Shown here: in pieces, positions 1 to 64,000 of the stretch
Layout of the letters: each line of letters opens with the position of its first letter
Position numbering within the stretch: position 1 is the first letter of the stretch
DNA from: Halobacterium sp. R2-5
GTDB taxonomy: Archaea; Halobacteriota; Halobacteria; Halobacteriales; Halobacteriaceae
NCBI RefSeq assembly: GCF_011734195.1
Contig: NZ_JAANTH010000002.1
Location: forward strand, 124,001-188,000
Length of the DNA stretch: 64,000 nucleotides
Reading direction: 5' to 3'
The notes under the pieces: model-generated
Databases searched by the model: none
What the model was told of the DNA's origin: nothing
Seen by the model: the letters and a program-made list of their open reading frames with translations, nothing else
Made by a program: the position numbers and the translations under genes

Positions 1-1
1 C

Positions 2-220
2 GGCGCGCTCACCGACGACGACGCACCCACCGTCGGCGACCCGGAGGTTGCGGGCGAGGACGCGACCAGCGACATCGGCGAGGACGCCCCCGAGGACCTC
101 CCGGACAGCTCCGAGCTGTTCGACCCGTCGACGACCGTCCGCGTCGTCGCGATGCAGAACCTCGTCCCCGTCGCCGCCACCGTCGGGTCGTTCCTCGCGT
201 TCGAACTCGCGTTCTTCTGA
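2..220 (+). CDS. C-terminal part of a membrane-anchored acidic protein (5' end outside window)
   Basis: Open frame entering from the left edge and ending in TGA at 218-220, giving the last 72 residues. It begins with a low-complexity Asp/Glu/Pro-rich stretch, passes through SSELFDPSTTVRVVAMQ, and ends in a hydrophobic segment of about 20 residues that finishes with ELAFF right at the stop. This looks like a soluble acidic linker followed by a C-terminal membrane helix. The family cannot be recognised from this part alone, and the upstream sequence is not visible. Confidence 0.6.
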   Translation, partial: GALTDDDAPTVGDPEVAGEDATSDIGEDAPEDLPDSSELFDPSTTVRVVAMQNLVPVAATVGSFLAFELAFF

Positions 221-264
221 GACCGGCGTAGCGCCTTTTAGCGGACGGGACGAAGGGGCGAGTG

Positions 265-657
265 ATGCCACCGCTCAGTGGGCGACAGACGCAGTTCTAC
301 ATCGACGTCGTCTACGGGATCGCGTTCAGTCTCGGCTTCGGCTACCTGCTGGTCTTCGGGATGGACGCTCGCGTCGCCGCGCTCCAGGGCGGCCTCGTGC
401 TCGGGTACTTCCTGCGCGTCTGGGAGAACATGAGCATCTACGAGCAGATCCTCGAGGAGGAGGTCGCCCAGGAGGCCGAGACACAGGTCGCCGCGGAGGT
501 CGAAGACCAGGTGTCGGGCGCGGTCGCCGACGAGGTGGAGACGCACGTCGAAGAACAGGTGGACGAACGCGTCGAGGAGCGCGTCGAGTCGGAGGTTAGC
601 GACCAGGTCCAGGAGCGCATCGAGGACGCCGACCGCGTCAGCGACCCCTCGGCCTGA
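265..657 (+). CDS. Haloarchaeal membrane protein with long C-terminal coiled coil
   Basis: 130 residues from ATG 265; an in-frame GTG at 262 is the only alternative start. The first 60 residues hold two short hydrophobic segments (around YGIAFSLGFGYLLVFG and LQGGLVLGYFL). From about residue 65 the protein is almost entirely Glu, Val, Gln, Asp and Arg in a heptad-like spacing (EEQVDERVEERVES), so it should form a long acidic coiled coil in the cytoplasm. The function is unknown. It is probably a membrane-tethered oligomer or scaffold, with no catalytic motif. It lies 44 bases after the truncated gene and on the same strand, so it may be cotranscribed. Confidence 0.7.
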   Translation: MPPLSGRQTQFYIDVVYGIAFSLGFGYLLVFGMDARVAALQGGLVLGYFLRVWENMSIYEQILEEEVAQEAETQVAAEVEDQVSGAVADEVETHVEEQVDERVEERVESEVSDQVQERIEDADRVSDPSA

Positions 658-673
658 CGCGCCGGCTCCGCCG

Positions 674-865
674 CTACCCCGACCAGCCGCCGGGTACGTC
701 GCCGCCGACGCGGTCGCGCCACGTGTCGAAGTCCGCGCTGCACTCGGGGTTCTCCTCGACGTGAATCATGAACCCCTTCCCCGGGGAGGCGACGTGCTCC
801 CCGCAGAACGGGCACTGGTGGGGGTCCGTCTCGTGCGCGTCGGCGTTCGGGTTCTTCGCTGCCAT
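674..865 (-). CDS. Small C2HC-type zinc-finger protein
   Basis: 63 residues from ATG 865. An upstream in-frame GTG at 874 would add three residues, but the TATA-like box at 887-894 lies about 25 bases before the ATG, which fits a leaderless mRNA starting at the ATG. The zinc ligands appear to be CPFCGEH near the middle, then His and Cys in HVEENPEC. Small single-finger proteins of this kind are abundant in haloarchaea, mostly without known function; nucleic-acid binding or protein contact is the usual guess. It is convergent with the gene ending at 657. Confidence 0.75.
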   Translation of the reverse strand: MAAKNPNADAHETDPHQCPFCGEHVASPGKGFMIHVEENPECSADFDTWRDRVGGDVPGGWSG

Positions 866-886
866 ACGAGACACTGGCCGCGAGAG

Positions 887-894
887 AAATATAA
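887..894 (-). promoter_or_regulatory. TATA box for the zinc-finger gene
   Basis: Read on the minus strand this is TTATATTT, in the most AT-rich stretch of the neighbourhood and 22-29 bases upstream of ATG 865. It decides the start choice for that gene. Confidence 0.5.
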
Positions 895-1020
895 CTCTAT
901 CCCGAATACAGGTTATTCCGGTATAATGTGGTTATATATCAATTAAGACGTTCGAGGGGGTACTCCGACGCGGAGCTCACGCCGGAACGCGGAGCCGTGA
1001 CTCCGCAGTGAATCGCTCGG

Positions 1021-1047
1021 AAGAAGAGCCCGGGCCGGAATCTGAAC
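1021..1047 (-). repeat. Degenerate copy of the tRNA-Thr 3' end
   Basis: On the minus strand this segment reads as a diverged T-arm plus 3' acceptor half of the tRNA-Thr gene at 1139-1210, including the ATTCCGGC core and the following CTT tract. It is in direct orientation and about 112 bases downstream of the tRNA 3' end. The shared core GCCGGAAT is unchanged but several flanking bases differ. It is most simply a decayed attachment-site duplicate. A further, inverted fragment sharing CAAATTCCGGC lies at about 1092-1103. Nothing else is recognisable between 895 and 1138. Confidence 0.5.
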
Positions 1048-1138
1048 GTCGTCAGACGGTCGCTCCATCGGTCGCGCTGCGACTGACTGGCTCAAATTCC
1101 GGCTACGGCGTCCGCTCGTCACGTGGCTCCTCGCAGAA

Positions 1139-1210
1139 AGCCTAGGCCGGAATTTGAATCCGGGGTCTCGTCCTTACCAAGGACGCGCTTTACCGCTAAG
1201 CTACCCAGGC
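1139..1210 (-). tRNA. tRNA-Thr (anticodon GGT)
   Basis: A full cloverleaf can be folded by hand on the minus strand: acceptor GCCTGGG pairs with CCTAGGC (one G-T pair), the D-arm holds AGCGGTAAAGC, the anticodon stem CGTCC/GGACG encloses loop TTGGTAA with anticodon GGT, and the T-arm is CCGGA/TCCGG with loop TTCAAAT. The gene ends with discriminator T and CCA is not encoded. There is no intron. Confidence 0.93.
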
Positions 1211-1254
1211 ACGCATTCGTTAGAAGGCACGGGGACTTCTTTAGGCGTTTCGAT

Positions 1255-1917
1255 TCAGCGGTCGGCGGTCGAGGTGGGGCTGACGCGGTCGTCGGCCTGC
1301 CGGCTGCCGACTCGGGCCATCACGTCCTCGATCTCATCGGGGAGCGCGTCGCCGGCGCCGGGGAGCGGGACGGCCGCGTTGTCCGCGAGCCCGACGACGT
1401 ACTGGCGCAGCGCCACCGGCGTCTCGCCGCCCGCCGCGGTGCCGCCCGCGATGGCCGCGAGCTCGAAGACGTTCGACTCCAGCGAGCGCGACGTCGACGC
1501 GCGGCCCTCCTGCTCGTCGGTCTGCTGGCGGCCGAACTCCCGGACGGTCTGGACCGCGTGGCCGGCCGCCTCGGTGCGCGCGAGCAGCCGGAAGCCGCGC
1601 GCGACGAGCACGTCCGCCGCGAGCACGTCGAGGTCGTCGCCGGGGTCCTGTTCGTCGGTGTCCGCCCACGGCTCCTCGGCGACGAGGTCCCGCGTGGTGC
1701 GCAAGCCTTCGTAGATTAGCTGGACGCCCGCGGCCCGCCGCGTCACCGCGTCGTCGTCGGTCGACCCGTCGACGACGCGAGCGCTCAACACCGTGAGTAC
1801 GCCGGGGAGCATCGAGGACGACGCGACGTGGTCGTCGATGACCGCCCGGAGCCCGTCGGGCTCGATGTCCGCGACGGCGTCCCGGGCGGCAGCCCGCGCC
1901 TGCTCGGCCTCCTCCAT
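1255..1917 (-). CDS. DUF7114-type haloarchaeal protein
   Basis: 220 residues from ATG 1917 (MEEAEQARAAARDAV). Longer in-frame extensions to 1968 run through a low-quality leader and into the divergent promoter. The sequence is helical and alanine-rich with conserved-looking stretches such as IDDHVASSSMLPGVLTVLSAR and GVQLIYEGLRTTRDL. From memory it matches the haloarchaeal family DUF7114, whose helical layout has been compared with polyprenyl synthetases; the DDxxD motif of those enzymes is not apparent here, so no catalytic role is assigned. It is divergent from the crotonase gene, 59 bases apart. Confidence 0.65.
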   Translation of the reverse strand: MEEAEQARAAARDAVADIEPDGLRAVIDDHVASSSMLPGVLTVLSARVVDGSTDDDAVTRRAAGVQLIYEGLRTTRDLVAEEPWADTDEQDPGDDLDVLAADVLVARGFRLLARTEAAGHAVQTVREFGRQQTDEQEGRASTSRSLESNVFELAAIAGGTAAGGETPVALRQYVVGLADNAAVPLPGAGDALPDEIEDVMARVGSRQADDRVSPTSTADR

Positions 1918-1976
1918 CGACGAAGCGTAGCGGCGGGAACGGCAAAGACCTTTGGAAACCGCCGCCACCGTCCGGT

Positions 1977-2660
1977 ATGCTCCGCGTGACAGACGGTGAC
2001 GCCGTCCGCGTCGCCACTCTCGACAGGCCGACCGTCCGGAACGCGCTCACGCCCGACGCCCTCGACGACCTTCGGGACGCGGTGACCGACGCCGACCAGC
2101 CGGTGGTGTACGTCCACGGCGCGGGCGACGCGTTCTGCGCGGGGGCGGACCTCGACGTCGTCCGTGGTTTGGACGGCCCGCGGGGCGAGGCGTTCGCGCG
2201 CCGCGGCCAGCGAACGATGAACGCGATCGAGGACAGTGACAGCGTCGTCGTCGCCGGTGTCGACGGCGCGGCCCGCGGTGGCGGCGTCGAACTCGCACTC
2301 GCCTGCGACGTCCGCGTCTGCACGCCGGACGCGACGTTCGCCGAGCCAGGCGTCTCCCTCGGCGTGTTCGGCGCGTGGGGCGGCACCCGCCGGCTCTCCG
2401 AGGCTGTCGGCGCCACGCACGCCGCGGACCTCTCGCTGTCCGGCCGCACAATCGACGCCGAGACGGCTCGCGACGTCGGCCTCGTCTCCAGAGTCGCCGC
2501 GGACCCGCGCGAGGTCGCCGAGGAGATCGCGGCCAACGACCCCGCGGCGTTGCGCGAGCTTACGGGCCTGCTCTCGATGGACGCGAGCCGCGAGGAATCA
2601 GACCGCGCGGAAGCCGACGCGTTCGCCCGCCTGCTCGCCGACGACCCGTTCGAGAACTAG
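1977..2660 (+). CDS. Enoyl-CoA hydratase/isomerase family protein (crotonase fold)
   Basis: 227 residues, slightly shorter than usual crotonases (about 255) because of a short C-terminus. The oxyanion-hole segments are clear: GAGDAFCAGADL at residues 48-59 and AARGGGVELALACD at 98-111. Glu105 matches the first catalytic Glu of enoyl-CoA hydratase. In the second segment, TFAEPGVSLGVFGAWGGT, the position of the second catalytic Glu is Gly125. It may therefore be an isomerase or another crotonase-fold activity on acyl-CoA and not a true hydratase. Its stop codon overlaps that of the convergent nadE in the palindrome CTAG at 2657-2660. Confidence 0.85.
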   Translation: MLRVTDGDAVRVATLDRPTVRNALTPDALDDLRDAVTDADQPVVYVHGAGDAFCAGADLDVVRGLDGPRGEAFARRGQRTMNAIEDSDSVVVAGVDGAARGGGVELALACDVRVCTPDATFAEPGVSLGVFGAWGGTRRLSEAVGATHAADLSLSGRTIDAETARDVGLVSRVAADPREVAEEIAANDPAALRELTGLLSMDASREESDRAEADAFARLLADDPFEN

Positions 2661-3463
2661 GGAGAGGGCGGCACCGCGCGCTTGTGCTCGCTGCGCTCGT
2701 AGAGCCCGCGTACCGTCTCCACGACGCCGTCGCGAACGCCCAGAACGTCTGCGGTCGCGCGCGCCGGAACGTTCCCGTCGACGTGGAGCGCCAGCACCGC
2801 GTCGATCGTGTCGTAGTCGACGCCGAGCTCGCCCTCGTCGGTCTGGTCGGCCCACAGCTCCGCGGTCGGCGTCTTCGTCACGAGGTCCTCGTCGACGCCG
2901 AGGTCGCGGGCGAGCTGACGGACCTGCATCTTGTAGAGGTTCCCGATGGGGTGGCAGTCGACCGCGCCGTCCCCGTACTTCGTGAAGTAGCCGACGAGCG
3001 CCTCCGTCCGGTTCCCGGTGCCGAGCACCACGCCGTTCTCGTGGTTCGCGACGAGGTAGTTCAGCACCGCTCGCGTCCGCGCGCGAGCGTTCCCGACGGC
3101 GACCTGGTCACCCTCCGCTTCCGGGTAGAGCTCCGTGAGCAGGTCGACGACGGGGTCGATCTCCGCGACGTCGTACTCGATGTCGAGGTCTTCGGCGACG
3201 CGCTCGGCGTCGCTCATGTTCTGCTCGCTGGACACCTCCCCCGGCATCACGAGCCCGTGGACGGCGTCCGTCCCGAGCTCGTCCACGGCGAGGTGCGCGA
3301 CGGTCGTCGAGTCGATACCCCCGGAGAGCCCGAGCACGCAGCGGTCCGCGCCCGCCGCCTCCACGGTCTCCCGGATGAACGACTGGATGCGGTCGCGGCG
3401 CGCCGCCAACTCCGACTCCGAGAACCGCAAGTCCAGCGGCGCTATCGTGTCTGGCGCAGTCAT
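2657..3463 (-). CDS. nadE: NH3-dependent NAD+ synthetase
   Basis: 268 residues from ATG 3463. It converts deamido-NAD+ to NAD+ with ATP and ammonia, the last step of NAD synthesis, in the cytoplasm. The N-type ATP-pyrophosphatase P-loop SGGIDS is at residues 47-52, and the family signature follows in GTGNRTEALVGYFTKYGDG and PIGNLYKMQVRQLARDLG. The size fits single-domain, ammonia-using NadE; there is no glutaminase domain. The ATG is preferred over the long upstream extension because a TATA-like box at 3490-3496 sits about 28 bases before it. Confidence 0.95.
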   Translation of the reverse strand: MTAPDTIAPLDLRFSESELAARRDRIQSFIRETVEAAGADRCVLGLSGGIDSTTVAHLAVDELGTDAVHGLVMPGEVSSEQNMSDAERVAEDLDIEYDVAEIDPVVDLLTELYPEAEGDQVAVGNARARTRAVLNYLVANHENGVVLGTGNRTEALVGYFTKYGDGAVDCHPIGNLYKMQVRQLARDLGVDEDLVTKTPTAELWADQTDEGELGVDYDTIDAVLALHVDGNVPARATADVLGVRDGVVETVRGLYERSEHKRAVPPSP

Positions 3464-3489
3464 CGTCTCCGCGTTCGTCGGCACCCGAC

Positions 3490-3496
3490 TAAAACC
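3490..3496 (-). promoter_or_regulatory. TATA-like box for nadE
   Basis: Minus-strand GTTTTAG about 28 bases before ATG 3463, consistent with a leaderless nadE mRNA. Confidence 0.4.
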
Positions 3497-3593
3497 CACC
3501 CCCGACGGCCGATTCGTGAACGAACGTTCACTCCCGAAAACGCTACGTTCAAGTGGGACGGTCGGGTAATCGCAGACAGAGCGCTGTTGGTGG

Positions 3594-3612
3594 GCAAACC
3601 TGAAGGGTTTGC
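3594..3612. repeat. Inverted repeat upstream of tRNA-Gly
   Basis: GCAAACC and GGTTTGC form a perfect 7-base inverted repeat with a 5-base loop, ending 27 bases before the tRNA-Gly gene. It could be a hairpin or a protein site near the tRNA promoter. No family is recognised. Confidence 0.4.
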
Positions 3613-3639
3613 GAGCCGCAGAGCGCAAACACCGTGAGC

Positions 3640-3710
3640 GCGCTGGTGGTCTAGTGGTAGGACATGAGCTTCCCAAGCTCATAGCCCGGGTTCAATTCCC
3701 GGCCAGCGCA
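3640..3710 (+). tRNA. tRNA-Gly (anticodon CCC)
   Basis: Hand-folded cloverleaf: acceptor GCGCTGG with CCAGCGC, D-arm with AGTGGTAGGAC, anticodon stem TGAGC/GCTCA around loop TTCCCAA giving anticodon CCC, and T-arm CCGGG/CCCGG with loop TTCAATT. Discriminator A is at 3710. There is no intron and no encoded CCA. Its 3' end has been duplicated downstream (see repeats at 3838 and 3926). Confidence 0.94.
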
Positions 3711-3837
3711 CTTCTCTACGACCGAACCAGCCAGCGACGCTCGTGTCGCTGGCCGTTCGTACCGTCGTGAATGCGCGAGGGGATTGAGCCCTGCCAGTCG
3801 CGCGCAGCGAACGGAGTGAGCGAGCACGTCTGGCTCC

Positions 3838-3863
3838 GGTTCAATTCCCGGCCAGCGCACTTC
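3838..3863 (+). repeat. Second copy of the tRNA-Gly 3' end
   Basis: 26 bases identical to 3689-3714, that is, the 3' half of the T-arm, the acceptor 3' strand and the first bases beyond the tRNA gene. It is in direct orientation 149 bases further on and preceded by no other tRNA features. This is the pattern left when an integrase uses a tRNA 3' end as attachment site and the element is later lost. Confidence 0.7.
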
Positions 3864-3925
3864 GCAGTCTCACTTCGTTCGACAGCTCGTGCGCCGCCCG
3901 ATGTCACGCTCGCTTCGCTCGCGTG

Positions 3926-3974
3926 ACTCCCGGCCACGCATTTCTCGACTACCGAACCAGCCAGCGGCGCTCGT
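3926..3974 (+). repeat. Third, more decayed copy plus flanking block
   Basis: Starts with a diverged acceptor end (CTCCCGGCCACGCA) and continues with a block that matches the sequence just behind the real tRNA: the run CCGAACCAGCCAGCG is shared between 3721-3735 and about 3952-3966, with similar flanks to both sides. It ends at the stop codon of the glutaredoxin gene. A hairpin, GTCACGC with GCGTGAC at 3903-3927, lies at its left border. Nothing else is recognised in 3711-3973. Confidence 0.6.
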
Positions 3975-4234
3975 CAGGCGTAGTGTTCGTCGAGGTAGTC
4001 GACGATGTCGTCGCTGCCGTACAACGCCTCTTCACGGGTGGTGTCGACGAGGTACGGTATCTCGTCGTTGCCGCCGGCCTGCAGTTCGTCGTGGGCCTGT
4101 TCGTTGGTGACGTCGCCACCCTGATCGCCCGGCAGCCGGGGGTTGTGGGCGACGTAGGAGACGCCGAGTTCGGAGAGCTTCTCGCGGACCTTCGCGGAGT
4201 ACGGACAGCCCTCCGACTGGTACAGTTCCAGCAT
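3974..4234 (-). CDS. Glutaredoxin / GST N-terminal-type thioredoxin-fold protein
   Basis: 86 residues from ATG 4234. A compact thioredoxin fold begins MLELYQSEGCPYSAKVREKL, with the active site CPYS at residues 10-13, so it is of monothiol type. The cis-proline region is EIPYLVD at residues 59-65, and the end GSDDIVDYLDEHYA is the usual glutaredoxin/GST C-terminal helix. It is expected to act in the cytoplasm in thiol-disulfide exchange, in haloarchaea probably with gamma-glutamylcysteine (inference). It is the last gene of the leftward group that begins at 6194. Longer in-frame extensions upstream overlap the neighbouring gene and are rejected. Confidence 0.88.
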   Translation of the reverse strand: MLELYQSEGCPYSAKVREKLSELGVSYVAHNPRLPGDQGGDVTNEQAHDELQAGGNDEIPYLVDTTREEALYGSDDIVDYLDEHYA

Positions 4235-4266
4235 GTTCGACCGTTCGCCGGCCAGACACGTAAACG

Positions 4267-4977
4267 TCAGCGAACCGGCGGGTGCGCCTCCCGCTGGACC
4301 CACTCGCGGAGGCGGGCGTGGCCGGCGTCGTCGTATCGAAGCGGCCGCCGCCACCACGGCCCCTTCCCGGAGTCCGCGGACCACTCCGTGACCGCGCGGT
4401 TGGCCTCGGTGCCGCGCGCGCCGCTCAGCGGGACCGCGCGGTTGTAGAGCCGCGAGTCGTCGGTACCGGCGAGCATCACGGCGGCGTCGAACGGGTCGCG
4501 ACGCACGTGGGCGTTCCCCGCGAACGCCGCGCGCTCGCGCTCGGGAAGGTCCGGGAACTCGTCGCCGGGCACGGGGTCGCGGGCGAGCGTGAACTCGCCG
4601 ATGAGGTACGTCCCCCAGTCGTCGGCCATCCACGGCGCGGGGTCGCTCGGTGCGTCCAGCGTGGCGTAGAAGTAGACGCGGTCGCCCGCGTCGAGGTCCA
4701 GCAGCGGGCGGGCCTTCACGCCGTGCGGGTCGCCGTACGTGTAGCCCTCGCAGCAGGAGTACTCCGCGAACGACGGGTCGAGGTGGACCGGCGTCTCGCG
4801 GACGTCCTCGGGAACGTCGAGCGGGAGGTCGAGGTCGGCGTACGTCGGCGCTGGCTCGACGGTCGGCTCGCTCTCGGGAATCGGCACGTAGACGAACGAG
4901 CCGTCCGCGCGCAGCGGTCCGCGGAACCCCGGCTGGTTCGTGTTCGCGGCGACGTTGACGGCGACCGCGCGCGTCAC
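4267..4977 (-). CDS. Nmad3-like (nucleotide modification associated domain 3) protein
   Basis: 236 residues from GTG 4977, whose GTGA overlaps the TGA of the upstream gene, implying translational coupling. Recognisable stretches are VAANTNQPGFRGPLRADGSF and VYVPIPESEP near the N-terminus, GYTYGDPHGVKARPLLDLDAGDRVYFYATL in the middle (given here only as a pattern; residues about 80-110), and WGTYLIGEF further on. These match my memory of the Nmad3 family, which Pfam links by gene context to modified nucleotides in phages and bacteria. The biochemical activity is unknown. A Cys-Cys pair lies in YSCCEGYT. Neighbours are a zinc-ribbon membrane protein and a glutaredoxin, which do not explain its role. 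Confidence 0.6.
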   Translation of the reverse strand: MTRAVAVNVAANTNQPGFRGPLRADGSFVYVPIPESEPTVEPAPTYADLDLPLDVPEDVRETPVHLDPSFAEYSCCEGYTYGDPHGVKARPLLDLDAGDRVYFYATLDAPSDPAPWMADDWGTYLIGEFTLARDPVPGDEFPDLPERERAAFAGNAHVRRDPFDAAVMLAGTDDSRLYNRAVPLSGARGTEANRAVTEWSADSGKGPWWRRPLRYDDAGHARLREWVQREAHPPVR

Positions 4978-5216
4978 GGCTGCAGCTGCGCGACGCACTC
5001 GCGGCAGAACGTGTAGTTAGCGTCGTTCTCGGCGCCGCAGGACGGACACAGCAGCGTCGTGCCGTCCTGCTTCGCGCGCACGTCCGTCGGCTGGACGCGC
5101 TCGCTGACGCCCGAGGAGTCCGGCGTGCCCGCGTCCTCGCTCTGGAGGCGCCGCCACACGGCGAACTGCAGGGCCGCCACGAGCACCACCGCGAGCACGA
5201 ACAACCCCCATTCCAT
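4974..5216 (-). CDS. Small membrane protein with C-terminal zinc ribbon (DUF7577-like)
   Basis: 80 residues from ATG 5216. An N-terminal membrane helix (WGLFVLAVVLVAALQFAVW) is followed by a polar linker and a zinc ribbon with CPSCGAEN and FCRECV near the end. The topology suggests a cytoplasmic ribbon tethered to the membrane. Similar proteins are common in haloarchaea; the function is unknown. It overlaps the next gene by four bases and follows the acyltransferase gene on the same strand with a 66-base gap. Confidence 0.7.
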   Translation of the reverse strand: MEWGLFVLAVVLVAALQFAVWRRLQSEDAGTPDSSGVSERVQPTDVRAKQDGTTLLCPSCGAENDANYTFCRECVAQLQP

Positions 5217-5282
5217 GGGTGAACGTAACACGGGGAGCCTATTCAGCCTTGGCCCTTGCAGTCTCAGGCGAAAGCCGCTCAG

Positions 5283-6194
5283 TCACGCGTCTGGCGGGCT
5301 GCGGTCGCGCTGGAACTCGTCGAAGACGTCGATGTCGTCGGGGACTTCGTCGTCGAGGCGGCGCTCGGCTTGCCGGTTCACGCCCGCGTCCTCGACCGGT
5401 TCGGCGACGGACTCCCAGCCGGGCTTGATCTTGATGCTCTTGGCGGGCATCCCGACCGCGATGTGGTGGTCGGGGACGTCGTTCTGGACGACCGCCCGCG
5501 ACCCGACGACGGCGTTCTCGCCGACGCGGACGCCGGCGCGGACGAGCGCGCCCTGCGTGACGCGGGCGTCGTCGTCGATGACGGTGTGGTAGTTCTCGAC
5601 TTCGGTCTGGTCGACGACGTCGTGGTCGTGCGTGTAGATGTGGACGCCGTCGCTGATGCTCGCGCGGTCACCGACGTCGAGGTCGCCGCGGTCGTCGAGG
5701 TGAACGTCGTCGTGGACGACGACGTTGTCCCCCATCTCGATGTTGTGACCGTACGTCATCGAGATGCCTTTGAACAGCCGGACGCCGTCGCCGACGCTCT
5801 CGAAGAGGTGGCCGGCGAGCATCCGGCGGAAGCGCAGCGCGAACTCCACGTTGTCCGCCAGCGGCGTGTTGTCGAACTGCCGCCACAGCCACTGGAGGGG
5901 CTTCGAGCGCGCGAACGCGTCCTCGTCCTTCTCGGCGTAGTACTCGGACTCGAGGGTGGCGTTCCGCGGGTCGAAGTTCGCGAGCCGCGCGGCCGCCGTC
6001 GGCGACACGTCGCCGTCGTTCTGCCAGCTCTCGTAGGCGTCCCGGGCGCCGTTGAGGTCCACGAGCGTCTCCGTGACGGCGTCCGCGAGCTCGTCGGGTT
6101 CGCTCGCGGCCGCGAGTCGGTCGTCTACCTCCGAGACGAACCCGCGGAGGGTCGCCTCCGCGCCGTCCGGGAGGGAGACGTGGCGCTTGGTCAT
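5283..6194 (-). CDS. Hexapeptide-repeat (left-handed beta-helix) acyltransferase
   Basis: 303 residues from ATG 6194. The N-terminal 100 residues are helical and acidic with no recognised domain. The rest is a LbH acyltransferase: GDNVVVHDDVHLDDRGDLDVG, then GDRASISDGVHIYTHDHDVV with a putative catalytic His, then GVRVGENAVVGSRAVV, and the typical end VPDHHIAVGMPAKSIK. It resembles maltose/galactoside O-acetyltransferases, which move an acyl group from acyl-CoA to a sugar or amino sugar. The acceptor here is unknown. It is the first gene of a leftward cluster of four. Confidence 0.85.
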   Translation of the reverse strand: MTKRHVSLPDGAEATLRGFVSEVDDRLAAASEPDELADAVTETLVDLNGARDAYESWQNDGDVSPTAAARLANFDPRNATLESEYYAEKDEDAFARSKPLQWLWRQFDNTPLADNVEFALRFRRMLAGHLFESVGDGVRLFKGISMTYGHNIEMGDNVVVHDDVHLDDRGDLDVGDRASISDGVHIYTHDHDVVDQTEVENYHTVIDDDARVTQGALVRAGVRVGENAVVGSRAVVQNDVPDHHIAVGMPAKSIKIKPGWESVAEPVEDAGVNRQAERRLDDEVPDDIDVFDEFQRDRSPPDA

Positions 6195-6358
6195 ACCCCA
6201 TCCTCGGCCGCCAGCACTGATAGTGGTTTCCGTCCCGACGTGGAGCCCCGGAACCGCCGCGGAATCCGCCCGCGAGCCGGTATAACCGTTGCCCTCGTCT
6301 CTCTGGAGTTGCCACCGGAACCACACCCGCTAAGTGCCAGTCGTTCTAACTCCGGGGT

Positions 6359-7417
6359 ATGCAACACCGCGAACTCGGGAACTCCGGGGTCGAAGTCAGC
6401 GAAGTCGGATTCGGCGCGTGGGTCGTCGGCACCGACTGGTGGGGGGACCGCGACGAGGACGACGCCCTCGAGATGGTGGAGTACGCCCTCGACCAGGGCA
6501 TCACGTACTTCGACACGGGCGACGTCTACGGCCACGGCCGCAGCGAGGAGCTCCTCGGGGAGGTGCTCGCCGAGCGCGGCGACGAGATGACCGTCGCGAC
6601 GAAGGTCGGCTACGACTTCTACAACAACCCGCAGGCGGGCCACGGCGAGCTCCCGAAGGAGATGGACGTGGAGTACCTCCGGGACGCCGTCGAGCAGAGC
6701 CTCGACCGCCTCGGCGTCGACCACGTCGACGTGCTCCAGCTCCACAACCCGGACGTCGGCGAGCTCACGCCGGACGTCCTCGAACTGCTGGACGAGCTCC
6801 GCGAGGACGGCACGGCGGACGCCATCGGCGTCGCGCTCGGCCCGTCCATCGGCTGGCTCGCGGAGGGCGAGAAGGCCATCGAGGAGGCGTTCGACTCGGT
6901 CCAGTACGTCGGGAACGTGCTCGAACAGGACGTCCACAGCCACTTCGTGGAGTACGTCCGCGAGCAGGACGCCGCCACGTCCCTGATTCCGCGCGTCCCG
7001 CACTCCTCGGGCCTCCTGAACGAGCAGGTCACCCCGGACACGGAGCTCGGCGAGGGCGACCACCGCGGCTTCCGCCCGGACGAGTGGTACGAGACGGGCT
7101 GGGAGAAGGTCGACACGCTGCGCTTCTTGGAGCGCGACGGCGAGCGCACGATGGGACAGGCGGCTATCCAGTGGCTCCTGAGCTTCGACGAGGTCGCGAC
7201 CGTCACGCCGACGTTCCGCTCGAAGGCCGACGTCGACGAGTGGGCGGCCACGCCGGAAACGCCCGCGCTCAGCGACGAGGAGCAACGGCGCGTCGCCGAC
7301 CTCTACGAGGACAACTTCGGCGTCGACCGCTTCGACGGCATGAGCCACGAGGACTACCGCACGAGCGTCGACGGCGAGGACCTCCAGGACGCCGGCCTCA
7401 TCGGTTCTGCTGACTGA
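6359..7417 (+). CDS. Aldo/keto reductase
   Basis: 352 residues from ATG 6359. NAD(P)H-dependent oxidoreductase with a (beta/alpha)8 barrel. The catalytic tetrad is visible: Asp52 in FDTGDVYG, Tyr57, Lys82 in ATKVGY and His129 in QLHNPD. The C-terminal cofactor-binding region holds ATVTPTFRSKADVDEW. It belongs to the AKR group that includes general stress-type and L-glyceraldehyde reductase-like enzymes; the substrate cannot be told. It is transcribed alone, divergent from the acyltransferase gene and followed by a likely terminator. Confidence 0.92.
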   Translation: MQHRELGNSGVEVSEVGFGAWVVGTDWWGDRDEDDALEMVEYALDQGITYFDTGDVYGHGRSEELLGEVLAERGDEMTVATKVGYDFYNNPQAGHGELPKEMDVEYLRDAVEQSLDRLGVDHVDVLQLHNPDVGELTPDVLELLDELREDGTADAIGVALGPSIGWLAEGEKAIEEAFDSVQYVGNVLEQDVHSHFVEYVREQDAATSLIPRVPHSSGLLNEQVTPDTELGEGDHRGFRPDEWYETGWEKVDTLRFLERDGERTMGQAAIQWLLSFDEVATVTPTFRSKADVDEWAATPETPALSDEEQRRVADLYEDNFGVDRFDGMSHEDYRTSVDGEDLQDAGLIGSAD

Positions 7418-7498
7418 GCCGGACGGCTGTCGGGAGAAGCATACCCGAGCGGAGCGAGGGTTTCACCGCGCGAACGAGTGGAGCGAGTGAGCGCGGCC

Positions 7499-7545
7499 TT
7501 TTTATCTGACTTTTTGGAAGGGGGTGCGCTCCGCGCACCTCCTTC
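7499..7545. terminator. T-tracts plus strong hairpin between convergent genes
   Basis: Two T5 runs (7499-7503, 7511-7515) would serve as a U-tract terminator for the aldo/keto reductase mRNA. They are followed by a hairpin with 13-base arms 7517-7529 and 7533-7545 (12 of 13 pairs, loop TCC). The region 7440-7498 holds the GC-rich motif type CGAGCGGAGCGAGGG that recurs in haloarchaeal spacers. It separates the reductase from the convergent pitA. Confidence 0.55.
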
Positions 7546-7551
7546 GAAAAT

Positions 7552-9066
7552 TTAGGCTAGGAAGACGTGCCGCGGGCGGTCGGCGAGGACGTCGCGGCCC
7601 CAGTCGACGGTGTCGGCGAAGTCGTCGCTGCGGAAGAAGCTCATGGCGTCCTCCTTGGAGGCCCACTGGCTGGCGATGAACATGTCGTCGTCGTCTTCGA
7701 CGTTCACCATGAGGTCGGTCTCGAAGTGGCCGTCCATGTCCGCGAGGACGTCGGCGACGGTGTCGAACTTCTCGACGAAGTCGTCGGTGTGCTCGGGCTT
7801 GGTCTCGTAGAACATGCCCATGGTGCCGAAGCCGGACTCCTCGCCGACGCGGCTCGCGCCTTCCGAGGGCCCCTGGCCCTCGCGGGAGACGACGTCGGGG
7901 AGTTCGGAGAGGAAGCCGGCGGCGGTGTCGGCGGCGCTGGCGGTGTCCCAGATGGAGACGACGGCGGCGCGGTCGGTCTTGCGGCCGTCGTAGACGGCGG
8001 TCTTGACGTGGGTGCCGTAGTGGTCGAAGTTCTCGCGGAGCCCCTCGACTTCCTCGAACAGCTCGTCGACGTCGGCCTCGGAGTAGAGGACGGTCGCGTA
8101 GACGTCCTCGCCGTGGGGCTGGCCGGCGTAGATGTCGAGGTCTTCGAGTTCGCCGCGGATGCTCTCGCTGTCCTCGTCGCCGCCGTGGTCGTGGTGGCCG
8201 TCGCTGTCTCCGTGGCTGTGCCCGTCACCGTGGCCGCCTCTGCCGTGGGAGTGCTCGCTCTCGCCGTGGTCGTGGTGGGCGTCCTCGGGCGCGGGGACTT
8301 CCTCGCCGGCCATGTACGCCGAGAGGTCTTCGGGCGGGAAGCGGCGGCCGACGTAGAAGTCGCCGAACTCGCCGTACTTCGAGGACGCGGGGTCGAAGCG
8401 CATCTCGTAGACGATGTCCTTGACGTCCGTGAGGTCGTCCGCGAACAGCGTCACGCCCCACTCCCAGTCGTCGAGGCCGACCGAGGACGCGATGACCTGA
8501 CTGATTTTGCCGGCGTACTGCTTGCCGACCTCGCCGTGGCCCGCCATGAGCTCGGCGCGCTCCTCGAAGGAGAGGTCGTACCAGTTCTGCTCGGGCTGGC
8601 GGCGCTTGCTCATCGGGTAGAAGGAGACGTACGTGTCCTCGGGGATCTCGGGCGTGAGCTTCCCCTCCATGTAGTTCCGGAGCCCCTCGTCGACGCTGTC
8701 GGGATCCTCGAAGTACTCGGGGCTCGTGTAGCCCGAAATCTCCGTGACGGAGACGTACGAGTAGGACTGCTCGGTGTACTCCGCGAACGTCGTCCCCTCG
8801 AACTGGCGCTCGATGCGGTCGAGTTCGTCGAGGCTCTCCCGGAAGTGCACGAACAGGAGGTCGGCCTTGTGGCCGGTGATCGAGAACACCGCGGAGTCGC
8901 CCTCGTCCGCGTCCGCGAGCGCCTCGCGGTGTTCGAGGAACGACTCGGCCTCCGCCAGCGCGCTCTCGCGGTCGCGCTCGGGGGCGTCCCGCCACGCGTC
9001 CCAGTCCACGGTGCGGAAGTCGTGGAGTGCGAACCAGCCCTCCTCCGTCTGCGGCGCGTCTACCAT
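7552..9066 (-). CDS. pitA: PitA: HemQ/chlorite-dismutase-like haem protein fused to a monooxygenase-like domain
   Basis: 504 residues from ATG 9066. Residues 1-250 are a chlorite dismutase/HemQ domain: Tyr150 in FYPMSKRR and the proximal His177 in GHGEVGKQYAG keep the 27-residue spacing of coproheme decarboxylases (Tyr147/His174 in bacterial HemQ numbering). Residues 263-296 are a linker of His, Gly, Asp and Ser with about a dozen His. Residues about 310-504 resemble an antibiotic-biosynthesis-monooxygenase (ABM) dimeric ferredoxin fold. This fusion is the haloarchaeal PitA. By homology it may make haem b from iron-coproporphyrin; direct proof is not in the sequence. The His-rich linker could bind metal. 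Confidence 0.9.
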   Translation of the reverse strand: MVDAPQTEEGWFALHDFRTVDWDAWRDAPERDRESALAEAESFLEHREALADADEGDSAVFSITGHKADLLFVHFRESLDELDRIERQFEGTTFAEYTEQSYSYVSVTEISGYTSPEYFEDPDSVDEGLRNYMEGKLTPEIPEDTYVSFYPMSKRRQPEQNWYDLSFEERAELMAGHGEVGKQYAGKISQVIASSVGLDDWEWGVTLFADDLTDVKDIVYEMRFDPASSKYGEFGDFYVGRRFPPEDLSAYMAGEEVPAPEDAHHDHGESEHSHGRGGHGDGHSHGDSDGHHDHGGDEDSESIRGELEDLDIYAGQPHGEDVYATVLYSEADVDELFEEVEGLRENFDHYGTHVKTAVYDGRKTDRAAVVSIWDTASAADTAAGFLSELPDVVSREGQGPSEGASRVGEESGFGTMGMFYETKPEHTDDFVEKFDTVADVLADMDGHFETDLMVNVEDDDDMFIASQWASKEDAMSFFRSDDFADTVDWGRDVLADRPRHVFLA

Positions 9067-9296
9067 GTTCGGCTGTTGGGATTCGCCGTAGAAGGGTTTT
9101 CCTAACGAGCCGCGCCAGCGGACGATAACAGCCCGCGGTAGCCGATCGACCAGCCGGTAGCGGGTAGACGAGAGGGGCGGCGGGGCTTTCGAAGACGCGT
9201 CCGCGACGAAATCACCCGGGTGAACAGATACGCCGAAACCGACCTCGTCGCCGCGACCGAAACGCTTTCCCGCCGAACAGCGAAACCTGTGGCCGA

Positions 9297-9818
9297 ATGC
9301 GTAAGAGCGGTCCGCCGAAGGGACTCGTCTCGTATCTGGTGCTGGAACTGCTCGAAGAGCAACCCCGGTACGGGTACGAGATTCTGAAGGAGATCGAGGA
9401 CCTGAGCGGCGGACACTGGGAGCCCTCGTACGGCTCGGTGTACCCGATTCTGTACAAGTTCGAGGACGAGGGGTACGCCGAGCGAATCGAGGTCGAGGAC
9501 GAGCCCGACCGCAAGTACTTCGAGATCACGGACGCTGGCCGCGAGGAGCTCGCGGAGAAGCGCTCGGAGGTCGGCGGCACGGCGGACGACGTGACCGACG
9601 TCATCCTGGGGTTCTACCACGTGTTCGCGGTGCTGGCGACCGACGAGCGGTTCGGCGTGGAGAACCCCGAGGAGGGCGAGGGGTGGCGCTTCGACGAGGC
9701 GTTCTCGGCGTGGATCGCCGAGCAGCTCATCCGCCACCACGAGTACTACTTCGAGGACTTCGAGCGCGTGCCGGACACGCCAGAGGAGTTCGCCGAGCGG
9801 ATGGGCCTCGACGAGTAG
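9297..9818 (+). CDS. PadR-family transcriptional regulator
   Basis: 173 residues from ATG 9297. The N-terminal winged helix is typical of PadR: LVSYLVLELLEEQPRYGYEI, then GGHWEPSYGSVYPILYKFEDEGY and the wing DRKYFEITDAGREEL (residues about 8-85). The C-terminal half is helical and should give the dimer. PadR proteins are usually repressors that sense small molecules. The gene stands alone, divergent from pitA with a 230-base spacer in which no other gene is seen, so pitA is a possible target (inference). Confidence 0.9.
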   Translation: MRKSGPPKGLVSYLVLELLEEQPRYGYEILKEIEDLSGGHWEPSYGSVYPILYKFEDEGYAERIEVEDEPDRKYFEITDAGREELAEKRSEVGGTADDVTDVILGFYHVFAVLATDERFGVENPEEGEGWRFDEAFSAWIAEQLIRHHEYYFEDFERVPDTPEEFAERMGLDE

Positions 9819-9828
9819 CCGCTCCCGC

Positions 9829-11622
9829 CTAGCTCAGTAGCTGCGGTCCGAAGAACATGATGACGAGCGCCGCGAGCATCGTGAGCCCGATGCTCGTGGT
9901 GATGGCGCGGGTGACGGCCTGCCGGTCGTCAATCGGGAGGCGGGCGGTGAACGCCTCCGCGACCGTCCGCAGCAGGTGGCCGCCGTCCAGCGGGAACGCG
10001 GGGATGCAGTTGAAGAACGCGAGGTTGAGGTTGATCCACCCGGTCCACAGCAGGACGTTCGCGGTCACGAACACGGCGCTCTCCGGTAGGGCCCCGGAGA
10101 CGACGTAGAAGTTCTCGTTGACGCCGGCGAACCCGGGGAAGTTGAACGCGAGCGTGGGGTCGATGATGCTCAACAGCGGGAGGAACAGCGCGGCGGCGAT
10201 GCCCTGCAGGAACCCGACGAGGCCGCTTGCGGCGCCGCCGAGCAGCAGACCGAGCCCGGTGCCGCCGTCGACGTTCCCGGAGGCCAGCGAGAGGAACGCC
10301 TCCGCGGGGTAGAGCTGTGCGCCGAACCCGGACGCGGTGAGGCCGCTGACGCCGGGGGCGATGGCGCCGCCGAAGTAGCTCGACCCGTCGTCCTGCTCGC
10401 CGAGCGTGACTTCGTAGGACTCCGCGGTGCCGTTGACGTACGCTTCGACGGTCACCGTCTCGCCGGGGTCGTGGGCGTCGAGGGCGTCACGCATGTCGCC
10501 TCCGGTGGCGATTCGCTCGCCGGCCAGCCGCGTCACGATGACGTCCTCCCCGCCGGGCAGACCGTCCTCGTCGGCGGGGCCGTCGGGGACGACGGTGACG
10601 AACGCGCCGGCGGGCGCGGTGACACTCGTGCCGTTGGCCGTTTCGAACGTCGCAACCGTCCGGTCCTCGACGGCGGCTTCGAGCTCCGCTTCGGTGTACA
10701 CCTCGGTGTCGTTCACTTCCGAGAGGACGCTCCCGGTGCCGAACTCCGCCAGGGGAGAGTCCGCGGCGAGCGCGGTGACGAGCAGGTGGCGGTCGACGGT
10801 CACCTGCTCGCCGCCCGCGAGCGTCATGGTGACCTCGCGGCCCGGCGCGTCGTCGAGCGCCCGCTGGAACTCCGTGTTGTTCGCGACGGGGGCGCCGGCC
10901 ACTTCGGTGACGCGGTCGCCCGCGCCGACGCCGGCGGCGGCGGCCGCGGAGTCGTCGTAGACGTCGCCGACGAGCCCGCCGCTGGCGACGCCGACCGCGC
11001 CCGCGACCGGACCGAACAGCAGCGCGAACGCGAGGACGACGACGAGGAAGTTGTTCGTCACGCCCGCGGCGAACATGCGGGCGCGGGACCCGCGGTCCGC
11101 GCGGCGCTGGCTCTCCTCGTCCGGCTGGACGAACGCGCCGATCGGCAGCACGGCGAGCAGCACTGCGCCCATCGAGTCCACGTCGATGTCCTCGACGTAG
11201 CAGAGCAGGCCGTGGCCGAACTCGTGGACGACCATCCCGACGAACAGCCCGACGACGATCTCGGGGGCGACCGACAGCGGCATGAAGTCGCTGACGCCGG
11301 GGATGACGAGCGCGTTCCGCGGCTGGTTCACCGCCGACGGCGCGGGCGGGTTCGCGAGCGTCTGTGCTGCCGACGTCACGAGCATGAACAGCGTGCCGGC
11401 GGCGACGACGAGCGCGATGCCGAGCCCGAAGTTCCCCCACGCGCGCCAGAACCGCTTCGGGGCGGCCGCTCGCTCTAGCAGCCGCTTCCCGCGCTTCGTG
11501 TGGAGGGTGAGAACCGGGCCGGTCGCGGAGACGAACGACGGCAGCAGGTCCCGAGCTTTCGCCCACGACACGGCCGCCCAGTACGCGAACAGGGCGACGG
11601 CGAGGACCGTCCAGATATCCAT
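9829..11622 (-). CDS. Site-2 protease (M50 family) with duplicated PDZ region
   Basis: 597 residues from ATG 11622. Intramembrane zinc metalloprotease: His133-Glu134-His137 in VVHEFGHGLL are the zinc site and Asp546 in FPLDGGH is the third ligand. N-terminal membrane helices precede the zinc site, and residues about 220-420 form one or two PDZ domains outside the core (VGAGDRVTEVAGAPV; GGEDVIVTRLAGERI). S2Ps cut membrane-anchored regulators inside the bilayer. It sits last in the leftward set pyrH-lysS-this gene, 54 bases after lysS. A second, shorter S2P is at 15854. Confidence 0.9.
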   Translation of the reverse strand: MDIWTVLAVALFAYWAAVSWAKARDLLPSFVSATGPVLTLHTKRGKRLLERAAAPKRFWRAWGNFGLGIALVVAAGTLFMLVTSAAQTLANPPAPSAVNQPRNALVIPGVSDFMPLSVAPEIVVGLFVGMVVHEFGHGLLCYVEDIDVDSMGAVLLAVLPIGAFVQPDEESQRRADRGSRARMFAAGVTNNFLVVVLAFALLFGPVAGAVGVASGGLVGDVYDDSAAAAAGVGAGDRVTEVAGAPVANNTEFQRALDDAPGREVTMTLAGGEQVTVDRHLLVTALAADSPLAEFGTGSVLSEVNDTEVYTEAELEAAVEDRTVATFETANGTSVTAPAGAFVTVVPDGPADEDGLPGGEDVIVTRLAGERIATGGDMRDALDAHDPGETVTVEAYVNGTAESYEVTLGEQDDGSSYFGGAIAPGVSGLTASGFGAQLYPAEAFLSLASGNVDGGTGLGLLLGGAASGLVGFLQGIAAALFLPLLSIIDPTLAFNFPGFAGVNENFYVVSGALPESAVFVTANVLLWTGWINLNLAFFNCIPAFPLDGGHLLRTVAEAFTARLPIDDRQAVTRAITTSIGLTMLAALVIMFFGPQLLS

Positions 11623-11676
11623 TACGCGAGATTCAGGGGTCGCGCGGCAAAAGCCGTTGGGTATGAGAGAGAGCGG

Positions 11677-13323
11677 TCAGCGGTCGCGGCGCAGTCGGCC
11701 GAGCACGAACTCGCGGTCGAGCTTCGCGAGGAACGGCCCGAGCTTCGGACCCTGGTCCTCGTCGAAGAACAGCCGGTAGCCGGCCGAGAAGAACGCGCCG
11801 ATGTCGACGTCGTGGCGCTTCGCCGTCTCGTAGATCTCGCCCTGGAGTTCGTCGCCGTCCGGGTCTTCGGCTTCGAGGAACGCCGCGAGCTCGTCGAGCG
11901 CGGTCTCGGTGTCGTCGTCGAAGTCGTGGTCGGGCAGCTCGGTCCGCTTGAGGTCGTAGTTGAACTCGTTGTCCGTGCGTCGGGCCCACTCGCGGGCGCG
12001 CTCGACGCGTTCGAGCGCGGCGTCGACCGCCCACTCGGGGGCGTCCTCGGGGACGTGTCCCTCGCGGCGCGCGATCTCCTCGCGGAGCGCGGGGTCGTCG
12101 GTCATCCCGAGGACGGCCGCGAACGTGTACGGGATGCGGATGCGCTCCTCGCGGGGTTCGTCGACGAGCAGCGGGTAGACGCGTTCGGCGCGCTCGCGTT
12201 CGTCCTCGTCTGCGTCGACTTCGCCGAAGTAGACGGCTTCCATGCGGTCGAATTCGTCGACGAGCTGGTCGAGGCGTTCGACGGAGAAGTCCCGGGCGCG
12301 CTGGGGGTCCTTGCTGAAGAAGAACCGGACGACCTCGGGGCCGAGCAGCCGGAGGACGTCCTGCACGAGGACGACGTGGCCCGCCGAGGAGGAGAAGGGC
12401 TCGCCGTCGAGCGTGAACCACTCGTACACCATCGGGACCGGGGGCTCGTCGCCGAGGACGTTCCGCGCGACGTCCGTACCGGAGGGCCACGACCCCTCCG
12501 CGTGGTCCTTCCCGAACGGCTCGAAGTCGACGCCCAGCACGTGCCACTGCGCGGGCCACTCGAAGCGCCACGGGAGCTTCCCGTCGCGCAGGCTCGCGGT
12601 GCCCTCGTGGCCGCAGCCCTCGATGGTGCGGTCGCCGGCCTCCACGTCGCTGCACTCGTAGTGCACGACGCCCTCCTCGAGGTCGATGTCGGTGACGGCG
12701 TCGGTCTCCGTGACGTGCCCGCACTCCTCACAGATGGGGCGGAACGGGACGTAGCCGGCGTCGACTTTCTCCTGGTACTCCGAGAGCACTTCGCGGGCCG
12801 TCTCCCGGTTCTCCAGCAGGAACGCCGTGACGTCCTCGAGGTCGCCGTCCTCGTAGAGGTCCGTGTTCGACACCATCTCCACGTCGATGCCGAGGAGTTC
12901 GGCGGACTCCTCGATGAGGTTCGAGAAGTGCGCGCCGTACGAGTCGCAGCACCCGAACGGGTCCGGAATCGCGGTGTACGGCGCGCCGAGGTTCTGGCCG
13001 AGCGCGCCCGCGTTCACGTCCCCGAGGTCGACGAGGTCGCCGTCGAGGTCCGCGAGCTTCCGGGGGAGCTTCCGGAGCGGGTCGCGGTCGTCGCTCGTGA
13101 ACAGCTGTCGCACCTCGTAACCGCGCTCGCGGAGGACTTCCGCGACGAAGTAGCCGCGGACGATCTCGTTCATGTTCCCGAGGTGCGGGACGCCCGAGGG
13201 CGAGATGCCGCCCTTGATGACGATGGGCTCCTCGGGGTCGCGTTCGAGGACGCGGTCCGCCGCGATGTCCGCCCAGAAGCCGTGGCCGTCGCCGAGAATG
13301 TAGGGGTCGTCGGCGTCGCGCAT
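11677..13323 (-). CDS. lysS: Lysyl-tRNA synthetase, class I
   Basis: 548 residues from ATG 13323. Class I LysRS, the archaeal form unrelated to the bacterial class II enzyme; it charges tRNA-Lys. The HIGH-like motif is SGVPHLGNMNE near residue 43 and the KMSKS-like motif is FSSSAGHVV in the second half. Zinc ligands lie in ICEECGHVTE and in CSDVEAGDRTIEGCGHEG. The start follows the stop of pyrH with a single base between, so the two are almost certainly cotranscribed. Confidence 0.95.
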   Translation of the reverse strand: MRDADDPYILGDGHGFWADIAADRVLERDPEEPIVIKGGISPSGVPHLGNMNEIVRGYFVAEVLRERGYEVRQLFTSDDRDPLRKLPRKLADLDGDLVDLGDVNAGALGQNLGAPYTAIPDPFGCCDSYGAHFSNLIEESAELLGIDVEMVSNTDLYEDGDLEDVTAFLLENRETAREVLSEYQEKVDAGYVPFRPICEECGHVTETDAVTDIDLEEGVVHYECSDVEAGDRTIEGCGHEGTASLRDGKLPWRFEWPAQWHVLGVDFEPFGKDHAEGSWPSGTDVARNVLGDEPPVPMVYEWFTLDGEPFSSSAGHVVLVQDVLRLLGPEVVRFFFSKDPQRARDFSVERLDQLVDEFDRMEAVYFGEVDADEDERERAERVYPLLVDEPREERIRIPYTFAAVLGMTDDPALREEIARREGHVPEDAPEWAVDAALERVERAREWARRTDNEFNYDLKRTELPDHDFDDDTETALDELAAFLEAEDPDGDELQGEIYETAKRHDVDIGAFFSAGYRLFFDEDQGPKLGPFLAKLDREFVLGRLRRDR

Positions 13324-13324
13324 G

Positions 13325-14050
13325 CTACTCGTCGCCGCCCGCCCAGTAGGTCATCTGGTCGGCGGTACCCTCGGGGATGACGTCCGTCCCGTCGTGTTCG
13401 CCGCGCAGCACGGCGTCGACGATGCGGGAGGGGTCGGTGCCGTCGAGGACGATGGTGCGGACGCCCGAGCGCTCGATGAGCTTCGCGGCGAGCAGGTCGA
13501 CGGGCGCCGACGACCCCGCGTTCATCTCGATGTCCGCGATGATGTCCACGAGCTCGCCCGCGGTCATCCGCTCGAAGTGCTCGGCGTCGTCGTCCTCGTT
13601 CGGGTCCGCGGAGAACACGCCCGGGACGCTGGTGGCGTACAGCAGCAGGTCCGCGTCCGTGTACTCCGCGAGCGCGGCGCTGACCGCGTCCGTCGTCTGG
13701 CCGGCGACCACGCCGCCCATCACGGCGACGTCGCCGCGGCGCATCGCCTCGCCCGCGCCCTCGTAGTCCTCCGCCGGGCTCGGTGCGGCCATCCCGTCGA
13801 GCGCCGCGATGAGCAGCCGGGCGTTCAGCCGCGTCACGTCGATGCCGATGTCGTCGAGCTCGATCTCGTTCGCGCCGAGCTCCCGCGCAGCCCCGATGTA
13901 GTCCCGCGCGACACCCCCGCCGCCGACGACGGCTCCGATCTCGCAGCCGGCGTCGGCGAGTTCTTCGATGGCGGCGGCGTGCTCCTCGACCCGCCCGTGG
14001 GCGAGGTCGGGCGCGAGGACACTGCCGCCGATAGAAACCACGACACGCAT
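13325..14050 (-). CDS. pyrH: UMP kinase
   Basis: 241 residues from ATG 14050 (MRVVVSIGGSVLAPDL). Amino-acid-kinase fold; it phosphorylates UMP to UDP in pyrimidine synthesis. Signature parts are the N-terminal GGS loop, VVGGGGVARDYIGAAREL, the GDVAVMGGVVAGQTTDAVSA region and the ATP-binding segment LLLYATSVPGVF. The size fits archaeal PyrH. An upstream in-frame ATG at 14092 is rejected because it adds a non-family leader. It is the first gene of the pyrH-lysS-S2P group. Confidence 0.94.
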   Translation of the reverse strand: MRVVVSIGGSVLAPDLAHGRVEEHAAAIEELADAGCEIGAVVGGGGVARDYIGAARELGANEIELDDIGIDVTRLNARLLIAALDGMAAPSPAEDYEGAGEAMRRGDVAVMGGVVAGQTTDAVSAALAEYTDADLLLYATSVPGVFSADPNEDDDAEHFERMTAGELVDIIADIEMNAGSSAPVDLLAAKLIERSGVRTIVLDGTDPSRIVDAVLRGEHDGTDVIPEGTADQMTYWAGGDE

Positions 14051-14154
14051 ACTACAGCGTGGTAACCCTGTTGCGTCCTTAAGGGTTGCCAACTCCCCTT
14101 GCAGCGGCTGCGAGCGCGACGAACGGTTAACCCGCGGCGACGTCTCGACCGGGC

Positions 14155-14421
14155 ATGGTCGCGGTCACCGAGCCGGCGGTCGTCCTGACGATCGCGTGGC
14201 TGCTCGTCCTGTTCGTCGTCGCGTGGCGGTACCGCTTCGGGTCGCTGCCGTCCGCACGGGCGTTCGTCCTCGTCGCCGCCGCGCTCGCGTGGCTGGCGTT
14301 CTCGCTGCTCCAGCTCGCGGACCTGCTCTCGCCGCCGTACGACGACGCACTCGGCGCTGTCTCGGGAATCACGCTGCTGGTCGGCGCGTGGTTCGCGCTG
14401 CGGTGGTGGCGAACTCGATAG
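14155..14421 (+). CDS. Small membrane protein, three predicted helices
   Basis: 88 residues from ATG 14155. Hydrophobic segments are at about 8-24, 36-60 and 65-82 with short basic/acidic turns (RYRFG, SPPYDDA), and it ends WWRTR. No motif or family is recognised. It is 41 bases before the MoaE gene on the same strand and may share its transcript. Confidence 0.7.
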   Translation: MVAVTEPAVVLTIAWLLVLFVVAWRYRFGSLPSARAFVLVAAALAWLAFSLLQLADLLSPPYDDALGAVSGITLLVGAWFALRWWRTR

Positions 14422-14462
14422 CTGGCGACACCTACAAGCCGCGAGCCGCCCCACGTCCGAGT

Positions 14463-15227
14463 ATGCAACTGCACGGCATCGTCGGCGACGGCGCCGACGC
14501 CGTCGCGGACCGGCTCGCCGACCGCCTCGGCGACCGCGGCCGCGTCGGCGTCGTCCGGGCCGGCGAGACGGACGCCCCCGAGCGGACGACGTACGTCGTC
14601 GGCGACGGCTGGACGGGAGCGGGCAGCGACCGCTCGACGGACGACGTGCTCGACGAGCTCGCCCGGGACCACGACTACGCGCTGCTGGTCGGCTTTCCGG
14701 ACGCCCGCGTCCCCCAGATTGCCGTCGGGGACGCATCCGTCGACGACCCCGCGCTCCGCGTCGACGCCGAGAACCCCGACCTCGACGCCGCCGTCGACGC
14801 CGTCGAGGCCGCGGAGCCGTTCGAGACGCTGTCCTCGCTGGTCGCCGACCTGAAGCGGTCGCCGCGGGCGGACTACTCGGGCGCCATCGCGACGTTCACG
14901 GGCCGCGTGCGAGCGCTCGAGGACGAGGACGACGACTGGACGGAGTCGCTCACGTTCGAGAAGTACGAGGGCGTCGCCGCCGAGCGCACCGCAGTCATCC
15001 GCGAGGAACTGGAAGCCCGCGACGGCGTTCTGGACGTCCGCCTCCACCACCGCGTCGGCCGCATCGACGCCGGCGAGGACATCGTCTTCGTCGCAGTGCT
15101 CGCCGGTCACCGCGGCGAGGCCTTCGAAGCCGTCGAGGACGGCATCGACCGGCTCAAGGCGGAAGTCCCGATCTTCAAGAAGGAGGTCACCGTCGAGGAC
15201 GAGTTCTGGAAGCACGAGGCCGAGTAG
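14463..15227 (+). CDS. moaE: Molybdopterin synthase catalytic subunit MoaE with degenerate MobB-like N-terminus
   Basis: 254 residues from ATG 14463. Residues about 125-254 are MoaE: YSGAIATFTGRVR, LHHRVGRIDAGEDIVFVAV, HRGEAFEAVEDGIDRLK and the active-site lysine region PIFKKEVTVEDEFWKHE. MoaE with MoaD makes molybdopterin by adding two sulfurs to precursor Z. The N-terminal 120 residues resemble the layout of MobB fused to MoaE in other haloarchaea, but the expected GTP-binding P-loop is replaced by GIVGDGADAVADRL, which lacks the Lys-Thr, so this half is probably not a nucleotide-binding domain any more. Confidence 0.88.
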   Translation: MQLHGIVGDGADAVADRLADRLGDRGRVGVVRAGETDAPERTTYVVGDGWTGAGSDRSTDDVLDELARDHDYALLVGFPDARVPQIAVGDASVDDPALRVDAENPDLDAAVDAVEAAEPFETLSSLVADLKRSPRADYSGAIATFTGRVRALEDEDDDWTESLTFEKYEGVAAERTAVIREELEARDGVLDVRLHHRVGRIDAGEDIVFVAVLAGHRGEAFEAVEDGIDRLKAEVPIFKKEVTVEDEFWKHEAE

Positions 15228-15459
15228 CCGTCACGCGGCCGCCACGACGGACGGTTTCACGGGCGATACCACCGCCGAATCAGCCGTCTCACGCGCGAAA
15301 CGACCGCCGTTCGTCCGACGATAAGTACGTGAAATAGGAAACGAAATAACGTATCTAAGGACTCGATAAAACGTCTAACTACCTCTCGAATAGTCGTGAA
15401 ACGTCCGACAAAATGGGTCCGGCGGTGAATTCGCACGAATCTTCCCGAACGTTCACCCC

Positions 15460-15466
15460 TTTATAA
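15460..15466 (+). promoter_or_regulatory. TATA box for the DUF7123 gene
   Basis: TTTATAA about 30-36 bases before ATG 15496, at the end of a 268-base spacer (15228-15495) that is AT-rich for this window and otherwise empty. It implies a very short leader. Confidence 0.5.
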
Positions 15467-15495
15467 CCTCCCGCAGCCAGTAGGGTGAGCCGAAG

Positions 15496-15750
15496 ATGAG
15501 CGCAACCCAATCCCCCTCCACCGACGCCGACGAACCGCAGGACAAGGAGACGCGGCTGAAGGCGTACCTCCGCGAGAAGGCCGACGACGGCGAGGTGTAC
15601 TTCAAGAGCAAGTTCATCGCCGACGACGTCGACCTCTCTCCGAAGGAGATCGGCGCGCTCATGGTGAAGCTCTCGAAGTCCGCGACCGACCTCGACATCG
15701 AGAAGTGGTCGTACACGAGCGCCACCACGTGGCGCGTCCAGTCCGCCTAA
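15496..15750 (+). CDS. DUF7123-type small winged-helix-like protein
   Basis: 84 residues from ATG 15496. After a disordered acidic N-terminus come RLKAYLREKADDGEVYFKSK and FIADDVDLSPKEIGALMVKL, then IEKWSYTSATTWRV at the end. This pattern looks like a compact winged-helix fold and matches what I recall of the haloarchaeal family DUF7123. It may bind DNA or RNA (inference). It has its own promoter and is well conserved in haloarchaea, suggesting a housekeeping role. Confidence 0.75.
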   Translation: MSATQSPSTDADEPQDKETRLKAYLREKADDGEVYFKSKFIADDVDLSPKEIGALMVKLSKSATDLDIEKWSYTSATTWRVQSA

Positions 15751-15853
15751 CTCCCGCTCGCGCTCGCACCCGCACCGCCCTGAGAACAGCCGCTCCCTTC
15801 GTTCTGCGCCGCCGACTAAGTGCTTAAACCCGTGGAGCGGTAAGTGGCGGCCG

Positions 15854-16963
15854 ATGTCGGCCCAGCCGCCCGACGGCGCCCCGAGCCCGGACTCGTTCGC
15901 GTCCGTCTTCGACGTCTACGAGGTACGTCGCGAGGACGGCCGAATCCTCTACTTCGGCGACCCCGGCGCGGACCGCGAGACCCTCATGCAGACCGTCTGG
16001 CCGGCGTTCCGCGAGCGCGGCTACGAGGTCCGGCTCGCGCGCCGCACGGGCGAAGTCGTCCTCGTCGCGGAACCGCACGACGCCGACGACGGCGGCGTCC
16101 CGTGGACGAACATCGCGCTGTTCGTCGCGACGCTCGCGTCGACGCTGTTCGTCGGCGCGAACTGGTACTACGTCGACCCGTTCTCCCCGGCGGTCGTGCA
16201 GGCGCTCCCGTTCATGCTCGCGGTCGTCGGCGTGCTCGGCGTCCACGAGCTCGGCCACTACGCGATGAGCCGCTACCACGACGTCGACGCCTCCCTCCCG
16301 TACTTCATCCCGTTCCCGTCGCTGTTCGGCACGATGGGCGCGGTCATCCGGATGCGCGGCCGGATTCCCGACCGCGAGGCCCTGTTCGACATCGGCGTCG
16401 CCGGCCCGCTGGCCGGACTCGTCGCCGCAATCCTCGTCTCCGCGATCGGGCTCGCGCTGCCGCCCGTGACGGTGCCGCCGGAGCTCGCCAACTCCGCGGA
16501 CGCCGTCGAAGTACAGTTCGCCTACCCCCCGCTGCTGCAGGCCATCGCCGCCGTGCTCGGCGAGCCGCTGTCGTACAGCGACCCGTCGCGGTCCATCAAC
16601 CCGGTCGTGATGGGCGGCTGGATCGGGATGTTCATCACGTTCCTGAACCTCATCCCGGTCGGCCAGCTCGACGGCGGCCACGTCCTCCGGTCGCTGGTCG
16701 GCGACCAGGCCGACCGCGTCGCGCCGCTGGTGCCCACCGCGCTGTTCGCGCTCGCGGGCTACCAGTGGTTCGTCTCCGACGCCGGCAACGCCGCCGGCAT
16801 CTGGGTGATGTGGGGGCTCATCGCGACGGTCATCACGTTCGCGGGTAACGTCGACCCCGTCGACGACTCGCCGCTGGACAAGCGCCGCGTCGCCGTCGGC
16901 GTGCTCGCGTTCGTGCTCGGCGCGCTCTGCTTCATGCCCGTCCCCATCCAGATCGTCGGCTAG
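15854..16963 (+). CDS. Site-2 protease (M50 family), short form without PDZ
   Basis: 369 residues from ATG 15854. Intramembrane metalloprotease with His131-Glu132-His135 in VHELGHYAM and Asp273 in GQLDGGHVL. The first 80 residues are soluble (VYEVRREDGRILYFGDPG), followed by about six membrane helices. There is no PDZ domain, unlike the S2P at 9829. The substrate is unknown. It converges on thiL with shared stop codons in CTAG at 16960-16963. Confidence 0.92.
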   Translation: MSAQPPDGAPSPDSFASVFDVYEVRREDGRILYFGDPGADRETLMQTVWPAFRERGYEVRLARRTGEVVLVAEPHDADDGGVPWTNIALFVATLASTLFVGANWYYVDPFSPAVVQALPFMLAVVGVLGVHELGHYAMSRYHDVDASLPYFIPFPSLFGTMGAVIRMRGRIPDREALFDIGVAGPLAGLVAAILVSAIGLALPPVTVPPELANSADAVEVQFAYPPLLQAIAAVLGEPLSYSDPSRSINPVVMGGWIGMFITFLNLIPVGQLDGGHVLRSLVGDQADRVAPLVPTALFALAGYQWFVSDAGNAAGIWVMWGLIATVITFAGNVDPVDDSPLDKRRVAVGVLAFVLGALCFMPVPIQIVG

Positions 16964-17820
16964 TGGGTCCAGCCGCGGTCCGCCAGCGGCTCGCCGTCCA
17001 GCGTTATCCCCGACTCGGTGACCTCCCCAATCACGGATAGGGGGACGTCAGATGCCGCTCGAACTCCCTCGACCACTTCCGCCGGGACAGTGGCAACGAG
17101 TTCGAAGTCCTCGCCGTACGAAACGGCTGTGTCCAGCGGGTCCGAGACGGCTCCCCGGAGCTCGTCCGCGACCGGAACGGCGTCGCCGTCGACCGCGAAC
17201 CCGCAGCCGCTGGCCTCCGCGAGCTGGTGGAGCGAGCGCGCGAGCCCGTCGCTGGAGTCCATCATCGCGGTGGCGTGCCCGGCGAGCGCGCGGCCCGAGC
17301 TCACGCGCGGCGTGAACCGGAACAGCTCGTTGGCCGCCTCGACGTCGCCTGCCTCGAACCGCCGCATGGCGGCTGCGGTCCGGCCGAGGGTCCCGGTCAC
17401 GACGACGCTGTCCCCGGGCGCCGCACCGTCCCGGTAGACCGGGTCGTCGGCCTGGCCGATGGCGGCCGTCGCAACCGTGAACTCGTCGTGGCCGTCCAGG
17501 TCGCCGCCGACGTACTCCGCGCCGACCGCCTCGCAGACGTCGAGCGCGCCCTCGACGTACGCGCGCAGGTCGTCCTCCGCAAAGTCGGGGGCGCCGTAGA
17601 CGCCGACCGCCGCCGTCGCCGCCGCGCCCATCGCGGCGACGTCCGAGAGGGACGCGCCGACGGACCGCCAGCCCGCCGTGTACTTGGTCGTGCCCGCCGG
17701 GAAGTCCGTCGACTCGTGGAGCATGTCGATGGTGAACGCCGTGTCGCCGACGACCGCGGCGTCGTCGCCGGCGCTGTCGACGAGGCCGCCGACCACGTCC
17801 AGCGCCGCCCGTTCGTTCAT
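16960..17820 (-). CDS. thiL: Thiamine-monophosphate kinase
   Basis: 286 residues from ATG 17820 (MNERAALDVVGGL). It phosphorylates thiamine monophosphate to the active diphosphate. Family features are the metal-binding AGDDAAVVGD, DMLHESTDFPAG, the SLSDVAAMGA helix, GGDLDGHDEF and the MDSSDGLARSLHQL motif near residue 185. The length is a little short of bacterial ThiL (about 320) but normal for archaea. An upstream in-frame codon at 17847 is not used because the family starts at the ATG. Confidence 0.93.
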   Translation of the reverse strand: MNERAALDVVGGLVDSAGDDAAVVGDTAFTIDMLHESTDFPAGTTKYTAGWRSVGASLSDVAAMGAAATAAVGVYGAPDFAEDDLRAYVEGALDVCEAVGAEYVGGDLDGHDEFTVATAAIGQADDPVYRDGAAPGDSVVVTGTLGRTAAAMRRFEAGDVEAANELFRFTPRVSSGRALAGHATAMMDSSDGLARSLHQLAEASGCGFAVDGDAVPVADELRGAVSDPLDTAVSYGEDFELVATVPAEVVEGVRAASDVPLSVIGEVTESGITLDGEPLADRGWTH

Positions 17821-17922
17821 GCAGACACGATTCGCGCCCGCCGGCAAAAACGCCGCGACTGGGGCCGCGGTCTCCTCCTTAGTCGGAGCGTTTACCCGTC
17901 TGTCCCCGTTCGGGCCGTCCGC

Positions 17923-18942
17923 ATGGACGCTGACGTCACTCGGAGCGTCGGCGGCTTCCTCGCGGCTGCGCTCGTACTCGCCGTGCTCGTCGCAGCCGTC
18001 GGCGTGGACGACGTCGCTAGCACCCTCTCCCTACTCGACCCGCGAGAGGCGGTCGTTCTCGCCGCCGCGGGCGCATGCTGGCTGGCCGCGTGGGGCTTGT
18101 GCCTGTACACCGTGCTCTCCGCGATCGGCGTTCCGGTCTCTCGCGGTACCGCTGTGCTCCTGTACGCGGCCGCCGCGTTCGCGAACAACGTCACGCCGTT
18201 CGGACAGGCCGGCGGCGAGCCGTTCAGCGCGTACCTCATCTCGCGGTCGACCGGCGCCGACTACGAGCGCGGCCTCGCCGCAATCGCGAGCGTCGACGCG
18301 CTCAACTTCGTGCCGTCGCTGACGTTCGCCTCGCTCGGGCTGGCGTACTACGCGGCCTCGTACACCGTCTTCGAGGGGCTCTGGTACGTCGTCGCCGTCG
18401 TCGCCGCGCTCGTTGTCGGCGTCCCGGCAGCGCTCTACGGCGCGTGGCGCTACCGCGCGCGGCTCCGGGCCGCCGCCGTCCGGACGCTGACACCCGTGCT
18501 CGCCGCGCTCGATCGCGTCGTACCGGGGGTCTCGCCGCCCGACGGCGACCAGCTCCGGGAGCGCGTAGACGACTTCTTCGACGCGCTCGGCCGCGTCGCC
18601 ACCAGCCGCCGTCGCCTCGTCGCCGCTGGCGCGTTCTCCACCGCCGGCTGGGCGGTCCTCTGCGGGACGATGTGGGTGACACTGTACAGCCTCGGGTACG
18701 CTGCGCCGGCCGCTGTCGCGTTCGTCGTCGTCCCCGTCGCCACAATCGCGAGCGCCACGCCCCTGCCGGGCGGCACGGGCGCCGTCGAGTTCGCCATCGT
18801 CGCCGTGCTCGTCCCGGCGACGGCCGTCACACCGGGCGCCGCGGGCGCCGTCGCACTGGTGTTCCGTGCGGCCACGTACTGGCTACCGACGGCACTGGGC
18901 GGTGTCGCCGCCGTCGCGCTCGAACACCGAGCGAGTCCCTAA
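17923..18942 (+). CDS. Flippase-like integral membrane protein (LPG synthase TM / UPF0104 type)
   Basis: 339 residues from ATG 17923. Eight or nine hydrophobic segments are visible. The family hallmarks are FANNVTPFGQAGGEPFSAYL at about residues 86-105 and ATPLPGGTGAVEFAIVA near residue 285. Members of this family are linked to moving or modifying lipids and lipid-linked sugars at the membrane; the substrate here is unknown. It is divergent from thiL and upstream of the S19e gene on the same strand, but S19e has its own promoter. Confidence 0.87.
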   Translation: MDADVTRSVGGFLAAALVLAVLVAAVGVDDVASTLSLLDPREAVVLAAAGACWLAAWGLCLYTVLSAIGVPVSRGTAVLLYAAAAFANNVTPFGQAGGEPFSAYLISRSTGADYERGLAAIASVDALNFVPSLTFASLGLAYYAASYTVFEGLWYVVAVVAALVVGVPAALYGAWRYRARLRAAAVRTLTPVLAALDRVVPGVSPPDGDQLRERVDDFFDALGRVATSRRRLVAAGAFSTAGWAVLCGTMWVTLYSLGYAAPAAVAFVVVPVATIASATPLPGGTGAVEFAIVAVLVPATAVTPGAAGAVALVFRAATYWLPTALGGVAAVALEHRASP

Positions 18943-18949
18943 CGATGGC

Positions 18950-18956
18950 TTTAAAC
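18950..18956 (+). promoter_or_regulatory. TATA box for rps19e
   Basis: TTTAAAC about 27 bases before ATG 18980, which fits a leaderless rps19e mRNA. It starts only 8 bases after the preceding stop codon. Confidence 0.55.
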
Positions 18957-18979
18957 GAATCCGACGTGAATTCCGCCCA

Positions 18980-19435
18980 ATGGCAACCCTCTACGACGCT
19001 CCCGTGGACGAGCTCGTCGACGAGCTCGCGAGCGAGCTCGAAGATCGACTCGACGAACCGGACTGGGCGCAGTTCGCGAAGACCGGCGTTGGTCGTGAAC
19101 TCCCGCCCGAACAGGAGGACTTCTGGGCGCGACGCGCCGCCAGCATCCTCCGGAAGGTCGCGATGGAAGGCCCCATCGGCGTCAAGCGCCTCGCGACCGC
19201 CTACGGCGACACCACCGACGGCTCCAACCGCTACCGTGTCTCTCCGCCGGACAGCACGTCCAGCTCCCGGAACATCGTCCGCACCGCGCTCCAGCAGCTC
19301 GAGGACGAGGACCTCGTCGAGCAGCAGCACAACCGCGGCCGTGTCGTCACCGCCGAGGGCCGCAGCCTCCTCGACGACACCGCGGGCGAGGTCATCGAGA
19401 ACCTCGACCGGCCCGAGCTCGAACGCTACGCCTGA
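18980..19435 (+). CDS. rps19e: 30S ribosomal protein S19e
   Basis: 151 residues from ATG 18980. Archaeal/eukaryotic small-subunit protein with a winged-helix core. Typical parts are TLYDAPVDELVDELA, PEQEDFWARRAASILRKVA, the GVKRLATAYGD loop, SSRNIVRTALQQLEDEDLVE and RGRVVTAEGRSLLDD. It is followed by the PDCD5 gene, a pairing conserved in many archaea, which suggests joint regulation with ribosome genes. Confidence 0.96.
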   Translation: MATLYDAPVDELVDELASELEDRLDEPDWAQFAKTGVGRELPPEQEDFWARRAASILRKVAMEGPIGVKRLATAYGDTTDGSNRYRVSPPDSTSSSRNIVRTALQQLEDEDLVEQQHNRGRVVTAEGRSLLDDTAGEVIENLDRPELERYA

Positions 19436-19531
19436 CGCTCCCGCTTCTTCGCTGTTCTCGTCGGTGTAGCCGCGGCGCTACTACCCCGTTGCGTTACAAT
19501 TAACCGGATTCGCTCCTAACTACCCACGAAC

Positions 19532-19894
19532 ATGAGTGGGAGCCCGGACGACGAACGACTCGAAGAGCTTCGCCAGCAGAAGAAAGAACAGCTCAAGCAG
19601 CAGCAACAGCAACAGCAGCAGGGCGGGGGCCGCGAGGCGGCCCAGCAGGCCCAGCGCGAGCAGGCCGAACAGCAGAAGCAGGCGCTGCTCCGCCAGCACC
19701 TCACGGACGGCGCGCGCAAGCGCCTGAACACCATCAAGATGAGCAAGCCGGAGTTCGCGGAGAAGGCCGAGCAGCAGATTCTCGCGCTCGCCCAGTCCGG
19801 CCGCCTCCAGGACCAGATCGACGAGGAGCAGATGAAGGAGCTGCTCCGCGAGCTCAAGCCCGACTCCCAGAGCTTCGACATCAGCCGCAGGTAG
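19532..19894 (+). CDS. PDCD5/TFAR19-family DNA-binding protein
   Basis: 120 residues from ATG 19532. The N-terminal helix starts [18 protein letters not shown] and runs into a poly-Gln stretch (CAG/CAA codons, about residues 22-30). The conserved core is [40 protein letters not shown] and [10 protein letters not shown]. Archaeal members bind DNA; eukaryotic PDCD5 acts in apoptosis and chaperonin regulation. It is followed three bases later by the PP-loop ATPase gene, so the two are in one operon. Confidence 0.93.
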
Positions 19895-19897
19895 GCG

Positions 19898-20491
19898 ATG
19901 CGGCTGGGGCTGCTCTACAGCGGGGGGAAAGACTCCACGCTCGCGGCGCTGCTCGTCGAGCGATTCTACGACGTCACGCTCGTCACTGCGCACTTCGGCG
20001 TCACGGACGAGCACGAGCACGCCGAGCGTGCGGCCGAGTCCGCGGGCTTCGAGTTCCGGACGCTCGAACTCGACCGCGAGGTCGCCGACGAGGCCGCCGA
20101 GCGGATGCGCGAGGACGGCTACCCACGTAACGGCATCCAGCACGTCCACGAGGAAGCGCTGGAGGCCGTCGCCGCGCTCGACTTCGACGCCGTCGCGGAC
20201 GGCACGCGCCGCGACGACCGCGTGCCGACGGTTTCGCGGGCGCAGGCCCAGAGCCTCGAAGACCGCCACGGCGTCGACTACCTCTCCCCGCTCGCGGGGT
20301 TCGGCCGCGGCGCCGTCGACCGCCTCGTGGACGCCGAACTCGACGTCGAGGTCGGGCCCAGCGAGGAGATTCCGCGCGCCGACTACGAGGCCGAGCTGCG
20401 CGCGATTCTCCGCGAGGAGCACGGCGAGGACGCCATCCGCGAGGTGTTCCCGGACCACGACCAGACGTACGTCCACGGCCTCCGCGAGTAG
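19898..20491 (+). CDS. PP-loop ATP pyrophosphatase (alpha-hydrolase / tRNA-thiolation-like fold)
   Basis: 197 residues from ATG 19898. The N-type PP-loop LLYSGGKDSTLAALL is at residues 5-19. Other motifs are VTAHFGVTDEHEHAE, the DAVADGTRRDDRVPTVS loop near residue 100 and YLSPLAGFGRGAVDRLV. The fold activates a substrate by adenylation, as in tRNA thiolases, ExsB and diphthine ligases. It lacks the CxxC clusters of TtuA-type thiolases and is shorter than diphthine ligase, so the substrate is open. The S19e-PDCD5 operon context points to translation (inference). Confidence 0.78.
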   Translation: MRLGLLYSGGKDSTLAALLVERFYDVTLVTAHFGVTDEHEHAERAAESAGFEFRTLELDREVADEAAERMREDGYPRNGIQHVHEEALEAVAALDFDAVADGTRRDDRVPTVSRAQAQSLEDRHGVDYLSPLAGFGRGAVDRLVDAELDVEVGPSEEIPRADYEAELRAILREEHGEDAIREVFPDHDQTYVHGLRE

Positions 20492-20566
20492 CGCGTCGGC
20501 CCGCGGCCCGCTGGCCCGTCCGGCGAATCGATTGACTCTTCTCCCGGCGACGGCTCGGTTCGCGCA

Positions 20567-21442
20567 ATGGAGTCGGGGCTCGTCTACGCGCTCGCCGCGG
20601 CCGGCATCTGGGGGGTGTGGCTGTTCGCGCTCAAGCGCTTCTTCGACGGCGTCCACGCCGCCGTCCTCACGCTGTTCGTGAACTGCGCGGCGATTCTGTG
20701 GTACCTCCCGGTCGCCGCCGCGACGGGTGCCGACGGCTTCCCGGCGTTCCCGCCGATGGACGCGACCGGCGTCGGCGTCTTCGCGGCAACCGTCGTCCTG
20801 GGCGGCGCGGCGTTCATCGTGTCCGTGTACGCGCTCGCCGTGGGCGACGTCTCCTACGTCGCGCCCATCGCGAAAATCGTGCCCGTGTTCGTCGTCCCCA
20901 TCGAGGTGTTCGCGCTGCACGAGGCGCTCGAACCGACCGCCGTGGCCGGCATCGCCGTCGCCACCACCGCGGTCTACCTCGCGAACTACGAGGGCGGAAG
21001 CCTGCTCGCGCCGCTGCAACGCGCCGTCCACGCGCGGCCCGCCCAGCTCGCGCTGGCGTCCGCGATGCTGTACGCGGGCAGCGACATCGGCCGTCGGCTC
21101 GTCCTCGGGGACTACACGTTCCCGACGCGGCTCTGGGTGCCGACGTTCCTCGCGGGCATCGCGCTCGCTGTCGCGCCGCTCGCGCTGCGCCGCTGGCCGA
21201 CGGGCGGCGTCCGCCCGCACCTCCCGAAGTTCGTCCTCGCGGGCGCGGGCGTCGCCGTCGGCGAGCACGTCACTGCGCTCGCGTTCGCCAGCGCCTCGGC
21301 CAGCGTCGTCTCCACGCTCGTCAACGCGCAGGCCATCGTCGCCGTCCTCCTGGGCTGCGTGCTGCTCGGCGAACCCGGGCTGCGTCGCCGGTTCGCCGCC
21401 GCGTGTCTCGCCGTCGCCGGCGTCGGCCTGATTGCGGTCTGA
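20567..21442 (+). CDS. EamA/DMT-family transporter
   Basis: 291 residues from ATG 20567. Ten hydrophobic segments in two repeats of five, as in drug/metabolite transporters, with IWGVWLFALKRFFDG at the start of repeat one and VAVGEHVTALAFASASASVVS in repeat two. No binding motif reveals the substrate; related proteins export amino acids, nucleosides or sugars. It is a single gene, 75 bases after the PP-loop gene. Confidence 0.87.
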   Translation: MESGLVYALAAAGIWGVWLFALKRFFDGVHAAVLTLFVNCAAILWYLPVAAATGADGFPAFPPMDATGVGVFAATVVLGGAAFIVSVYALAVGDVSYVAPIAKIVPVFVVPIEVFALHEALEPTAVAGIAVATTAVYLANYEGGSLLAPLQRAVHARPAQLALASAMLYAGSDIGRRLVLGDYTFPTRLWVPTFLAGIALAVAPLALRRWPTGGVRPHLPKFVLAGAGVAVGEHVTALAFASASASVVSTLVNAQAIVAVLLGCVLLGEPGLRRRFAAACLAVAGVGLIAV

Positions 21443-21463
21443 GTTGCTACCCGCGACCCGCCG

Positions 21464-21670
21464 TCACTCCGGCGACCACTCGCAGGCGTCGCCGGTCGCG
21501 AGGTCCTGCTCGTCGACGTGCGCTGAGAGGCACGCGTAGTTACAGAAGTACGTCGGCGACCCGCAGTCTTCGGTGCAGTCGCGCACGCAGACGGGGTCGT
21601 GGTCGAAGATGCGCGACCCGCAGTACGCACAGGTCGTCTCCTCCGTCGGCGTCTCGACGGTCGTCGTCAT
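21464..21670 (-). CDS. Small cysteine-rich zinc protein
   Basis: 68 residues from ATG 21670. Seven of eight Cys are arranged as CAYCGSRIFDHDPVCVRDC, then CGSPTYFCNYACLSAHV, which looks like a treble-clef or TRASH-like zinc site. It may bind metal or nucleic acid; the role is unknown. It is convergent with the DMT transporter and divergent from hisS. Confidence 0.72.
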   Translation of the reverse strand: MTTTVETPTEETTCAYCGSRIFDHDPVCVRDCTEDCGSPTYFCNYACLSAHVDEQDLATGDACEWSPE

Positions 21671-21774
21671 GCGGACAGCGTCGGCTCGCGGCGGCAAAAC
21701 AGTTCGCGCCGACGCACTCGCCGCCGCTTCCGGGAACGGAAGCTTTCAAGCGCGGCACGGGCGAACGTCGGTGC

Positions 21775-23073
21775 ATGTACGACCGACTCAAGGGATTCCG
21801 GGACTTCTACCCCGAGGAGATGGGGCCGCGCCGCGAGGCGATGGACGCCTTAGAGGACGCGGCGCGCGGGCACGGCTTCCGGGAGATCGGGACGCCCGCG
21901 CTGGAGGCGACCCAGATGTACGTCGACAAGTCCGGCGAGGGGATCGTCGACGAGCTCTACTCCTTTACCGACCAGGGCGGCCGGGACGTCGCGCTCACGC
22001 CGGAGCTGACGCCGACGGTCGCGCGCATGGTCGTCGCGAAACAGCAGGAGCTCTCGAAGCCCATCAAGTGGTACTCGACGCGCGCGTTCTGGCGGTACGA
22101 GGAGCCCCAGCAGGGGCGCTTCCGGGAGTTCTACCAGACGAACGTCGACATCTTCGGGTCGAGCGACCCGCGCGCGGACGCCGAGGTGCTTGCCGTCGCC
22201 GCCGACGGTCTGACGAGCCTCGGGCTGACCGGCGACGACTTCGAGTTCCGCGTCTCCCACCGCGACATCCTCGGCGGCCTCCTGAACGCTTTCGACGCCG
22301 ACGTGGACACCGAGGCGGCCATCCGCGTCGTGGACAAGCGCGAGAAGATCGAGCGCGCGGAGTACCTCGACGGCCTCGCGGAGGCCGGGCTCTCCTACGA
22401 CCAGGCCGAGCGCTTCGACGACCTGCTCGCGGGCGACGACCTCGACGCGCTCACCGAGTTCGCTGGCACCGACCGGGTCGCCGACGCCGTGGAGAACCTC
22501 CGCGCGGTCCTCGACGCCGCCGAGAATCTGGGCGTCCGGCAGTACTGCGACATCTCCCTGACGACGGCACGGGGGCTCGACTACTACACGGGCGTCGTCT
22601 TCGAGTGCTTCGACGCCACCGGCGACATCGGGCGCTCGGTGTTCGGCGGTGGCCGCTACGACGACCTCATCGAGGAGTTCGGCGGCCAGCCGACGCCCGC
22701 GGTCGGCGTCGCGCCCGGCCACGCCCCACTGAACCTCCTGCTGGAGCGCGCTGGCGTCCGCCCCGAGGGCGACCTCTCGACGGACTACTACGTCCTCCAG
22801 GTCGGCGACACGGAGGAGGAGGCCGCCCGCGTCGCCGGCGACCTCCGCGAGCGCGGCCACGTCGTCGAGAGCGACGTCGCCGACCGGAGCTTCGGCGCGC
22901 AGATGAACTACGCCGACTCGATCGGCGCGGAGACGGTCGTCATCGTCGGCGAGCAGGACCTCGCGAACGGCGAGGTCACCGTCAAGGACATGGAGAGCGG
23001 CGACCAGACCACCGCGCCGTTCGAGGATTTCCCCGGCGACCGCGAGCGCCCCACCTTGGCCGACTTCGAGTAG
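21775..23073 (+). CDS. hisS: Histidyl-tRNA synthetase
   Basis: 432 residues from ATG 21775. Class II synthetase that charges tRNA-His. Motif 1 is near YVDKSGEGIVDELYSF, motif 2 is YSTRAFWRYEEPQQGRFREF with the class II Arg, the histidine A segment is ARGLDYYTGVVFECF, and motif 3 lies in GGGRYDDLIEEFGG. The C-terminal anticodon domain includes YVLQVGDTEEEAARVAGDLR. The stop is four bases before the truA start, so hisS-truA is an operon. Confidence 0.96.
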   Translation: MYDRLKGFRDFYPEEMGPRREAMDALEDAARGHGFREIGTPALEATQMYVDKSGEGIVDELYSFTDQGGRDVALTPELTPTVARMVVAKQQELSKPIKWYSTRAFWRYEEPQQGRFREFYQTNVDIFGSSDPRADAEVLAVAADGLTSLGLTGDDFEFRVSHRDILGGLLNAFDADVDTEAAIRVVDKREKIERAEYLDGLAEAGLSYDQAERFDDLLAGDDLDALTEFAGTDRVADAVENLRAVLDAAENLGVRQYCDISLTTARGLDYYTGVVFECFDATGDIGRSVFGGGRYDDLIEEFGGQPTPAVGVAPGHAPLNLLLERAGVRPEGDLSTDYYVLQVGDTEEEAARVAGDLRERGHVVESDVADRSFGAQMNYADSIGAETVVIVGEQDLANGEVTVKDMESGDQTTAPFEDFPGDRERPTLADFE

Positions 23074-23076
23074 CGA

Positions 23077-23976
23077 ATGCCCCGCCGTGCGTTCCGCGTC
23101 GCGTACGACGGCCGGCCGTACTACGGCTTCCAGCGCCAGCCCGAGGTCACCACCGTCGAGGGCGAGCTGTTCGGCGCGCTCCGCCGGCTCGACGTCTTCG
23201 AGGGCGAGAAACCGCCGGGCTACGCGGCCGCCGGCCGCACCGATGCGGGCGTGTCGGCGCGCGCGCAGACCATCGCGCTCGACGCCCCCGAGTGGCTGAC
23301 GCCGTCCGCGCTGAACGGCGAACTCCCCGACCTGATTCACGCGTGGGCGCACGCCGACGCTCCCTCTGACTTCCACGCGACCCACGACGCGAACTGGCGG
23401 GCGTACCGGTACTTCTGGCACGCGCCCGAGCGCAGCGAGGGCGCGGAACGAGCGAGCGGCGTCTCCGGGAGTGAAACGCCCGGGGGCTCGGAAGAGCAGC
23501 GCTCTTCTGGCGGAGCCGCGAGCCACGCGGAAGGAGTGGACGACCAGCGAGCAGCCGGAGCGCTCGGCCGCCTGCTCGGCGAGCGCGACTTCCACAACCT
23601 CACGCCCGACGACGAGAACACGGTCCGCGAACTCTCGGGCGGCGTCTCTCGGGAGAACGACTTCCTCGTCGTGACGCTGCGCGCGAGCGGGTTCTGCCGG
23701 GAACTCGTGCGGCGCGTCGTCTCGCTCGTGCAGGCGGTCGCAGCGGGCGCGGACTTCGAGCGCATCGACCGCGTGCTCGGCGACGAGCGCGTCGACGGCC
23801 CGGAGGGCGTCCCGCCCGCGCCGGCGGGGCCGCTCGTGCTCCACGACGTGGACTACGGCCTCGACTTCGAGCGCGAGGCGCGCGCCGCGGCCGCCGTCCG
23901 GGAGACGTTCAGGGAACTGCGCGAGGAGCGACGCGCGCTCGCTCGCGTCGCCGGGCACGTCGCCGATTCAGTTTAA
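23077..23976 (+). CDS. truA: tRNA pseudouridine synthase A, with an internal low-complexity insert
   Basis: 299 residues from ATG 23077. It makes pseudouridine at positions 38-40 of tRNA anticodon stems. The catalytic Asp56 lies in AAGRTDAGVSARAQ; other motifs are YYGFQRQPEVTTVEG, NWRAYRYFWHAPE, GERDFHNLTPDDENTV and GFCRELVRRVVSLV. Between HAPE and the RDFHN segment, residues about 119-157 are a Ser/Gly/Glu-rich insert without family character. It is read through in frame and lies on the surface between the two half-domains, so the enzyme is probably active. The stop overlaps the convergent M28 peptidase stop in TTAA. Confidence 0.93.
   Translation: MPRRAFRVAYDGRPYYGFQRQPEVTTVEGELFGALRRLDVFEGEKPPGYAAAGRTDAGVSARAQTIALDAPEWLTPSALNGELPDLIHAWAHADAPSDFHATHDANWRAYRYFWHAPERSEGAERASGVSGSETPGGSEEQRSSGGAASHAEGVDDQRAAGALGRLLGERDFHNLTPDDENTVRELSGGVSRENDFLVVTLRASGFCRELVRRVVSLVQAVAAGADFERIDRVLGDERVDGPEGVPPAPAGPLVLHDVDYGLDFEREARAAAAVRETFRELREERRALARVAGHVADSV
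23431..23547. repeat. Intergenic-type GC-rich palindromic sequence inside truA
   Basis: About 117 bases whose DNA style (CGAGCGCAGCGAGGG, GAACGAGCGAGCG, hairpin GAAGAGC-AGC-GCTCTTC) resembles the short repeats seen in spacers at 7440-7498 and 3797-3830, not coding sequence. It is a multiple of three and has no stop in the truA frame. Confidence 0.5.
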
Positions 23977-25298
23977 TCCCAGTCGGCGGGCCAGACGCCC
24001 GCGGCCTCCATGCCCGGGCGCATCCCGGCGCCGGCGAGCGTCTCGCGCAGACGGCCGTCCTCGGGGCGTGGAACGTCGCGGCTCGTGAGTTCCCGGACGA
24101 GCAGCGCGGCGAGCGCGCCGTGCTCCCGGAGGTTCCGCGAGTCGGCCTTGTCCCGGGTGTCGGCGGGCGTGTGCCCCCAGCCGCGGCCGCGCTCGGGCGT
24201 GACGCTGTGCAGTTGGACCGCGGGGACGCCGCGCCGGAGGAAGGGCCAGTGGTCGCTGTACGGGTGGAGTGTCGGCTCGACTTCGATGGGGCGGTTCGCG
24301 CGCTCGCTGACGCCGTCGAGCACGTCCGCGAAGGCGTCCGTGCCGTGCGTGAACGCGCGCAGCGTCCGGTAGCGGCCCGCGCCGTCGACGTTCACGACCG
24401 CGCGCACCGATTTCGAATCGACGCGGTCGGCGAGCGCGGCGGAGCCGAGCAGCCCAACCTCTTCGGCGCCGACGGTCGCGACGCGGACCTTGCAGTCGAG
24501 GTCGAGGTCGGCGAGCACGCGGGCGGCGGCGACGAGCGTCGCGACACCGCAGCCGTTGTCGAGTGCGCCCTCCGCGACGTCGTGGGCGTCGTGGTGCGCG
24601 AGCGCGAGGACTTCCTCGTCGGTGTCCGGGCCGAGGACGGCGTGGACGTTCTTCCCCGTTCCCGAATCCGTGCTGGCGTCGACAGAGAAGCCGACGCGGC
24701 CGTCCCGGTCGGCGTACTCGCGGAGCCACGCGCCCGTCTCCTTGGAGACGCCAGCCGCGGGAATCTCGCCCTCGCGGCCGAACCGGAGCGCGCCCGTCGG
24801 TGGGAGCTGGCCGTCCTTGTGGTTGTAGAAGACGAACCCCGCGGCGCCGCCGCCGACGGCGTAGCCGTACTTCTCCATGCGGTGGACGAGCCGCCCGTCC
24901 GCCGGGCTGTCCGTGGACGCGAGCACGACCGCGCCCTCCACGTCGGCATCCTGAAAGTCGTCCTCCGTACCGTGCCCGACGTCGACGAGCGACGCGTCCG
25001 CGACGTCGCCGGCGGGCGAGTACGGGAGCGCGAACGCCGGGAAGTCGCGCTCGACGGGGTCGGTGACCGCGAGCGCGCAGTCCCCGCGCGTCCACACCGG
25101 GAGGTCGAACGTCTCGACGGTCGCGTCGCGGGCGCCGGCGTCCGCGAACGCGCGGCCCGCGAGTTCGGCGGCGCGCGCCTCGCCCTCGTGGCCCGCGAGC
25201 CGGTCGTCGAGCTCCGTCAGCGCGGTCAACACCTGCCACGGAACGTCGTCGCGCCACGCCCGGCCGAGCGCCGCGTCGACGCGCGTGTCCTCGGTCAT
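23973..25298 (-). CDS. M28-family zinc peptidase (aminopeptidase type)
   Basis: 441 residues from ATG 25298. N-terminal helical lid, a PA-like insert around residues 85-180, then the M28 core: LALAHHDAHDVAEGALDNGCGVA with the first His and bridging Asp, VGAEEVGLLGSAALAD with the catalytic Glu pair, VNVDGAGRY, and the final His in LHSVTPERGRGWGHTPADTRDK. It resembles haloarchaeal aminopeptidases of the PaaP type. No signal peptide is seen, so it should act in the cytoplasm on peptides. It precedes the divergent pepF start by 116 bases. Confidence 0.88.
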   Translation of the reverse strand: MTEDTRVDAALGRAWRDDVPWQVLTALTELDDRLAGHEGEARAAELAGRAFADAGARDATVETFDLPVWTRGDCALAVTDPVERDFPAFALPYSPAGDVADASLVDVGHGTEDDFQDADVEGAVVLASTDSPADGRLVHRMEKYGYAVGGGAAGFVFYNHKDGQLPPTGALRFGREGEIPAAGVSKETGAWLREYADRDGRVGFSVDASTDSGTGKNVHAVLGPDTDEEVLALAHHDAHDVAEGALDNGCGVATLVAAARVLADLDLDCKVRVATVGAEEVGLLGSAALADRVDSKSVRAVVNVDGAGRYRTLRAFTHGTDAFADVLDGVSERANRPIEVEPTLHPYSDHWPFLRRGVPAVQLHSVTPERGRGWGHTPADTRDKADSRNLREHGALAALLVRELTSRDVPRPEDGRLRETLAGAGMRPGMEAAGVWPADWD

Positions 25299-25414
25299 AC
25301 GTGTCCGTTCGCGCGCCCGCCACGAAAAACGCAGCCCCGCAGTTTCGCGCGCGAGCGCCGGCAAGCCCGCCGCCGTTCACCAACGTTTAACCGGTCTGCC
25401 CCGAACGCCCGTGC

Positions 25415-27211
25415 ATGAGCAGCGTTCCCGAACGCAGCGAGCTCTCCGAGGAGCACACGTGGGACCTCGAGAGCATCTACGCGACCGACGACGACTGGGA
25501 GGCCGCCTACGAGGACGTCGCCGCGAAGCTCGACGAGCTCGAGGCCTACGAGGGCCGGCTCGCGGAGTCCGGCGAGACCCTCCTCGAAGCCCTCCGTCTG
25601 CGCGACGAGATCCACCGCGAGGCCGAGCAGGTGTCCGCGTACGCGCGGATGCGCTCGGACGAGGACACCCGCGACCAGCAGTACCAGGCGCTCCGCGCAC
25701 GGGCGTCCAGCCTGATGGCGGACGTCTCCAGCGCGAGCTCCTTCTTCGACCCAGAGCTCCAGGACTGCACCCGCGAGGAGCTCCAGGCCCTCGTCGAGGA
25801 CGAACCCGAGCTAGAGACCTACGAGCACTACTTCGACGACGTGCTCCGCATGAAGCCGCACACGCGCTCGGCGGAGGTCGAGGAGCTGCTGAGCGACCTC
25901 GGCGAGGTGCTCGGCGCGCCCAGCGACGCGTACAACATGCTGACGGATGCGGACCTGGAGTTCCCGACGGTCGAGGACCCCGACGGCGAGCCCGTGGAGA
26001 TCTCGCAGGCGAACTTCACGAAGCTCCTCAAAGAGCCCGACCGCGAGTTCCGCCAGACCGTCCACGAGTCCTTCTACGAGACCATCGGCGACGTCCGGAA
26101 CACCATCGGCGCGACGATGAAGAATCAGGTCAAGAAGGACGTCAAGCTCGCGGACGCGCGGAACTACGACACCGCCCGCGCGGCCGCCCTCGACGGCGCG
26201 AACATCCCGACGGAGGTGTACGACAACCTCGTCGATACGGTCGACGACAACCTCGACAAGCTCCACCGCCACGTCGACCTCAAGCGCAAGGCGCTCGGCG
26301 TCGACGACTTCCAGATGTGGGACCTCTACATGCCCATCGTTGACTCCGAGAGCCCCGAAGTCTCCTACGAGGAGGCCAAAGAGCACGTCGTGGAGGCGGT
26401 CGCGCCGCTCGGCGACGACTACCAGAACCGGGTCGCCGACGGCCTCGAATCCCGGTGGGTGGACGTCTACGAGAACCGCGGGAAGCGCTCGGGCGCGTAC
26501 TCCGGGGGGACGTACGACACCCAGCCGTTCATCCTGATGAACTACCAGGACGACATCTCCTCGATGTTCACGCTGGCCCACGAGCTCGGGCACAGTCTCC
26601 ACAGCCAGTACACCAGCGAACAGCAGCCGTACGTCTACTCGCAGTACGAGATCTTCGTGGCGGAGGTCGCCTCCACGGTCAACGAGGCGCTGCTCGTCAA
26701 CCACCTGCTGGACACGGTCGAGGACGACCACTTCCGGCGCCACATCCTCAACGAGTACCTCGAGCGCTTCCGCTCGACGCTGTACCGCCAGACGCTGTTC
26801 GCGGACGTCGAGCACCGCCTGCACTCGCTGGCGGAGGACGGCGAGGCACTCACCCCGGACCGCGTCGACGAGGTGTACGGCGAGCGCAAGGAGGCCTACT
26901 ACGCGAACGCCGTCGTCGACGACCACATCCGCCGCGAGTGGATGCGCATCCCGCACTTCTACTATAATTTTTATGTTTACCAATATGCGACTGGAATAAG
27001 CTCTGCCGTTGCAATTGCTGACCGCATCCTAAATGAAGGTGGTAATGAAGCTGCGACCCAGTACCGTGAGGCTCTGCAACTGGGCGGCAGTGAGTACCCC
27101 ATCGATATCCTCGACCACGCCGGAGTCGACGTAACTAACTCCAAGTTCATCGAGACCGCTCTCGATGTTTACGAAGAACACCTTGATGAGGCGGCCGAAC
27201 TGCTGGAATAG
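25415..27211 (+). CDS. pepF: Oligoendopeptidase F with a replaced C-terminal tail
   Basis: 598 residues from ATG 25415. M3B metallopeptidase that cuts short peptides in the cytoplasm. The zinc site is AHELGHSLHS (His389, Glu390, His393) with Glu417 in FVAEVAST. Codons up to Tyr516 (RIPHFY) have the high-GC style of the chromosome. From Tyr517 the DNA turns abruptly AT-rich (10 of the first 38 bases are G or C) and encodes an 82-residue tail ending ELLE. The native 80-residue tail lies 1.78 kb downstream at 28745-28987. The tails match at roughly half of positions, including NFYV-QYATGIS and ALDVY-E, so the chimaera should be functional. Confidence 0.93.
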   Translation: MSSVPERSELSEEHTWDLESIYATDDDWEAAYEDVAAKLDELEAYEGRLAESGETLLEALRLRDEIHREAEQVSAYARMRSDEDTRDQQYQALRARASSLMADVSSASSFFDPELQDCTREELQALVEDEPELETYEHYFDDVLRMKPHTRSAEVEELLSDLGEVLGAPSDAYNMLTDADLEFPTVEDPDGEPVEISQANFTKLLKEPDREFRQTVHESFYETIGDVRNTIGATMKNQVKKDVKLADARNYDTARAAALDGANIPTEVYDNLVDTVDDNLDKLHRHVDLKRKALGVDDFQMWDLYMPIVDSESPEVSYEEAKEHVVEAVAPLGDDYQNRVADGLESRWVDVYENRGKRSGAYSGGTYDTQPFILMNYQDDISSMFTLAHELGHSLHSQYTSEQQPYVYSQYEIFVAEVASTVNEALLVNHLLDTVEDDHFRRHILNEYLERFRSTLYRQTLFADVEHRLHSLAEDGEALTPDRVDEVYGERKEAYYANAVVDDHIRREWMRIPHFYYNFYVYQYATGISSAVAIADRILNEGGNEAATQYREALQLGGSEYPIDILDHAGVDVTNSKFIETALDVYEEHLDEAAELLE

Positions 27212-27295
27212 CGATACCTGTGATTTGACCTTCTATCATCTATCTCTCTGCCAAACAAATATTAAGTACTTCAGTATCTAAGTAAGCTATGTGAG

Positions 27296-27433
27296 ATGAC
27301 GAAGCGATTGACAGTGGACTTCGAGGATGACGTGTACAAGGAGTTCTCAAAGCAGTGCATCGACGCCGAGAAAACCAAGTCCGACGTAGTGCGCGGACTT
27401 GTCACCGATTGGCTGAACGAACCCGAAGAATGA
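27296..27433 (+). CDS. 45-residue ribbon-helix-helix (CopG-like) protein in front of tnpB
   Basis: ATG 27296 to TGA 27433. It begins MTKRLTVDFEDDVYKEFSK and continues KTKSDVVRGLVTDWLNEPEE: one beta strand and two helices, the size and pattern of a minimal RHH DNA-binding domain. Its TGA overlaps the tnpB ATG in ATGA, so the two are translationally coupled. It may repress the element promoter in the spacer 27212-27295 (AATATTAAGTACTT region). RHH genes beside tnpB are unlike the usual tnpA partner. Confidence 0.75.
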   Translation: MTKRLTVDFEDDVYKEFSKQCIDAEKTKSDVVRGLVTDWLNEPEE

Positions 27434-28704
27434 CCGGCTCACAGGCCCTCGTTAAGACGCTGGACTTCCAACTCGATATCCAGAATGACAACGAGAGCCT
27501 GCTCCGTGGCGCCACGCTTGAAGCGCGCTCGGTGTACAACGAAACCATCCGCCTCGCCAAAGACGGCGTGGATTGGGACACGATTTCCGACCGTGTGGCC
27601 GATGACGCGAACCTCGTGAAGAACACGACACAGCGCGTCGTCGCCAAAGCACTCGGGGCGATGGAGAACTACTACGAGTACGACGACTTCGGCCAGCCGA
27701 GCCACACCAAGGACGGCGTGTACCCGCTTCGAGCCAACTACGAAGAAGGCTACAATCTATCCCTCACCGACGACGGTGACGTGACGTTCCGTATCAGCGC
27801 GAAGCCGTACAAACACGTCACGGGCGTTCTCAAAGGGAATGACGCCCATCTCAACATTCTCAAGACCGCCCTCGAAAGTGACGAGTGGACGATTGGGACG
27901 GCGGAAGCCTTGTTCCACGACAACACCGCCGAGTTGCACGTCAACGTCACCAACACCGAGCAGACTGTTCGGAACAAGCAGGATTCACGAACAGTCGTTG
28001 GTGTGGACGTGAACGAGGACAACGTGGCTCTGACCGCACTCTCTGCGGATGGGGTTGAGGATACGTTGGTTATCGACTTCCCCGAGATCAAATTCGAGCG
28101 CCACCGCTACTTCACGATGCGCAAGCGCGTGCAGAACGCGGAGAAGCCGAGTATGCACGATACGCTGGAAGGGCGTGAGGAACGGTTTGTCTGTGATAGA
28201 CTCCACAAGGTGTCTCGACACATCGTGGAGTGGAGCCGTCAGTTCGAGAAGCCATGTATCGTCTTTGAAGACCTCAAAGAGATACGCGACAGTATCGACT
28301 ACGGCACGCGGATGAACCGACGCTTGCACCACCTCCCCTTCCGCACCCTCCAACACTACACGTCGTACAAGGCGGCCTTTGAGGAGATTCCAACTACGTG
28401 GATTAATCCCGAGTACACGAGCCAACGGTGTCCGCTCTGCGGGCATACGGAGCGCGCGAACCGCAATAAGAAGCGGTTCAAGTGTCGAGACTGTGAACAT
28501 CAAGACCACAGCGACCGTGGTGCAAGCATCAACATCGCCGTCAAAGGCAGCAAGAAACTCGATTGGAATGTGCCTGCTCTCAACAACCTTCCCCAAGTCA
28601 GGAAGGTGCGACGGCAGGCATCGGGGGCCGTGGACGCCCCGACCGTGACCCACGACACCGCTACAGGCCACCTTGCCGATGGTGTCGCGGGAGTGTCCGA
28701 CTAA
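27430..28704 (+). CDS. tnpB: TnpB RNA-guided endonuclease (IS605/IS1341 family)
   Basis: 424 residues from ATG 27430. An upstream in-frame extension to 27355 would overlap the RHH gene entirely and is rejected. The RuvC site is intact: Asp193 in VVGVDVNEDN, Glu280 in CIVFEDLKEI and Asp362 in DHSDRGASINIA. The zinc ribbon is CPLCGHTE with CRDC (Cys334, 337, 352, 355). The N-terminal recognition part begins QALVKTLDFQLDIQN. Such proteins cut DNA next to a target-adjacent motif using an RNA made from the element's right end. The intact triad argues against a nuclease-dead TldR-type repressor. Codon use is less GC-biased than in the chromosome around it. Confidence 0.95.
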   Translation: MTGSQALVKTLDFQLDIQNDNESLLRGATLEARSVYNETIRLAKDGVDWDTISDRVADDANLVKNTTQRVVAKALGAMENYYEYDDFGQPSHTKDGVYPLRANYEEGYNLSLTDDGDVTFRISAKPYKHVTGVLKGNDAHLNILKTALESDEWTIGTAEALFHDNTAELHVNVTNTEQTVRNKQDSRTVVGVDVNEDNVALTALSADGVEDTLVIDFPEIKFERHRYFTMRKRVQNAEKPSMHDTLEGREERFVCDRLHKVSRHIVEWSRQFEKPCIVFEDLKEIRDSIDYGTRMNRRLHHLPFRTLQHYTSYKAAFEEIPTTWINPEYTSQRCPLCGHTERANRNKKRFKCRDCEHQDHSDRGASINIAVKGSKKLDWNVPALNNLPQVRKVRRQASGAVDAPTVTHDTATGHLADGVAGVSD

Positions 28705-28764
28705 CCACGGGAAGCCTCGGGACTTGACCCCAGAGGCGGTTCACTACAACTTCTACGTCTTCCA
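28590..28764 (+). ncRNA. Predicted omega/reRNA guide overlapping the tnpB 3' end
   Basis: In this family the guide RNA is transcribed from the 3' part of tnpB through the right end, with the guide being the 16-20 bases just beyond it. Here that would be the native pepF codons starting TACAACTTCTACGTCT at 28745. The 5' limit is a guess; only the position relative to the element end and the hairpin at 28714-28737 supports it. Confidence 0.4.
28714..28737 (+). other. Right-end hairpin of the TnpB element
   Basis: GCCTC and GAGGC pair, with a partly paired GGG/CCC inside, 7 bases before the terminal TTCAC at 28740-28744. IS200/IS605 right ends carry such imperfect hairpins for strand recognition and as part of the guide RNA scaffold. 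Confidence 0.6.
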
Positions 28765-28987
28765 GTACGCCACGGGCATCTCGGCGGCCGTCGCGCTCGT
28801 CCAGGACATCCTCGAGGAGGGCCAGCCCGCCGCGGACCGCTATCTGGACTTCCTCGAGCGCGGCTCCAGCGAGTACCCGCTGGAGCTGCTGCGGGCCGCC
28901 GGCGTCGACATGTCCACGAGCGAGCCCATCGAGCGCGCGCTCGACGTCTACGACGAGCGCCTCGAACAGGCCGAACAGCTGTTCTGA
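28745..28987 (+). pseudogene. Displaced native 3' end of pepF
   Basis: 80 codons plus TGA in the same high-GC codon style as pepF codons 1-516. It begins YNFYVFQYATGISAAVAL, exactly the continuation expected after RIPHFY, and ends EQLF. No stop or frameshift has accumulated. It is joined in frame to the end of the element (GCG GTT CAC TAC) but has no start codon of its own in a sensible place, so it is an orphan fragment. It now also provides the presumed guide sequence of the element. Confidence 0.88.
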
Positions 28988-29038
28988 ACCCACGAGAGCC
29001 GCCCGCTCGCGGCCACTACCGTCAGACGCGCGAACGCC

Positions 29039-29057
29039 GGTAGGCGTTCCGCCTACC
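29039..29057. other. Perfect hairpin upstream of the PAN gene
   Basis: GGTAGGCG and CGCCTACC with loop TTC, 41 bases before the PAN start. It could end the pepF transcript or be a site near the PAN promoter; no T-tract follows (CAAAGG). Confidence 0.45.
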
Positions 29058-29097
29058 CAAAGGAACTTCTACGCGCGTCCCTTAGAACGGGCAACGA

Positions 29098-30330
<1,233 letters not shown>

Positions 30331-30378
30331 CCGTCCCGGACTGGAACGCTCTTGTGTCCCCGGGCCCGAACCTCACGC

Positions 30379-30852
30379 GTGACTATCAGAGTCGTCTGGG
30401 GGACGGGCACGGCACCGACAGAGATGGCGGCCTACGACGCCGCGCTCGCCGACGCCGGCGTCCACAACTACAACCTCGTCGCGGTGTCCTCGGTGATTCC
30501 CGCGGACGCCGACGTCGAGGCGGTCGGGACCGCGCCGGACCTCGGTCCCGTCGGGAATCGACTGACCGTCGTGGAGGCGCGCACCGACGCCGCCGGGCCG
30601 CGCCACGTCAGCGCCGCGCTCGGGTGGGCCGAAAGCGAGGACGGACCCGGCCTGTTCTACGAGGCCGCCGACGAGACCGACGCCGACGACGTCGAGGCGC
30701 GCGTGCGCGCCGGCATCGACGCGGGTATGGACCTCCGGGACTGGACGTTCGACGAACCGACAGTGCGCTCGGCGACCGCGGAGGCCGACGCCGGCGAGTA
30801 CGCGGCCGCGGTCGTGCTCGCGGCGTACGGCGACAGCGAGCCGATACTCTGA
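30379..30852 (+). CDS. pdaD: Pyruvoyl-dependent arginine decarboxylase
   Basis: 157 residues from GTG 30379 (TIRVVWGTGTAPTEMAAYDAAL). It makes agmatine from arginine, the first step to polyamines in archaea and the source of agmatine for tRNA-Ile modification. Self-cleavage between Ser37 and Ser38 in LVAVSSVIP generates the pyruvoyl group. The C-terminal part has RHVSAALGWAES and AAVVLAAYGDSEPIL. The size matches archaeal PdaD. GTG is the only start that keeps the family N-terminus. Confidence 0.9.
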   Translation: MTIRVVWGTGTAPTEMAAYDAALADAGVHNYNLVAVSSVIPADADVEAVGTAPDLGPVGNRLTVVEARTDAAGPRHVSAALGWAESEDGPGLFYEAADETDADDVEARVRAGIDAGMDLRDWTFDEPTVRSATAEADAGEYAAAVVLAAYGDSEPIL

Positions 30853-31033
30853 GTCCGCGCGCGGCGTTCCCGAACACATAATACGTGTCACGGCCTACAG
30901 TTACGACTAGAACAGCGACGAACTGCCCCACCGTCGGCGGCCGCGCCCCGCGCTCGCTGCCGGCCCGCGAGCGGGTCGCGCTGCCCGCGCTCACGCCGGT
31001 CTCCGCCGCCACGCTACCGTGGCCGTCCGCCCC

Positions 31034-32749
31034 ATGACCTCGACACTCCACTCCCGGCGGTCGTTTCTCGCCGCCGCCACCGCGACCGCCGCGACGCTCG
31101 CCGGCTGCAGCGGCACCCGGTACAGCGACCGGTACAGCCCCGGCGAGCGCGTTTCGCTGACGGTGAGCGCGCCGCCCGCGGACGACGACCGTGCGGCCAC
31201 CACGCTCGGCCGCCAGCTCACCGACCGGCTGAGCGCCGTGGGCGTGGACGCGACCTTCGCGCCGAAGGCCCAGTCCCAGCTCTACCTCGACGCGCTCATC
31301 AACCACGACTTCGACGTGTTCGTCGGCCGCCACCCCCACCTCGGCCACCCGGACGCGCTCTACCCGCTGTTGCACTCGTCGTTCGCGCCGGAATCGGGCT
31401 GGCAGAACCCGTTCGGCGTCGCCAGCCCGGAGCTCGACCAGACACTGGAGGCGTTGCGCGCGGGCGACTCCGAGAACGAGCTCGGCGACGTCCTCGACGC
31501 GTACGCACAACGCGTGCCGTTCACCGTGGTCGCCGCGCCCGAGTTCCTCACCGCGCGCCGCGCCGACCGGCCCGCCGAGGCGGGGACGACGACCGAGCGC
31601 CCGCTCGCGGTCCTCGGCCAGCTCGCGGCCGCCGACCTCGACCGGCCGCTGCGTGCGGGCATCTTCTCCGCGGCGCTGACAGAGAACCGCAACCCCATCG
31701 CGGGCGAGTTCCGGTGGAACCGCCAGCTCCTCGGGCTGCTGTACGACCCGCTCGCCCGTCCCGCGTGGGACGGCGAGTCGCTGCTCCCGTGGGCCGCCGA
31801 GTCCTGGCGGTTCGACGGCGACGACCTCCTCGTGACCCTCCGTTCGGACCAGCGGTTCCACGACGGCACCCCCGTGACAGCGACGGACGTCGCGTTCACG
31901 ATGGAGTTCCTCTCGGACACGTCGATGGGGGAGGCGTCCTCCCCGGTGCCGGCGACGCGGTTCCGCGGCCGCACGTCGCTGGTCGCGTCCGCGACCGAGC
32001 TCAACCGGGACACAGTCCGGCTCTCTCTGAAGCGCGGGCTCGACGAGGGCTCCGCCGAGCGCGTGCTCTCGCTGCCAATTCTCCCGGCCTCCGAGTGGCG
32101 CGACAAGTCCGAGCTCGTCGACGACCGCGTGACGCGTGCGCTCGTCTGGGAGAACCGCCAGCCCGTCGGCAGCGGTCCGCTCGCGTTCGAGAGCGCGGTC
32201 GAGCGCGAGTCAGTGACGCTGACGCCGTACGAGGACCACTTCCTCACGGACGTCGACGCGGTCAACCTCGCGCGGTACGCGCCCGCGCTCGAAACGGAGG
32301 GAATCGTCGCCCGCTACGCGCCGTCGGGAGAGGACGCCATCGAGGCGCTCGAAGCCGGGCGGCTGGACACGTCGCTCCACCAGTTCCCGCTGCACGCCTT
32401 CGACGGCGTCGCCGACGCCGAGGGCGTCGAGTCCGTGACGGCACCCTCGACGGAGCTCTGCATCGTCGGCTACAACACCCGCCGTGCGCCGCTGTCGGAC
32501 TTCCACTTCCGGACGGTGCTGTCCCGGCTCCACGACCGCGAGCACGCCGCGTCGTCGGTGTTCGAGGGGTTCGCGACCGCGACCGACATGCCGGTCGTAG
32601 CGCAGTGGGACGTCGAGAGCATAGACGAGGACGACCACTCCCTCGGGCCGTTCCCCGGCTCGGGCGGCGAACTCGACGTCGAGCGCGCCCGCGAGCTGTT
32701 CCGCGAGGCGGGCTACACGTACGACGACGACGGGAACCTCTACCGCTAA
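31034..32749 (+). CDS. ABC transporter substrate-binding lipoprotein (SBP family 5), Tat-exported
   Basis: 571 residues from ATG 31034; a GTG at 31019 would place five residues before the signal. The signal peptide has a twin arginine (SRRSFLAAATA) and a lipobox ending LAGC, as usual for haloarchaeal Tat lipoproteins. The mature part has the family 5 (dipeptide/oligopeptide/nickel) features: GEFRWNRQLLGLLYDPLA, WRFDGDDLLVTLRSDQRFHDG and PVTATDVAFTMEFL. No permease or ATPase genes follow, so it is an orphan binding protein or works with a distant transporter. The next gene starts two bases after its stop. Confidence 0.87.
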   Translation: MTSTLHSRRSFLAAATATAATLAGCSGTRYSDRYSPGERVSLTVSAPPADDDRAATTLGRQLTDRLSAVGVDATFAPKAQSQLYLDALINHDFDVFVGRHPHLGHPDALYPLLHSSFAPESGWQNPFGVASPELDQTLEALRAGDSENELGDVLDAYAQRVPFTVVAAPEFLTARRADRPAEAGTTTERPLAVLGQLAAADLDRPLRAGIFSAALTENRNPIAGEFRWNRQLLGLLYDPLARPAWDGESLLPWAAESWRFDGDDLLVTLRSDQRFHDGTPVTATDVAFTMEFLSDTSMGEASSPVPATRFRGRTSLVASATELNRDTVRLSLKRGLDEGSAERVLSLPILPASEWRDKSELVDDRVTRALVWENRQPVGSGPLAFESAVERESVTLTPYEDHFLTDVDAVNLARYAPALETEGIVARYAPSGEDAIEALEAGRLDTSLHQFPLHAFDGVADAEGVESVTAPSTELCIVGYNTRRAPLSDFHFRTVLSRLHDREHAASSVFEGFATATDMPVVAQWDVESIDEDDHSLGPFPGSGGELDVERARELFREAGYTYDDDGNLYR

Positions 32750-32750
32750 C

Positions 32751-33593
32751 ATGGTCCTCCTAGAGACGATTCTGGTGCTGGTGGCGCACGTGCTCGCGAT
32801 GCTCGCGCTGGGGATCGCCATCTCCATCGGGCCGCGGCGGTTCGTCGGGGCGCTCGGCGACGCCAGGCGCCGGTTCGTCGCCGTAACTCCCTACGTGTTG
32901 CCGTTGCTCGTCGTGCTCGGGATGCGCCGGCTCGCGCTCACCATCGGCCCGGAGCTGTCGTGGTACCTCCAGTGGAACGTCAGCGGCGTCATCTACTCGC
33001 TGGAGGGGTCGGCCATCGCGACCATCCAGACGCTGGCGACGCCGCTCGTCACCGAGTACTTCGTGTTCGTCTACCTCTACGGCTACGTCTTCCTGCTCGT
33101 CTTCCCGGTGCTCGCGTACTTCTCGCTGGACGACAGCGAACGCCTCGCGGGGCTGCTCGCGGCGTACGGGCTGAACTACGGCCTCGGGCTGGTGTGTTAC
33201 GTGCTGTTCGTCTCCTACGGCCCGCGCAACGTCATCCCGGGGCTCGCGGACTCGCTGCTGTTCACGACGTACCCGACCGCCCAGCACCTCACCGCGGAAG
33301 TGAACCTCCCGACGAACGTCTTCCCGTCGCTGCACACGTCGCTGTCCGTGACCGTGGCGCTGTTCGCGTGGCGCACTCGCAGCGAGTACCCCGGCTGGCT
33401 GGTGGTCGCAACGCTGATCGCGGGCAGCGTCGCCGTCGCGACGATGTACCTCGGCATCCACTGGGTGACCGACGTCGTCGGCGGGTTCGCGCTCGCCGGC
33501 GTCTCCTACTGGGGCGCGATCCGGGTCGTCGACCGCTACGGCTGCTGGCGGTCGCTGCCGCTGTGGCTCGCGGACCTCCCGTCGCGGCGCTGA
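32751..33593 (+). CDS. PAP2-superfamily membrane phosphatase/transferase
   Basis: 280 residues from ATG 32751. About six membrane helices. PAP2 motifs are NVFPSLHTSLSV (motif 2, His) and GIHWVTDVVGGFAL (motif 3, His and Asp). Motif 1 is not clear. The order resembles the AUR1/inositol phosphorylceramide synthase-like subgroup, which transfers phospho-headgroups, so a role in lipid headgroup metabolism is possible (inference). It starts two bases after the lipoprotein stop and is probably cotranscribed. Confidence 0.83.
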   Translation: MVLLETILVLVAHVLAMLALGIAISIGPRRFVGALGDARRRFVAVTPYVLPLLVVLGMRRLALTIGPELSWYLQWNVSGVIYSLEGSAIATIQTLATPLVTEYFVFVYLYGYVFLLVFPVLAYFSLDDSERLAGLLAAYGLNYGLGLVCYVLFVSYGPRNVIPGLADSLLFTTYPTAQHLTAEVNLPTNVFPSLHTSLSVTVALFAWRTRSEYPGWLVVATLIAGSVAVATMYLGIHWVTDVVGGFALAGVSYWGAIRVVDRYGCWRSLPLWLADLPSRR

Positions 33594-33663
33594 CCCGCTC
33601 GGGGCCGTGCGAATCTCTCCCAAACTAAAAGGCCTTTACGTGGAGGTGCCCTACTGTGTCTCA

Positions 33664-34035
33664 ATGCACGGGAACACGCCGTACAGTGGTGCCGAGCCGT
33701 CGGAGCCCGAACCCGAACTCACGGGGACCCAGCGCCGGGCGCTCCAGAACAGCATCTCCCAGATTACCGCTCGCACGCGGGACTTCCTCCCCGACGAGTA
33801 CGTCGTCGGCTCGGAGATCAGCACCGGAAACAACGGCGTCCAGGTCACCGTCGCCGTCCGCCCGCCCGCCGGCAACCCCGTCAGCGCCGGCTTCACGCCC
33901 GAGTTCGACGGCGTCGCCGACGACGACCTCATCCCGGACGACGACCGCGAGGAGGTCGCCCGCGGCCTCGCCGCCAGCGCCGCCCTCCAGGTGAAGCACG
34001 CGCTCGGCGACGACGTCCCGCAGACCGCGCGGTAA
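33664..34035 (+). CDS. DUF5811-type haloarchaeal protein
   Basis: 123 residues from ATG 33664 (MHGNTPYSGAEP). An upstream ATG-like start at 33607 lies in the promoter region (CTAAAAGGCC at about 33625) and is rejected. Conserved stretches are TRDFLPDEYVVGSEI, VAVRPPAGNPVSAGFTP and REEVARGLAASAALQVK. These match my memory of DUF5811. No function is known. Confidence 0.75.
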   Translation: MHGNTPYSGAEPSEPEPELTGTQRRALQNSISQITARTRDFLPDEYVVGSEISTGNNGVQVTVAVRPPAGNPVSAGFTPEFDGVADDDLIPDDDREEVARGLAASAALQVKHALGDDVPQTAR

Positions 34036-34089
34036 TCGGTTCTCTCTCTGTCTCCGGCCGCCGCAGAACAGCCGACAGCCGCTCGGCCG

Positions 34090-35892
34090 CTACTTCCCCC
34101 AGAAGGGGTCGCGCTTACGCTGGGTTTCGAGGTACGCCTTCAGCGCCTCGCGCTCGTCGGCGGGAATCTCGTCGGTGAGCTCCTGTTCGAGGACCTTCGC
34201 GTGCTTCTCCGGGAGGTCCACCCAGAGCTCGTCGCCCTCATCGATGTCCCGGCCGACTGTCGGGCCGTCGATGGAGACGCTGACGCGGTTGCCCGCGCGC
34301 ACCTCGTCGACGTCCTCGCCCTGCTCCTGGATGCCCTTCACGACGCCGACGCGCTGGAGTTCGTTGCCCTCCATGTAGCCGACCGGCGTGTTGCGCTTCA
34401 GGGTCCCCGAGACGACCTCGACGCCGACGACCGCGGGGTCGCTCTGGCGGAACACGTGGTCCTTGAGGATGCGGAAGCGAGCGGGCCGCACGATGTTCTC
34501 GAAGATGGCCTCCTGCTGGGCGCGCTCGCGCTCCTCGACGAACTCCTCGTAGTTCTCGACGAGCTGGTAGATGACGTCGCTGTCGAAGATGCGGACGTCC
34601 TCGTCCTCGGCCTTGCGCTCGGCGTCCGCGAGCACGTCCACGTTGAATCCGAGGATAGTGCGGTGTTTGTCGTCGTCCGCCGTGGTCGCCATCGCCACGT
34701 CCCGGGGTGCGATGTCGCCGACCTCCGCGGACATCACGGGAATCTCGGCTTCCTCCATGGCGTTCGCGAGCGCTTCGAGGCTGCCGAGCGTGTCCGCCTT
34801 CACGACGACGCCCTCCTCGGCGGTCTCGACCGCGACCTCCTCGAGTTCGGCCTGGACTTCCGCGATTACCTCGTCGACCTCGCGGTCGCCGACTACGCGG
34901 ACGGGCGCGCCCGCCATCGCGTCGTCGAGGTCGGGCGCGGCGATTTTCAGGCCGGCCGCGGCCTCCATCGACTCGATGTCCTCGAAGCGGTTCTCCGTAC
35001 GGATTTCGGCGAGCTCGCGCGGCTTCAGGAGCGCGCGCACCTCGGTGACGATGGTGTCGTTGGTGCCGCCGACGACGATTTCGTCGCCCTGCTCGATGGT
35101 GCCGTCGTACAGAATCACGTCCAGGGTCGTCCCGAACCCGCGCTCCTCGACGACCTCGAGGACGGTGCCGGCGCCGGGGCCGTCGATGTCGACCTCCATC
35201 TCGTCTTTCATGTACCGCTGGGCGAGCCCCATCAGCACCGTCAGGAGGTCCGGGATGCCCTCGCCGGTCTCCGCGGACACCGGGACGACGCCGATGTTCG
35301 CCTGGAAGTTCTGGACGCGCCAGTAGAGGTCCGAGGAGAACCCCGCGTCCGAGAGCTCGCCGATGAGCTCGTAGAGCTTCTCGTCGAGCTGGCTGGTGAC
35401 GCGGTCGGACTGGCTCTCGTAGGTCTGCTGGACGGGCGCGTCCGCCGTCGGGTTCCAGCCGGGGATGGTGTCGATCTTGTTCGCGGCGACGACGAACGGC
35501 GTCCCCGTGTCCTTGAGGATGCGGATGGCCTCCTCGGTCTGGGGCTGGAAGCCGTCGTTGACGTCCACGACGAGGATGGCGATGTCCGCGAGCGCGCCGC
35601 CCCGCGAGCGCAGCGTCGAGAACGAGTGGTGGCCGGGCGTGTCGATGAACAGCAGCCCCGGCAGGTCGAACTCCGTGGGGTCGACGAGGCTGCCCGCCAC
35701 CTCGCTGACGACGTCCAGCGGCACGGCTGTCGCGCCGATGTGCTGGGTGATGGCGCCGGCTTCCCCCTCGATGACGGCGGAGCCGCGAATCTTGTCGAGC
35801 AAGCTGGTCTTCCCGTGGTCGACGTGGCCGAGGACCGCGACGATGGGCGTCCGCAGCTCCCCGGGTTCTTCGGTGGTGTCTGCGTCGGACAT
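34090..35892 (-). CDS. infB: Translation initiation factor IF-2 (aIF5B)
   Basis: 600 residues from ATG 35892 (MSDADTTEEPGELRTPIVAV). GTPase that joins ribosomal subunits and places initiator tRNA. G-domain motifs: GHVDHGKT at 22-29, the switch region around ITQHIGATAV, DTPGHHSF and NKID. Later domains include GTVLEVVEERGFGTTLDVILYDGT and the C-terminal lobe with VFRQSDPAVVGVEVVSG. There is no intein in the G-domain, unlike some haloarchaeal copies. It is divergent from the PRC-barrel gene, 137 bases apart. Confidence 0.96.
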   Translation of the reverse strand: MSDADTTEEPGELRTPIVAVLGHVDHGKTSLLDKIRGSAVIEGEAGAITQHIGATAVPLDVVSEVAGSLVDPTEFDLPGLLFIDTPGHHSFSTLRSRGGALADIAILVVDVNDGFQPQTEEAIRILKDTGTPFVVAANKIDTIPGWNPTADAPVQQTYESQSDRVTSQLDEKLYELIGELSDAGFSSDLYWRVQNFQANIGVVPVSAETGEGIPDLLTVLMGLAQRYMKDEMEVDIDGPGAGTVLEVVEERGFGTTLDVILYDGTIEQGDEIVVGGTNDTIVTEVRALLKPRELAEIRTENRFEDIESMEAAAGLKIAAPDLDDAMAGAPVRVVGDREVDEVIAEVQAELEEVAVETAEEGVVVKADTLGSLEALANAMEEAEIPVMSAEVGDIAPRDVAMATTADDDKHRTILGFNVDVLADAERKAEDEDVRIFDSDVIYQLVENYEEFVEERERAQQEAIFENIVRPARFRILKDHVFRQSDPAVVGVEVVSGTLKRNTPVGYMEGNELQRVGVVKGIQEQGEDVDEVRAGNRVSVSIDGPTVGRDIDEGDELWVDLPEKHAKVLEQELTDEIPADEREALKAYLETQRKRDPFWGK

Positions 35893-36029
35893 AGTAGAAT
35901 CCTCCGAGAGAACGGTTGTTGACCGAATAGAACGGACGGTGGCGTATAATTCCATCGTAACGGCCCGCGTGTGTCGCGCGTCCGACGACCCCGCGGGGTT
36001 TATGGGGATTCCACGCCAGACTCCCGGGT

Positions 36030-36272
36030 ATGGCCGACATCCTCGCCGAGAACCTCTCCGGGAAGGCCGTGATGGGTTCGGACGGCACGGAGCTCGGAAT
36101 GCTGTACAACATCACGATGGACCTCAAGAGCGGGAAGCTCGAAGACCTGCTCGTGGAGCCCCACGAGGACTCCCCCGTGAACGTCGACTTCCCCTCGGAC
36201 GACGAGGGCCACTACCGCGTCCCCGTCGGGCGCGTGCAGGCGGTCAAGGACTACATCGTCGTCCAGCGATAG
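36030..36272 (+). CDS. PRC-barrel domain protein
   Basis: 80 residues from ATG 36030, consisting of one PRC-barrel: LSGKAVMGSDGTELGMLYNI, DLKSGKLEDLLVEP and YRVPVGRVQAVKDYIVV. In archaea such proteins lie next to translation and ribosome maturation genes and are thought to bind RNA or RNA-processing proteins. The TAG stop shares its last base with the GTG start of nob1, so the two are coupled. Confidence 0.9.
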   Translation: MADILAENLSGKAVMGSDGTELGMLYNITMDLKSGKLEDLLVEPHEDSPVNVDFPSDDEGHYRVPVGRVQAVKDYIVVQR

Positions 36273-36730
36273 TGCAGGTCTTAGACGCCTCCGCGTTCAT
36301 TCACGACTACGATCCCGAGGGCGAGACGGCGTCGATTCCCGCCGTTCGGGAGGAACTGGAGGACGCCGCGGCGTACCGCTACGACGCGCTCGCGGGCGGC
36401 GGCATGCAGGTCCAGGTGCCGGGGGAGGCGGCGCTCGCGTCCGCTCGCGAGGCCGCGCGCACGACCGGCGACCTCGACGTGCTCTCCGAGACCGACCTCC
36501 GGCTGCTGGCGGCCGCGTACGAGCTCGACGGCACGGTCGTCACGGACGACTACGCGGTCCAGAACGCGGCCGACGAGCTGGGCGTCGGCGTCGACGTCAT
36601 CGAGCAGGCCGGCATCAGCGAGCGCCGCGACTGGAACTTCCAGTGCCAGGGCTGCGGTCGGGAGTTCGAGGAGTCCAGGGAGCGCTGTCCGGTCTGCGGG
36701 AGCGACCTCTCCCGGAAGCGCCCCCGCTAG
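36272..36730 (+). CDS. nob1: rRNA maturation endonuclease Nob1
   Basis: 152 residues from GTG 36272, overlapping the preceding stop by one base. A PIN domain opens with VLDASAFIHDY (Asp5 as first metal ligand) and has further acidic residues in SETDLRLLA and VTDDYAVQN. A C-terminal zinc ribbon is FQCQGCGREF with CPVCGSDL. Nob1 cuts the 3' end of 16S rRNA precursor. The stop TAG overlaps the stop of the small minus-strand gene in CTAG. Confidence 0.92.
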   Translation: MQVLDASAFIHDYDPEGETASIPAVREELEDAAAYRYDALAGGGMQVQVPGEAALASAREAARTTGDLDVLSETDLRLLAAAYELDGTVVTDDYAVQNAADELGVGVDVIEQAGISERRDWNFQCQGCGREFEESRERCPVCGSDLSRKRPR

Positions 36731-36891
36731 TCGCTGCCCTCGGGGACCTCCGCGCTGTCGTCGACGGCTTCGAGGCCGTTCTCGATGAGCTGCCGGAGCA
36801 CCTCCTGCTCGGAGAGCCCGTACTCTCTCGCCAGGTTCTCGACCTCGTTGGCGAGAGAGTCCCCACACACGACGGAGTACTTCCGAGGCAT
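36727..36891 (-). CDS. 54-residue ribbon-helix-helix-like protein
   Basis: ATG 36891 to TAG 36727-36729. The sequence starts MPRKYSVVCGDSLANEVENL and has the helix SEQEVLRQLIENGLEAVDD, which looks like a small CopG/RHH DNA-binding fold. The gene is convergent with nob1 and shares its stop palindrome. An AT-rich upstream stretch (TAATACTTAGTC on the plus strand, about 36917-36930) is a likely promoter. The target is unknown. Confidence 0.75.
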   Translation of the reverse strand: MPRKYSVVCGDSLANEVENLAREYGLSEQEVLRQLIENGLEAVDDSAEVPEGSD

Positions 36892-36951
36892 ACGCTTCTA
36901 TTCGAGGACCTTGACCGTAATACTTAGTCAGCCCCGCGTCAGACGGAAATA

Positions 36952-38007
36952 TCAGGTGAACGCCACGTACGCCAGCGCGAACTGCACCGCGTCGTACGTG
37001 CCGTGGACGACGACGGGCGCGAACAGGTCGTCGGTGCGCTCGTAGGTCGCGCCGAGTACGAGCGAGACGGCGAACAGCCGTCCGAGGGTCACGAGCACCG
37101 CGCCCGGCGTCGCGCCCGAGCCGGCGTACGCGAGCACGTGCGCGCCGGTGAACACGAGACAGCCCGCGACGACGGCGCTACGCCGCGAGTACGCGCCGTA
37201 GAGGTACTTCTGGACGCCGTTGCGCGCGAGCAGTTCCTCGCCGGGACCGACCGCGAGGTACGACAGGAGCACGAGCGGCGGCAGAATTTCGGGGTGCTGG
37301 CGCGCGGTCTCGACGAGCGTGTGGCTGGTCTGCGGGAGGTCGAAGACCCTGACGAGCCCGACGAGCGCGTAGTGGACCGCGAAGATTGCGACGACGCCGG
37401 CGCCAGCGACGAGCCAGTCGCGGCGGGACGGCCGGCCGACGTCTACGCTGCCGTCGTACCACGCGACGAACGCGAGGCCGGCGAGGCCGTACCCGACGCT
37501 CGCGACCGCGGTGTTGACGGGGGTGGTGACGAGCGGGTCCGCGGGGGCGAGCCCGACGGCCACGCTCGCGAGCAGCGACCCGAACACGAGCGCGGCCAGC
37601 GACGCCACGACGGCGACGACGAAGCGCCGCTCGCGGGCGCGGACCGCCGCCTTCTCCAGGCCGGCGGTCGCCGCGACTGCCGTGCCGACGACGCCCAGCC
37701 CCGCGAGCAGCGCGACTGACGGGCCGGGCGGCAGCCCCGCGGTCGCGGCGCCGACGCCGAACGCCGCGGCGATAGCGAGCGCGGCGCCGGCCGCCCCGGC
37801 AACGAGGTCCAGCCGGGGGGCCTCGACGCCGTGCCGTCGCGCGCCGAACGCGACCGCCGCGAGCGCCGCGAACGCGGTCGCCGCACGCGCCGCGAGCGCG
37901 GCGTCGGCCGGCCAGTCGAGGAACGTCGCGGCGAGCCCGACGCCCGCGAGCACGAAGCCGACGGTCTGCGCGTACCGGTCGTTCACGTCGCGGACTGCGG
38001 ACCACAC
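36952..38007 (-). CDS. CPBP-family intramembrane metalloprotease (CAAX protease type)
   Basis: 351 residues from GTG 38007; TTG at 38013 is an alternative and gives two more residues. At least eight hydrophobic segments. The CPBP motifs are GPGEELLARNGVQ (EExxxR), a His in VFTGAHVLAY and a His in APVVVHGTYDAVQF. Members of this family process prenylated or other membrane substrates, or act in immunity to bacteriocins; the role is unknown here. Confidence 0.88.
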   Translation of the reverse strand: MWSAVRDVNDRYAQTVGFVLAGVGLAATFLDWPADAALAARAATAFAALAAVAFGARRHGVEAPRLDLVAGAAGAALAIAAAFGVGAATAGLPPGPSVALLAGLGVVGTAVAATAGLEKAAVRARERRFVVAVVASLAALVFGSLLASVAVGLAPADPLVTTPVNTAVASVGYGLAGLAFVAWYDGSVDVGRPSRRDWLVAGAGVVAIFAVHYALVGLVRVFDLPQTSHTLVETARQHPEILPPLVLLSYLAVGPGEELLARNGVQKYLYGAYSRRSAVVAGCLVFTGAHVLAYAGSGATPGAVLVTLGRLFAVSLVLGATYERTDDLFAPVVVHGTYDAVQFALAYVAFT

Positions 38008-38031
38008 GGACAAATGCGTGCCGCTCCCGGC

Positions 38032-39309
38032 CTACTCGACGACGAGTTCGGTCTTCTCGGGGAGCCCGCGCTCGCCCGACAGGAGCGCGCGGGCGGCCTC
38101 CTTCCCCCACTCGACGGCGGGCTGGGTGAACGTCTCCACGCCGTAGAGCTCGCCCGCGAGAATGCAGGCGGCCTCCATGTCGTAGAGCAAGCGGCCGAGC
38201 GAGGGCTCGTCGACCCGGGGAATCTCGACGCGGACGTTCGGCACGCCGGACTCCGCGAGGCTCGCTTCCGTCGCCTCGAACTCCGCGTCCAGCAGGTCGC
38301 CGAGGCTGCCGCCCGCGAGGTAGTCCAGGCCCTCCAGGTCAGTCTCGGGAATCCCGCGGTCGTCGCGCCCGCGGGCTCGAACGAGCGTCACGAGCTTGTC
38401 CCGCGGGCCGGCGCGGTAGAGCTGGAGCTGGCTGTGCTGGTCGGTCGCGCCGAGCGCCCGCGCGGGCGTCTGCCCGAGGCCGTCCTTTCCTAAACTTTCG
38501 GCCCAGAGCTGCGCGAACCACTCCGCGAACGTCTCCAGGGACTCCGCGTACGGCATCATCGCGTTGATGCCCGCGCCCCGCAGGTCCAGCGCGTACGCGG
38601 TCGCGCCGTACGCGTACGCCGGGCAGTCGAACAGCGACCCCGTGAGCGCGTCCCGCCCCTCGCGCGCGCCGTCGAGAATCGCGTCGACGTCGTGGCCGGC
38701 GAGCGCGGCGGCCGGCAGCCCCACCGTCGAGAGCGCGGAGAACCGCCCGGGGACGCCCTCGGGCGCGTCGAGCGCGGGCAGGTCGTGCTCCTCGGCGAGG
38801 TCCCGGAGGTTCCCCTCGGGGCCGGTCGTGACGAACGTGCGCTCGGTCCAGTCGACGCCCGCGTCCGCCATGGCGTCGCGCACGACGAGGAAGTTCGCGA
38901 GCGTCTCCGCGGTCGTCCCCGAGCGCGAGACCACGTGGACGGCGGTCCGCGAGAGGTCGACGCTGTCGAGCAGCGTGTCGACGTGCTCGGGGTCGACGTT
39001 GTCGAGGAAGTACGCCTCCAGGTCGCCGCCGAGGGCGTCCACGAGCGTCGCCGCGCCGAGCGCACTCCCGCCGATGCCGACGTTCAGCAAGACGTCGCTG
39101 TCCGCGAACGGCTCGACCGCCCGCTCGATGGCGTCCGCGTCCGCGGTCAGCGGGAGGTTCAGCGCCGCGTACCCGAACTCCTCGTCGGTCATCCCCGCGG
39201 CGATGCGCTCGTGTGCAGCCCTGACGCGGTCGTCCAGCCGTTCGAGTGCGTCCTCGGGGACGCCCGGCGCCGCCTCCGCGGCGAGGGCGTTGCCCACGTC
39301 TACGTGCAT
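38032..39309 (-). CDS. pgi: Glucose-6-phosphate isomerase
   Basis: 425 residues from ATG 39309. It interconverts glucose-6-phosphate and fructose-6-phosphate. The sugar isomerase (SIS) folds show VGIGGSALGAATLVDAL, HVVSRSGTTAETLANF, LGQTPARALGATDQHSQLQL and the end FTQPAVEWGKEAARALL with the usual Gln and Lys. It is compact, as in other archaea with the cupin-free PGI. The gene stands alone, upstream on the same strand of the CPBP gene by 24 bases. Confidence 0.95.
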   Translation of the reverse strand: MHVDVGNALAAEAAPGVPEDALERLDDRVRAAHERIAAGMTDEEFGYAALNLPLTADADAIERAVEPFADSDVLLNVGIGGSALGAATLVDALGGDLEAYFLDNVDPEHVDTLLDSVDLSRTAVHVVSRSGTTAETLANFLVVRDAMADAGVDWTERTFVTTGPEGNLRDLAEEHDLPALDAPEGVPGRFSALSTVGLPAAALAGHDVDAILDGAREGRDALTGSLFDCPAYAYGATAYALDLRGAGINAMMPYAESLETFAEWFAQLWAESLGKDGLGQTPARALGATDQHSQLQLYRAGPRDKLVTLVRARGRDDRGIPETDLEGLDYLAGGSLGDLLDAEFEATEASLAESGVPNVRVEIPRVDEPSLGRLLYDMEAACILAGELYGVETFTQPAVEWGKEAARALLSGERGLPEKTELVVE

Positions 39310-39397
39310 GTGGAGTACCGGAACGGCTGCCCGCTTAAGCGCTGGCCTCCTCGCGCCATCGCCGCGCTTTTGCTGTGCGGGCGCCGACTCTCCGCCA

Positions 39398-39964
39398 ATG
39401 GGACGGTTCGACAGCTACTCCGGGCTGCTGACGGCGTACCCGTACGCGTTCCGGCAGTCCGACTCGCTGCTCTTCCGGAGCTACGTCGTCGTCAGCACGC
39501 TCGTCGGCGCGCTCGTCGTGGCGCTCGCGGTGGGCGGCCTGCTCGTGCTCCTCGGGAACACGGCGGGCGCGCGCGGCGGATCGCTGACGCTCTCGCGGAC
39601 GTTCTACGTCGTCCTCGCGCTGTTCGTGTTCGTGCCGCTGGTCGCGCCCGTGCTGTTCGTCGCGCACCGCCACCGCCGCGAGCGCCGGGTCGCCGAGCGC
39701 TACGACGCCGCGCTCGCCGCCTCGGGCTACCTGTTCGTCGCCTCCGTCTACCTCGCGCTCGTCGCGTCGATGCCCGAGGAGTTCGGCTCCGGGAGCGAGG
39801 CGGTCACGCGCCCCGAGCCGTCCGGCGTCTTCGCGCCCGTCGTCGAAGCCCTGTACGCGGTCCCCTCCGCGGCGTCGCCGCTGCTCGTGCTCGCGGGCGC
39901 GCTCGTTGTCTACCTCGCCCACCGCCGCTTCGGGTCGAAACACGGAAACGGCGAGACGGCCTAA
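39398..39964 (+). CDS. Haloarchaeal four-helix membrane protein
   Basis: 188 residues from ATG 39398 (MGRFDSYSGLLTAYPYAFRQ). Hydrophobic helices are at about 28-52, 68-90, 108-125 and 155-172, with a basic loop HRHRRERRVAERYDAAL. No function is recognised. It is followed 8 bases later by the DUF5812 gene on the same strand. Confidence 0.75.
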   Translation: MGRFDSYSGLLTAYPYAFRQSDSLLFRSYVVVSTLVGALVVALAVGGLLVLLGNTAGARGGSLTLSRTFYVVLALFVFVPLVAPVLFVAHRHRRERRVAERYDAALAASGYLFVASVYLALVASMPEEFGSGSEAVTRPEPSGVFAPVVEALYAVPSAASPLLVLAGALVVYLAHRRFGSKHGNGETA

Positions 39965-39972
39965 CGCCGCCG

Positions 39973-40440
39973 ATGACCGACGAGAAGACCGCGACGTTCC
40001 TCGTCACCAGCGCGGACGACGAGTCCGCGGTGCTCTCGGACGTGACGGACGCGCAGGTCCACACGCTCTCCGAGAACCCCGGCCTCGCGGAGGGCGACGT
40101 CCTCGAAGCGACCGTCGCCCCCGACCCGCCGGTGAACGTGACGTACAGCGTCGTCGACGTCGTCGAACGCAAGCAGATTCCGGTCGAAGCGAGCGACGAG
40201 ACGCCCACGCCGCAGTCCAAGGAGATCGCCGCCGACCTCGCGCCCGGCGACCTCGAGACGACCGAGCGCGCGGGCGTCGGGGAAGTCCACGTCCTCGGCG
40301 TCCCCGAGGACGGCGTCGAGGAGACTGTCGAGGACGTGCTCGCGGACGACCAGACCATCGCTCGCGCCGCCCGCATCGGCATCGAGCGCGTCGAAGTCCG
40401 CTCCGGCGAGGACTTCGTGACCGTCCGCTACCTCCCCTAG
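39973..40440 (+). CDS. DUF5812-type haloarchaeal protein
   Basis: 155 residues from ATG 39973. It starts EKTATFLVTSADDESAVLSD, with AQVHTLSENPGLAEGDVLEA and later GVGEVHVLGVPEDGVEETV and VEVRSGEDFVTVRYLP. This matches my memory of DUF5812, an uncharacterised haloarchaeal family; the N-terminal half looks like an OB-type or TRAM-like barrel (inference). Its stop overlaps the convergent gene in CTAG. Confidence 0.78.
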   Translation: MTDEKTATFLVTSADDESAVLSDVTDAQVHTLSENPGLAEGDVLEATVAPDPPVNVTYSVVDVVERKQIPVEASDETPTPQSKEIAADLAPGDLETTERAGVGEVHVLGVPEDGVEETVEDVLADDQTIARAARIGIERVEVRSGEDFVTVRYLP

Positions 40441-40742
40441 TTCTTCGGGCCGGCCTGGCTCTGGACTTCCCAGCCGGCGTCGACGCCGCAGGCCTCCCGC
40501 TCGACGAACTCCACGTCCGTGTCCTCGCCGACGGCGTCGTCGCCCTCGACCGATTCGACGCGCAGCGGGACGTCCGGGCTGTCCCCGCAGCAGCCGACGT
40601 CGAGGAACACCTCCCACGTGTCGCCCTCGCGGGCGCGCTCGTTCGTCCGCACGAGGTACGACCGCATGTGGTCGGTCGTCAGCTGGTCGCGGCCCCAGTC
40701 GCTGACGTCCGCCGGGTACGAGACGGTGACAGTGCTTGCCAT
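40437..40742 (-). CDS. Conserved haloarchaeal protein with Cys-Cys-Gly motif
   Basis: 101 residues from ATG 40742. Features: DWGRDQLTTDHMRSYLVRTN, TWEVFLDVGCCGDSPDVPL, and an acidic end with EREACGVDAGW. Three Cys could bind a metal. No function is known to me. It is convergent with the DUF5812 gene, sharing CTAG. Confidence 0.72.
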   Translation of the reverse strand: MASTVTVSYPADVSDWGRDQLTTDHMRSYLVRTNERAREGDTWEVFLDVGCCGDSPDVPLRVESVEGDDAVGEDTDVEFVEREACGVDAGWEVQSQAGPKN

Positions 40743-40834
40743 GGGTGTGTGTACGCGTACTACGGATTTACGTGCTGCGGCGGGTGTCGCGACGGCGACG
40801 AGTTGAAGCCGGTCGGTCGCGTATTGAGAGAGAC

Positions 40835-41437
40835 ATGATGGCCACGACGCACGCGCTCGTCGGGCTCGCGGTCGCCGCAGTCGTGACGCTCGTGGCGCCC
40901 GAGTACGGCGTGATCGCGGCCGCCGCGGGGCTCACGGGCGGCGTGTTCCCCGACCTCGACATCTACGCTGGTCACCGCCGCACGCTCCACTTTCCCGTGT
41001 ACTACACCGCTGCCGCGGCCGTGGCGGGCGTCGTCGCGTTCGTTCTCCCCGTCCCGTGGACCGTCGGCGTCGCCGTCTTCCTCGCGGCCGCCGCGCTGCA
41101 CGCCGCCAGCGACGCGCTCGGCGGCGGCCTCGAACTCGAACCCTGGGAGGGAACCAGCGAACGGGCGGTGTACAGCCACTACCACCGCCGCTGGGTGCCG
41201 CCCCGCCGGCTCGTCCGCTACGACGGCGCCCCCGAGGACCTCGCGCTCGCCGCGCTGTTCGGAACGCCCGCCGCGCTCGCGTTCGGGCCGACGGTCCACC
41301 AGGTCGTCGCCGTCACGCTCGCGGTCTCCGCGGGCTGGGTCGTCGTCCGCAAGCACGTCCCCACAGTCGCCACGTGGGCGGTCGCCCAGCTACCGGAGGG
41401 CGTCCACCCGCACCTCCCCGAACGGTTCGGTCCGTAG
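40835..41437 (+). CDS. Membrane-bound metal-dependent hydrolase (YdjM/DUF457-like)
   Basis: 200 residues from ATG 40835, or 199 from the adjacent ATG 40838. It begins ATTHALVGLAVAAVVTLVAP, then GGVFPDLDIYAGHRRTLHFP, a pattern typical of the LexA-regulated YdjM family: His near the N-terminus, FPDLD and the HRRTLHFP histidines. About five membrane helices. The reaction is unknown. The last part (PEGVHPHLPERFGP) is soluble. Confidence 0.83.
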   Translation: MMATTHALVGLAVAAVVTLVAPEYGVIAAAAGLTGGVFPDLDIYAGHRRTLHFPVYYTAAAAVAGVVAFVLPVPWTVGVAVFLAAAALHAASDALGGGLELEPWEGTSERAVYSHYHRRWVPPRRLVRYDGAPEDLALAALFGTPAALAFGPTVHQVVAVTLAVSAGWVVVRKHVPTVATWAVAQLPEGVHPHLPERFGP

Positions 41438-41491
41438 CCCGGCCCTGCGCGTATAAGAAGCCTTATCCACGCTCGCTTCCGACCGGGAGGC

Positions 41492-42352
41492 ATGCCCAGT
41501 TTCGAGGTCCCTGAGGTCGACCTCAGCCAGTACTCCATGCGGCAGCTCGTCGCCCCGCCGCTGGCGCTGCTGGTCATTGCGCTCACTGTCGTGGGCGCGT
41601 CGTTCGCTCTCACGGGATGGCCAGCCGACCCCGGTATCGAGTTCACCGGGGGTACCGAGCTCGTCGTCGAATCGAACGCACCCCAGTCCGAGATCACGGC
41701 CGCGTTCGACCAGCCCCACGACTCCGTCCGCTCCATCGGGACCGACGGCTCGCGGTACCTCATCACGTTCCAGTCCGAGGCCGAACAGGACCTCGTCGGA
41801 CAGGCCAACGACGCCGGCTTCGAGGTGGTCCAGTCACAGAGCACCTCCGCGACGTTCGGGGCGGGCACCCAGCAGCTCGCGCTGATGGGTGTCGGCATCG
41901 CGTTCGCCGGCATGAGCGTCGTCGTCTTCCTCCTGTTCCGGACGTTCGTCCCCTCCATCGCCGTCGTGCTGTCGGCGTTCAGCGACATCGTCGTCCCCGT
42001 CGCGCTGATGAACCTCTTCGGCATCGAGCTCTCGCTGGGGACCGTCGCCGCGCTCCTGATGCTCATCGGTTACAGCGTCGACTCCGACATCCTCCTGAAC
42101 AACCACGTACTCCGGCGCTCGGGGAGCTTCTGGGAGAGCGTCCACCGCGCGATGCGGACGGGTGTCACGATGACCGTGACCTCCATCGTCACGATGATCG
42201 TGATGACCGTCGTCTCCTACGTCTTCGGCATCGAACTGCTCACGGACATCGGCCTGGTGCTGGTGTTCGGCCTGACGACTGACCTCGTGAACACGTACAT
42301 GCTGAACGTCACACTGCTTCGCTGGTACAAGTTCGAGGGGGTGGCGCGATGA
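41492..42352 (+). CDS. secF: Protein translocase subunit SecF
   Basis: 286 residues from ATG 41492. Six membrane helices with the large extracytoplasmic loop after the first (PGIEFTGGTELVVES). Core motifs: FLLFRTFVPSIAVVLSAFSD, GYSVDSDILLNNHVLR and MTVTSIVTMIVMT. With SecD it helps protein export and complex assembly. A TATAAG at 41452-41457 is a plausible promoter. The stop overlaps secD in ATGA. Confidence 0.95.
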   Translation: MPSFEVPEVDLSQYSMRQLVAPPLALLVIALTVVGASFALTGWPADPGIEFTGGTELVVESNAPQSEITAAFDQPHDSVRSIGTDGSRYLITFQSEAEQDLVGQANDAGFEVVQSQSTSATFGAGTQQLALMGVGIAFAGMSVVVFLLFRTFVPSIAVVLSAFSDIVVPVALMNLFGIELSLGTVAALLMLIGYSVDSDILLNNHVLRRSGSFWESVHRAMRTGVTMTVTSIVTMIVMTVVSYVFGIELLTDIGLVLVFGLTTDLVNTYMLNVTLLRWYKFEGVAR

Positions 42353-43887
42353 GCTGGCTCCGCGAGAACTGGCGAGTCACGTTCCTCGTCGTGTTGCTGC
42401 TGGGCTCCTCGGTCGCGCTGTTCGCGCCGGGTATCGGCGCGTCGGGCAGCCCCGACGAGGAGGTCGCGTCCCGGCCGACGAACCTCCAGTACGGCCTCGA
42501 ACTCTCCGGCGGCGTGCGGCTGCGGGCGACCGCGACCGGCGTCACCGCGACCGGCGTCGACGTCCCGGCGAACGAGACTGCGCGCGACGCCCTCGAGGCC
42601 GACGTCGCGAACGCGCTCTCGGTCGAACCCGGGAGCGTGACCGCCCGCGACCGCCCGTCGCCCGACAGCTCGGACGTCGTGGAAGTGTACGCGGACAACA
42701 CGACCGACGAGGTCAGAACGGCTCTCGACGACCTCGGGTACGGCTACGACTCGGTCTCCGAGGGCGTCACGTCCGCGACGCGGACCGAGATCGTCGACAC
42801 CATCTCCACGAAGATCGACGCGACCGGGTTCTCCGGGGCCTCGGTCTACTCCACGCAGACGCAGTCCGGGGGGAACTACATCGTCGTCGAAGTCCCCGGA
42901 CAGAACGCCTCCCAGGTGCGGTCGCTCATCCAGGGACGCGGCGAGGTCGAGATGCTGGCCTACTACCCGGAGAACGGCAGCCAGACGAACGCGACGGTGC
43001 TCACGCACTCCCAGCTCCAGCGCAGCGACGTCAGCACCGCGCAGGTCATCGACGGGCGGCCGTCGGTCCCGGTGTCGCTCACGCAGGACACCGCCGAGGA
43101 GTTCGCCGCGGACATGCGGGAGTACGGCTTCACGTCCAACCAGGGGATGAGTAACTGCCAGTACCCGGACGGCGGCTACTGCCTGCTCACAGTCCTCGAC
43201 GGCGAGGTCGTCTACGACGCCGGCGTCCGCGCGAACCTCGCCCAGAGCTTCGAGAACGGCGAGTTCGTGCAGGACCCGCGGTTCGTCATCACGGCCAACT
43301 CCATGGAGGAGGCCCGCGAACTCCGCGTGAACCTCCAGGCCGGCGCGCTCCCGACGGACCTGCGCTTCCAGGACTCCTACTACGTCTCTCCGAGCTTCGC
43401 GGAGCGGTACAAGCCGCTGTCGCTGGTGACCGGCGTCGCCGCCGCCATCGCGATGGCGCTCGTAGTGTTCGCCCGGTACGGCGACCCCCGGGTCGCGGTG
43501 CCGATGGTGTTCACGGCGCTCTCCGAGGTGGTCATCCTGCTCGGGTTCGCCGCCGCGACCGGGCTGGCGCTGGACCTCTCGCACATCGCCGGGTTCATCG
43601 CGGTCATCGGGACGGGGGTGGACGACCTCGTCATCATCGCCGACGAGGTGATGACCAAGGAGATCGACTCCCAGCGCGTGTTCCAGAGCCGCTTCAGGAA
43701 GGCGCTGTGGGTCATCGGCGCGGCCGCGGTCACCACCATCATCGCGATGAGCCCGCTGGCCGTGCTCAGCCTCGGCGACCTCCGCGGGTTCGCCATCATC
43801 ACCATCCTCGGCGTGCTCATCGGTGTGCTCGTCACGCGGCCGGCGTACGGTGACATCCTCCGCCGCCTCGTCACCGGCGAGCACTGA
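42349..43887 (+). CDS. secD: Protein translocase subunit SecD
   Basis: 512 residues from ATG 42349. SecD/SecF form a pair; in archaea secF precedes secD, as here. Features: NLQYGLELSGGVRLRATATG after helix one, a long periplasm-like domain, SGGNYIVVEVPGQNASQVRSLIQ, and the membrane core IAGFIAVIGTGVDDLVIIADEV and RFRKALWVIGAAAVTTIIAM. It acts at the cytoplasmic membrane. It is coupled to secF through a four-base overlap. Confidence 0.95.
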   Translation: MSWLRENWRVTFLVVLLLGSSVALFAPGIGASGSPDEEVASRPTNLQYGLELSGGVRLRATATGVTATGVDVPANETARDALEADVANALSVEPGSVTARDRPSPDSSDVVEVYADNTTDEVRTALDDLGYGYDSVSEGVTSATRTEIVDTISTKIDATGFSGASVYSTQTQSGGNYIVVEVPGQNASQVRSLIQGRGEVEMLAYYPENGSQTNATVLTHSQLQRSDVSTAQVIDGRPSVPVSLTQDTAEEFAADMREYGFTSNQGMSNCQYPDGGYCLLTVLDGEVVYDAGVRANLAQSFENGEFVQDPRFVITANSMEEARELRVNLQAGALPTDLRFQDSYYVSPSFAERYKPLSLVTGVAAAIAMALVVFARYGDPRVAVPMVFTALSEVVILLGFAAATGLALDLSHIAGFIAVIGTGVDDLVIIADEVMTKEIDSQRVFQSRFRKALWVIGAAAVTTIIAMSPLAVLSLGDLRGFAIITILGVLIGVLVTRPAYGDILRRLVTGEH

Positions 43888-44046
43888 CGGACGACCGGAC
43901 GGCCGTCTCGTCGGCTGCCGCTATTCTTCGCGTTCCGCGAGCACTCCTCCGGGCGCCGCCGCCAACGGGGGTGTCGTTTCCCGGTACCGCCGGCTGCCGC
44001 GCGCTCGACACATACATTCATCTCCCGGGCCCGTGTCCACTCGCCC

Positions 44047-44436
44047 GTGCGAGTCACAGTCTGCGGCCACGACTTCGACGTCGACCTCGACTACGTGGAC
44101 GCCAGCGAGGCGACCGTCCGCGAGCAACTGCGGGCGTACGAAGCCGGCGAGCGGGACCGATTCGACCTCGACGTCAGCTACCCGGAGGGGTTCCTCGGAG
44201 AGGTGATGGCGGCGATGTGCTCGATTCCGCCGGGCGAGACCCGGACGTACGGCGAGGTCGCCGCGAGCGTCGACTCGGCGGCCGTCGCCGTCGGCAGCGT
44301 CTGCGGGAAGAACCCGGTGCCAGTCGTCGTGCCGTGTCACCGCGTCGTCGCCGCGGACGGTCTCGGCGGCTACTCCGCGCTGGGCGGCCGCGACGCCAAG
44401 CGCGCGCTGCTCGAACGCGAGGGCGCGACCGTCTGA
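44047..44436 (+). CDS. ogt: Methylated-DNA--protein-cysteine methyltransferase (MGMT family)
   Basis: 129 residues from GTG 44047. It removes O6-alkyl groups from guanine by transfer to its own Cys97 in VVVPCHRVV. Other parts: GFLGEVMAAMCSIPPGETRTYGEVA (helix-turn-helix), GSVCGKNPVP (Asn hinge) and GLGGYSALGGRDAKRALLE. The N-terminal domain is reduced to about 40 residues, so the protein is shorter than typical Ogt (about 160). The repair function should be retained. Confidence 0.88.
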   Translation: MRVTVCGHDFDVDLDYVDASEATVREQLRAYEAGERDRFDLDVSYPEGFLGEVMAAMCSIPPGETRTYGEVAASVDSAAVAVGSVCGKNPVPVVVPCHRVVAADGLGGYSALGGRDAKRALLEREGATV

Positions 44437-44529
44437 GTCTGCGCCGGGTTCCCGACGGAGGTACCGGCGCCTGCAGCACGCTCGCTCGCGGAACACGTCC
44501 ACTCGGCCGAACCCGGGTGGCTCCCGGCC

Positions 44530-45282
44530 CTAGAAGTCGGTGAGCTTCGCTTCCGTCGCGCCCTTCGCGTCGAGTCCGAACTCCGCGAGCTCCACGAACT
44601 CGAGCCCGTTGTCCCGGAGCGCGCGCCGCACGCGCTCGGAGGCGGACGGCGCGACCAGCATCCCCCGGACGTTCTCGTTCGACTCGTCGTAGAGCTCGAC
44701 GTAGCGCTTGAGCTGGTCGAAGTGGTTGAGCGTCGCCTGGATGCGCTTGACCTCGACGACCACGGGCGTCCCGTCCTCGTCCACCGCGTAGAAGTCGACG
44801 AACCCGTACTTCGTCTCGCGCTCGTGCTCGACGATGCGCAGGTCGTCTTCCAGCGAGTCGGGGTTGTTCTGGATGTACTCGTGCATCTCGGCCTCGGTGC
44901 CGGACTCCTCGTAGGTCGCGCCGTCCTCGGCCTCGAAGCGCGTGACGCCGTACGCTTCGAGGATGCGGGCTTCGACGCGCTCGCTGGGGTTGCTGCGGCG
45001 CGCGAGCAGCACGGCGTCGCCGTCGCTCTCGCGCGCTTCGACGGTGCCGCCACCGGGCATCCAGTTGACCGGCTTGTGGCCGGTCGGCTGGTGGACGAGG
45101 AACGTCCCGTCCGGCTTCGCGACGAGCAGCCGGTCGCCCTCGCCGAGGTAGCCGCTGGTGCGGCCCTCGTACTCCACCTCGCAGTTCGCCTGTACGGACA
45201 GCACCGCGCCGTCCCGGAACGCCGCCTTCGCCGCGGCGACGAGCTCCCCGGGGTCGGGCGCGTCCGCGCGCTCGACGACCAT
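44530..45282 (-). CDS. nucS: Endonuclease NucS
   Basis: 250 residues from ATG 45282. NucS/EndoMS cuts mismatched or branched DNA and works with the sliding clamp. N-terminal domain: FLVHQPTGHKPVNWMPGGG. The C-terminal nuclease: SLEDDLRIVEHERETKYGFVDF with catalytic Asp, then GTPVVVEVKRIQATLNHFDQL with Glu and Lys. The end TEAKLTDF may be the clamp-binding tail. It is the last gene of pus10-rnhB-nucS on the minus strand. Confidence 0.93.
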   Translation of the reverse strand: MVVERADAPDPGELVAAAKAAFRDGAVLSVQANCEVEYEGRTSGYLGEGDRLLVAKPDGTFLVHQPTGHKPVNWMPGGGTVEARESDGDAVLLARRSNPSERVEARILEAYGVTRFEAEDGATYEESGTEAEMHEYIQNNPDSLEDDLRIVEHERETKYGFVDFYAVDEDGTPVVVEVKRIQATLNHFDQLKRYVELYDESNENVRGMLVAPSASERVRRALRDNGLEFVELAEFGLDAKGATEAKLTDF

Positions 45283-45329
45283 CGTTGCCCGCGGTTGCCG
45301 CGAGTCACCGATAAAGCTGTGGATTGGAA

Positions 45330-45965
45330 CTAGAACTCCGAGAGGCCGGCCTGCTCGGCCGCCGCGAGCGCGTCCTCGCTCGTCTGCCACGAAGCCCGCG
45401 CACAGTCGGGCAGCTCCCCGTGCTCGCCGACGTACGCTTCGAGGAACTCCCGCGTCGTCGGGTCACTCGGGTAGCCCGACCCCACGTCGCCGTACTCCGC
45501 CGAGAGGTCGGCGACGTGTCCGTCCCTGGCGACCTTCGCGAGAATGCTCGCCGCAGCCACGAGCGCGTACTCGTCGTCCGCGCCGTGTTCGGCGGTCACG
45601 TCCACCTCGGCGGGCACGCCCTTGGCGACTCGCCGGCCGAACCGCGCCTCGTCCACGTCGCCCGCGTCAACGTAGCCCGCGAGGCCGTCCTCGGCGACGT
45701 CCGCGAGCGCGTTCGCCTGCGCTTCGACCGTGAGCGCGTTCATGTCCGTCTCCGGGTCGTCGATGCGCTCGACGGGGATCTCGGCGACGCCGACCGCGCA
45801 GGCGTCCCGGATTCGCTCGTCGAGAGCTTCGCGGCGCGCCGGCGAGAGCCGCTTCGAGTCCGCGACGCCCTCGGGGAGGTCGCCGGGGTCGCCGACGACC
45901 GCCGCCGCGAACATCGACCCCAGCACGGGCCCCTTCCCGGCCTCGTCGACGCCGAACCGCCTCAT
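45330..45965 (-). CDS. rnhB: Ribonuclease HII
   Basis: 211 residues from ATG 45965. It removes RNA from RNA-DNA hybrids. The signature MRRFGVDEAGKGPVLGSM gives Asp7-Glu8, followed by GVADSKRLSPARREAL; later acidic ligands lie in VTAEHGADDEYALVAAASILAK. The ATG overlaps the TGA of pus10 in ATGA, so the two are translated together. Confidence 0.94.
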   Translation of the reverse strand: MRRFGVDEAGKGPVLGSMFAAAVVGDPGDLPEGVADSKRLSPARREALDERIRDACAVGVAEIPVERIDDPETDMNALTVEAQANALADVAEDGLAGYVDAGDVDEARFGRRVAKGVPAEVDVTAEHGADDEYALVAAASILAKVARDGHVADLSAEYGDVGSGYPSDPTTREFLEAYVGEHGELPDCARASWQTSEDALAAAEQAGLSEF

Positions 45966-47245
45966 TCGCGGAAGTACTCCGCGTCCTCGAACTCGTCGCG
46001 TTCGCCCTCGACGGTCACCACGTCCAGCGCGGTCACCGTCGCGTCGACGCCGAGCAGGCCCGCGAGGCTCGGCTCCGTGCGCTCCTCGTCGCTGGAGACC
46101 AGCTCCTTGATGTAGAGGCCGCCCTCGCCCTCCACCTCCACGACCGCGTGCGTGTCGTCCGTGAGCTCGCCCTCGATGTCGTAGACGTCGCGCTCCCGGA
46201 CCTTCTCCGCGCGCCGGTGTTTCACGCGCTGGGGCGTCTCCTGCTGAATCGTCGCGCCGTCGAGCTCCGCGAGCGCGTCCGCGAACGCGTCCTCCGAGAT
46301 CGGGTCGCCGAACTCCACCTGCGCGCGGTAGCGCTTCCGCGCGTCCAGTTCCTTCACGCGCGCGACCATCTCGTAGGTCGCCAGCCGCAGCCCCTCGACC
46401 TCGACTTTCCCCTCCGCGTACTCGTTGATGGCGTCTTCCAGCGCGTCCGGGTCGGGGTGGCGCTCCTGCGGGCTCTCGACCTCGACGACGAACGGCCGGC
46501 CCGTCCCCAGCATCAGCGCGTCGATGTCCTCGCGGCCCGCGCCGTGGAACGACGCCGCCTCGCCGTCCATCGCGTCCACGACGGGCGGCGCGGTCAACTG
46601 CTCGACGCTCTCCGGGTAGAGGAAGCCCGTGCCGTCGCAGTGCGGGCACGGCGAGTCCACCATCGTCCCCGTGCCGTTGCAGTCACTGCAGGGCCACTTC
46701 GTCTGCGGAATCCCGCGCTCGAGCTTGCGGTACCGCCCGTAGACGAACGCCGAGTTCACCGTCACGTCCACGGACTCGTCCTCGACGTCCAGCACCGCGA
46801 GCACGTCCGGGCGCTCGAAGTCCACGTCCGCGCCCGTCTCCCGGCCGACGCGCTTGCCGACCTCGCGGTTGCACTCGGACTTGAACAGCTCGCCCGCGTC
46901 CTCGTCGAGGTCCGCCAGATCCCGCAGCATCGTCTCGTTCTCTTCCACGAGCGGCGGCGCCCGCGTCCCCACCTGGTACGTGTCGAAGCGCTGGTCGTCG
47001 AGCGCATCGACGACGAGAGCCGCGAACTCGTCGAAGCGCCCCGACGCGCCCTCGCAGACCCAGCACTCCGAGGCGTCGACCGCCTCGTAGGGTTCGTCGT
47101 CCTCGAGGGCGACCGTGGTTCGGAGCGCTCGCCCCCGCTCGGCGTTCGTCAACCCGAAACTCCGGTCCGCGAAACACCGGCCTACGCACGCGTCGCAGAT
47201 CGGGTCCTCGGCGAGCACCCGCCGCGCGTCCTCTACGATGGTCAT
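45962..47245 (-). CDS. pus10: tRNA pseudouridine(54/55) synthase Pus10
   Basis: 427 residues from ATG 47245. It makes pseudouridine 54 and 55 in tRNA. The N-terminal zinc/THUMP part has CDACVGRCFADRSFG and CWVCEG. The catalytic core has GAGREDIDALMLGTGRPFVV with the catalytic Asp near residue 242. Between them lies a zinc ribbon of DnaJ style, CSDCNGTG and CPHCDGTG (residues 186-207). The end includes GLYIKELVSSDEERTEPSLA. It is first in the operon with rnhB and nucS. Confidence 0.94.
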   Translation of the reverse strand: MTIVEDARRVLAEDPICDACVGRCFADRSFGLTNAERGRALRTTVALEDDEPYEAVDASECWVCEGASGRFDEFAALVVDALDDQRFDTYQVGTRAPPLVEENETMLRDLADLDEDAGELFKSECNREVGKRVGRETGADVDFERPDVLAVLDVEDESVDVTVNSAFVYGRYRKLERGIPQTKWPCSDCNGTGTMVDSPCPHCDGTGFLYPESVEQLTAPPVVDAMDGEAASFHGAGREDIDALMLGTGRPFVVEVESPQERHPDPDALEDAINEYAEGKVEVEGLRLATYEMVARVKELDARKRYRAQVEFGDPISEDAFADALAELDGATIQQETPQRVKHRRAEKVRERDVYDIEGELTDDTHAVVEVEGEGGLYIKELVSSDEERTEPSLAGLLGVDATVTALDVVTVEGERDEFEDAEYFRE

Positions 47246-47349
47246 GTGCGTGTTCTCGCGTGCCCGTGGTACGTATGCTTCGGTCCTCGGGTGGGCGTCA
47301 CGAACCGGGCGTGCCCCCAATTCATGTGGTTGGCCGACCGACGTGGCGT

Positions 47350-47778
47350 ATGGAGCCCCGGCACGTGCTCGTCCCGCTGGACGGGTCGCCGCTGGCCGAG
47401 GAGGCGCTGGCACACGCACTCGACGTGTTCGACTGCCGGACGACGGTGCTGAGAGTGACCACGCCCGTCAGCAGCGGCATGAGCGAGAGCGGCGTCCTCG
47501 ACCGAGCCGAGCAGCGACGCGAGACCGCCCGCGAGCGGGCCACGGAACTGCTCGAAGCCGCCAGAGAGACGGCCAGCGAAGCGGGCCGCGACGTCGAAAC
47601 AGTCGTCGAGGAGGGCGAGCCGGCCGAGACGATCGTCGCGTACGTCGAAGACAGCGACGTGGACCACGTCGTGATGGGTGGACACGGGGGGACCAGCGGC
47701 ATCGCTTCGCGCCTACTGGGTACGGTCGCCACGTCGGTCGTCGCGGAGGCGCCCGTGACGGTGACCGTCGTCCGCTGA
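47350..47778 (+). CDS. Universal stress protein (UspA family)
   Basis: 142 residues from ATG 47350. A single Usp domain: HVLVPLDGSPLAEEALAHAL at the start and the ATP-binding G-2x-G-9x-G(S/T) signature in MGGHGGTSGIASRLLGTVA. It probably binds ATP and forms dimers. It is convergent with the phosphate transporter, two bases between stops. Confidence 0.92.
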   Translation: MEPRHVLVPLDGSPLAEEALAHALDVFDCRTTVLRVTTPVSSGMSESGVLDRAEQRRETARERATELLEAARETASEAGRDVETVVEEGEPAETIVAYVEDSDVDHVVMGGHGGTSGIASRLLGTVATSVVAEAPVTVTVVR

Positions 47779-47780
47779 GG

Positions 47781-48983
47781 CTACTGGGCGAGGAACGGCG
47801 CAGCCGCCTTGTAGAGCCCGTAGCCGATAGCGACCGAGCCGGCGAGCGTCACCACCCAGAAGACCAGCGTCGTGAGAACCTTCCGCCGGGAGACGCCCGC
47901 GGAGCCGCCAGCGAGGCCGCCGCCGATGATGCCCGAGAGGATGATGTTGTTGAACGAGATGGGGATGCCGAACTGGATGGCCGCCTGCGCGATGACGAAC
48001 CCGGGGACTAACGCCGCGATGGAGCGGCGGACGCCGAGCTGGGCGTACTCCCGCGAGGTGGCCTGGAGCAGGCGGGGCGACCCCATCCAGGCGCCGCCGA
48101 GGATGCCCACCGCGCCCAGTGTGAGCAGGACGAAACTCGGCAGGCCGAGTTCGGTCCCGTAGAGGTTCTCGAGGGGGCCGGTGGCGAGTCCGACCTGACT
48201 GCCGCCGCTGGAGAACGCGACGATGCTCCCCAGCACGATGAGGAACGTCTTGATTCCGCGGTCGGCGGAGGCGGCCGTCTGGCGGCGGATGAGGTGGAAA
48301 CTCGCTGCTGCGACGGCGAGCGTCGCGAGAGCCGTCGCCGCGTCCACGCCGGCGACGGTCGGCGTCGAGACCGCGAGTGAGACGAGGCCCGCCAGCGAGC
48401 CCTGTTCTCCGGGCGGCGCGGGGAGGACGCTCAGCGGGACGTTCGCGACGATGGCGCCGACCAGCGCGGCCAGGAGCGGAATACTCACCGTCTCCGGGAC
48501 GTCGTCGCGACGCAACAGCGTGGCCGTGGCGTACGCTAGGCTCCCGGAGACGGGCGGTACCAGCACCCAGAAGGTGGCTATCTGCCGGTAGGTGTTCACC
48601 GCCGGCTCCCCGCCCAGCGACAGCCCCACGCCGACCATCGCGCCCGTGGTCGCGAACGCCGCGGGGACCGGGTAGCCGCTGTAGATGCCGAACGCCATGA
48701 ACCCGGTCGCGGTCAGGAGCCCGACCGTCGCCGCGAGGGACGTGATGGCGACGCCGTCGACGAGGCCGGAGCCGACCGTCTCGGAGATGCTGCCGCCCTG
48801 CGTGAGCGCGCCGAGCGCGGCGAGGATGCCGATGGCGAACGCCGCCTTCATCGTCGAGATGGCGTTGGCCCCGATTGCGGGGGCGAACGGCGGCGAGTTG
48901 CTGTTGGCGCCGAGCGTCCACGCCGTCCCGAGGCTCACCACGGTCGCCAGCCCGACCAGCACCCAGAAGACGACTTCGCTCAC
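47781..48983 (-). CDS. Inorganic phosphate transporter, PiT family
   Basis: 400 residues from ATG 48983. About ten membrane helices in the inverted repeat of PiT/Pho-4 transporters. The signature parts are [23 protein letters not shown] at the start and [22 protein letters not shown] in the second half. It takes up phosphate, coupled to protons or sodium. In haloarchaea PiT genes are often next to Usp or regulator genes, as here. Confidence 0.9.
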
Positions 48984-49136
48984 TGCCGCCCCCTGCGCGG
49001 CGCGGACCGCGGCGTTCGCGTGTCAGCCATCGGTCGCGTTTCGGCACCGGCCAGTAAAAGGATTCCTGCGGTTGCCGGCCACCCCACCGCTTTCGAACCC
49101 GATGCACGTAAGCCGGCCCGCTCCGACAGTCCGGCC

Positions 49137-49727
49137 ATGCGCCAGTTCGTCGTCCTCGGCCACCGCGCGCCGACCCACCCCGACTTCTCGCTCGACGACC
49201 TCGCGGGCGGTGCGGGACGCCTCGACGTGCTCTGCCGGTGCGTGAACGCCGCGTTGTTCCTCTCGCACGACATCCGACGGGACGTCGAAGTACACCTCGT
49301 GCTCGGCGACGAGGTGACCGTCCGCGTCGACGGCAGCGACCTGCGGTACATGAACCCCGACGAGCGCAACATCGCCGGCCTGCTCAGGCAGGCGCTGGAG
49401 GCGAAAGACCGCGCCATCGGCCACCGGGAGGCCGAGTCGACGCCCGGCATCCACGTCTCCAAGCGCGGCTTCGAGGCGGTGCTGGACGGTCTCGACGGCA
49501 CTGTCGTGGAACTCCACGAGGACGGCGACCCGCTCGCGGACGTCGAACCGCCCGAGAATCCGGTGTTCGTGCTCTCGGACCACGAGGAGTTCACCGGCGC
49601 GGAGGCGGCACTGCTCGCCGAGCGCAGCGACCGGCGGGTGCGCGTCGGTCCCGAAGTCTTGCACGCCGACCACACCGTCACCGTCGCGCACAACTACCTC
49701 GACACCGACGGCTTCACCGACTACTGA
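49137..49727 (+). CDS. trmY: tRNA (pseudouridine(54)-N1)-methyltransferase TrmY
   Basis: 196 residues from ATG 49137 ([20 protein letters not shown]). SPOUT-family enzyme that methylates pseudouridine 54 to N1-methylpseudouridine. SAM-binding trefoil features: [54 protein letters not shown] and [20 protein letters not shown]. Its substrate is made by Pus10, encoded at 45962. Its stop overlaps the next start by one base. Confidence 0.94.
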
Positions 49728-50170
49728 TGCGGGTGAGCGTCATCGGTGCGAGCGCGCCCACGGACGCTGCCGTCGCGGACGCTCGCGAGGTCGGCCGGCT
49801 GCTCGCCGAGCGCGGGCACACCGTGGTCTGTGGCGGGCTCGGCGGCGTGATGGAGGCAGCATGCCGCGGCGCGAGCGAGACCGGCGGCCGGACTATCGGC
49901 ATCCTCCCGGGCGAGGACCGACGCGCCGCCAACGAGTACGTGGACACGGCCGTCGCGACCGGAATCGGGCACGCGCGGAACGCGCTCGTCGTGCTGAACG
50001 GCGACGCGGTCATCGCTGTCGACGGCGCGGGCGGCACGCTCTCGGAGGTCGGGTTCAGCTCCGTGTACGACCGGCCGATTGCGGGCCTCGACGCGCCCGA
50101 CGCGCCGCACGTCGAAGCGGTCGAGACGCCCGCGGAAGCGGTCGACTACGTGGAAACGCGCGTCGAGTGA
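49727..50170 (+). CDS. LOG/TIGR00725-family Rossmann protein
   Basis: 147 residues from ATG 49727. It begins [16 protein letters not shown]; the nucleotide-binding motif is VVCGGLGGVMEAACRGAS and the second motif is AVDGAGGTLSEVGFSS, the PGGxGTxxE-like site of lysine-decarboxylase-like/LOG proteins. It may hydrolyse or bind a nucleotide. The TGATG overlap with trmY suggests coupling. Confidence 0.85.
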   Translation: MRVSVIGASAPTDAAVADAREVGRLLAERGHTVVCGGLGGVMEAACRGASETGGRTIGILPGEDRRAANEYVDTAVATGIGHARNALVVLNGDAVIAVDGAGGTLSEVGFSSVYDRPIAGLDAPDAPHVEAVETPAEAVDYVETRVE

Positions 50171-50229
50171 CGGCCGCGCGGCTGGGCGTCGCGAGCGCCA
50201 AAGAAAGAATCGCAGCGAACTGAGTGGCG

Positions 50230-52464
<2,235 letters not shown>

Positions 52465-52502
52465 CTATCTAGCTCCAGCCGTGCCTCCCAGTTAACGGTG
52501 CT

Positions 52503-52518
52503 GTTGGCATTTACCAAC
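52503..52518. promoter_or_regulatory. Inverted repeat upstream of katG
   Basis: GTTGG and CCAAC with a 6-base AT-rich centre (CATTTA), 45-60 bases before the katG start. The centre could hold the TATA box on the minus strand, so a protein bound here would control katG. The match to a known regulator is not established. Confidence 0.35.
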
Positions 52519-52620
52519 TCGTGCAACGGGTCACCACACGCCCCGGTCGCCGGCAGAGCCCGCCCACCACTTCCAGCGATTCGGAAGCGTTAAACCGCTC
52601 ACTGGCCAACCCACGAGTGC

Positions 52621-52693
52621 GGGCCGGTGGGGTAGCTTGGTATCCTTCGGCCTTCGGGTGGCCGTAACCACGATTCAAATTCGTGCCGGCCCA
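52621..52693 (+). tRNA. tRNA-Pro (anticodon CGG)
   Basis: Acceptor GGGCCGG pairs with CCGGCCC; the D-arm includes GGTAGCTTGGTATCC; the anticodon stem CGGCC/GGCCG encloses TTCGGGT with anticodon CGG; the T-arm is CACGA/TCGTG with loop TTCAAAT; discriminator A is at 52693. No intron. Its 3' end borders the accessory island. Confidence 0.93.
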
Positions 52694-52747
52694 CTTCACA
52701 TATACCCCTTTTCCCGCATTTCTCGACACGTAGCGGCCGCTCTGCGG
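52681..52747 (+). repeat. Left attachment-site-like repeat at tRNA-Pro 3' end
   Basis: Starts inside the tRNA acceptor (TCGTGCCGGCC) and ends CGTAGCGGCCGCTCTG-CGG. The same two blocks, with CCCG-ATT-CTC between them, recur at 55378-55429 in the same orientation; the distance between blocks differs by 15 bases. A TATA-like CATATACCCC lies at about 52698-52707. Confidence 0.55.
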
Positions 52748-52748
52748 G

Positions 52749-53126
52749 GTGGTCTGCGTGAGCCTCCGCGCGCGAACGTATTCGCGGAGCCGCCGCTTCG
52801 TCACGCTCACACACTGCCCGTTCTGCGGGTACAACTTCGACTGTGACGAGTCCCGCCCCGACCACCTCGCCGATCACGACCCCGAAGACGCGGGGCTGAA
52901 TCCGCTCGGGGAGATCGACCTTGACGAGTTCGATGGCGTGACGTGGTCGTACAATGGGCTACCGAGCACGGTCTCGCACCGGCTGAAGACGGCCTTCGAG
53001 AAGTGCGAGGCAGCTGGGCAAGACCCTGAGCGCTTCCGGCAGGCGGTCGTGAAGTTCCGCGCGAACGGAGTCGTGGGGATTATTGTGAATGATGCCCACG
53101 ATAGAGTAAAGCCACCCCCGTCCTAA
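52749..53126 (+). CDS. C2H2 zinc-finger protein of the accessory island
   Basis: 125 residues from GTG 52749; GTG 52758 is equally possible. The finger is HCPFCGYNFDCDESRPDHLADHD. The rest is LDEFDGVTWSYNGLPSTVSH, RLKTAFEKCEAAGQDPERF and VVKFRANGVVGIIVND. Not a known family to me. The first 20 residues come from the att-like region and may not belong to the protein. It is followed by the HalOD1 gene eight bases later. Confidence 0.62.
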   Translation: MVCVSLRARTYSRSRRFVTLTHCPFCGYNFDCDESRPDHLADHDPEDAGLNPLGEIDLDEFDGVTWSYNGLPSTVSHRLKTAFEKCEAAGQDPERFRQAVVKFRANGVVGIIVNDAHDRVKPPPS

Positions 53127-53134
53127 GATACAGT

Positions 53135-53476
53135 ATGGGTCAGCAATCGTTGACTGTGTATCGTGGCTGTACACCAGTGGTGGATGCTGAGTACGAGTTC
53201 GAGAGCGATGGGTCGCCCGCGGAAGTCATCGTCGAGGCTCTAGCAGAAGCCGCCGAGATCGACCCGCTCGATCTTCCACCACTGTACGAGTTCGTCGATC
53301 CTGACGCCCTTAATCAGCTCTTTGGAGAGCACGACGGCGCAGCCCACGCGGATGCTCTCCTCAGTTTTCAGGTCGAGACCTGGAACGTGTTCGTCCGGGC
53401 CGACGGCCGCATTCGGGTCTGTGATGCCACCCAACCCACCGACCCGGAACCAGTCTTCGAATCCACCCCCGCCTAA
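53135..53476 (+). CDS. HalOD1 output domain protein
   Basis: 113 residues from ATG 53135. The HalOD1 pattern is IVEALAEAAEIDPLDLPPLY, EFVDPDALNQLF and VETWNVFVRADGRIRV. HalOD1 domains are haloarchaeal output modules usually found alone or with receiver/PAS proteins; the output is not defined biochemically. Probably cotranscribed with the zinc-finger gene. Confidence 0.85.
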   Translation: MGQQSLTVYRGCTPVVDAEYEFESDGSPAEVIVEALAEAAEIDPLDLPPLYEFVDPDALNQLFGEHDGAAHADALLSFQVETWNVFVRADGRIRVCDATQPTDPEPVFESTPA

Positions 53477-53584
53477 TTCGACTCTCTAAGTTCGCTTGTC
53501 GGTATGAACACCAGTTCTGTACTTAGCAGTAGTTCTCTACGAGACTCCACACGGGGTCTCACGCCGAGAGGATCGCTTTCCTGA

Positions 53585-53619
53585 ATATGCACACCAGCTC
53601 ACGAACCTCGTGTGCATAT
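53585..53619. repeat. Perfect 10-base inverted repeat
   Basis: ATATGCACAC at 53585-53594 and GTGTGCATAT at 53610-53619 with a 15-base centre. It lies in the 275-base spacer 53477-53751, which holds no gene. A spacing of 25 bases between arm starts would suit a dimeric DNA-binding protein, or it could form a hairpin. Confidence 0.6.
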
Positions 53620-53680
53620 CTCGGTGCCCGTAGCCCATCGCAATTGGCCGCGACCAGGCTGACCACTCGATATTCTCGAA

Positions 53681-53701
53681 AACGGGGTGAAATCACCCGT
53701 T
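53681..53701. repeat. Second hairpin in the same spacer
   Basis: AACGGGGTGA and TCACCCGTT pair with one bulged G and loop AA, 50 bases before the DUF7692-like gene. It may be a terminator or an operator. Confidence 0.45.
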
Positions 53702-53751
53702 GAGTTGCCCGAGATACATGGGTTAAGCGGGGTCGTGTGTACGAGACGAGT

Positions 53752-53997
53752 ATGCGAATCCGGACTGACGGCGACTACGCCCATCGCCTCGACGCCATCG
53801 AATCAGCCATGGAAGCCCTCGACGAGAATACGAAGACCGCTGCCGTGATCGCTGCCTGCGAGCACGCTCGCCAAGATCGTAAAGCGAAGCAGAAGGCGTT
53901 AGCCCATCCGGATATGACGCCCGAACTCGCGGAGATCCTGAGTACCTCGGTGCTGGAACTCTCCTACGAGACTCACACTAGCCTCGACACACGATAA
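53752..53997 (+). CDS. DUF7692-like haloarchaeal protein
   Basis: 81 residues from ATG 53752 (MRIRTDGDYAHRLDAIESAM). The rest is ALDENTKTAAVIAACEHARQD and LAHPDMTPELAEILSTSVLEL. This matches my memory of DUF7692, small proteins frequent on haloarchaeal plasmids and islands. It looks like a helical DNA-binding or antitoxin-type protein (inference). An upstream GTG at 53737 would add five residues. Confidence 0.7.
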   Translation: MRIRTDGDYAHRLDAIESAMEALDENTKTAAVIAACEHARQDRKAKQKALAHPDMTPELAEILSTSVLELSYETHTSLDTR

Positions 53998-54078
53998 GCG
54001 CAGATTCGATAAGTACAGGCGGGGGATTGCCCAAGTGGCAGAAAGCCATTTGCCCGGCAGCCCCGTACTAGTGTTCTC

Positions 54079-54567
54079 ATGAGTCCTGATGACCTCGATA
54101 GGATCGATAAGGGAATCCTCTATCTCCTCCAGCAGGACGCTCGGAAACACACGACAACAGAGATTGGGGAGAAAGTCGGCGTGTCCTCGAGCACGGTCGC
54201 CAATCGCATCAACAACCTCGAAGAGCGAGACGTCATCACCGGGTATCATCCAATCATTGAGTACGAGCAGACTGGGATGGGCCACCATCTCCTCGTGCTT
54301 GCGACCGTCCCATTGACTGATCAAGCAGAAATCATCGACGAGCTTGTCAGCGTCCCCGGTGTCGTGAGTGTCCGAGAGCTACTGTCGAATAATCGGAATC
54401 TCTCCATCGAGTTAGTCGGGAAGAGCAAACAAGACATCGAGAAGAGTGTTGGCGAGTTGGATTCGTTGGGGGTAGACATCGAACGAATGGAGATGCTGAA
54501 AAAGGTGCGACAGTTCCCGTACAATCACTTTGGAAAAGAGTACACAACAGAGACGGAGGATGGATGA
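54079..54567 (+). CDS. Lrp/AsnC-type transcriptional regulator
   Basis: 162 residues from ATG 54079. The N-terminal HTH is LDRIDKGILYLLQQDARKHT and EIGEKVGVSSSTVANRINNL, followed by GYHPIIEYEQTGMGHHLLVL and a ligand-binding-like region (EIIDELVSVPGVVSVREL). The last 50 residues (KKVRQFPYNHFGKEYT) go beyond a normal Lrp. Lower GC than the core genes around it. It converges on a HalOD1 gene. Confidence 0.85.
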   Translation: MSPDDLDRIDKGILYLLQQDARKHTTTEIGEKVGVSSSTVANRINNLEERDVITGYHPIIEYEQTGMGHHLLVLATVPLTDQAEIIDELVSVPGVVSVRELLSNNRNLSIELVGKSKQDIEKSVGELDSLGVDIERMEMLKKVRQFPYNHFGKEYTTETEDG

Positions 54568-54581
54568 TTTGCTGACGGTAG

Positions 54582-54830
54582 CTAGTGAGTGTGGTCTTTG
54601 ACAGCCACATAGCCATCGGCATCCACACTCACTTCGTAACTGTTGTAGTTGAACACCACCTTCCCTAGAGACGCCTTTCCAGCGAACAAGTTGTCCAACG
54701 CGTCGGAGTCAACTGCGTCATATAGTGGCGGTAATTCCGTCGGTGGAGTATTGTCAATGGCAGCTACTGTCTCGATTACTGCCTGACTCATGGTCCGAGT
54801 ATCCGTCTCAACGGTCTGGACAAGGCTCAT
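54582..54830 (-). CDS. HalOD1 output domain protein (second copy)
   Basis: 82 residues from ATG 54830. HalOD1 pattern: ETVAAIDNTPPTELPPLYDA, VDSDALDNLF and YNSYEVSVDADGYVAVKD. An internal ATG (residue 14) is possible, but the TATA box at 54857-54864 is 27-34 bases before ATG 54830 and supports the longer form. It is convergent with the Lrp-type gene, 14 bases apart. Confidence 0.83.
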   Translation of the reverse strand: MSLVQTVETDTRTMSQAVIETVAAIDNTPPTELPPLYDAVDSDALDNLFAGKASLGKVVFNYNSYEVSVDADGYVAVKDHTH

Positions 54831-54856
54831 CGGAAACGACTAGACTCTCGCCGGGC

Positions 54857-54864
54857 ATAAAAAC
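54857..54864 (-). promoter_or_regulatory. TATA box for the second HalOD1 gene
   Basis: Minus-strand GTTTTTAT 27-34 bases before ATG 54830, consistent with a leaderless mRNA. Confidence 0.5.
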
Positions 54865-54865
54865 A

Positions 54866-55133
54866 TTGGAGAACTGATAATTTCCAGGGTGGCTTAAATA
54901 AGGTCTGGAAAGTATCCAGTATCGTCCTCGTTCGTGAATTCCTTTCCGACGCGATTACAGGAGAACGCCCGAATCCGCTTCAGCATATCCGCGCGCTCAC
55001 TTCACAGTCCTACTTAGTGCCTGTTCCACGACAGATAGTGCCGAACTATAGTATTCTAACAGAGCGTCCATATCGAAGCTCGTTGCCCCAGTTCAGTTAC
55101 GACTCGCCGAGGTCGTGCTCGCGCTCGAAATGA
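54866..55133. other. Island spacer without recognisable gene
   Basis: Lower-GC sequence with a promoter-like GGCTTAAATAAGG near 54891-54903 and an AT-rich ACTATAGTATTC at about 55044. No open frame with family character is seen on either strand. It is probably decayed sequence upstream of the integrase remnant. Confidence 0.5.
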
Positions 55134-55316
55134 GTGATGACTGCTTCAGTCGCCGTCTCACCTGTCGCCTCAATCTCGGCGCGGGTGAATGCTGATCCGG
55201 ACGTGATTGCCGAACACTACGACAAGCCTTCAGACGACGAACTCTGGCGTTGCCGCCGCGAGCGGATGGAAAAGCGCCGTAACCACCTTAGCACCCTCAA
55301 AATCGACGATGATTGA
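55134..55316 (+). pseudogene. C-terminal remnant of a tyrosine integrase
   Basis: 60-codon frame from GTG 55134 (ATG 55137) to TGA 55316. From residue 17 it reads RVNADPDVIAEHYDKPSDDE and then RCRRERMEKRRNHL, the way haloarchaeal XerC-like integrases end; the Tyr in EHYDKPS would be the catalytic tyrosine. The Arg-His-Arg core upstream is missing and an in-frame stop precedes the fragment. It lies beside the right att-like repeat. Confidence 0.6.
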
Positions 55317-55741
55317 CGAAACTACGAGTTTCGACAGCACCCCCTCTCTCAGTACCTTCAGCAACGGCGAACCGACATCGTGCCGGCCAATCGCTCCCGT
55401 ATTCTCCGCGCGTAGCGGCCGCTCTGTGGCTGTCAGACGTGGTTCGAACTACACTACGTGTGGGACTAGAATCGACCGATTTAGCGAACTCGCCGTCTCC
55501 CTGCGGCGTCGGAGACGAAGCACGTCCGCGTTCTCGGAGGCGACGATTTTCACTGGCGCCGGACGGACGTTCTCTGGTACGCGGAGGATACCACTGCCAG
55601 ACGGCGGTCCAACTCGCGTCAGTGGAGCGGTCGAAGGGCGGGCGTACTCCAGTTATCGACGGAGAGCAGCGCCCGTAACCGCCGGCAACTCGGGAAACAG
55701 TCGTCACGTATCATGAGGCCGGCAATCGAGAACTATGAGTG
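55317..55741. other. 425-base stretch with the right att-like repeat and no supported gene
   Basis: Long overlapping frames exist on both strands but are Ser/Arg/Thr-rich without motif, as expected by chance in GC-rich DNA. It includes the repeat at 55378-55429. The last 40 bases precede the HtrA gene and should hold its promoter, but no clear TATA box is seen. Confidence 0.5.
55378..55429 (+). repeat. Right attachment-site-like repeat
   Basis: TCGTGCCGGCC (55378-55388) equals the acceptor end of tRNA-Pro at 52681-52691. Then CCCG-ATT-CTC and the 16-base identity CGTAGCGGCCGCTCTG (55411-55426, equal to 52729-52744). Direct orientation relative to the copy behind tRNA-Pro. Confidence 0.55.
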
Positions 55742-56824
55742 ATGGTACAGCGTCAATTCATAACGATAGTCGTCGTCGCGCTGCTCGTCGGCTCCGTCGT
55801 GCCGCTCGGCGTCGCCGGGCTCACGTCGCAAGCGGAGACTGATACGTCGAACCTTCAAGAGGCCTGTAACTACCAGCAGCTGTACGACGAAACCGTCGAC
55901 TCAGTAGTGTCGGTGACCCGCGGCCAGGGCGGTGGAAGCGGACTCGTCGTCGAGACCGCCCAGAACGGGTCGGAGAACCTGATCGTGACCAACGCCCACG
56001 TCGTCGGTGACGCGTCGTCGGTCACCATCGAGTTCCGCGAGGGCGACCAGGTTAACGGCACGGTCCTCGGCGCCGACCGCCTGACCGACCTGGCGGTCGT
56101 CCGTGTCTCCGAGACGCCGTCGTACGTCGAGTCGTTCGAGGTGGCGTCGTCGCTGCCCGAGCCCGGCGAGAAGGTGGCGGCGCTCGGCCATCCGTTCGGG
56201 CTGGACGAGACTATCACGTCGGGCATCGTGAGTGGGACGGACCGCGCGCTCCCGACGACGGAGGGGTACACGCTCCCGCAGGTCCTCCAGACCGACGCCG
56301 CCATCAGTCCCGGCAACAGTGGCGGCCCGCTCGTCACCTGTGACGGGACGGTCGTCGGCGTCAACACCGCGGGCCTGTCCGCCCAGGGCGCCGAAGACAT
56401 CGGGTTCGCCGTCCCTGCTACTGTCGTCTCCGAAGTGGTGCCCGAACTGATCGAGGACGGCGACGCCGAACACGCCTATCTGGGCATTGCCGGCGCTGAC
56501 GTGACCCCCGCGATAGCCCAGGCCAACGGCCTGAACGCGACCCAGGGGGCGTACGTCGCGGCCGTCGCTGAGGGCGGGCCCGCCACTGGAACGCTCCAGG
56601 GCGCGACCGCCGTCGAGAACGTCTCCGGCGTCAGAGTCCCGGTCGGCGGTGACGTCATCGTCGCCGCAGGTGGAAGCTCCATCGAGTCAGGGCAGGACCT
56701 CAAGGAGTTCCTGTTGCTGAGCTCCGAGCCCGGCGACACGGTCACCCTGACGGTGCTGCGCGACGGCGCGCGGACGAACGTCAGCGTCACGCTCGGTGAG
56801 CGGCCGGAACCGGGGAGCGCCTGA
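55742..56824 (+). CDS. HtrA/DegP-type serine protease with PDZ domain
   Basis: 360 residues from ATG 55742, with an in-frame GTG just before it. An N-terminal hydrophobic segment (FITIVVVALLVGSVVPLGVA) is a signal peptide or anchor, so it acts outside the cytoplasm. The trypsin-like triad is His86 in VTNAHVVGD, Asp116 in LTDLAVVRV and Ser193 in SPGNSGGPLV. A PDZ domain follows (GDVIVAAGGSSIESGQDLKEFLL). Role in protein quality control outside the cell membrane. Confidence 0.92.
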   Translation: MVQRQFITIVVVALLVGSVVPLGVAGLTSQAETDTSNLQEACNYQQLYDETVDSVVSVTRGQGGGSGLVVETAQNGSENLIVTNAHVVGDASSVTIEFREGDQVNGTVLGADRLTDLAVVRVSETPSYVESFEVASSLPEPGEKVAALGHPFGLDETITSGIVSGTDRALPTTEGYTLPQVLQTDAAISPGNSGGPLVTCDGTVVGVNTAGLSAQGAEDIGFAVPATVVSEVVPELIEDGDAEHAYLGIAGADVTPAIAQANGLNATQGAYVAAVAEGGPATGTLQGATAVENVSGVRVPVGGDVIVAAGGSSIESGQDLKEFLLLSSEPGDTVTLTVLRDGARTNVSVTLGERPEPGSA

Positions 56825-56912
56825 CGCGGCGGGTGTCCGTCGCTCGCCCGTCGTTCTCCCGCGGCGCGACCACGGGAAACTGTTAAGCGCCAACGACGTT
56901 CAGTACCCGAAC

Positions 56913-57140
56913 ATGGTCACGGAGCGCGACCGCATCTGGAACGCGACGCTCCGCGTCGCCGCCGACCCCGCAGCCGACGTCACGCCCGACACGGTCCTCG
57001 CCGAACTCGACGCCCCCCTCGGACGCGGCACCGTCCGCGAGACGCTGAAGTCGATGTGGGAACTCGGCGTGCTGCGCTGCGCGGACGGCGGCGGCCGGCA
57101 GGAGGGAACGTACCGACTGAACAACGGCATCTTCGACTGA
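56913..57140 (+). CDS. Small winged-helix protein
   Basis: 75 residues from ATG 56913 (MVTERDRIWNATLRVAAD). A single winged helix: DTVLAELDAPLGRGTVRETL, KSMWELGVLRCADGG and GTYRLNN. It may bind DNA; related small proteins are common in haloarchaea. A promoter-like TGTTAAGCG lies about 30 bases upstream. Convergent with the pilin gene. Confidence 0.78.
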   Translation: MVTERDRIWNATLRVAADPAADVTPDTVLAELDAPLGRGTVRETLKSMWELGVLRCADGGGRQEGTYRLNNGIFD

Positions 57141-57231
57141 GCGCAGCCACGCCGTTCTCGAGGGCAGTCTCGGCAGTGCGTACTCGCGGCTACGCGTGAC
57201 ACAATAAAAAACGACGGTGTAGGGACGGCCG

Positions 57232-57672
57232 TTAGCTTCCGGACCCGACCGTGATCTCTTCCTGCGTGACGACGGTGCGCGCGCCACCGCTCCCGATCGC
57301 GGTCACGGTGACCGTGATCTCGTCTTCGCTGTCGGCGGTGATACGCACGCTATCGCCGACGTTGTTCAACTCTGTCGAGGTGACCGGGCTTCCATCCATC
57401 TGAACCGTACTGGTATCGTTGTTCGCGACGGAGATGTTCAGGGTCTGCGCGTTCCCCTCACTGATCCACGTCGTCGTCGCGTTGCCGTCGTTGGTCTGGC
57501 TGACGTCCGCGCCGGCCTGGACGTTCTCGCTGACGCTGTCGCCGAACCCGAGCACGAAGCTCGCGATGACGGCGGCCAGGATGACTGTGATCGCTACCAT
57601 CAGGATGACGCCGATGACCGGCGACACCCCGCGCTCGTCGCGGTCGGGGATCTCGAAGCTGATTTCCTTCAT
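57232..57672 (-). CDS. Archaeal type IV pilin
   Basis: 146 residues from ATG 57672. A class III signal peptide [20 protein letters not shown], with cleavage by the prepilin peptidase expected before or near GVSPVIG, is followed by a hydrophobic assembly helix ([17 protein letters not shown]). The outer domain is Thr/Ser/Asp-rich with Asn residues in possible N-glycosylation sites (NISV, NATT). It should build surface pili for adhesion. The leader is long, with a TATA box at 57767-57774. Confidence 0.9.
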
Positions 57673-57766
57673 GTCTGGTGTGCCTGCACAGACTGGAACG
57701 GCGTCGGTCAGCCGTCTTCCCCCTCCGTTCGCAAGTCCGTGCTTGGCGCCCCTCTCTTCTGCGCGT

Positions 57767-57774
57767 ACTTAAAG
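57767..57774 (-). promoter_or_regulatory. TATA box for the pilin gene
   Basis: Minus-strand CTTTAAGT, about 95 bases before ATG 57672, giving an untranslated leader of roughly 70 bases. Long leaders are an exception in this window. Within the spacer 57673-57963 nothing else is recognised beyond the palindrome AAGGCCGCGGCCT. Confidence 0.4.
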
Positions 57775-57963
57775 CCTCACGCAAAGTACGACACGTCTAA
57801 CAACTTCAGGCCGCGGCCTTAACCGGGCGTTAAAGCGGCATACGCGACCGACCGACCGTCGCGGGTCGAACCCGGGGTGCGGTAATACTGGGCGAACACT
57901 GGGTAAAACGGCTTGACCAGTCAGGCGTGAATAGTTCGAGTACCGCTGTAGTAGAGCGACCGG

Positions 57964-58116
57964 ATGACCTGCACGAACTGCGGCAACGGGGAGGACGCCA
58001 CGGGGTACACGGTCCGGTTCACTCGGGGGGACAGCGAGCCGACGGAGATGGAGCTCGTGCTCTGTTCGGCGTGCGTCGAGGAGTTCCAGGCCGAGTCCGG
58101 CATCGAACTGCGGTAG
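57964..58116 (+). CDS. 50-residue zinc-ribbon protein
   Basis: ATG 57964 to TAG 58116. It starts MTCTNCGNGEDATGYTVRF and has a second pair in LVLCSACVEEFQAE: two CxxC motifs 29 residues apart form one zinc ribbon. The end is SGIELR. Common in haloarchaea; function unknown. It is followed by the small kinase on the same strand. Confidence 0.8.
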   Translation: MTCTNCGNGEDATGYTVRFTRGDSEPTEMELVLCSACVEEFQAESGIELR

Positions 58117-58188
58117 GCGGTTCCTACCGTCCGCGGCGCGGATTCCACAGCTTCATATTGCGGGCGCTCCGTAAACCAGTCGATTACT

Positions 58189-58725
58189 GTGAGCGGACAG
58201 CGCGCCACAGCGGACGGATCGAGCGCGGGGCGGCAGCCGCGAATCGTCGTGGTCTGCGGGCTGCCGGGCGCGGGGAAGACGACCGTCGCCGAGCACGCGA
58301 CGGAGCTGCTCGACGGGGAGTTGCTGCGGACGGACGTCGTGCGGACGGACCTCTTCGAGGACCCCGAGTACACCGACGAGGAGATGCGCGCGGTGTACGA
58401 GGAGCTGTTCGAGCGCGCGGCCGCGGTCGTTCGCGGCGGGTACAGCGTCGTCCTCGACGGGACCTTCCAGCACCGCAACCTCCGCGAGGAGGTACGCGAA
58501 GTCGCCGAGGGCCTCGGGGTGACGGCGACGTTCGTGAAAGTCGAGTGCGAGGAGGACGTCGTCCGCGAGCGCATCCGACAGCGCTCGGAGGACGCCAGCG
58601 ACGCGGACTTCGAGATCCACCAGCAGTACCGCGAGCGCTTCGACAGCGTGGAGCGCGAGCACGCGGTCGTGGACAACTCCGAGGGGCTGGCGGCGACCCG
58701 CGAACAGGTCGCGGCGCTGTTCTGA
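58189..58725 (+). CDS. P-loop kinase (APS kinase/zeta-toxin-like)
   Basis: 178 residues from GTG 58189. Walker A VVCGLPGAGKTTVAEHA at about residues 21-37; LLRTDVVRTDLFED and YSVVLDGTFQHRNLREEV follow. The C-terminal helical part has FVKVECEEDVVRERIRQRSE. It belongs to the large AAA_33/gluconate-kinase-like group; substrate unknown. No toxin-antitoxin partner gene is adjacent, so a metabolic or RNA-end kinase role is more likely. Confidence 0.83.
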   Translation: MSGQRATADGSSAGRQPRIVVVCGLPGAGKTTVAEHATELLDGELLRTDVVRTDLFEDPEYTDEEMRAVYEELFERAAAVVRGGYSVVLDGTFQHRNLREEVREVAEGLGVTATFVKVECEEDVVRERIRQRSEDASDADFEIHQQYRERFDSVEREHAVVDNSEGLAATREQVAALF

Positions 58726-58764
58726 GCCAGAAGACTTTCACCCGCGCCGCCGCGAGCGGGAGGC

Positions 58765-59274
58765 GTGCGACGAACACTGGTAGCTGTGGCGCTCGCGCTG
58801 CTCGTCTCGACCGCTGGCTGTGCGGCGTTCGGCGGCGGCGACACCGACACGGCGCCGACCGACGACGTAGTGGAACCGAGCGACCCCTCCGCGGACGCGA
58901 CGGGCGTGACTCAGTCCGTGCGGCTGTCTGTCGACGAATCGACGGCGGGCGGCGAGTGGACTTCCCTCTCCGTGGAGTACCCGCGCGAGAACTTCACTGT
59001 GGAGAGCGCGCAACACGAGAACGTCTCGCTGGGCGTCGACACTGACGACGACGGCGAGGTCGACGAGCAGTTCGACGAGACCCACATCAGCGGCGTCAAC
59101 AACAACGCCTACTCGTTCAGGGTCGAGCTCGACACCGGCTACACGCTGGAGTCCGGTGACGTGGTCGTGGTCGAGTACCCCGCCGTGGACAACCCCGCCG
59201 AGCTCGGGAACTACACGGTCGAGGCGACGCTGAACGACGAGCAGACGGCCAACGGTACGATTACGGTCGAGTAG
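58765..59274 (+). CDS. Secreted lipoprotein of unknown function
   Basis: 169 residues from GTG 58765. Signal peptide RRTLVAVALALLVSTAGCAA with lipobox STAGC; the arginines are only two and not followed by FLK-like residues, so Sec or Tat cannot be decided. The mature part is an acidic beta-sandwich-like domain (SVEYPRENFTVESAQ, DTGYTLESGDVVVVEYP) with several N-glycosylation sequons. Anchored at the outer side of the membrane. Confidence 0.78.
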   Translation: MRRTLVAVALALLVSTAGCAAFGGGDTDTAPTDDVVEPSDPSADATGVTQSVRLSVDESTAGGEWTSLSVEYPRENFTVESAQHENVSLGVDTDDDGEVDEQFDETHISGVNNNAYSFRVELDTGYTLESGDVVVVEYPAVDNPAELGNYTVEATLNDEQTANGTITVE

Positions 59275-59325
59275 CCCGCGAGCGCTCGCGGCAGCCTTTT
59301 TTCGAGCGACGACGAAGCCGGGAGC

Positions 59326-59883
59326 GTGACCGACGAGGATTCGGCGGACGACTCGCTGGCGTGGGAGACGACGGACCGCCGCGTGGCCTACGAGTGTCCG
59401 GGGTTCGACATCGTCCACGAGGACGTCCGGCTGCCGGACGGCACGGAGACGGACTTCGACTACCTCGTCGACGACCCCGCGGTCGTCCTGTTGGCGTTCA
59501 CGCCCGACGGCGGCGTCGTACTGATCGAGGAGTGGCGCCAGGCGGTCGGGCGCGTGAACCGCGGGCTTCCAGCCGGCGGCGTCGAGGACGAGGACGCCGA
59601 CCTCGCGGCGGCCGCCCACCGCGAACTCGCCGAGGAGACGGGCTACGAGGCCGAGTCAGTCGAGAAGTTCGGGGAGTTCGAGCCGACGAACGGCGTCGCG
59701 GACGCGGTCCACCACTACTTCGTCGCGGAGGGCTGTCGGCCGACCGGCGAGCAGGACCTCGACTTCAACGAGTCCATCCGCGTGACCACCCAGTCCTACG
59801 ACGACCTGCTCGCGGCCGTCAGGAGCGGCGAGATTCGGGACGGCCGCACCGCGCTGGGCGTGCTCAACTACGAGCTACGGTAG
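59326..59883 (+). CDS. NUDIX hydrolase (ADP-ribose pyrophosphatase-like)
   Basis: 185 residues from GTG 59326. The NUDIX box is GGVEDEDADLAAAAHRELAE with ETGYE following; the REL-EE core for metal is intact but the first Glu of the box is Ala, with acidic residues on either side. Upstream VVLIEEWRQAVGRVNRGLPA and downstream DFNESIRVTTQSYDDLL fit ADP-ribose pyrophosphatases. It hydrolyses nucleoside diphosphates linked to another group. Starts 51 bases after the lipoprotein stop. Confidence 0.87.
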   Translation: MTDEDSADDSLAWETTDRRVAYECPGFDIVHEDVRLPDGTETDFDYLVDDPAVVLLAFTPDGGVVLIEEWRQAVGRVNRGLPAGGVEDEDADLAAAAHRELAEETGYEAESVEKFGEFEPTNGVADAVHHYFVAEGCRPTGEQDLDFNESIRVTTQSYDDLLAAVRSGEIRDGRTALGVLNYELR

Positions 59884-59920
59884 CCGCCGGCTTTATCGCG
59901 GGCGGCCGAGACGCCCGGGT

Positions 59921-60094
59921 ATGGGCGCAATCGTCTACGAGGACCCCGAGGGCGGGGTCACGAACTGGCAGACCAGCGACGCGAACCTCGGCTTCGACGA
60001 GGACACCGGCCACTGGCTGGTGACCAGCGACGACGGCAGCACCGTCCGTCGCGTCCCCCGCGAGCGCGTCTTCTACGTGGAGACGAGCGAGTAG
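59921..60094 (+). CDS. 57-residue acidic protein
   Basis: ATG 59921 to TAG 60094. It starts [20 protein letters not shown] and later has [19 protein letters not shown] and VFYVE. It looks like a small beta-rich domain. Codon style is that of the chromosome. It lies between the NUDIX gene and tgtA on the same strand; function unknown. Confidence 0.75.
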
Positions 60095-60137
60095 GACAAA
60101 GAAACCCTTAGGCGCGGGCGCTGGCTACGACGGGGCA

Positions 60138-61607
60138 ATGAGAGAGGTCTTCGAGGTGACCGCGCAGGACGGCGCCGCCCGCATCGGCGAACTGGAGGTT
60201 CCGCGGGCGGGCGTGACCGTGGAGACGCCGACGCTGATGCCGGTCGTCAACCCGAACCTGATAACCGTCGAGCCGTCGCGGTTCTCCGAGTTCGGCGCGG
60301 AGATGCTCATCACGAACTCCTACATCATCAACAGCGACCCGGACCTCCACGAGCGCGCGAGAGAGGAGGGCCTCCACGAGATGCTGGGGTTCGACGGCGC
60401 CATCATGACCGACTCGGGGAGCTTCCAGCTCGCCGAGTACGGCGAGATCGACACCACCACCGAGGAGATTCTCCAGTTCCAGCACGACATCGGCAGCGAC
60501 GTCGGGACGCCCGTGGACATCCCGACGCCGCCGGACGCCGACCGCGAGCAGGCCGCGGAGGAGCTCGCGACCACGCAGGCGCGCCTCGAACTCGCCGAAA
60601 CGGTCGACGTCGGCGACATGCTCGTGAACGCGCCCGTGCAGGGCGCGACGTTCCCGGACCTCCGCGAGGAGGCCGCCCGGCACGCCTACGGCACGGATCT
60701 GGACCTCTTCCCGGTGGGCGCGGTCGTCCCGCTGATGAACCAGTACCGCTACGACGACGTCTCCGACGTGGTGCTCGCCGCCAAACGCGGGCTCGGCCGG
60801 GACGCCCCGGTCCACCTCTTCGGCGCCGGCCACCCGATGATGTTCGCGCTCGCGGCGGCGCTGGGCTGTGACCTCCTCGACTCGGCGGCGTACGCCATCT
60901 ACGCCCGCGACGACCGCTACCTCACCGTCCACGGCACCGAGCACCTCGACAGCCTCCACTACTTCCCCTGCGAGTGCCCCGTCTGCTCGGAGCACACGCC
61001 CGACGAGGTCGAGCGCATGGGCGACGCCGCCCGCGAGGAGTTGCTCGCCGAGCACAACCTCCACGTCTCCTTCGGCGAGCTCCGGCGCGTCAAGCAGGCC
61101 ATCAAGTCCGGGAACCTCATGGAGCTCGTGGAGGCGCGCGCCCACGCCCACCCTCGCACCCTGGACGGCCTGCGCGCGCTCCTCGACCACAGCGAGCAGC
61201 TGGAGACCACGGACCCGGCGAGCAAGGACGCGTTCTTCTACACGTCCGCGGAGAGCGCGCGCCGCCCCGAGGTCGTCCGGCACCACCGTCGCCTCGAACG
61301 CCTCTCCCCGGACGGTGACGTCCTCCTCACGGAGGGCTCGGGGAACGACGACTTCGACGAGTGGTGGAACGTCGTCCCGCCGTTCGGGCCGTTCCCGCGC
61401 TCGCTGTCCACCACGTACCCGCTGACTGCCGAAACGCCCGACCGGATGGACCGCGCGGGCTACGAGGCCGCCGCCGACGGCGTCGCCGCGCTCGCCGACG
61501 CCAATCCCGAGGCCGAGTTCACGCTCGCGCACCGCGGCTGGCCGGACACCGCCCTCGACCGCGTGCCCGCCCGCGTCGACACGGTGGACATCGCTGCCGA
61601 GGAGTGA
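60138..61607 (+). CDS. tgtA: tRNA-guanine(15) transglycosylase
   Basis: 489 residues from ATG 60138. It exchanges guanine 15 in the D-loop of tRNA for preQ0, the first tRNA step to archaeosine. The nucleophile/base region is [14 protein letters not shown] (Asp92). Other parts: [36 protein letters not shown], and the zinc site [16 protein letters not shown]. It is followed by arcS, its pathway partner. Confidence 0.96.
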
Positions 61608-61649
61608 GGAAAGGCAAGGCAATTGAGCGCGCGGGCCCGACGACGCTGT

Positions 61650-63404
61650 ATGACCGAGTACTTCGAGGTGCACGCGCGCGACGCCGCGGCGCGCGTGGGC
61701 GAGCTCCGGCTCGCCGAGTCGGTGACGACGCCGACGCTCGCGGACGACGTCGTCGAGGACGCGGGCAGCGAGTGGGTGCAGCGACGGGACCGCCCGGCGG
61801 GCGACGAGTCCGCGCTGACCGTGCTGCCGTACCGCGGGTTCCCGTCGGGGACCGCGGAGGAAGTGCAGGCGTCGTTCGCGCCCGACTACCCGGACGTGGA
61901 CTTCCCGAGCGCGGCCGTCGTCTCCCCACAGACCGCCGACGACTACGGCGCCGACGCGTACGTGCTGTCGGGCGCGCCCGGCATCGTCGGGCACGGCGCG
62001 GCGTTCCGGGACGCCGTCGTCGACACCCGGGAGGCGATTCCAGACGACACCGCGCTCTACCTCTCCGGGGTAGCGACGCCGCGGAACGTCGCCGTGCTCG
62101 TGTACGCGGGCGTCGACCTCGTGGACGCCGACCGCGCAGTGGTCCGCGGGACGCAGGGCCGCTACCTCACGACGGAGGGCGCCTACGACCTCGAAGACCT
62201 GAACGAGCTCCCGTGCTCGTGTCCGGCGTGCCAGCAGCCCGTCGCCGAGTTCGACCGCGACGACTGCGTCGACCACAACGTGAACGCGCTGAAAGCCGAG
62301 TTGGGGCGGGTGCGCCGCCGGATTCGGGACGGTCGCCTGCGCGACTACGTCGAGGGGCAGTCCCGCCACGAGGCGTGGGTGACCGCGGCGTTCCGCGAGT
62401 TCGACCAACAGTACGGCTACCTCGAAGAACGCACGCCCGTGATGCGGGACTCGCTGCTGCTGTCGGCGACCGAGGACGCGCTCCGTCGCGTCGAGATCCA
62501 GCGCTTCGCCGAGCGCGTGACGACTCGGTACCGGAAGCGCCTCGACGACCACCCGCTCCTGCTCGTGCCGTGTTCGGCGAAGAAGCCGTACAGCGAGAGC
62601 CAGAGCCACCGCCAGTTCCAGGACGCCGCGAACTACCGCGCCCATATGGTGTCGATGACGTCGCCCATCGGCGTCGTCCCGCAGGAACTGGAGCTGACGT
62701 ACCCGGCTCAGCACTACGACAGCGTGGTGACGGGCCGCTGGAGCGAGGAGGAGAAGGACTTCGTCGCGCGCGTGCTGCGGCGCTACCTCGACCGGACGGA
62801 CTACTCGCGGGTCATTGCGCACGTCCCCGAGGAGGGCTACCGCGACATCTGCGAGCGCGTCGCCGGCGACGTCGACGTCCCCTTCGAGTTCACGGTCGAG
62901 GACCACCCGACGACCGACGAGAGCCTCGGCGAGCTGAAGGCGGCGCTCGCGGGCGAGCCCCAGATGTGGGTGGAGGACCGCGAGAAGGCGACGCTGCGCG
63001 CGGTCGCGGACTACTACGTCGGCGACGGCGCGGGCGACGAGCTGTTCGACGACCTCACGGTGCAGGGACGGTACCCGAAGCTGCAGGCCCTGAACGGCGA
63101 CGGCGAGCAGCTCGCGGCGCTGGTCCCCCAGTACGGGACGCTGTCGTTCACGCTCGCCGGCGCGCGCAAGTGGGTGGCCAGCGACGCCCCGACCAAGCGC
63201 GTGGAGATTGACGGCTTCGTTCCGGCGGGCAGCGTGCTCGCGCCGGGCGTCCTCGACGCCAGCGACGACATCCGGGTCGGCGACGAGGTCGTCGTCGAGG
63301 GCCCGAAGGCGTTCGCGGTCGGGCGCGCCGCCATGCCGGGGCCGGCGATGGCCGACGCCACGCGCGGGGTCGCCGTCGACGTGCGCCACACGGAGGAGAC
63401 GTAG
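61650..63404 (+). CDS. arcS: Archaeosine synthase ArcS (TgtA2)
   Basis: 584 residues from ATG 61650. It converts preQ0-15 in tRNA into archaeosine. The N-terminal part is a degenerate TGT barrel with PCSCPACQQPV as zinc site; the diagnostic motif VPCSAKKPYSESQSH (residues 306-320) is intact. The C-terminal PUA domain begins near TLAGARKWVASDAPTKRVEI. It is 42 bases after tgtA and surely in the same operon. Confidence 0.95.
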   Translation: MTEYFEVHARDAAARVGELRLAESVTTPTLADDVVEDAGSEWVQRRDRPAGDESALTVLPYRGFPSGTAEEVQASFAPDYPDVDFPSAAVVSPQTADDYGADAYVLSGAPGIVGHGAAFRDAVVDTREAIPDDTALYLSGVATPRNVAVLVYAGVDLVDADRAVVRGTQGRYLTTEGAYDLEDLNELPCSCPACQQPVAEFDRDDCVDHNVNALKAELGRVRRRIRDGRLRDYVEGQSRHEAWVTAAFREFDQQYGYLEERTPVMRDSLLLSATEDALRRVEIQRFAERVTTRYRKRLDDHPLLLVPCSAKKPYSESQSHRQFQDAANYRAHMVSMTSPIGVVPQELELTYPAQHYDSVVTGRWSEEEKDFVARVLRRYLDRTDYSRVIAHVPEEGYRDICERVAGDVDVPFEFTVEDHPTTDESLGELKAALAGEPQMWVEDREKATLRAVADYYVGDGAGDELFDDLTVQGRYPKLQALNGDGEQLAALVPQYGTLSFTLAGARKWVASDAPTKRVEIDGFVPAGSVLAPGVLDASDDIRVGDEVVVEGPKAFAVGRAAMPGPAMADATRGVAVDVRHTEET

Positions 63405-63450
63405 GCAGTCGGGCGAAAGAGCTACGCCCTTCGTGTGTGAACTACTCTCT

Positions 63451-63873
63451 ATGCGAGTTCGTGACGTGATGACGACCGACGTGCTCGCCGCGGACGCCGA
63501 GGACAGCGTCCGCGCCGCCGTCGGCCGGATGCTCGACGAGGGCACCGGGAGCGTCGTCGTCGAGAAGGACGGCAACCCCGCGGGCATCCTCACGAAGGTG
63601 GACGTGCTGGACGCCGGCCACGAGTACGACCGGCCGCTCAGCGAGATTCCGGTCTACGCGGCCGCTAGCCACCCGCTCATCACCGTCGAGCCGTCGGCGA
63701 CCGTCCGCGCGGCGTCCGCGCGGATGTTCGACTACGGCGTCCACCACCTCCCGGTCGCGGACGGCCTCGACCTCGTCGGCGTCGTCACCGCGACGGACCT
63801 CCTCGAAGCCCAGGACGACCTGCTCGCGGAGGCGCGGGGCGCCGACGAGCGCCGGGAGGAGTGGGAGGAGTAA
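63451..63873 (+). CDS. CBS domain protein
   Basis: 140 residues from ATG 63451. Two CBS motifs: RVRDVMTTDVLAADAEDSVR and PLITVEPSATVRAASARMFD, each followed by a ligand-binding strand (GSVVVEKDGNPAGILTKVD; HHLPVADGLDLVGVVTATD, patterns only). CBS pairs bind AMP, ATP or similar and regulate partners. A Glu/Arg-rich tail ends the protein. Confidence 0.9.
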   Translation: MRVRDVMTTDVLAADAEDSVRAAVGRMLDEGTGSVVVEKDGNPAGILTKVDVLDAGHEYDRPLSEIPVYAAASHPLITVEPSATVRAASARMFDYGVHHLPVADGLDLVGVVTATDLLEAQDDLLAEARGADERREEWEE

Positions 63874-63936
63874 CTCACCGCCGCCGTCCGAGGAGAACCC
63901 ACGACGTATATGGTGTCCCCGCGGATTCTCCCGCGC

Positions 63937-64000
63937 ATGAGACTCGCCGTCCCCACCGACTTCGAGATTCTCGACGCGCTCGCGGACGGGAAGCGGAACA
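63937..64000 (+). CDS. Start of a probable winged-helix regulator (cut by window end)
   Basis: ATG 63937 with 21 codons visible: MRLAVPTDFEILDALADGKR and onward. The start is typical of haloarchaeal winged-helix regulators, which open with a D-FEIL-AL-DGKRN stretch. A TATA-like GTATATGG at about 63906-63913 lies some 25 bases upstream. The rest is outside the window. Confidence 0.5.
   Translation, partial: MRLAVPTDFEILDALADGKRN

What the first reader, a model, noticed from the sequence alone, without database searches (positions are those of the whole stretch)
26963..26998. The carried tail is recoded relative to the native tail codon by codon at the target
Seen: comparing 26963 onward with 28745 onward, the first 12 shared residues (Y N F Y V, then Q Y A T G I S) are all encoded by a different codon in the two copies: TAT/TAC, AAT/AAC, TTT/TTC, TAT/TAC, GTT/GTC, CAA/CAG, TAT/TAC, GCG/GCC, ACT/ACG, GGA/ggc, ATA/ATC, AGC/TCG. 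The protein stays the same while the DNA that a guide would read is changed at nearly every third base. This could be a mere result of an AT-rich donor, but its effect is that the rescue tail cannot be recognised by a guide made from the native sequence and cannot easily recombine with it. It resembles, in nature, a recoded rescue segment.
Basis: partly seen in the sequence, partly recalled or inferred. Interest (0 to 1): 0.8.

Follow-up and report, generated by a model that had tools for sequence, protein, structure and literature searches.

The report
Gene-cutting element carries its repair tail
In salt-loving archaea of the genus Halobacterium, a small mobile element with an RNA-guided DNA cutter (TnpB) sits inside a peptidase gene and brings its own differently spelled gene ending, which its own guide should not recognise; the same unit appears to have entered this one spot in several species, which would make it a natural counterpart of the engineered 'cut and rescue' gene drive.

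Summary
Confirmed: pepF is interrupted after the motif TCTAC (26958-26962) by a TnpB unit (26963-28744) whose left part is a foreign pepF 3' tail that keeps the reading frame open. The native tail lies orphaned at 28745-28987, exactly where TnpB reads its guide. All 12 shared residues among the first 13 codons use different codons (6 mismatches in the first 20 nt).

Comparison of 120 relatives fixes the parts: right end TTCAC (120/120), TAM TCTAC (64/68). The guide matches 9 of 10 empty congeners 20/20.

Three Halobacterium species carry the unit but do not form a clade. Synonymous divergence is 0.42 in flanking pepF and in the orphan tail, but 0.07 in the carried tail. The orphan has hardly decayed. 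Repeated recent horizontal entry at one site fits best.

The recoding is partly special. It is denser near the target (12/12 versus 19/33, p=0.009), but AT-rich codons run through about 39 codons, so a foreign-tail origin suffices and design by selection is not shown. Rescue cases elsewhere are not recoded. A halovirus, HRTV-27, carries a pepF tail beside its integrase at the same site, so a viral source is possible. Cleavage is untested.

The parts
25415..26962 (+). native 5' part of pepF (oligoendopeptidase F, M3 family)
   Evidence: the 598-aa hybrid protein 25415-27211 scores 620 bits against TIGR00181 pepF, cut-off 490; Pfam Peptidase_M3
26958..26962 (+). TAM / left target motif TCTAC
   Evidence: the five bases before the left end are TCTAC in 64 of 68 related elements with a recognisable left end
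26963..27211 (+). carried pepF 3' tail, 82 codons + stop, foreign, keeps pepF in frame; takes the place of the usual left end and tnpA
   Evidence: tree of 72 tails places it outside the native Halobacterium tails
27212..27254 (.). short stretch after the carried stop codon, probably brought with the tail
   Evidence: no resemblance by eye to the upstream region of the relatives printed (inference)
27255..27295 (+). remnant of the intergenic region that in complete relatives separates the divergent tnpA from the small ORF
   Evidence: matches by eye ACAAGAATTAAGTATTTCAGTATCTAAGTAAGGATGTGAG of L108 and similar relatives
27296..27433 (+). 45-aa ParG-like (ribbon-helix-helix type) protein
   Evidence: Pfam ParG E=2e-5, above cut-off; dS 0.037 between window and G035
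27430..28704 (+). TnpB, 424 aa, RNA-guided endonuclease
   Evidence: NCBIfam guided_TnpB 120.7 bits, cut-off 100; RuvC-like motifs GVDVNED, VFEDLKE and SDRGASINIA present by reading; dN/dS about 0.28
28705..28744 (+). right end with hairpin, ending TTCAC; expected 3' part of the omega RNA scaffold
   Evidence: TTCAC in 120 of 120 relatives scored; hairpin folds at -14.5 kcal/mol versus -21.5 for the family form
28745..28764 (+). predicted guide TACAACTTCTACGTCTTCCA = start of the native tail
   Evidence: first 20 nt after the universal right end; identical in 9 of 10 empty congeners next to TCTAC
28745..28987 (+). orphaned native pepF 3' tail
   Evidence: close to the tails of uninterrupted congeners (74-95% protein identity); dS 0.42, dN 0.025 between window and G035

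Best explanation
A tnpB-only derivative of an IS200/IS605 element has become a homing unit for pepF. Its usual left end and tnpA have been replaced by a pepF 3' tail of foreign origin. The right end abuts the native tail, so the guide should spell the uninterrupted pepF allele. TnpB is expected to cut TCTAC + TACAACTTCTACG... in pepF copies that lack the unit. Repair from a unit-bearing copy would install the unit, starting at the TAM because homology begins there. The cell keeps an open pepF reading frame through the carried tail, which escapes the guide because 6 of its first 20 bases differ and which is too unlike the native tail to recombine it away easily. The recoding is most simply inherited from a foreign tail and kept because a matching tail would be cut. 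Shown: anatomy, TAM and right-end rule, guide match to empty alleles, horizontal block with boundaries at the predicted ends, uneven coding divergence. Inferred: cleavage, homing by repair, importance of pepF, selection on the mismatches.
For: Right end TTCAC 120/120 and TAM TCTAC 64/68 in relatives place the unit's ends at 26963 and 28744. Guide matches 9/10 empty congeners 20/20 and the tenth 19/20; carried tails mismatch at 6-7 of 20. Carriers G000, G035 and G319 are interleaved with non-carriers on the pepF 5' tree (G319 with G234, 99/97; G000 with G353, 84/90; at least 2 changes forced). dS window-G035: pepF 5' 0.42, orphan tail 0.42, carried tail 0.074, RHH 0.037, TnpB 0.151; carried tail versus pepF 5' p=2.8e-5; the other two pairs p=0.004 and 6e-5. 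The orphan tail differs by 18.5 synonymous and 4.5 non-synonymous changes (p=5e-9 against neutral), so it was still a working gene end for most of the time since the species split. In G319 the TnpB and native tail have been lost to another insertion but the carried tail is kept. TnpB is under purifying selection. TnpB-driven spread of an IS among plasmid copies is reported (PMC11870625).
Against: No cleavage or homing has been shown for this TnpB. Against the slowly evolving neighbour PAN (dS 0.21) the lower divergence of the unit is only marginal (p=0.03-0.17). The right-end hairpin is weaker than in relatives. In G035 the orphan, hence its guide, has two changes at positions 6 and 9, so that copy may no longer target typical pepF. 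TnpB (94%) and spacer (90.5%) are less alike between species than the tail (98.4%). Only three carriers are known, all in one genus. Ordinary homologous exchange between species could also move the block without TnpB.
Confidence: 0.58

Rival explanations
1. Integration-scar origin: a virus or integrative element that uses pepF as attachment site brought the tail (as integrases do to restore the target gene). An ordinary IS605-type element later sat in the right attachment site and the provirus was deleted. The unlike codons are only the virus's version of the tail and TnpB has no special role at pepF.
For: Halorubrum tailed virus 27 carries a pepF tail (57% identical to the carried one) beside its integrase, preceded by TTCTACTACAACT, the same spot as the junction. 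Five related TnpB copies sit beside a complete tRNA-Met, four of them with the right end directly on a second copy of its 3' end. Hafunaviridae encode tyrosine recombinases and have proviruses flanked by direct repeats (PMC8651126).
Against: No integrase or viral gene in the unit. HRTV-27's tail groups with other hosts, not with the carried tail. No pepF-integrated provirus was recognised in 391 genomes. It does not explain the recent spread of the compact unit to three non-sister species. It may still explain where the tail first came from.
Confidence: 0.2
2. Plain history: an IS605-type element broke pepF once, the gene was mended by recombination with DNA of another haloarchaeon, and the locus was then inherited vertically or passed on by ordinary recombination; the codon differences have no function.
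For: Foreign tails differ in codon choice anyway; AT-rich coding extends far beyond the guide. The pepF tree has some weak forks.
Against: Non-sister carriers, low dS of the tail, intact reading and low dN of the orphan argue against vertical descent. An unrecoded tail after TCTAC would be a full target for the element's own guide.
Confidence: 0.17
3. Designed by selection: the tail was once native-like and its first 20-36 bases were changed codon by codon under attack by the element's own guide.
For: 12/12 versus 19/33 synonymous differences, p=0.0085; a Halorubrum (L213) with only 5.4% AT-ending codons in pepF has just TAT AAT TTT at the target.
Against: The tail is foreign in protein sequence along its whole length and AT-rich for about 39 codons. 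The Halorubrum case is expected about 0.15 times by chance in 391 genomes (rough estimate).
Confidence: 0.05

Closest known systems
Fungal mitochondrial mobile ORF elements with foreign C-termini (Allomyces macrogynus atp6; Glomus sp. atp6, atp9, cox2, nad3; PMC3630166)
   Same: Same plan: host gene 5' part, foreign C-terminal tail with mostly synonymous differences, endonuclease ORF, displaced native tail; proposed homing into alleles that lack the element.
   Different: Those use LAGLIDADG or GIY-YIG protein endonucleases in organelles; here an RNA-guided TnpB in an archaeal chromosome whose guide is the displaced native tail itself.
IS200/IS605 elements with TnpB as retention factor / gene drive (PMC11870625; Karvelis 2021, PMC8612924)
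   Same: TnpB, right end, TAM at the left flank, guide taken from the flanking target.
   Different: No left end and no tnpA; a host-gene tail in their place; target gene kept open; TAM is TCTAC.
Engineered cleave-and-rescue / recoded-rescue gene drives (own knowledge)
   Same: Nuclease aimed at a host gene plus a recoded copy that escapes the guide.
   Different: Natural, only the gene end is carried, inserted at the target itself, and the recoding seems inherited rather than designed.
Integrative viruses that restore the 3' end of their target gene (HRTV-27 at pepF; tRNA-integrating elements, PMC8371274)
   Same: Element-borne 3' end of the target gene, same spot in pepF.
   Different: Integrase-driven, large; here there is no integrase and the boundaries follow TnpB element rules.

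Membership tests
IS200/IS605-type element with TnpB | TnpB RNA-guided endonuclease | tested here: met
   NCBIfam guided_TnpB above cut-off
IS200/IS605-type element with TnpB | conserved right end followed directly by the flanking (guide) DNA | tested here: met
   TTCAC in 120/120 relatives and in the window
IS200/IS605-type element with TnpB | TAM at the left flank | tested here: met
   TCTAC, as in 64/68 relatives
IS200/IS605-type element with TnpB | left end (subterminal hairpin) and tnpA | tested here: not met
   neither found; carried tail in their place. So it is a derivative, not a complete member
homing-endonuclease element carrying a foreign gene tail (fungal mORF type) | foreign tail restores the gene, native tail displaced | tested here: met
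homing-endonuclease element carrying a foreign gene tail (fungal mORF type) | patchy distribution and element younger than its flanks | tested here: met
homing-endonuclease element carrying a foreign gene tail (fungal mORF type) | nuclease cuts the allele lacking the element | not testable with these tools
   guide and TAM fit only
cleave-and-rescue drive | rescue copy escapes the guide | tested here: inconclusive
   6 of 20 mismatches, 4 in the first 12 nt; resistance to cutting not measured
cleave-and-rescue drive | target gene needed by the cell | not tested
   pepF tail is found in 388 of 391 class genomes, but need is not shown
integrase-driven element at pepF | integrase gene | tested here: not met
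   only the ParG-like protein and TnpB are recognised between 26963 and 28987

The most novel reading that the evidence does not exclude
A natural RNA-guided cut-and-rescue homing element in archaea: TnpB targets the normal pepF allele by using the displaced native gene end as its guide, and spreads between species with a guide-proof replacement gene end.
Probability: 0.45. Interest if true: 0.87.

Novelty: new variant of a known kind. Interest (0 to 1): 0.7.

Why it matters
If true, the 'cleave and rescue' logic exists in nature with an RNA-guided nuclease of the lineage thought to have given rise to Cas12. It would show how a TnpB element that has lost its transposase can still spread, how it can settle inside a conserved gene without breaking it, and why its rescue copy must differ from the guide. 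It gives a compact, directly testable case in culturable haloarchaea.

Tried and rejected
Donor of the carried tail: not found. Best cellular match 72% protein identity in a class-wide search; the GTDB-based contig scan gave at most 67%; plasmids at most about 51%; of haloviruses only HRTV-27. DNA pattern of the recoded start in viral contigs: none. Proviruses with an HRTV-27-like tail: none recognised in 391 genomes. Genomes G192 and G328, which looked like further carriers, have ordinary full-length paralogues. L137 was first taken as a case of a dead TnpB beside an unrecoded copy, but its stop is at codon 412 of 424, so activity cannot be ruled out. Uniform synonymous divergence was rejected, and so was confinement to 20-36 nt. 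The 2023 Nature paper on TnpB and transposon retention is not held.

Full report
Anatomy. The window belongs to a haloarchaeon. A congener, G067, has a 157,757-base contig that equals the Halobacterium hubeiense plasmid record in length and match position, so the genus is Halobacterium. pepF (oligoendopeptidase F) reads open from 25415 to 27211. Up to 26962 it is the native gene; from 26963 on it is a different pepF tail. After its stop come a 45-aa ParG-like protein, TnpB (27430-28704), a hairpin right end closing with TTCAC at 28744, and then the native pepF tail without a start (28745-28987).

Where the element's ends are. I fetched 120 relatives of this TnpB from other haloarchaea. All 120 copies with a scored right end close with TTCAC, directly followed by sequence that differs from copy to copy, as expected for a guide. 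Of 68 with a recognisable left end, 64 follow TCTAC. In the window TCTAC is at 26958-26962. The carried tail therefore begins exactly where the left end of a normal element would begin. Left end and tnpA are missing; about 40 bases of the old tnpA/small-ORF intergenic region remain before the small ORF (read by eye). Removing 26963-28744 restores an uninterrupted pepF.

The observation. The listed codon pairs are all correct. Of 45 shared residues 31 are spelled differently: 12/12 in the first 13 codons against 19/33 later (p=0.0085, with a cut chosen after the fact). In the 20-nt guide alone it is 6/6 against 25/39, which is not significant. AT-ending codons make up 26 of the first 39 and 5 of the next 26 (p=0.0003). 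So there is a real gradient, but it is wider than the target. The carried tail is 56% identical in protein to the native one and falls outside the Halobacterium tails in a tree of 72 tails, with low resolution. The simplest source of the recoding is a foreign tail. Only 4 of 391 genomes have TAT-AAT-TTY here: the three carriers and one Halorubrum.

Does it matter for the guide? The predicted guide TACAACTTCTACGTCTTCCA matches 9 of 10 empty congeners perfectly next to TCTAC, the tenth with one mismatch; many other haloarchaea differ by 1-3. The carried tails differ by 6-7 of 20, four of them within the first 12. A carried tail with native codons would place TAM and full target side by side in the same chromosome. 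From what is known of TnpB the mismatches should prevent cutting; this was not measured.

Movement. Three Halobacterium genomes have the carried tail at the same base: G000 (window), G035 (complete unit) and G319 (tail kept; TnpB and native tail replaced by another insertion). On a tree of the native 5' part of pepF they are not a clade: G319 groups with non-carrier G234 (99/97), G000 with non-carrier G353 (84/90). Synonymous divergence between window and G035 is 0.42 in pepF 5' and 0.42 in the orphan tail, but 0.074 in the carried tail, 0.037 in the small ORF and 0.151 in TnpB. The other two pairs give 0.31 and 0.36 against 0.09 and 0.05. Against pepF 5' the carried tail differs with p=2.8e-5, 0.004 and 6e-5. 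Neighbour genes have dS 0.37 (truD) and 0.21 (PAN), so against PAN the contrast is marginal. The orphan tail has almost only synonymous differences (18.5 versus 4.5; p=5e-9 against neutral), so it became an orphan recently. Together this fits repeated recent entry of one unit at one site better than inheritance from a common ancestor.

Mechanism proposed. TnpB cuts pepF copies without the unit; repair from a unit-bearing copy trims back to TCTAC, where homology starts, and copies the unit. This would account for the sharp left boundary at the TAM in all three species. TnpB-driven spread of IS elements through plasmid copies has been reported (PMC11870625), and haloarchaea carry many genome copies (own knowledge), so the same logic could act on chromosomes. 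The divergent tail would also hinder loss of the unit by recombination between the two tails. Cleavage, homing and the cell's need for pepF are inferred.

Where the tail came from. Halorubrum tailed virus 27 carries a pepF tail next to its integrase, with TTCTACTACAACT before it, matching host pepF at the very junction. Its tail is not close to the carried one, but it shows that viruses use this site. Five related TnpB copies lie beside a complete tRNA-Met, a common kind of attachment site; in four of them the right end abuts a second copy of the tRNA's last 9 nt. An origin in an integration scar, followed by loss of the provirus and of left end plus tnpA, is therefore a serious possibility for the first step. 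It is compatible with later homing.

Are other rescue tails recoded? In four tRNA-Met cases the restored end equals the guide for 9 nt, to the end of the gene, and differs beyond. In L137 the restored gene end is identical for 38 nt, but it follows TTTAC rather than TCTAC. So recoding is not general; a mismatch to the full guide, or a non-consensus TAM, is what these cases share. The sample is small.

Comparison with the known. The plan is that of fungal mitochondrial mobile ORFs with foreign C-termini: in Glomus atp6 the two tails are 63.5% identical in DNA and 91% in protein, and in Allomyces the endonuclease is described as responsible for mobility (PMC3630166). The new part is the RNA-guided nuclease whose guide is the displaced native gene end. 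I therefore call it a new variant of a known kind.

Noticed in passing
L143, L161, L177, L179, L191 (genomes G261, G226, G300, G145, G245): Five related TnpB copies (61-83% identical to the window's, in different genera) lie beside a complete tRNA-Met. In four of them the right end abuts a second copy of the last 9 nt of that tRNA; L143 and L161 still show a left end inserted in an attachment-site remnant. TnpB may guard attachment sites of integrative elements.
   Followed up: partly
L213 and L313 (Halorubrum sp. CSM-61, apparently the same as G226), first codons after TCTAC in pepF: A pepF with only 5.4% AT-ending codons has TAT AAT TTT exactly at the target, identical to the start of the carried tail, without the element. 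Possible resistance allele or conversion scar; expected roughly 0.15 times by chance in 391 genomes.
   Followed up: partly
L283 (HRTV-27, MZ334522.1 23628-23882): The virus gene annotated as hypothetical protein gp35 is a pepF 3' tail beside the integrase, indicating pepF as this virus's likely integration site.
   Followed up: partly
L137 (G351): The element's left part follows a near-identical 59-nt copy of the interrupted gene's end, which restores that gene without recoding. Its TnpB stops at codon 412 of 424.
   Followed up: partly
L159, L160, L162, L164, L165, L166: Six copies in different genera share almost the same 30-nt guide (GGCGCCGAACGGTGAGCG...) and sit near the end of the same reading frame, where the left end supplies a new stop; one is on a Halobacterium hubeiense plasmid.
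   Followed up: no
L033 (G319), between the carried pepF tail and the next gene: An insertion with a degraded DDE-type transposase-like reading frame has replaced TnpB and the native tail, while the carried tail is kept.
   Followed up: partly
L032 (G035), orphan tail: The guide of this copy has changed at positions 6 and 9 (AAT TTT, the same codons as the carried tail), so it may no longer target ordinary pepF.
   Followed up: no

Follow-up and report, generated by a model that had tools for sequence, protein, structure and literature searches.

Gene content of the tRNA-Pro locus

Downstream of tRNA-Pro(CGG) in the 64-kb window (the whole stretch of DNA analysed), a region of lower GC content (0.50–0.61 vs 0.65–0.71 outside) is enclosed by two copies of a repeat pair (Table 1). 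Each copy consists of an 11-base core, TCGTGCCGGCC (52681–52691 and 55378–55388), and a 16-mer, CGTAGCGGCCGCTCTG (52729–52744 and 55411–55426), with like order and orientation. The initial annotation had reported this pair at essentially the same positions, together with the GC drop and an integrase end adjoining the right copy, all of which is borne out. Its tRNA is also present, but the span given for it (52681–52747) comprises the 3' end of the gene plus 53 bases beyond.

Table 1 Features at the tRNA-Pro(CGG) locus
Feature	Position	Strand	Remarks
tRNA-Pro(CGG), integration target	52621–52694	+	ARAGORN; found in 12/12 congeners
attL core TCGTGCCGGCCCA	52681–52693	+	identical to 13-base attP of Halorubrum virus Humcor2
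Virus left end: putative severed C-terminal half of attP-spanning CDS (..SHIPLFPHFSTRSGRSAGWSA*), with left 16-mer	52695–52761	+	in frame with core
Fusion ORF	52749–53126	+	CxxC protein N-terminus joined in frame to C-terminal part of Rep (DUF7845)
HalOD1-domain protein	53135–53476	+	PF18545, E 1.6e-20; no DNA match in C4
Virus segment with DUF7692 gene (53737–53997)	53550–54016	+	PF24743; 92 % identity to C4, same order
Lrp/AsnC-type regulator	54079–54567	+	domain match
Second HalOD1-domain protein	54582–54830	-	domain match; C4 counterpart (HalOD1, 8561–9022) without DNA match
Virus segment	55003–55179	+	96 % identity to C4 8565–8389
SNJ2-type tyrosine integrase, C-terminal remnant	55182–55316	+	tblastn: C4 integrase 43 %, Humcor2 integrase 33 %
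Un-split attP-type CDS	55309–55426	+	ATG, N-half, core and C-half to SGRS in a single open frame
Right attachment core TCGTGCCGGCCAA	55378–55390	+	12/13 bases shared with left core
Right 16-mer, C-half codons of probable second virus left end	55411–55426	+	15 nt closer to core than in other left ends
HtrA-like trypsin/PDZ protease	55739–56824	+	at the site in this genome only; link to either virus unsupported
Small ORF, no family	56796–57140	+	at the site in this genome only

The exact 16-mer has no copies in the 2.98-Mb genome other than these two. With up to two mismatches it matches 12 places compared to 44 for a reversed control pattern, so that the exact match alone is informative. Of 500 dinucleotide shuffles of 52000–56500, 2 produced an exact direct repeat of 16 bases; however, 10 of 27 equal-size, half-overlapping slices of the window (island slice counted) contain one of at least 16 bases, and the 16-mer by itself is therefore modest evidence. 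What carries the case for an island is a pair of collinear repeats, together with the position of the tRNA, the integrase terminus and comparative data.

The same genome harbours on contig C4 an apparently complete, 13.3-kb pleolipovirus-like provirus at tRNA-Pro(TGG), encoding pleolipovirus spike, NTPase and Rep proteins. Four segments of the island are collinear with C4 at 85–96 % identity, including 52679–52925 (C4 13295–13049) and 52910–53073 (C4 11256–11093). Since these four pieces occur in order and an integrase C-terminus stands at the island end, the island is, judged from its sequence, a gutted, tRNA-integrated pleolipovirus provirus (v1). This agrees with the decaying tRNA-integrated element proposed initially, bordered on the left by the 3' end of the tRNA and carrying the integrase end and a core copy at the right. 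Unlike the island, C4 retains the structural module, a full-length integrase, exact 17-base att repeats and a host flank past its attR. The Lrp gene and both HalOD1 genes are without DNA match in C4, and v1 is accordingly no simple copy of it.

Spike, membrane protein and NTPase module were not found in the island, where C4-like sequence breaks off at C4 8389 and resumes only with the end of the integrase; the missing structural module may be read as a deletion, leaving a provirus remnant. The integrase is likewise truncated to a C-terminal fragment beside the right att site (RVNADPDVIAEHYDKP..., aligned to RVNASVQTIRDHYDWA... of the Humcor2 integrase), and integration was into the tRNA 3' end with a short core. 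As initially annotated, accessory genes are present between the repeats, but comparison with C4 shows the first of them (52749–53126) to be two virus genes fused by a deletion. In this chimera, listed from 52749 with a likely start at GTG 52758, GGAGATCGAC is common to both parts at the joint, and the Rep expected downstream of the CxxC gene persists as the fused remnant. The DUF7692 gene differs from that of C4 by 7 synonymous and 3 nonsynonymous codon changes. Comparison of DUF7692 and Lrp with named viruses gave no useful match, and the three weak matches of the Lrp/AsnC-type regulator in a phage collection included none to haloarchaeal viruses.

A coding sequence spanning the attachment site

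The 16-mer is predicted to be coding sequence rather than an attachment site, namely the C-terminus (SGRS.GWSA*) of a small CDS that spans attP; the circular CDSs of C4, Humcor2 and SNJ2 all end in GWSA. At the left end, where core to 16-mer block measures 51 nt, the 16-mer copy is most readily understood as the expected severed half of this CDS cut by integration. The left half was located at 52681–52761, and the halves are reunited at 55309–55426. The initial assignment of the block to an attachment-site copy is thus replaced by left-end coding sequence of the virus, outside the core of 13–17 bases. A long attachment site was dropped as an explanation for these same reasons. A promoter/leader function (TATA-like ATATACCCC, Shine-Dalgarno-like GGGGTGG) was also considered and displaced by the attP-spanning CDS, which accounts for frame and spacing; the block may nevertheless have a dual role, coding as well as promoter/leader.

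Humcor2 (MW344764) is a published, induced pleolipoprovirus of Halorubrum coriense located at tRNA-Pro. It shares with the island the 13-base attP core within a short CDS ending in GWSA, a related left end with the CxxC gene first and an SNJ2-type integrase last. It differs in being complete (11.8 kb) with an induced circular form recovered, whereas the island consists of pieces and its far junction is un-split. In the betapleolipovirus SNJ2 (OP012469), orf26 spans attP, ends in ETGWSA and overlaps the next CDS, as does the island-type CDS. SNJ2 also has a Rep of the DUF7845 kind; in contrast to the island, it is a functional replicon and uses another attachment core, and its integrase is only 36.5 % identical to that of C4. 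According to PMC13107129, the replication operon of SNJ2 forms upon excision and replication needs orf26.

The un-split right junction

At the right end, the ATG of the attP-type CDS overlaps the integrase stop, and the frame passes through the core into SGRS, which would resemble a circular or tandem virus arrangement. All five other provirus right ends (G058, G022, G009, G010 and C4/C1) lack both this junction and the block, and host sequence follows the core. The right copy had initially been taken as the attachment-site copy of one island; instead, the core leads here into what appears to be another virus's left end. A plain single island, with an ordinary attR and the block belonging to an extended, duplicated attachment site, would account for the collinear core and block on both sides and for the adjoining integrase end. 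Since the core measures only 13–17 bases in Humcor2 and C4, with the block outside, and the block is missing from the five other right ends, this explanation is very improbable.

A pattern scan of 392 genomes yielded 21 places, 16 of virus form by eye, although a reversed control of the pattern also matches many genomes and the counts alone are no proof. These virus forms measure 59 nt in 14 of the 16, 57 nt in one and 44 nt at the right copy of the island; 13 lie directly 3' of tRNA-Pro(CGG). Compared with the left copy, the right one has a 15-nt deletion and several substitutions, and GWSA* is lost past SGRS. Open frames are common in GC-rich DNA, and that of the right copy thus carries little weight. 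Host flanks at other attR sites stay open for a while too.

The post-core stretch CTCCCGTATTCT is also similar to host tRNA flanks, and some of the right copy may thus derive from the host. That the whole block is host flank with a chance likeness to a virus left end gains from G001, which has CTTAGCGGTTGCTCTGGG beyond the tRNA and a short spacer, and from G004 with CTCCCGCATTCTTCGACACGTA, the two short flanks being partly similar. The exact 16-base match at the right junction, however, sits in correct frame and order, while the block is out of frame in G001 and missing in G004. Those flanks may therefore themselves be virus scars, and a chance likeness is improbable.

Origin of the junction

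Taken together, v1 probably abuts a left-end remnant of a second pleolipovirus-type element (v2). The right junction sequence is observed directly; its tandem origin is the suggested explanation. Comparison shows that the fusion ORF, HalOD1, DUF7692, Lrp and integrase tail are what is left of the v1 provirus; its attachment core would run into a left end from another such virus rather than into host flank. Since integration cuts the CDS and the v2 left end would follow the v1 core, the CDS would be re-formed in frame across the v1/v2 junction. Most likely, either v1 entered a tRNA already bearing a v2 left-end remnant, like present-day G012 with a remnant of the left end only, or v1 and v2 once stood in tandem and v2 was lost afterwards. 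As the virus presumably provides the tRNA 3' end, loss of the left end would harm the tRNA; repeated infections may therefore stack at one tRNA and decay from the right.

Past the junction, the putative second element comprises a left end of ~40 bases, with no match further right: no second-virus sequence was recognised beyond ~55430 except short matches at the HtrA start, and from 55179 to the pilin gene the sole C4 match is one of 55 bases within HtrA. The junction could also stem from circular or dimeric v1, by dimer integration or homologous recombination of the circle, with later loss of the second copy. This would yield an intact int-attP-CDS order, and the contig ends of C4, with 127-base overlaps and breaks exactly at the att repeats, fit coexisting integrated and circular or tandem C4. 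Divergence of the right from the left copy is nevertheless too great for a recent dimer, which makes this origin unlikely.

A comparable un-split junction is present on contig C7 of G352, where the integrase 3' end, core and un-split CDS are followed by a CxxC-type gene. Unlike the island, long elements lie on both sides there, with a contig gap between C6 and C7 and the tandem inferred. Searches of viral contigs with the block pattern, C4 integrase and C4 Rep found nothing. In the accessible parts of the literature on pleolipovirus tandems, proviruses and attP, a review mentions archaeal tandem integration in general and none for pleolipoviruses, and the word "tandem" is absent from the main text of PMC10599561; within this literature, tandem pleolipoproviruses are apparently undescribed.

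The repeat can be regarded as a readable trace of virus life, i.e., of a small gene that integration severs and circularisation restores, and direct repeats at a tRNA are not always both ends of a single island. In single proviruses, the gene across attP and the operon running from integrase to rep stay broken. Rather speculatively, and with the odds against it, tandem pleolipoproviruses at one tRNA might rebuild both within the chromosome, the window representing the fossil of such an array, which would have persisted because Rep and the structural genes were lost. If true, a tandem array would sidestep the published switch, whereby the replication operon is not assembled until the virus has excised. 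In view of the SNJ2 operon switch, a chromosomal junction with the rejoined gene leads to the prediction that proviruses in tandem could replicate while still integrated, for which G352 is a candidate.

Outer right segment

The initial annotation took the repeats as the limits of the cargo and expected empty sites to join at both. The boundary suits v1, and the left border indeed falls at the tRNA end, since homology to the window ends 2–3 bases past the tRNA in 9 of 12 congeners. Judged by the refuting criterion set in that annotation, the right border in relatives does not lie at 55429: the whole insertion reaches further, with host genes (pilin/kinase/NUDIX) back from ~57230 in relatives. 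HtrA as virus cargo was considered, but support was not found, and a search for HtrA in the genome contigs gave nothing. Alternatively, 55430–57230 (HtrA and the small ORF) may be the cargo of an older element, the real island then extending over 52695–57230. Absence of this segment from the site in all 12 congeners and the resumption of host genes agree with this; its host-like GC, the lack of a virus or integrase signal and scattered best HtrA homologs (52–59 %) speak against it, rendering an older cargo conceivable but doubtful. The distance from tRNA to kinase is ~0.9–1.4 kb in five congeners compared to 5.5 kb here.

Provirus remnant behind tRNA-Pro(CGG)

The 2.7-kb feature in the window (G000:C2:124001-188000; five-contig haloarchaeal genome of 2.98 Mb) is a genuine decayed pleolipoprovirus at tRNA-Pro(CGG). 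The repeat taken by the initial annotation to define its boundaries is not simply both island edges: it represents the left end of this provirus (v1) and its junction with a second left end (that of a probable second virus, v2). A core TCGTGCCGGCC and a 16-mer CGTAGCGGCCGCTCTG (block) follow the tRNA gene, each being repeated 2.7 kb apart (left and right copy), with these as the only two exact 16-mer copies in the genome. Since 2 of 500 shuffles of the repeat region also reached a 16-base repeat, and direct repeats of at least 16 bases occur in 10 of 27 equal window slices (including the region's own), the repeat by itself provides modest evidence.

Features of the provirus remnant and its downstream flank (C4, related provirus contig of the same genome)
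Feature	Position	DNA identity to C4	Remark
tRNA-Pro(CGG)	52621-52694		
C4-matching segment	52679-52925	85 %	
ORF, CxxC gene-Rep fusion	52749-53126		
C4-matching segment	52910-53073	94 %	
C4-matching segment	53550-54016	92 %	
Inverted repeats	53550-53737		upstream of DUF7692 gene
C4-matching segment	55003-55179	96 %	
Integrase C-terminus	55182-55316		directly after last C4-matching segment
HtrA-like protease	55739-56824		
Small ORF	56796-57140		
Host pilin gene	57449-57674	81 %	

The island matches C4 in four segments that keep the C4 gene order, and lacks structural genes. Its first ORF joins the CxxC gene (first virus gene at the left end) in frame to the Rep C-terminus, the fusion joint GGAGATCGAC being common to both C4 sites. 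The DUF7692 gene, which comes after Rep in the G002 and G010 elements too, differs from the C4 copy in 7 synonymous and 3 nonsynonymous codons. Upstream of this gene, the island and C4 share conserved non-coding inverted repeats (GGGTGAAATCACCC, GTGTGCATATCTCGG), which may act in replication or control; GGTGAAATCACC from the same region is also present in the G002 and G010 elements.

Provirus C4

C4 (13,295 bases) is apparently a complete pleolipovirus-like provirus. It encodes a DUF7845 Rep and an integrase of the SNJ2 type (54 % to that of the Halorubrum coriense provirus Humcor2); the spike has relatives in His2, HHPV-3 and HRPV-1, and the NTPase shows 45–47 % identity to its SNJ2, HRPV-3 and HHPV-3 counterparts. 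The C4 ends share exactly 127 bases with the starts of contigs C2 (tRNA side) and C1 (host side), suggesting integration at tRNA-Pro(TGG) between the two. Since the contig breaks coincide exactly with 17-base att repeats, circular or tandem copies are probably also present in culture.

Coding sequence across the attachment site

Pleolipoproviruses are described to carry a CDS across attP that is split upon integration (PMC7911831). In SNJ2, the attP-containing orf26 is reported to be translated, and nonsense mutations in any one of orf19-orf26 to abolish copy-number increase while excision persists (PMC13107129); any effect on replication here would be presumptive. Joined ends translate to MIQRN...LSDGSAGWSA* (49 aa) in C4, MNRQI...LSGSTGWSA* (44 aa) in Humcor2, where a related block immediately follows the tRNA-Pro core, and ...ETGWSA* (79 aa) in SNJ2. 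The left copy correspondingly encodes SCRPTSHIPLFPHFSTRSGRSAGWSA*, the severed C-half of this CDS, overlapping the CxxC gene start. Among 13 other flanks, the block follows the core in frame (51 or 54 nt) in eight (G012, G006, G007, G018, G058, C4, G009, Humcor2), out of frame in three (G015, G022, G001) and is absent from two (G004, G011); a separate flank comparison revealed it in Halomicroarcula rubra (L126), which, like L206, does not belong to these 13. A related block GTAGCGGTGGCCGTCTCGCGGGGGTGGTCCGCGTGA behind tRNA-Thr(CGT) in G277 (L192) indicates that this left end occurs beyond tRNA-Pro.

At the right copy, the CDS start (ATG at 55309) and the integrase stop (TGA 55314-55316) overlap, an arrangement shared with C4, and the frame runs uninterrupted through MIDETTSFDSTPSLSTFSNGEPTSCRPIAPVFSARSGRS across the core and into the block, which stays in frame because the block-to-core spacing is 15 nt shorter than usual. 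Similarity weakens past SGRS. None of five other provirus right ends (G058, G022 and G009 at tRNA-Pro, G010 at tRNA-Ala, C4/C1) has a block after the core, host sequence being found instead. The v2 left end may stem from a tandem provirus or from an older remnant, and the order of events is tentative.

A block pattern scan of 392 genomes yielded 21 places in 19 genomes, judged by eye as virus form (16) or chance-like (5). Since a reversed control pattern likewise matched in many genomes, form and position rather than count are informative. Among the virus-form places, 14 measure 59 nt, that of G246 57 nt and the right copy 44 nt. tRNA-Pro(CGG) directly precedes 13 of the 16, and lies 113 bases further upstream in G210; an integrase end, not a tRNA, precedes the right copy and C7:263043-263101 of G352 (L239, L240, L241). 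There, an SNJ2-like virus terminates at an un-split integrase-attP CDS-CxxC junction, behind which another left end is found; long elements flank this junction on either side. tRNA-Pro and a left end are located close to the end of G352 contig C6; as C6 and C7 share no overlap, the junction represents a candidate tandem provirus.

A second partial tRNA 3' end plus flank is present ~140 bases behind tRNA-Pro in G009, G002, G010 and G019 (L053, L055, L059, L066), and the G210 left end sits at such a copy.

Borders and downstream segment

The tRNA is found in all 12 congeners, with KatG upstream in 11 (not within the extracted stretch of G007) and an AAA kinase downstream in 10 (none in G007; the G006 contig ends). 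The tRNA-kinase distance is 0.9–1.4 kb in G004, G009, G002, G010 and G012, 2.2–7.2 kb in the other five and 5.5 kb in G000. Homology with the window breaks off 2–3 bases past the tRNA in nine of the 12 and restarts at the pilin (~57230) in congeners keeping it. G012 retains only ~110 bases of virus left end ahead of the pilin region, as would be expected of an older remnant.

The segment 55430-57230 may belong to the host, have been inserted later or be cargo of older date. HtrA is missing from all 12 congener tRNA flanks, its homologs elsewhere are at most 59 % identical (matches at E 1e-100 or better, 293 haloarchaeal genomes), and the small ORF has a single congener homolog (G006, 52 %) at a different place. 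The similarity of the host pilin gene beside tRNA-Pro to that of C4 (L069 2234-2456) hints at provirus-host exchange.
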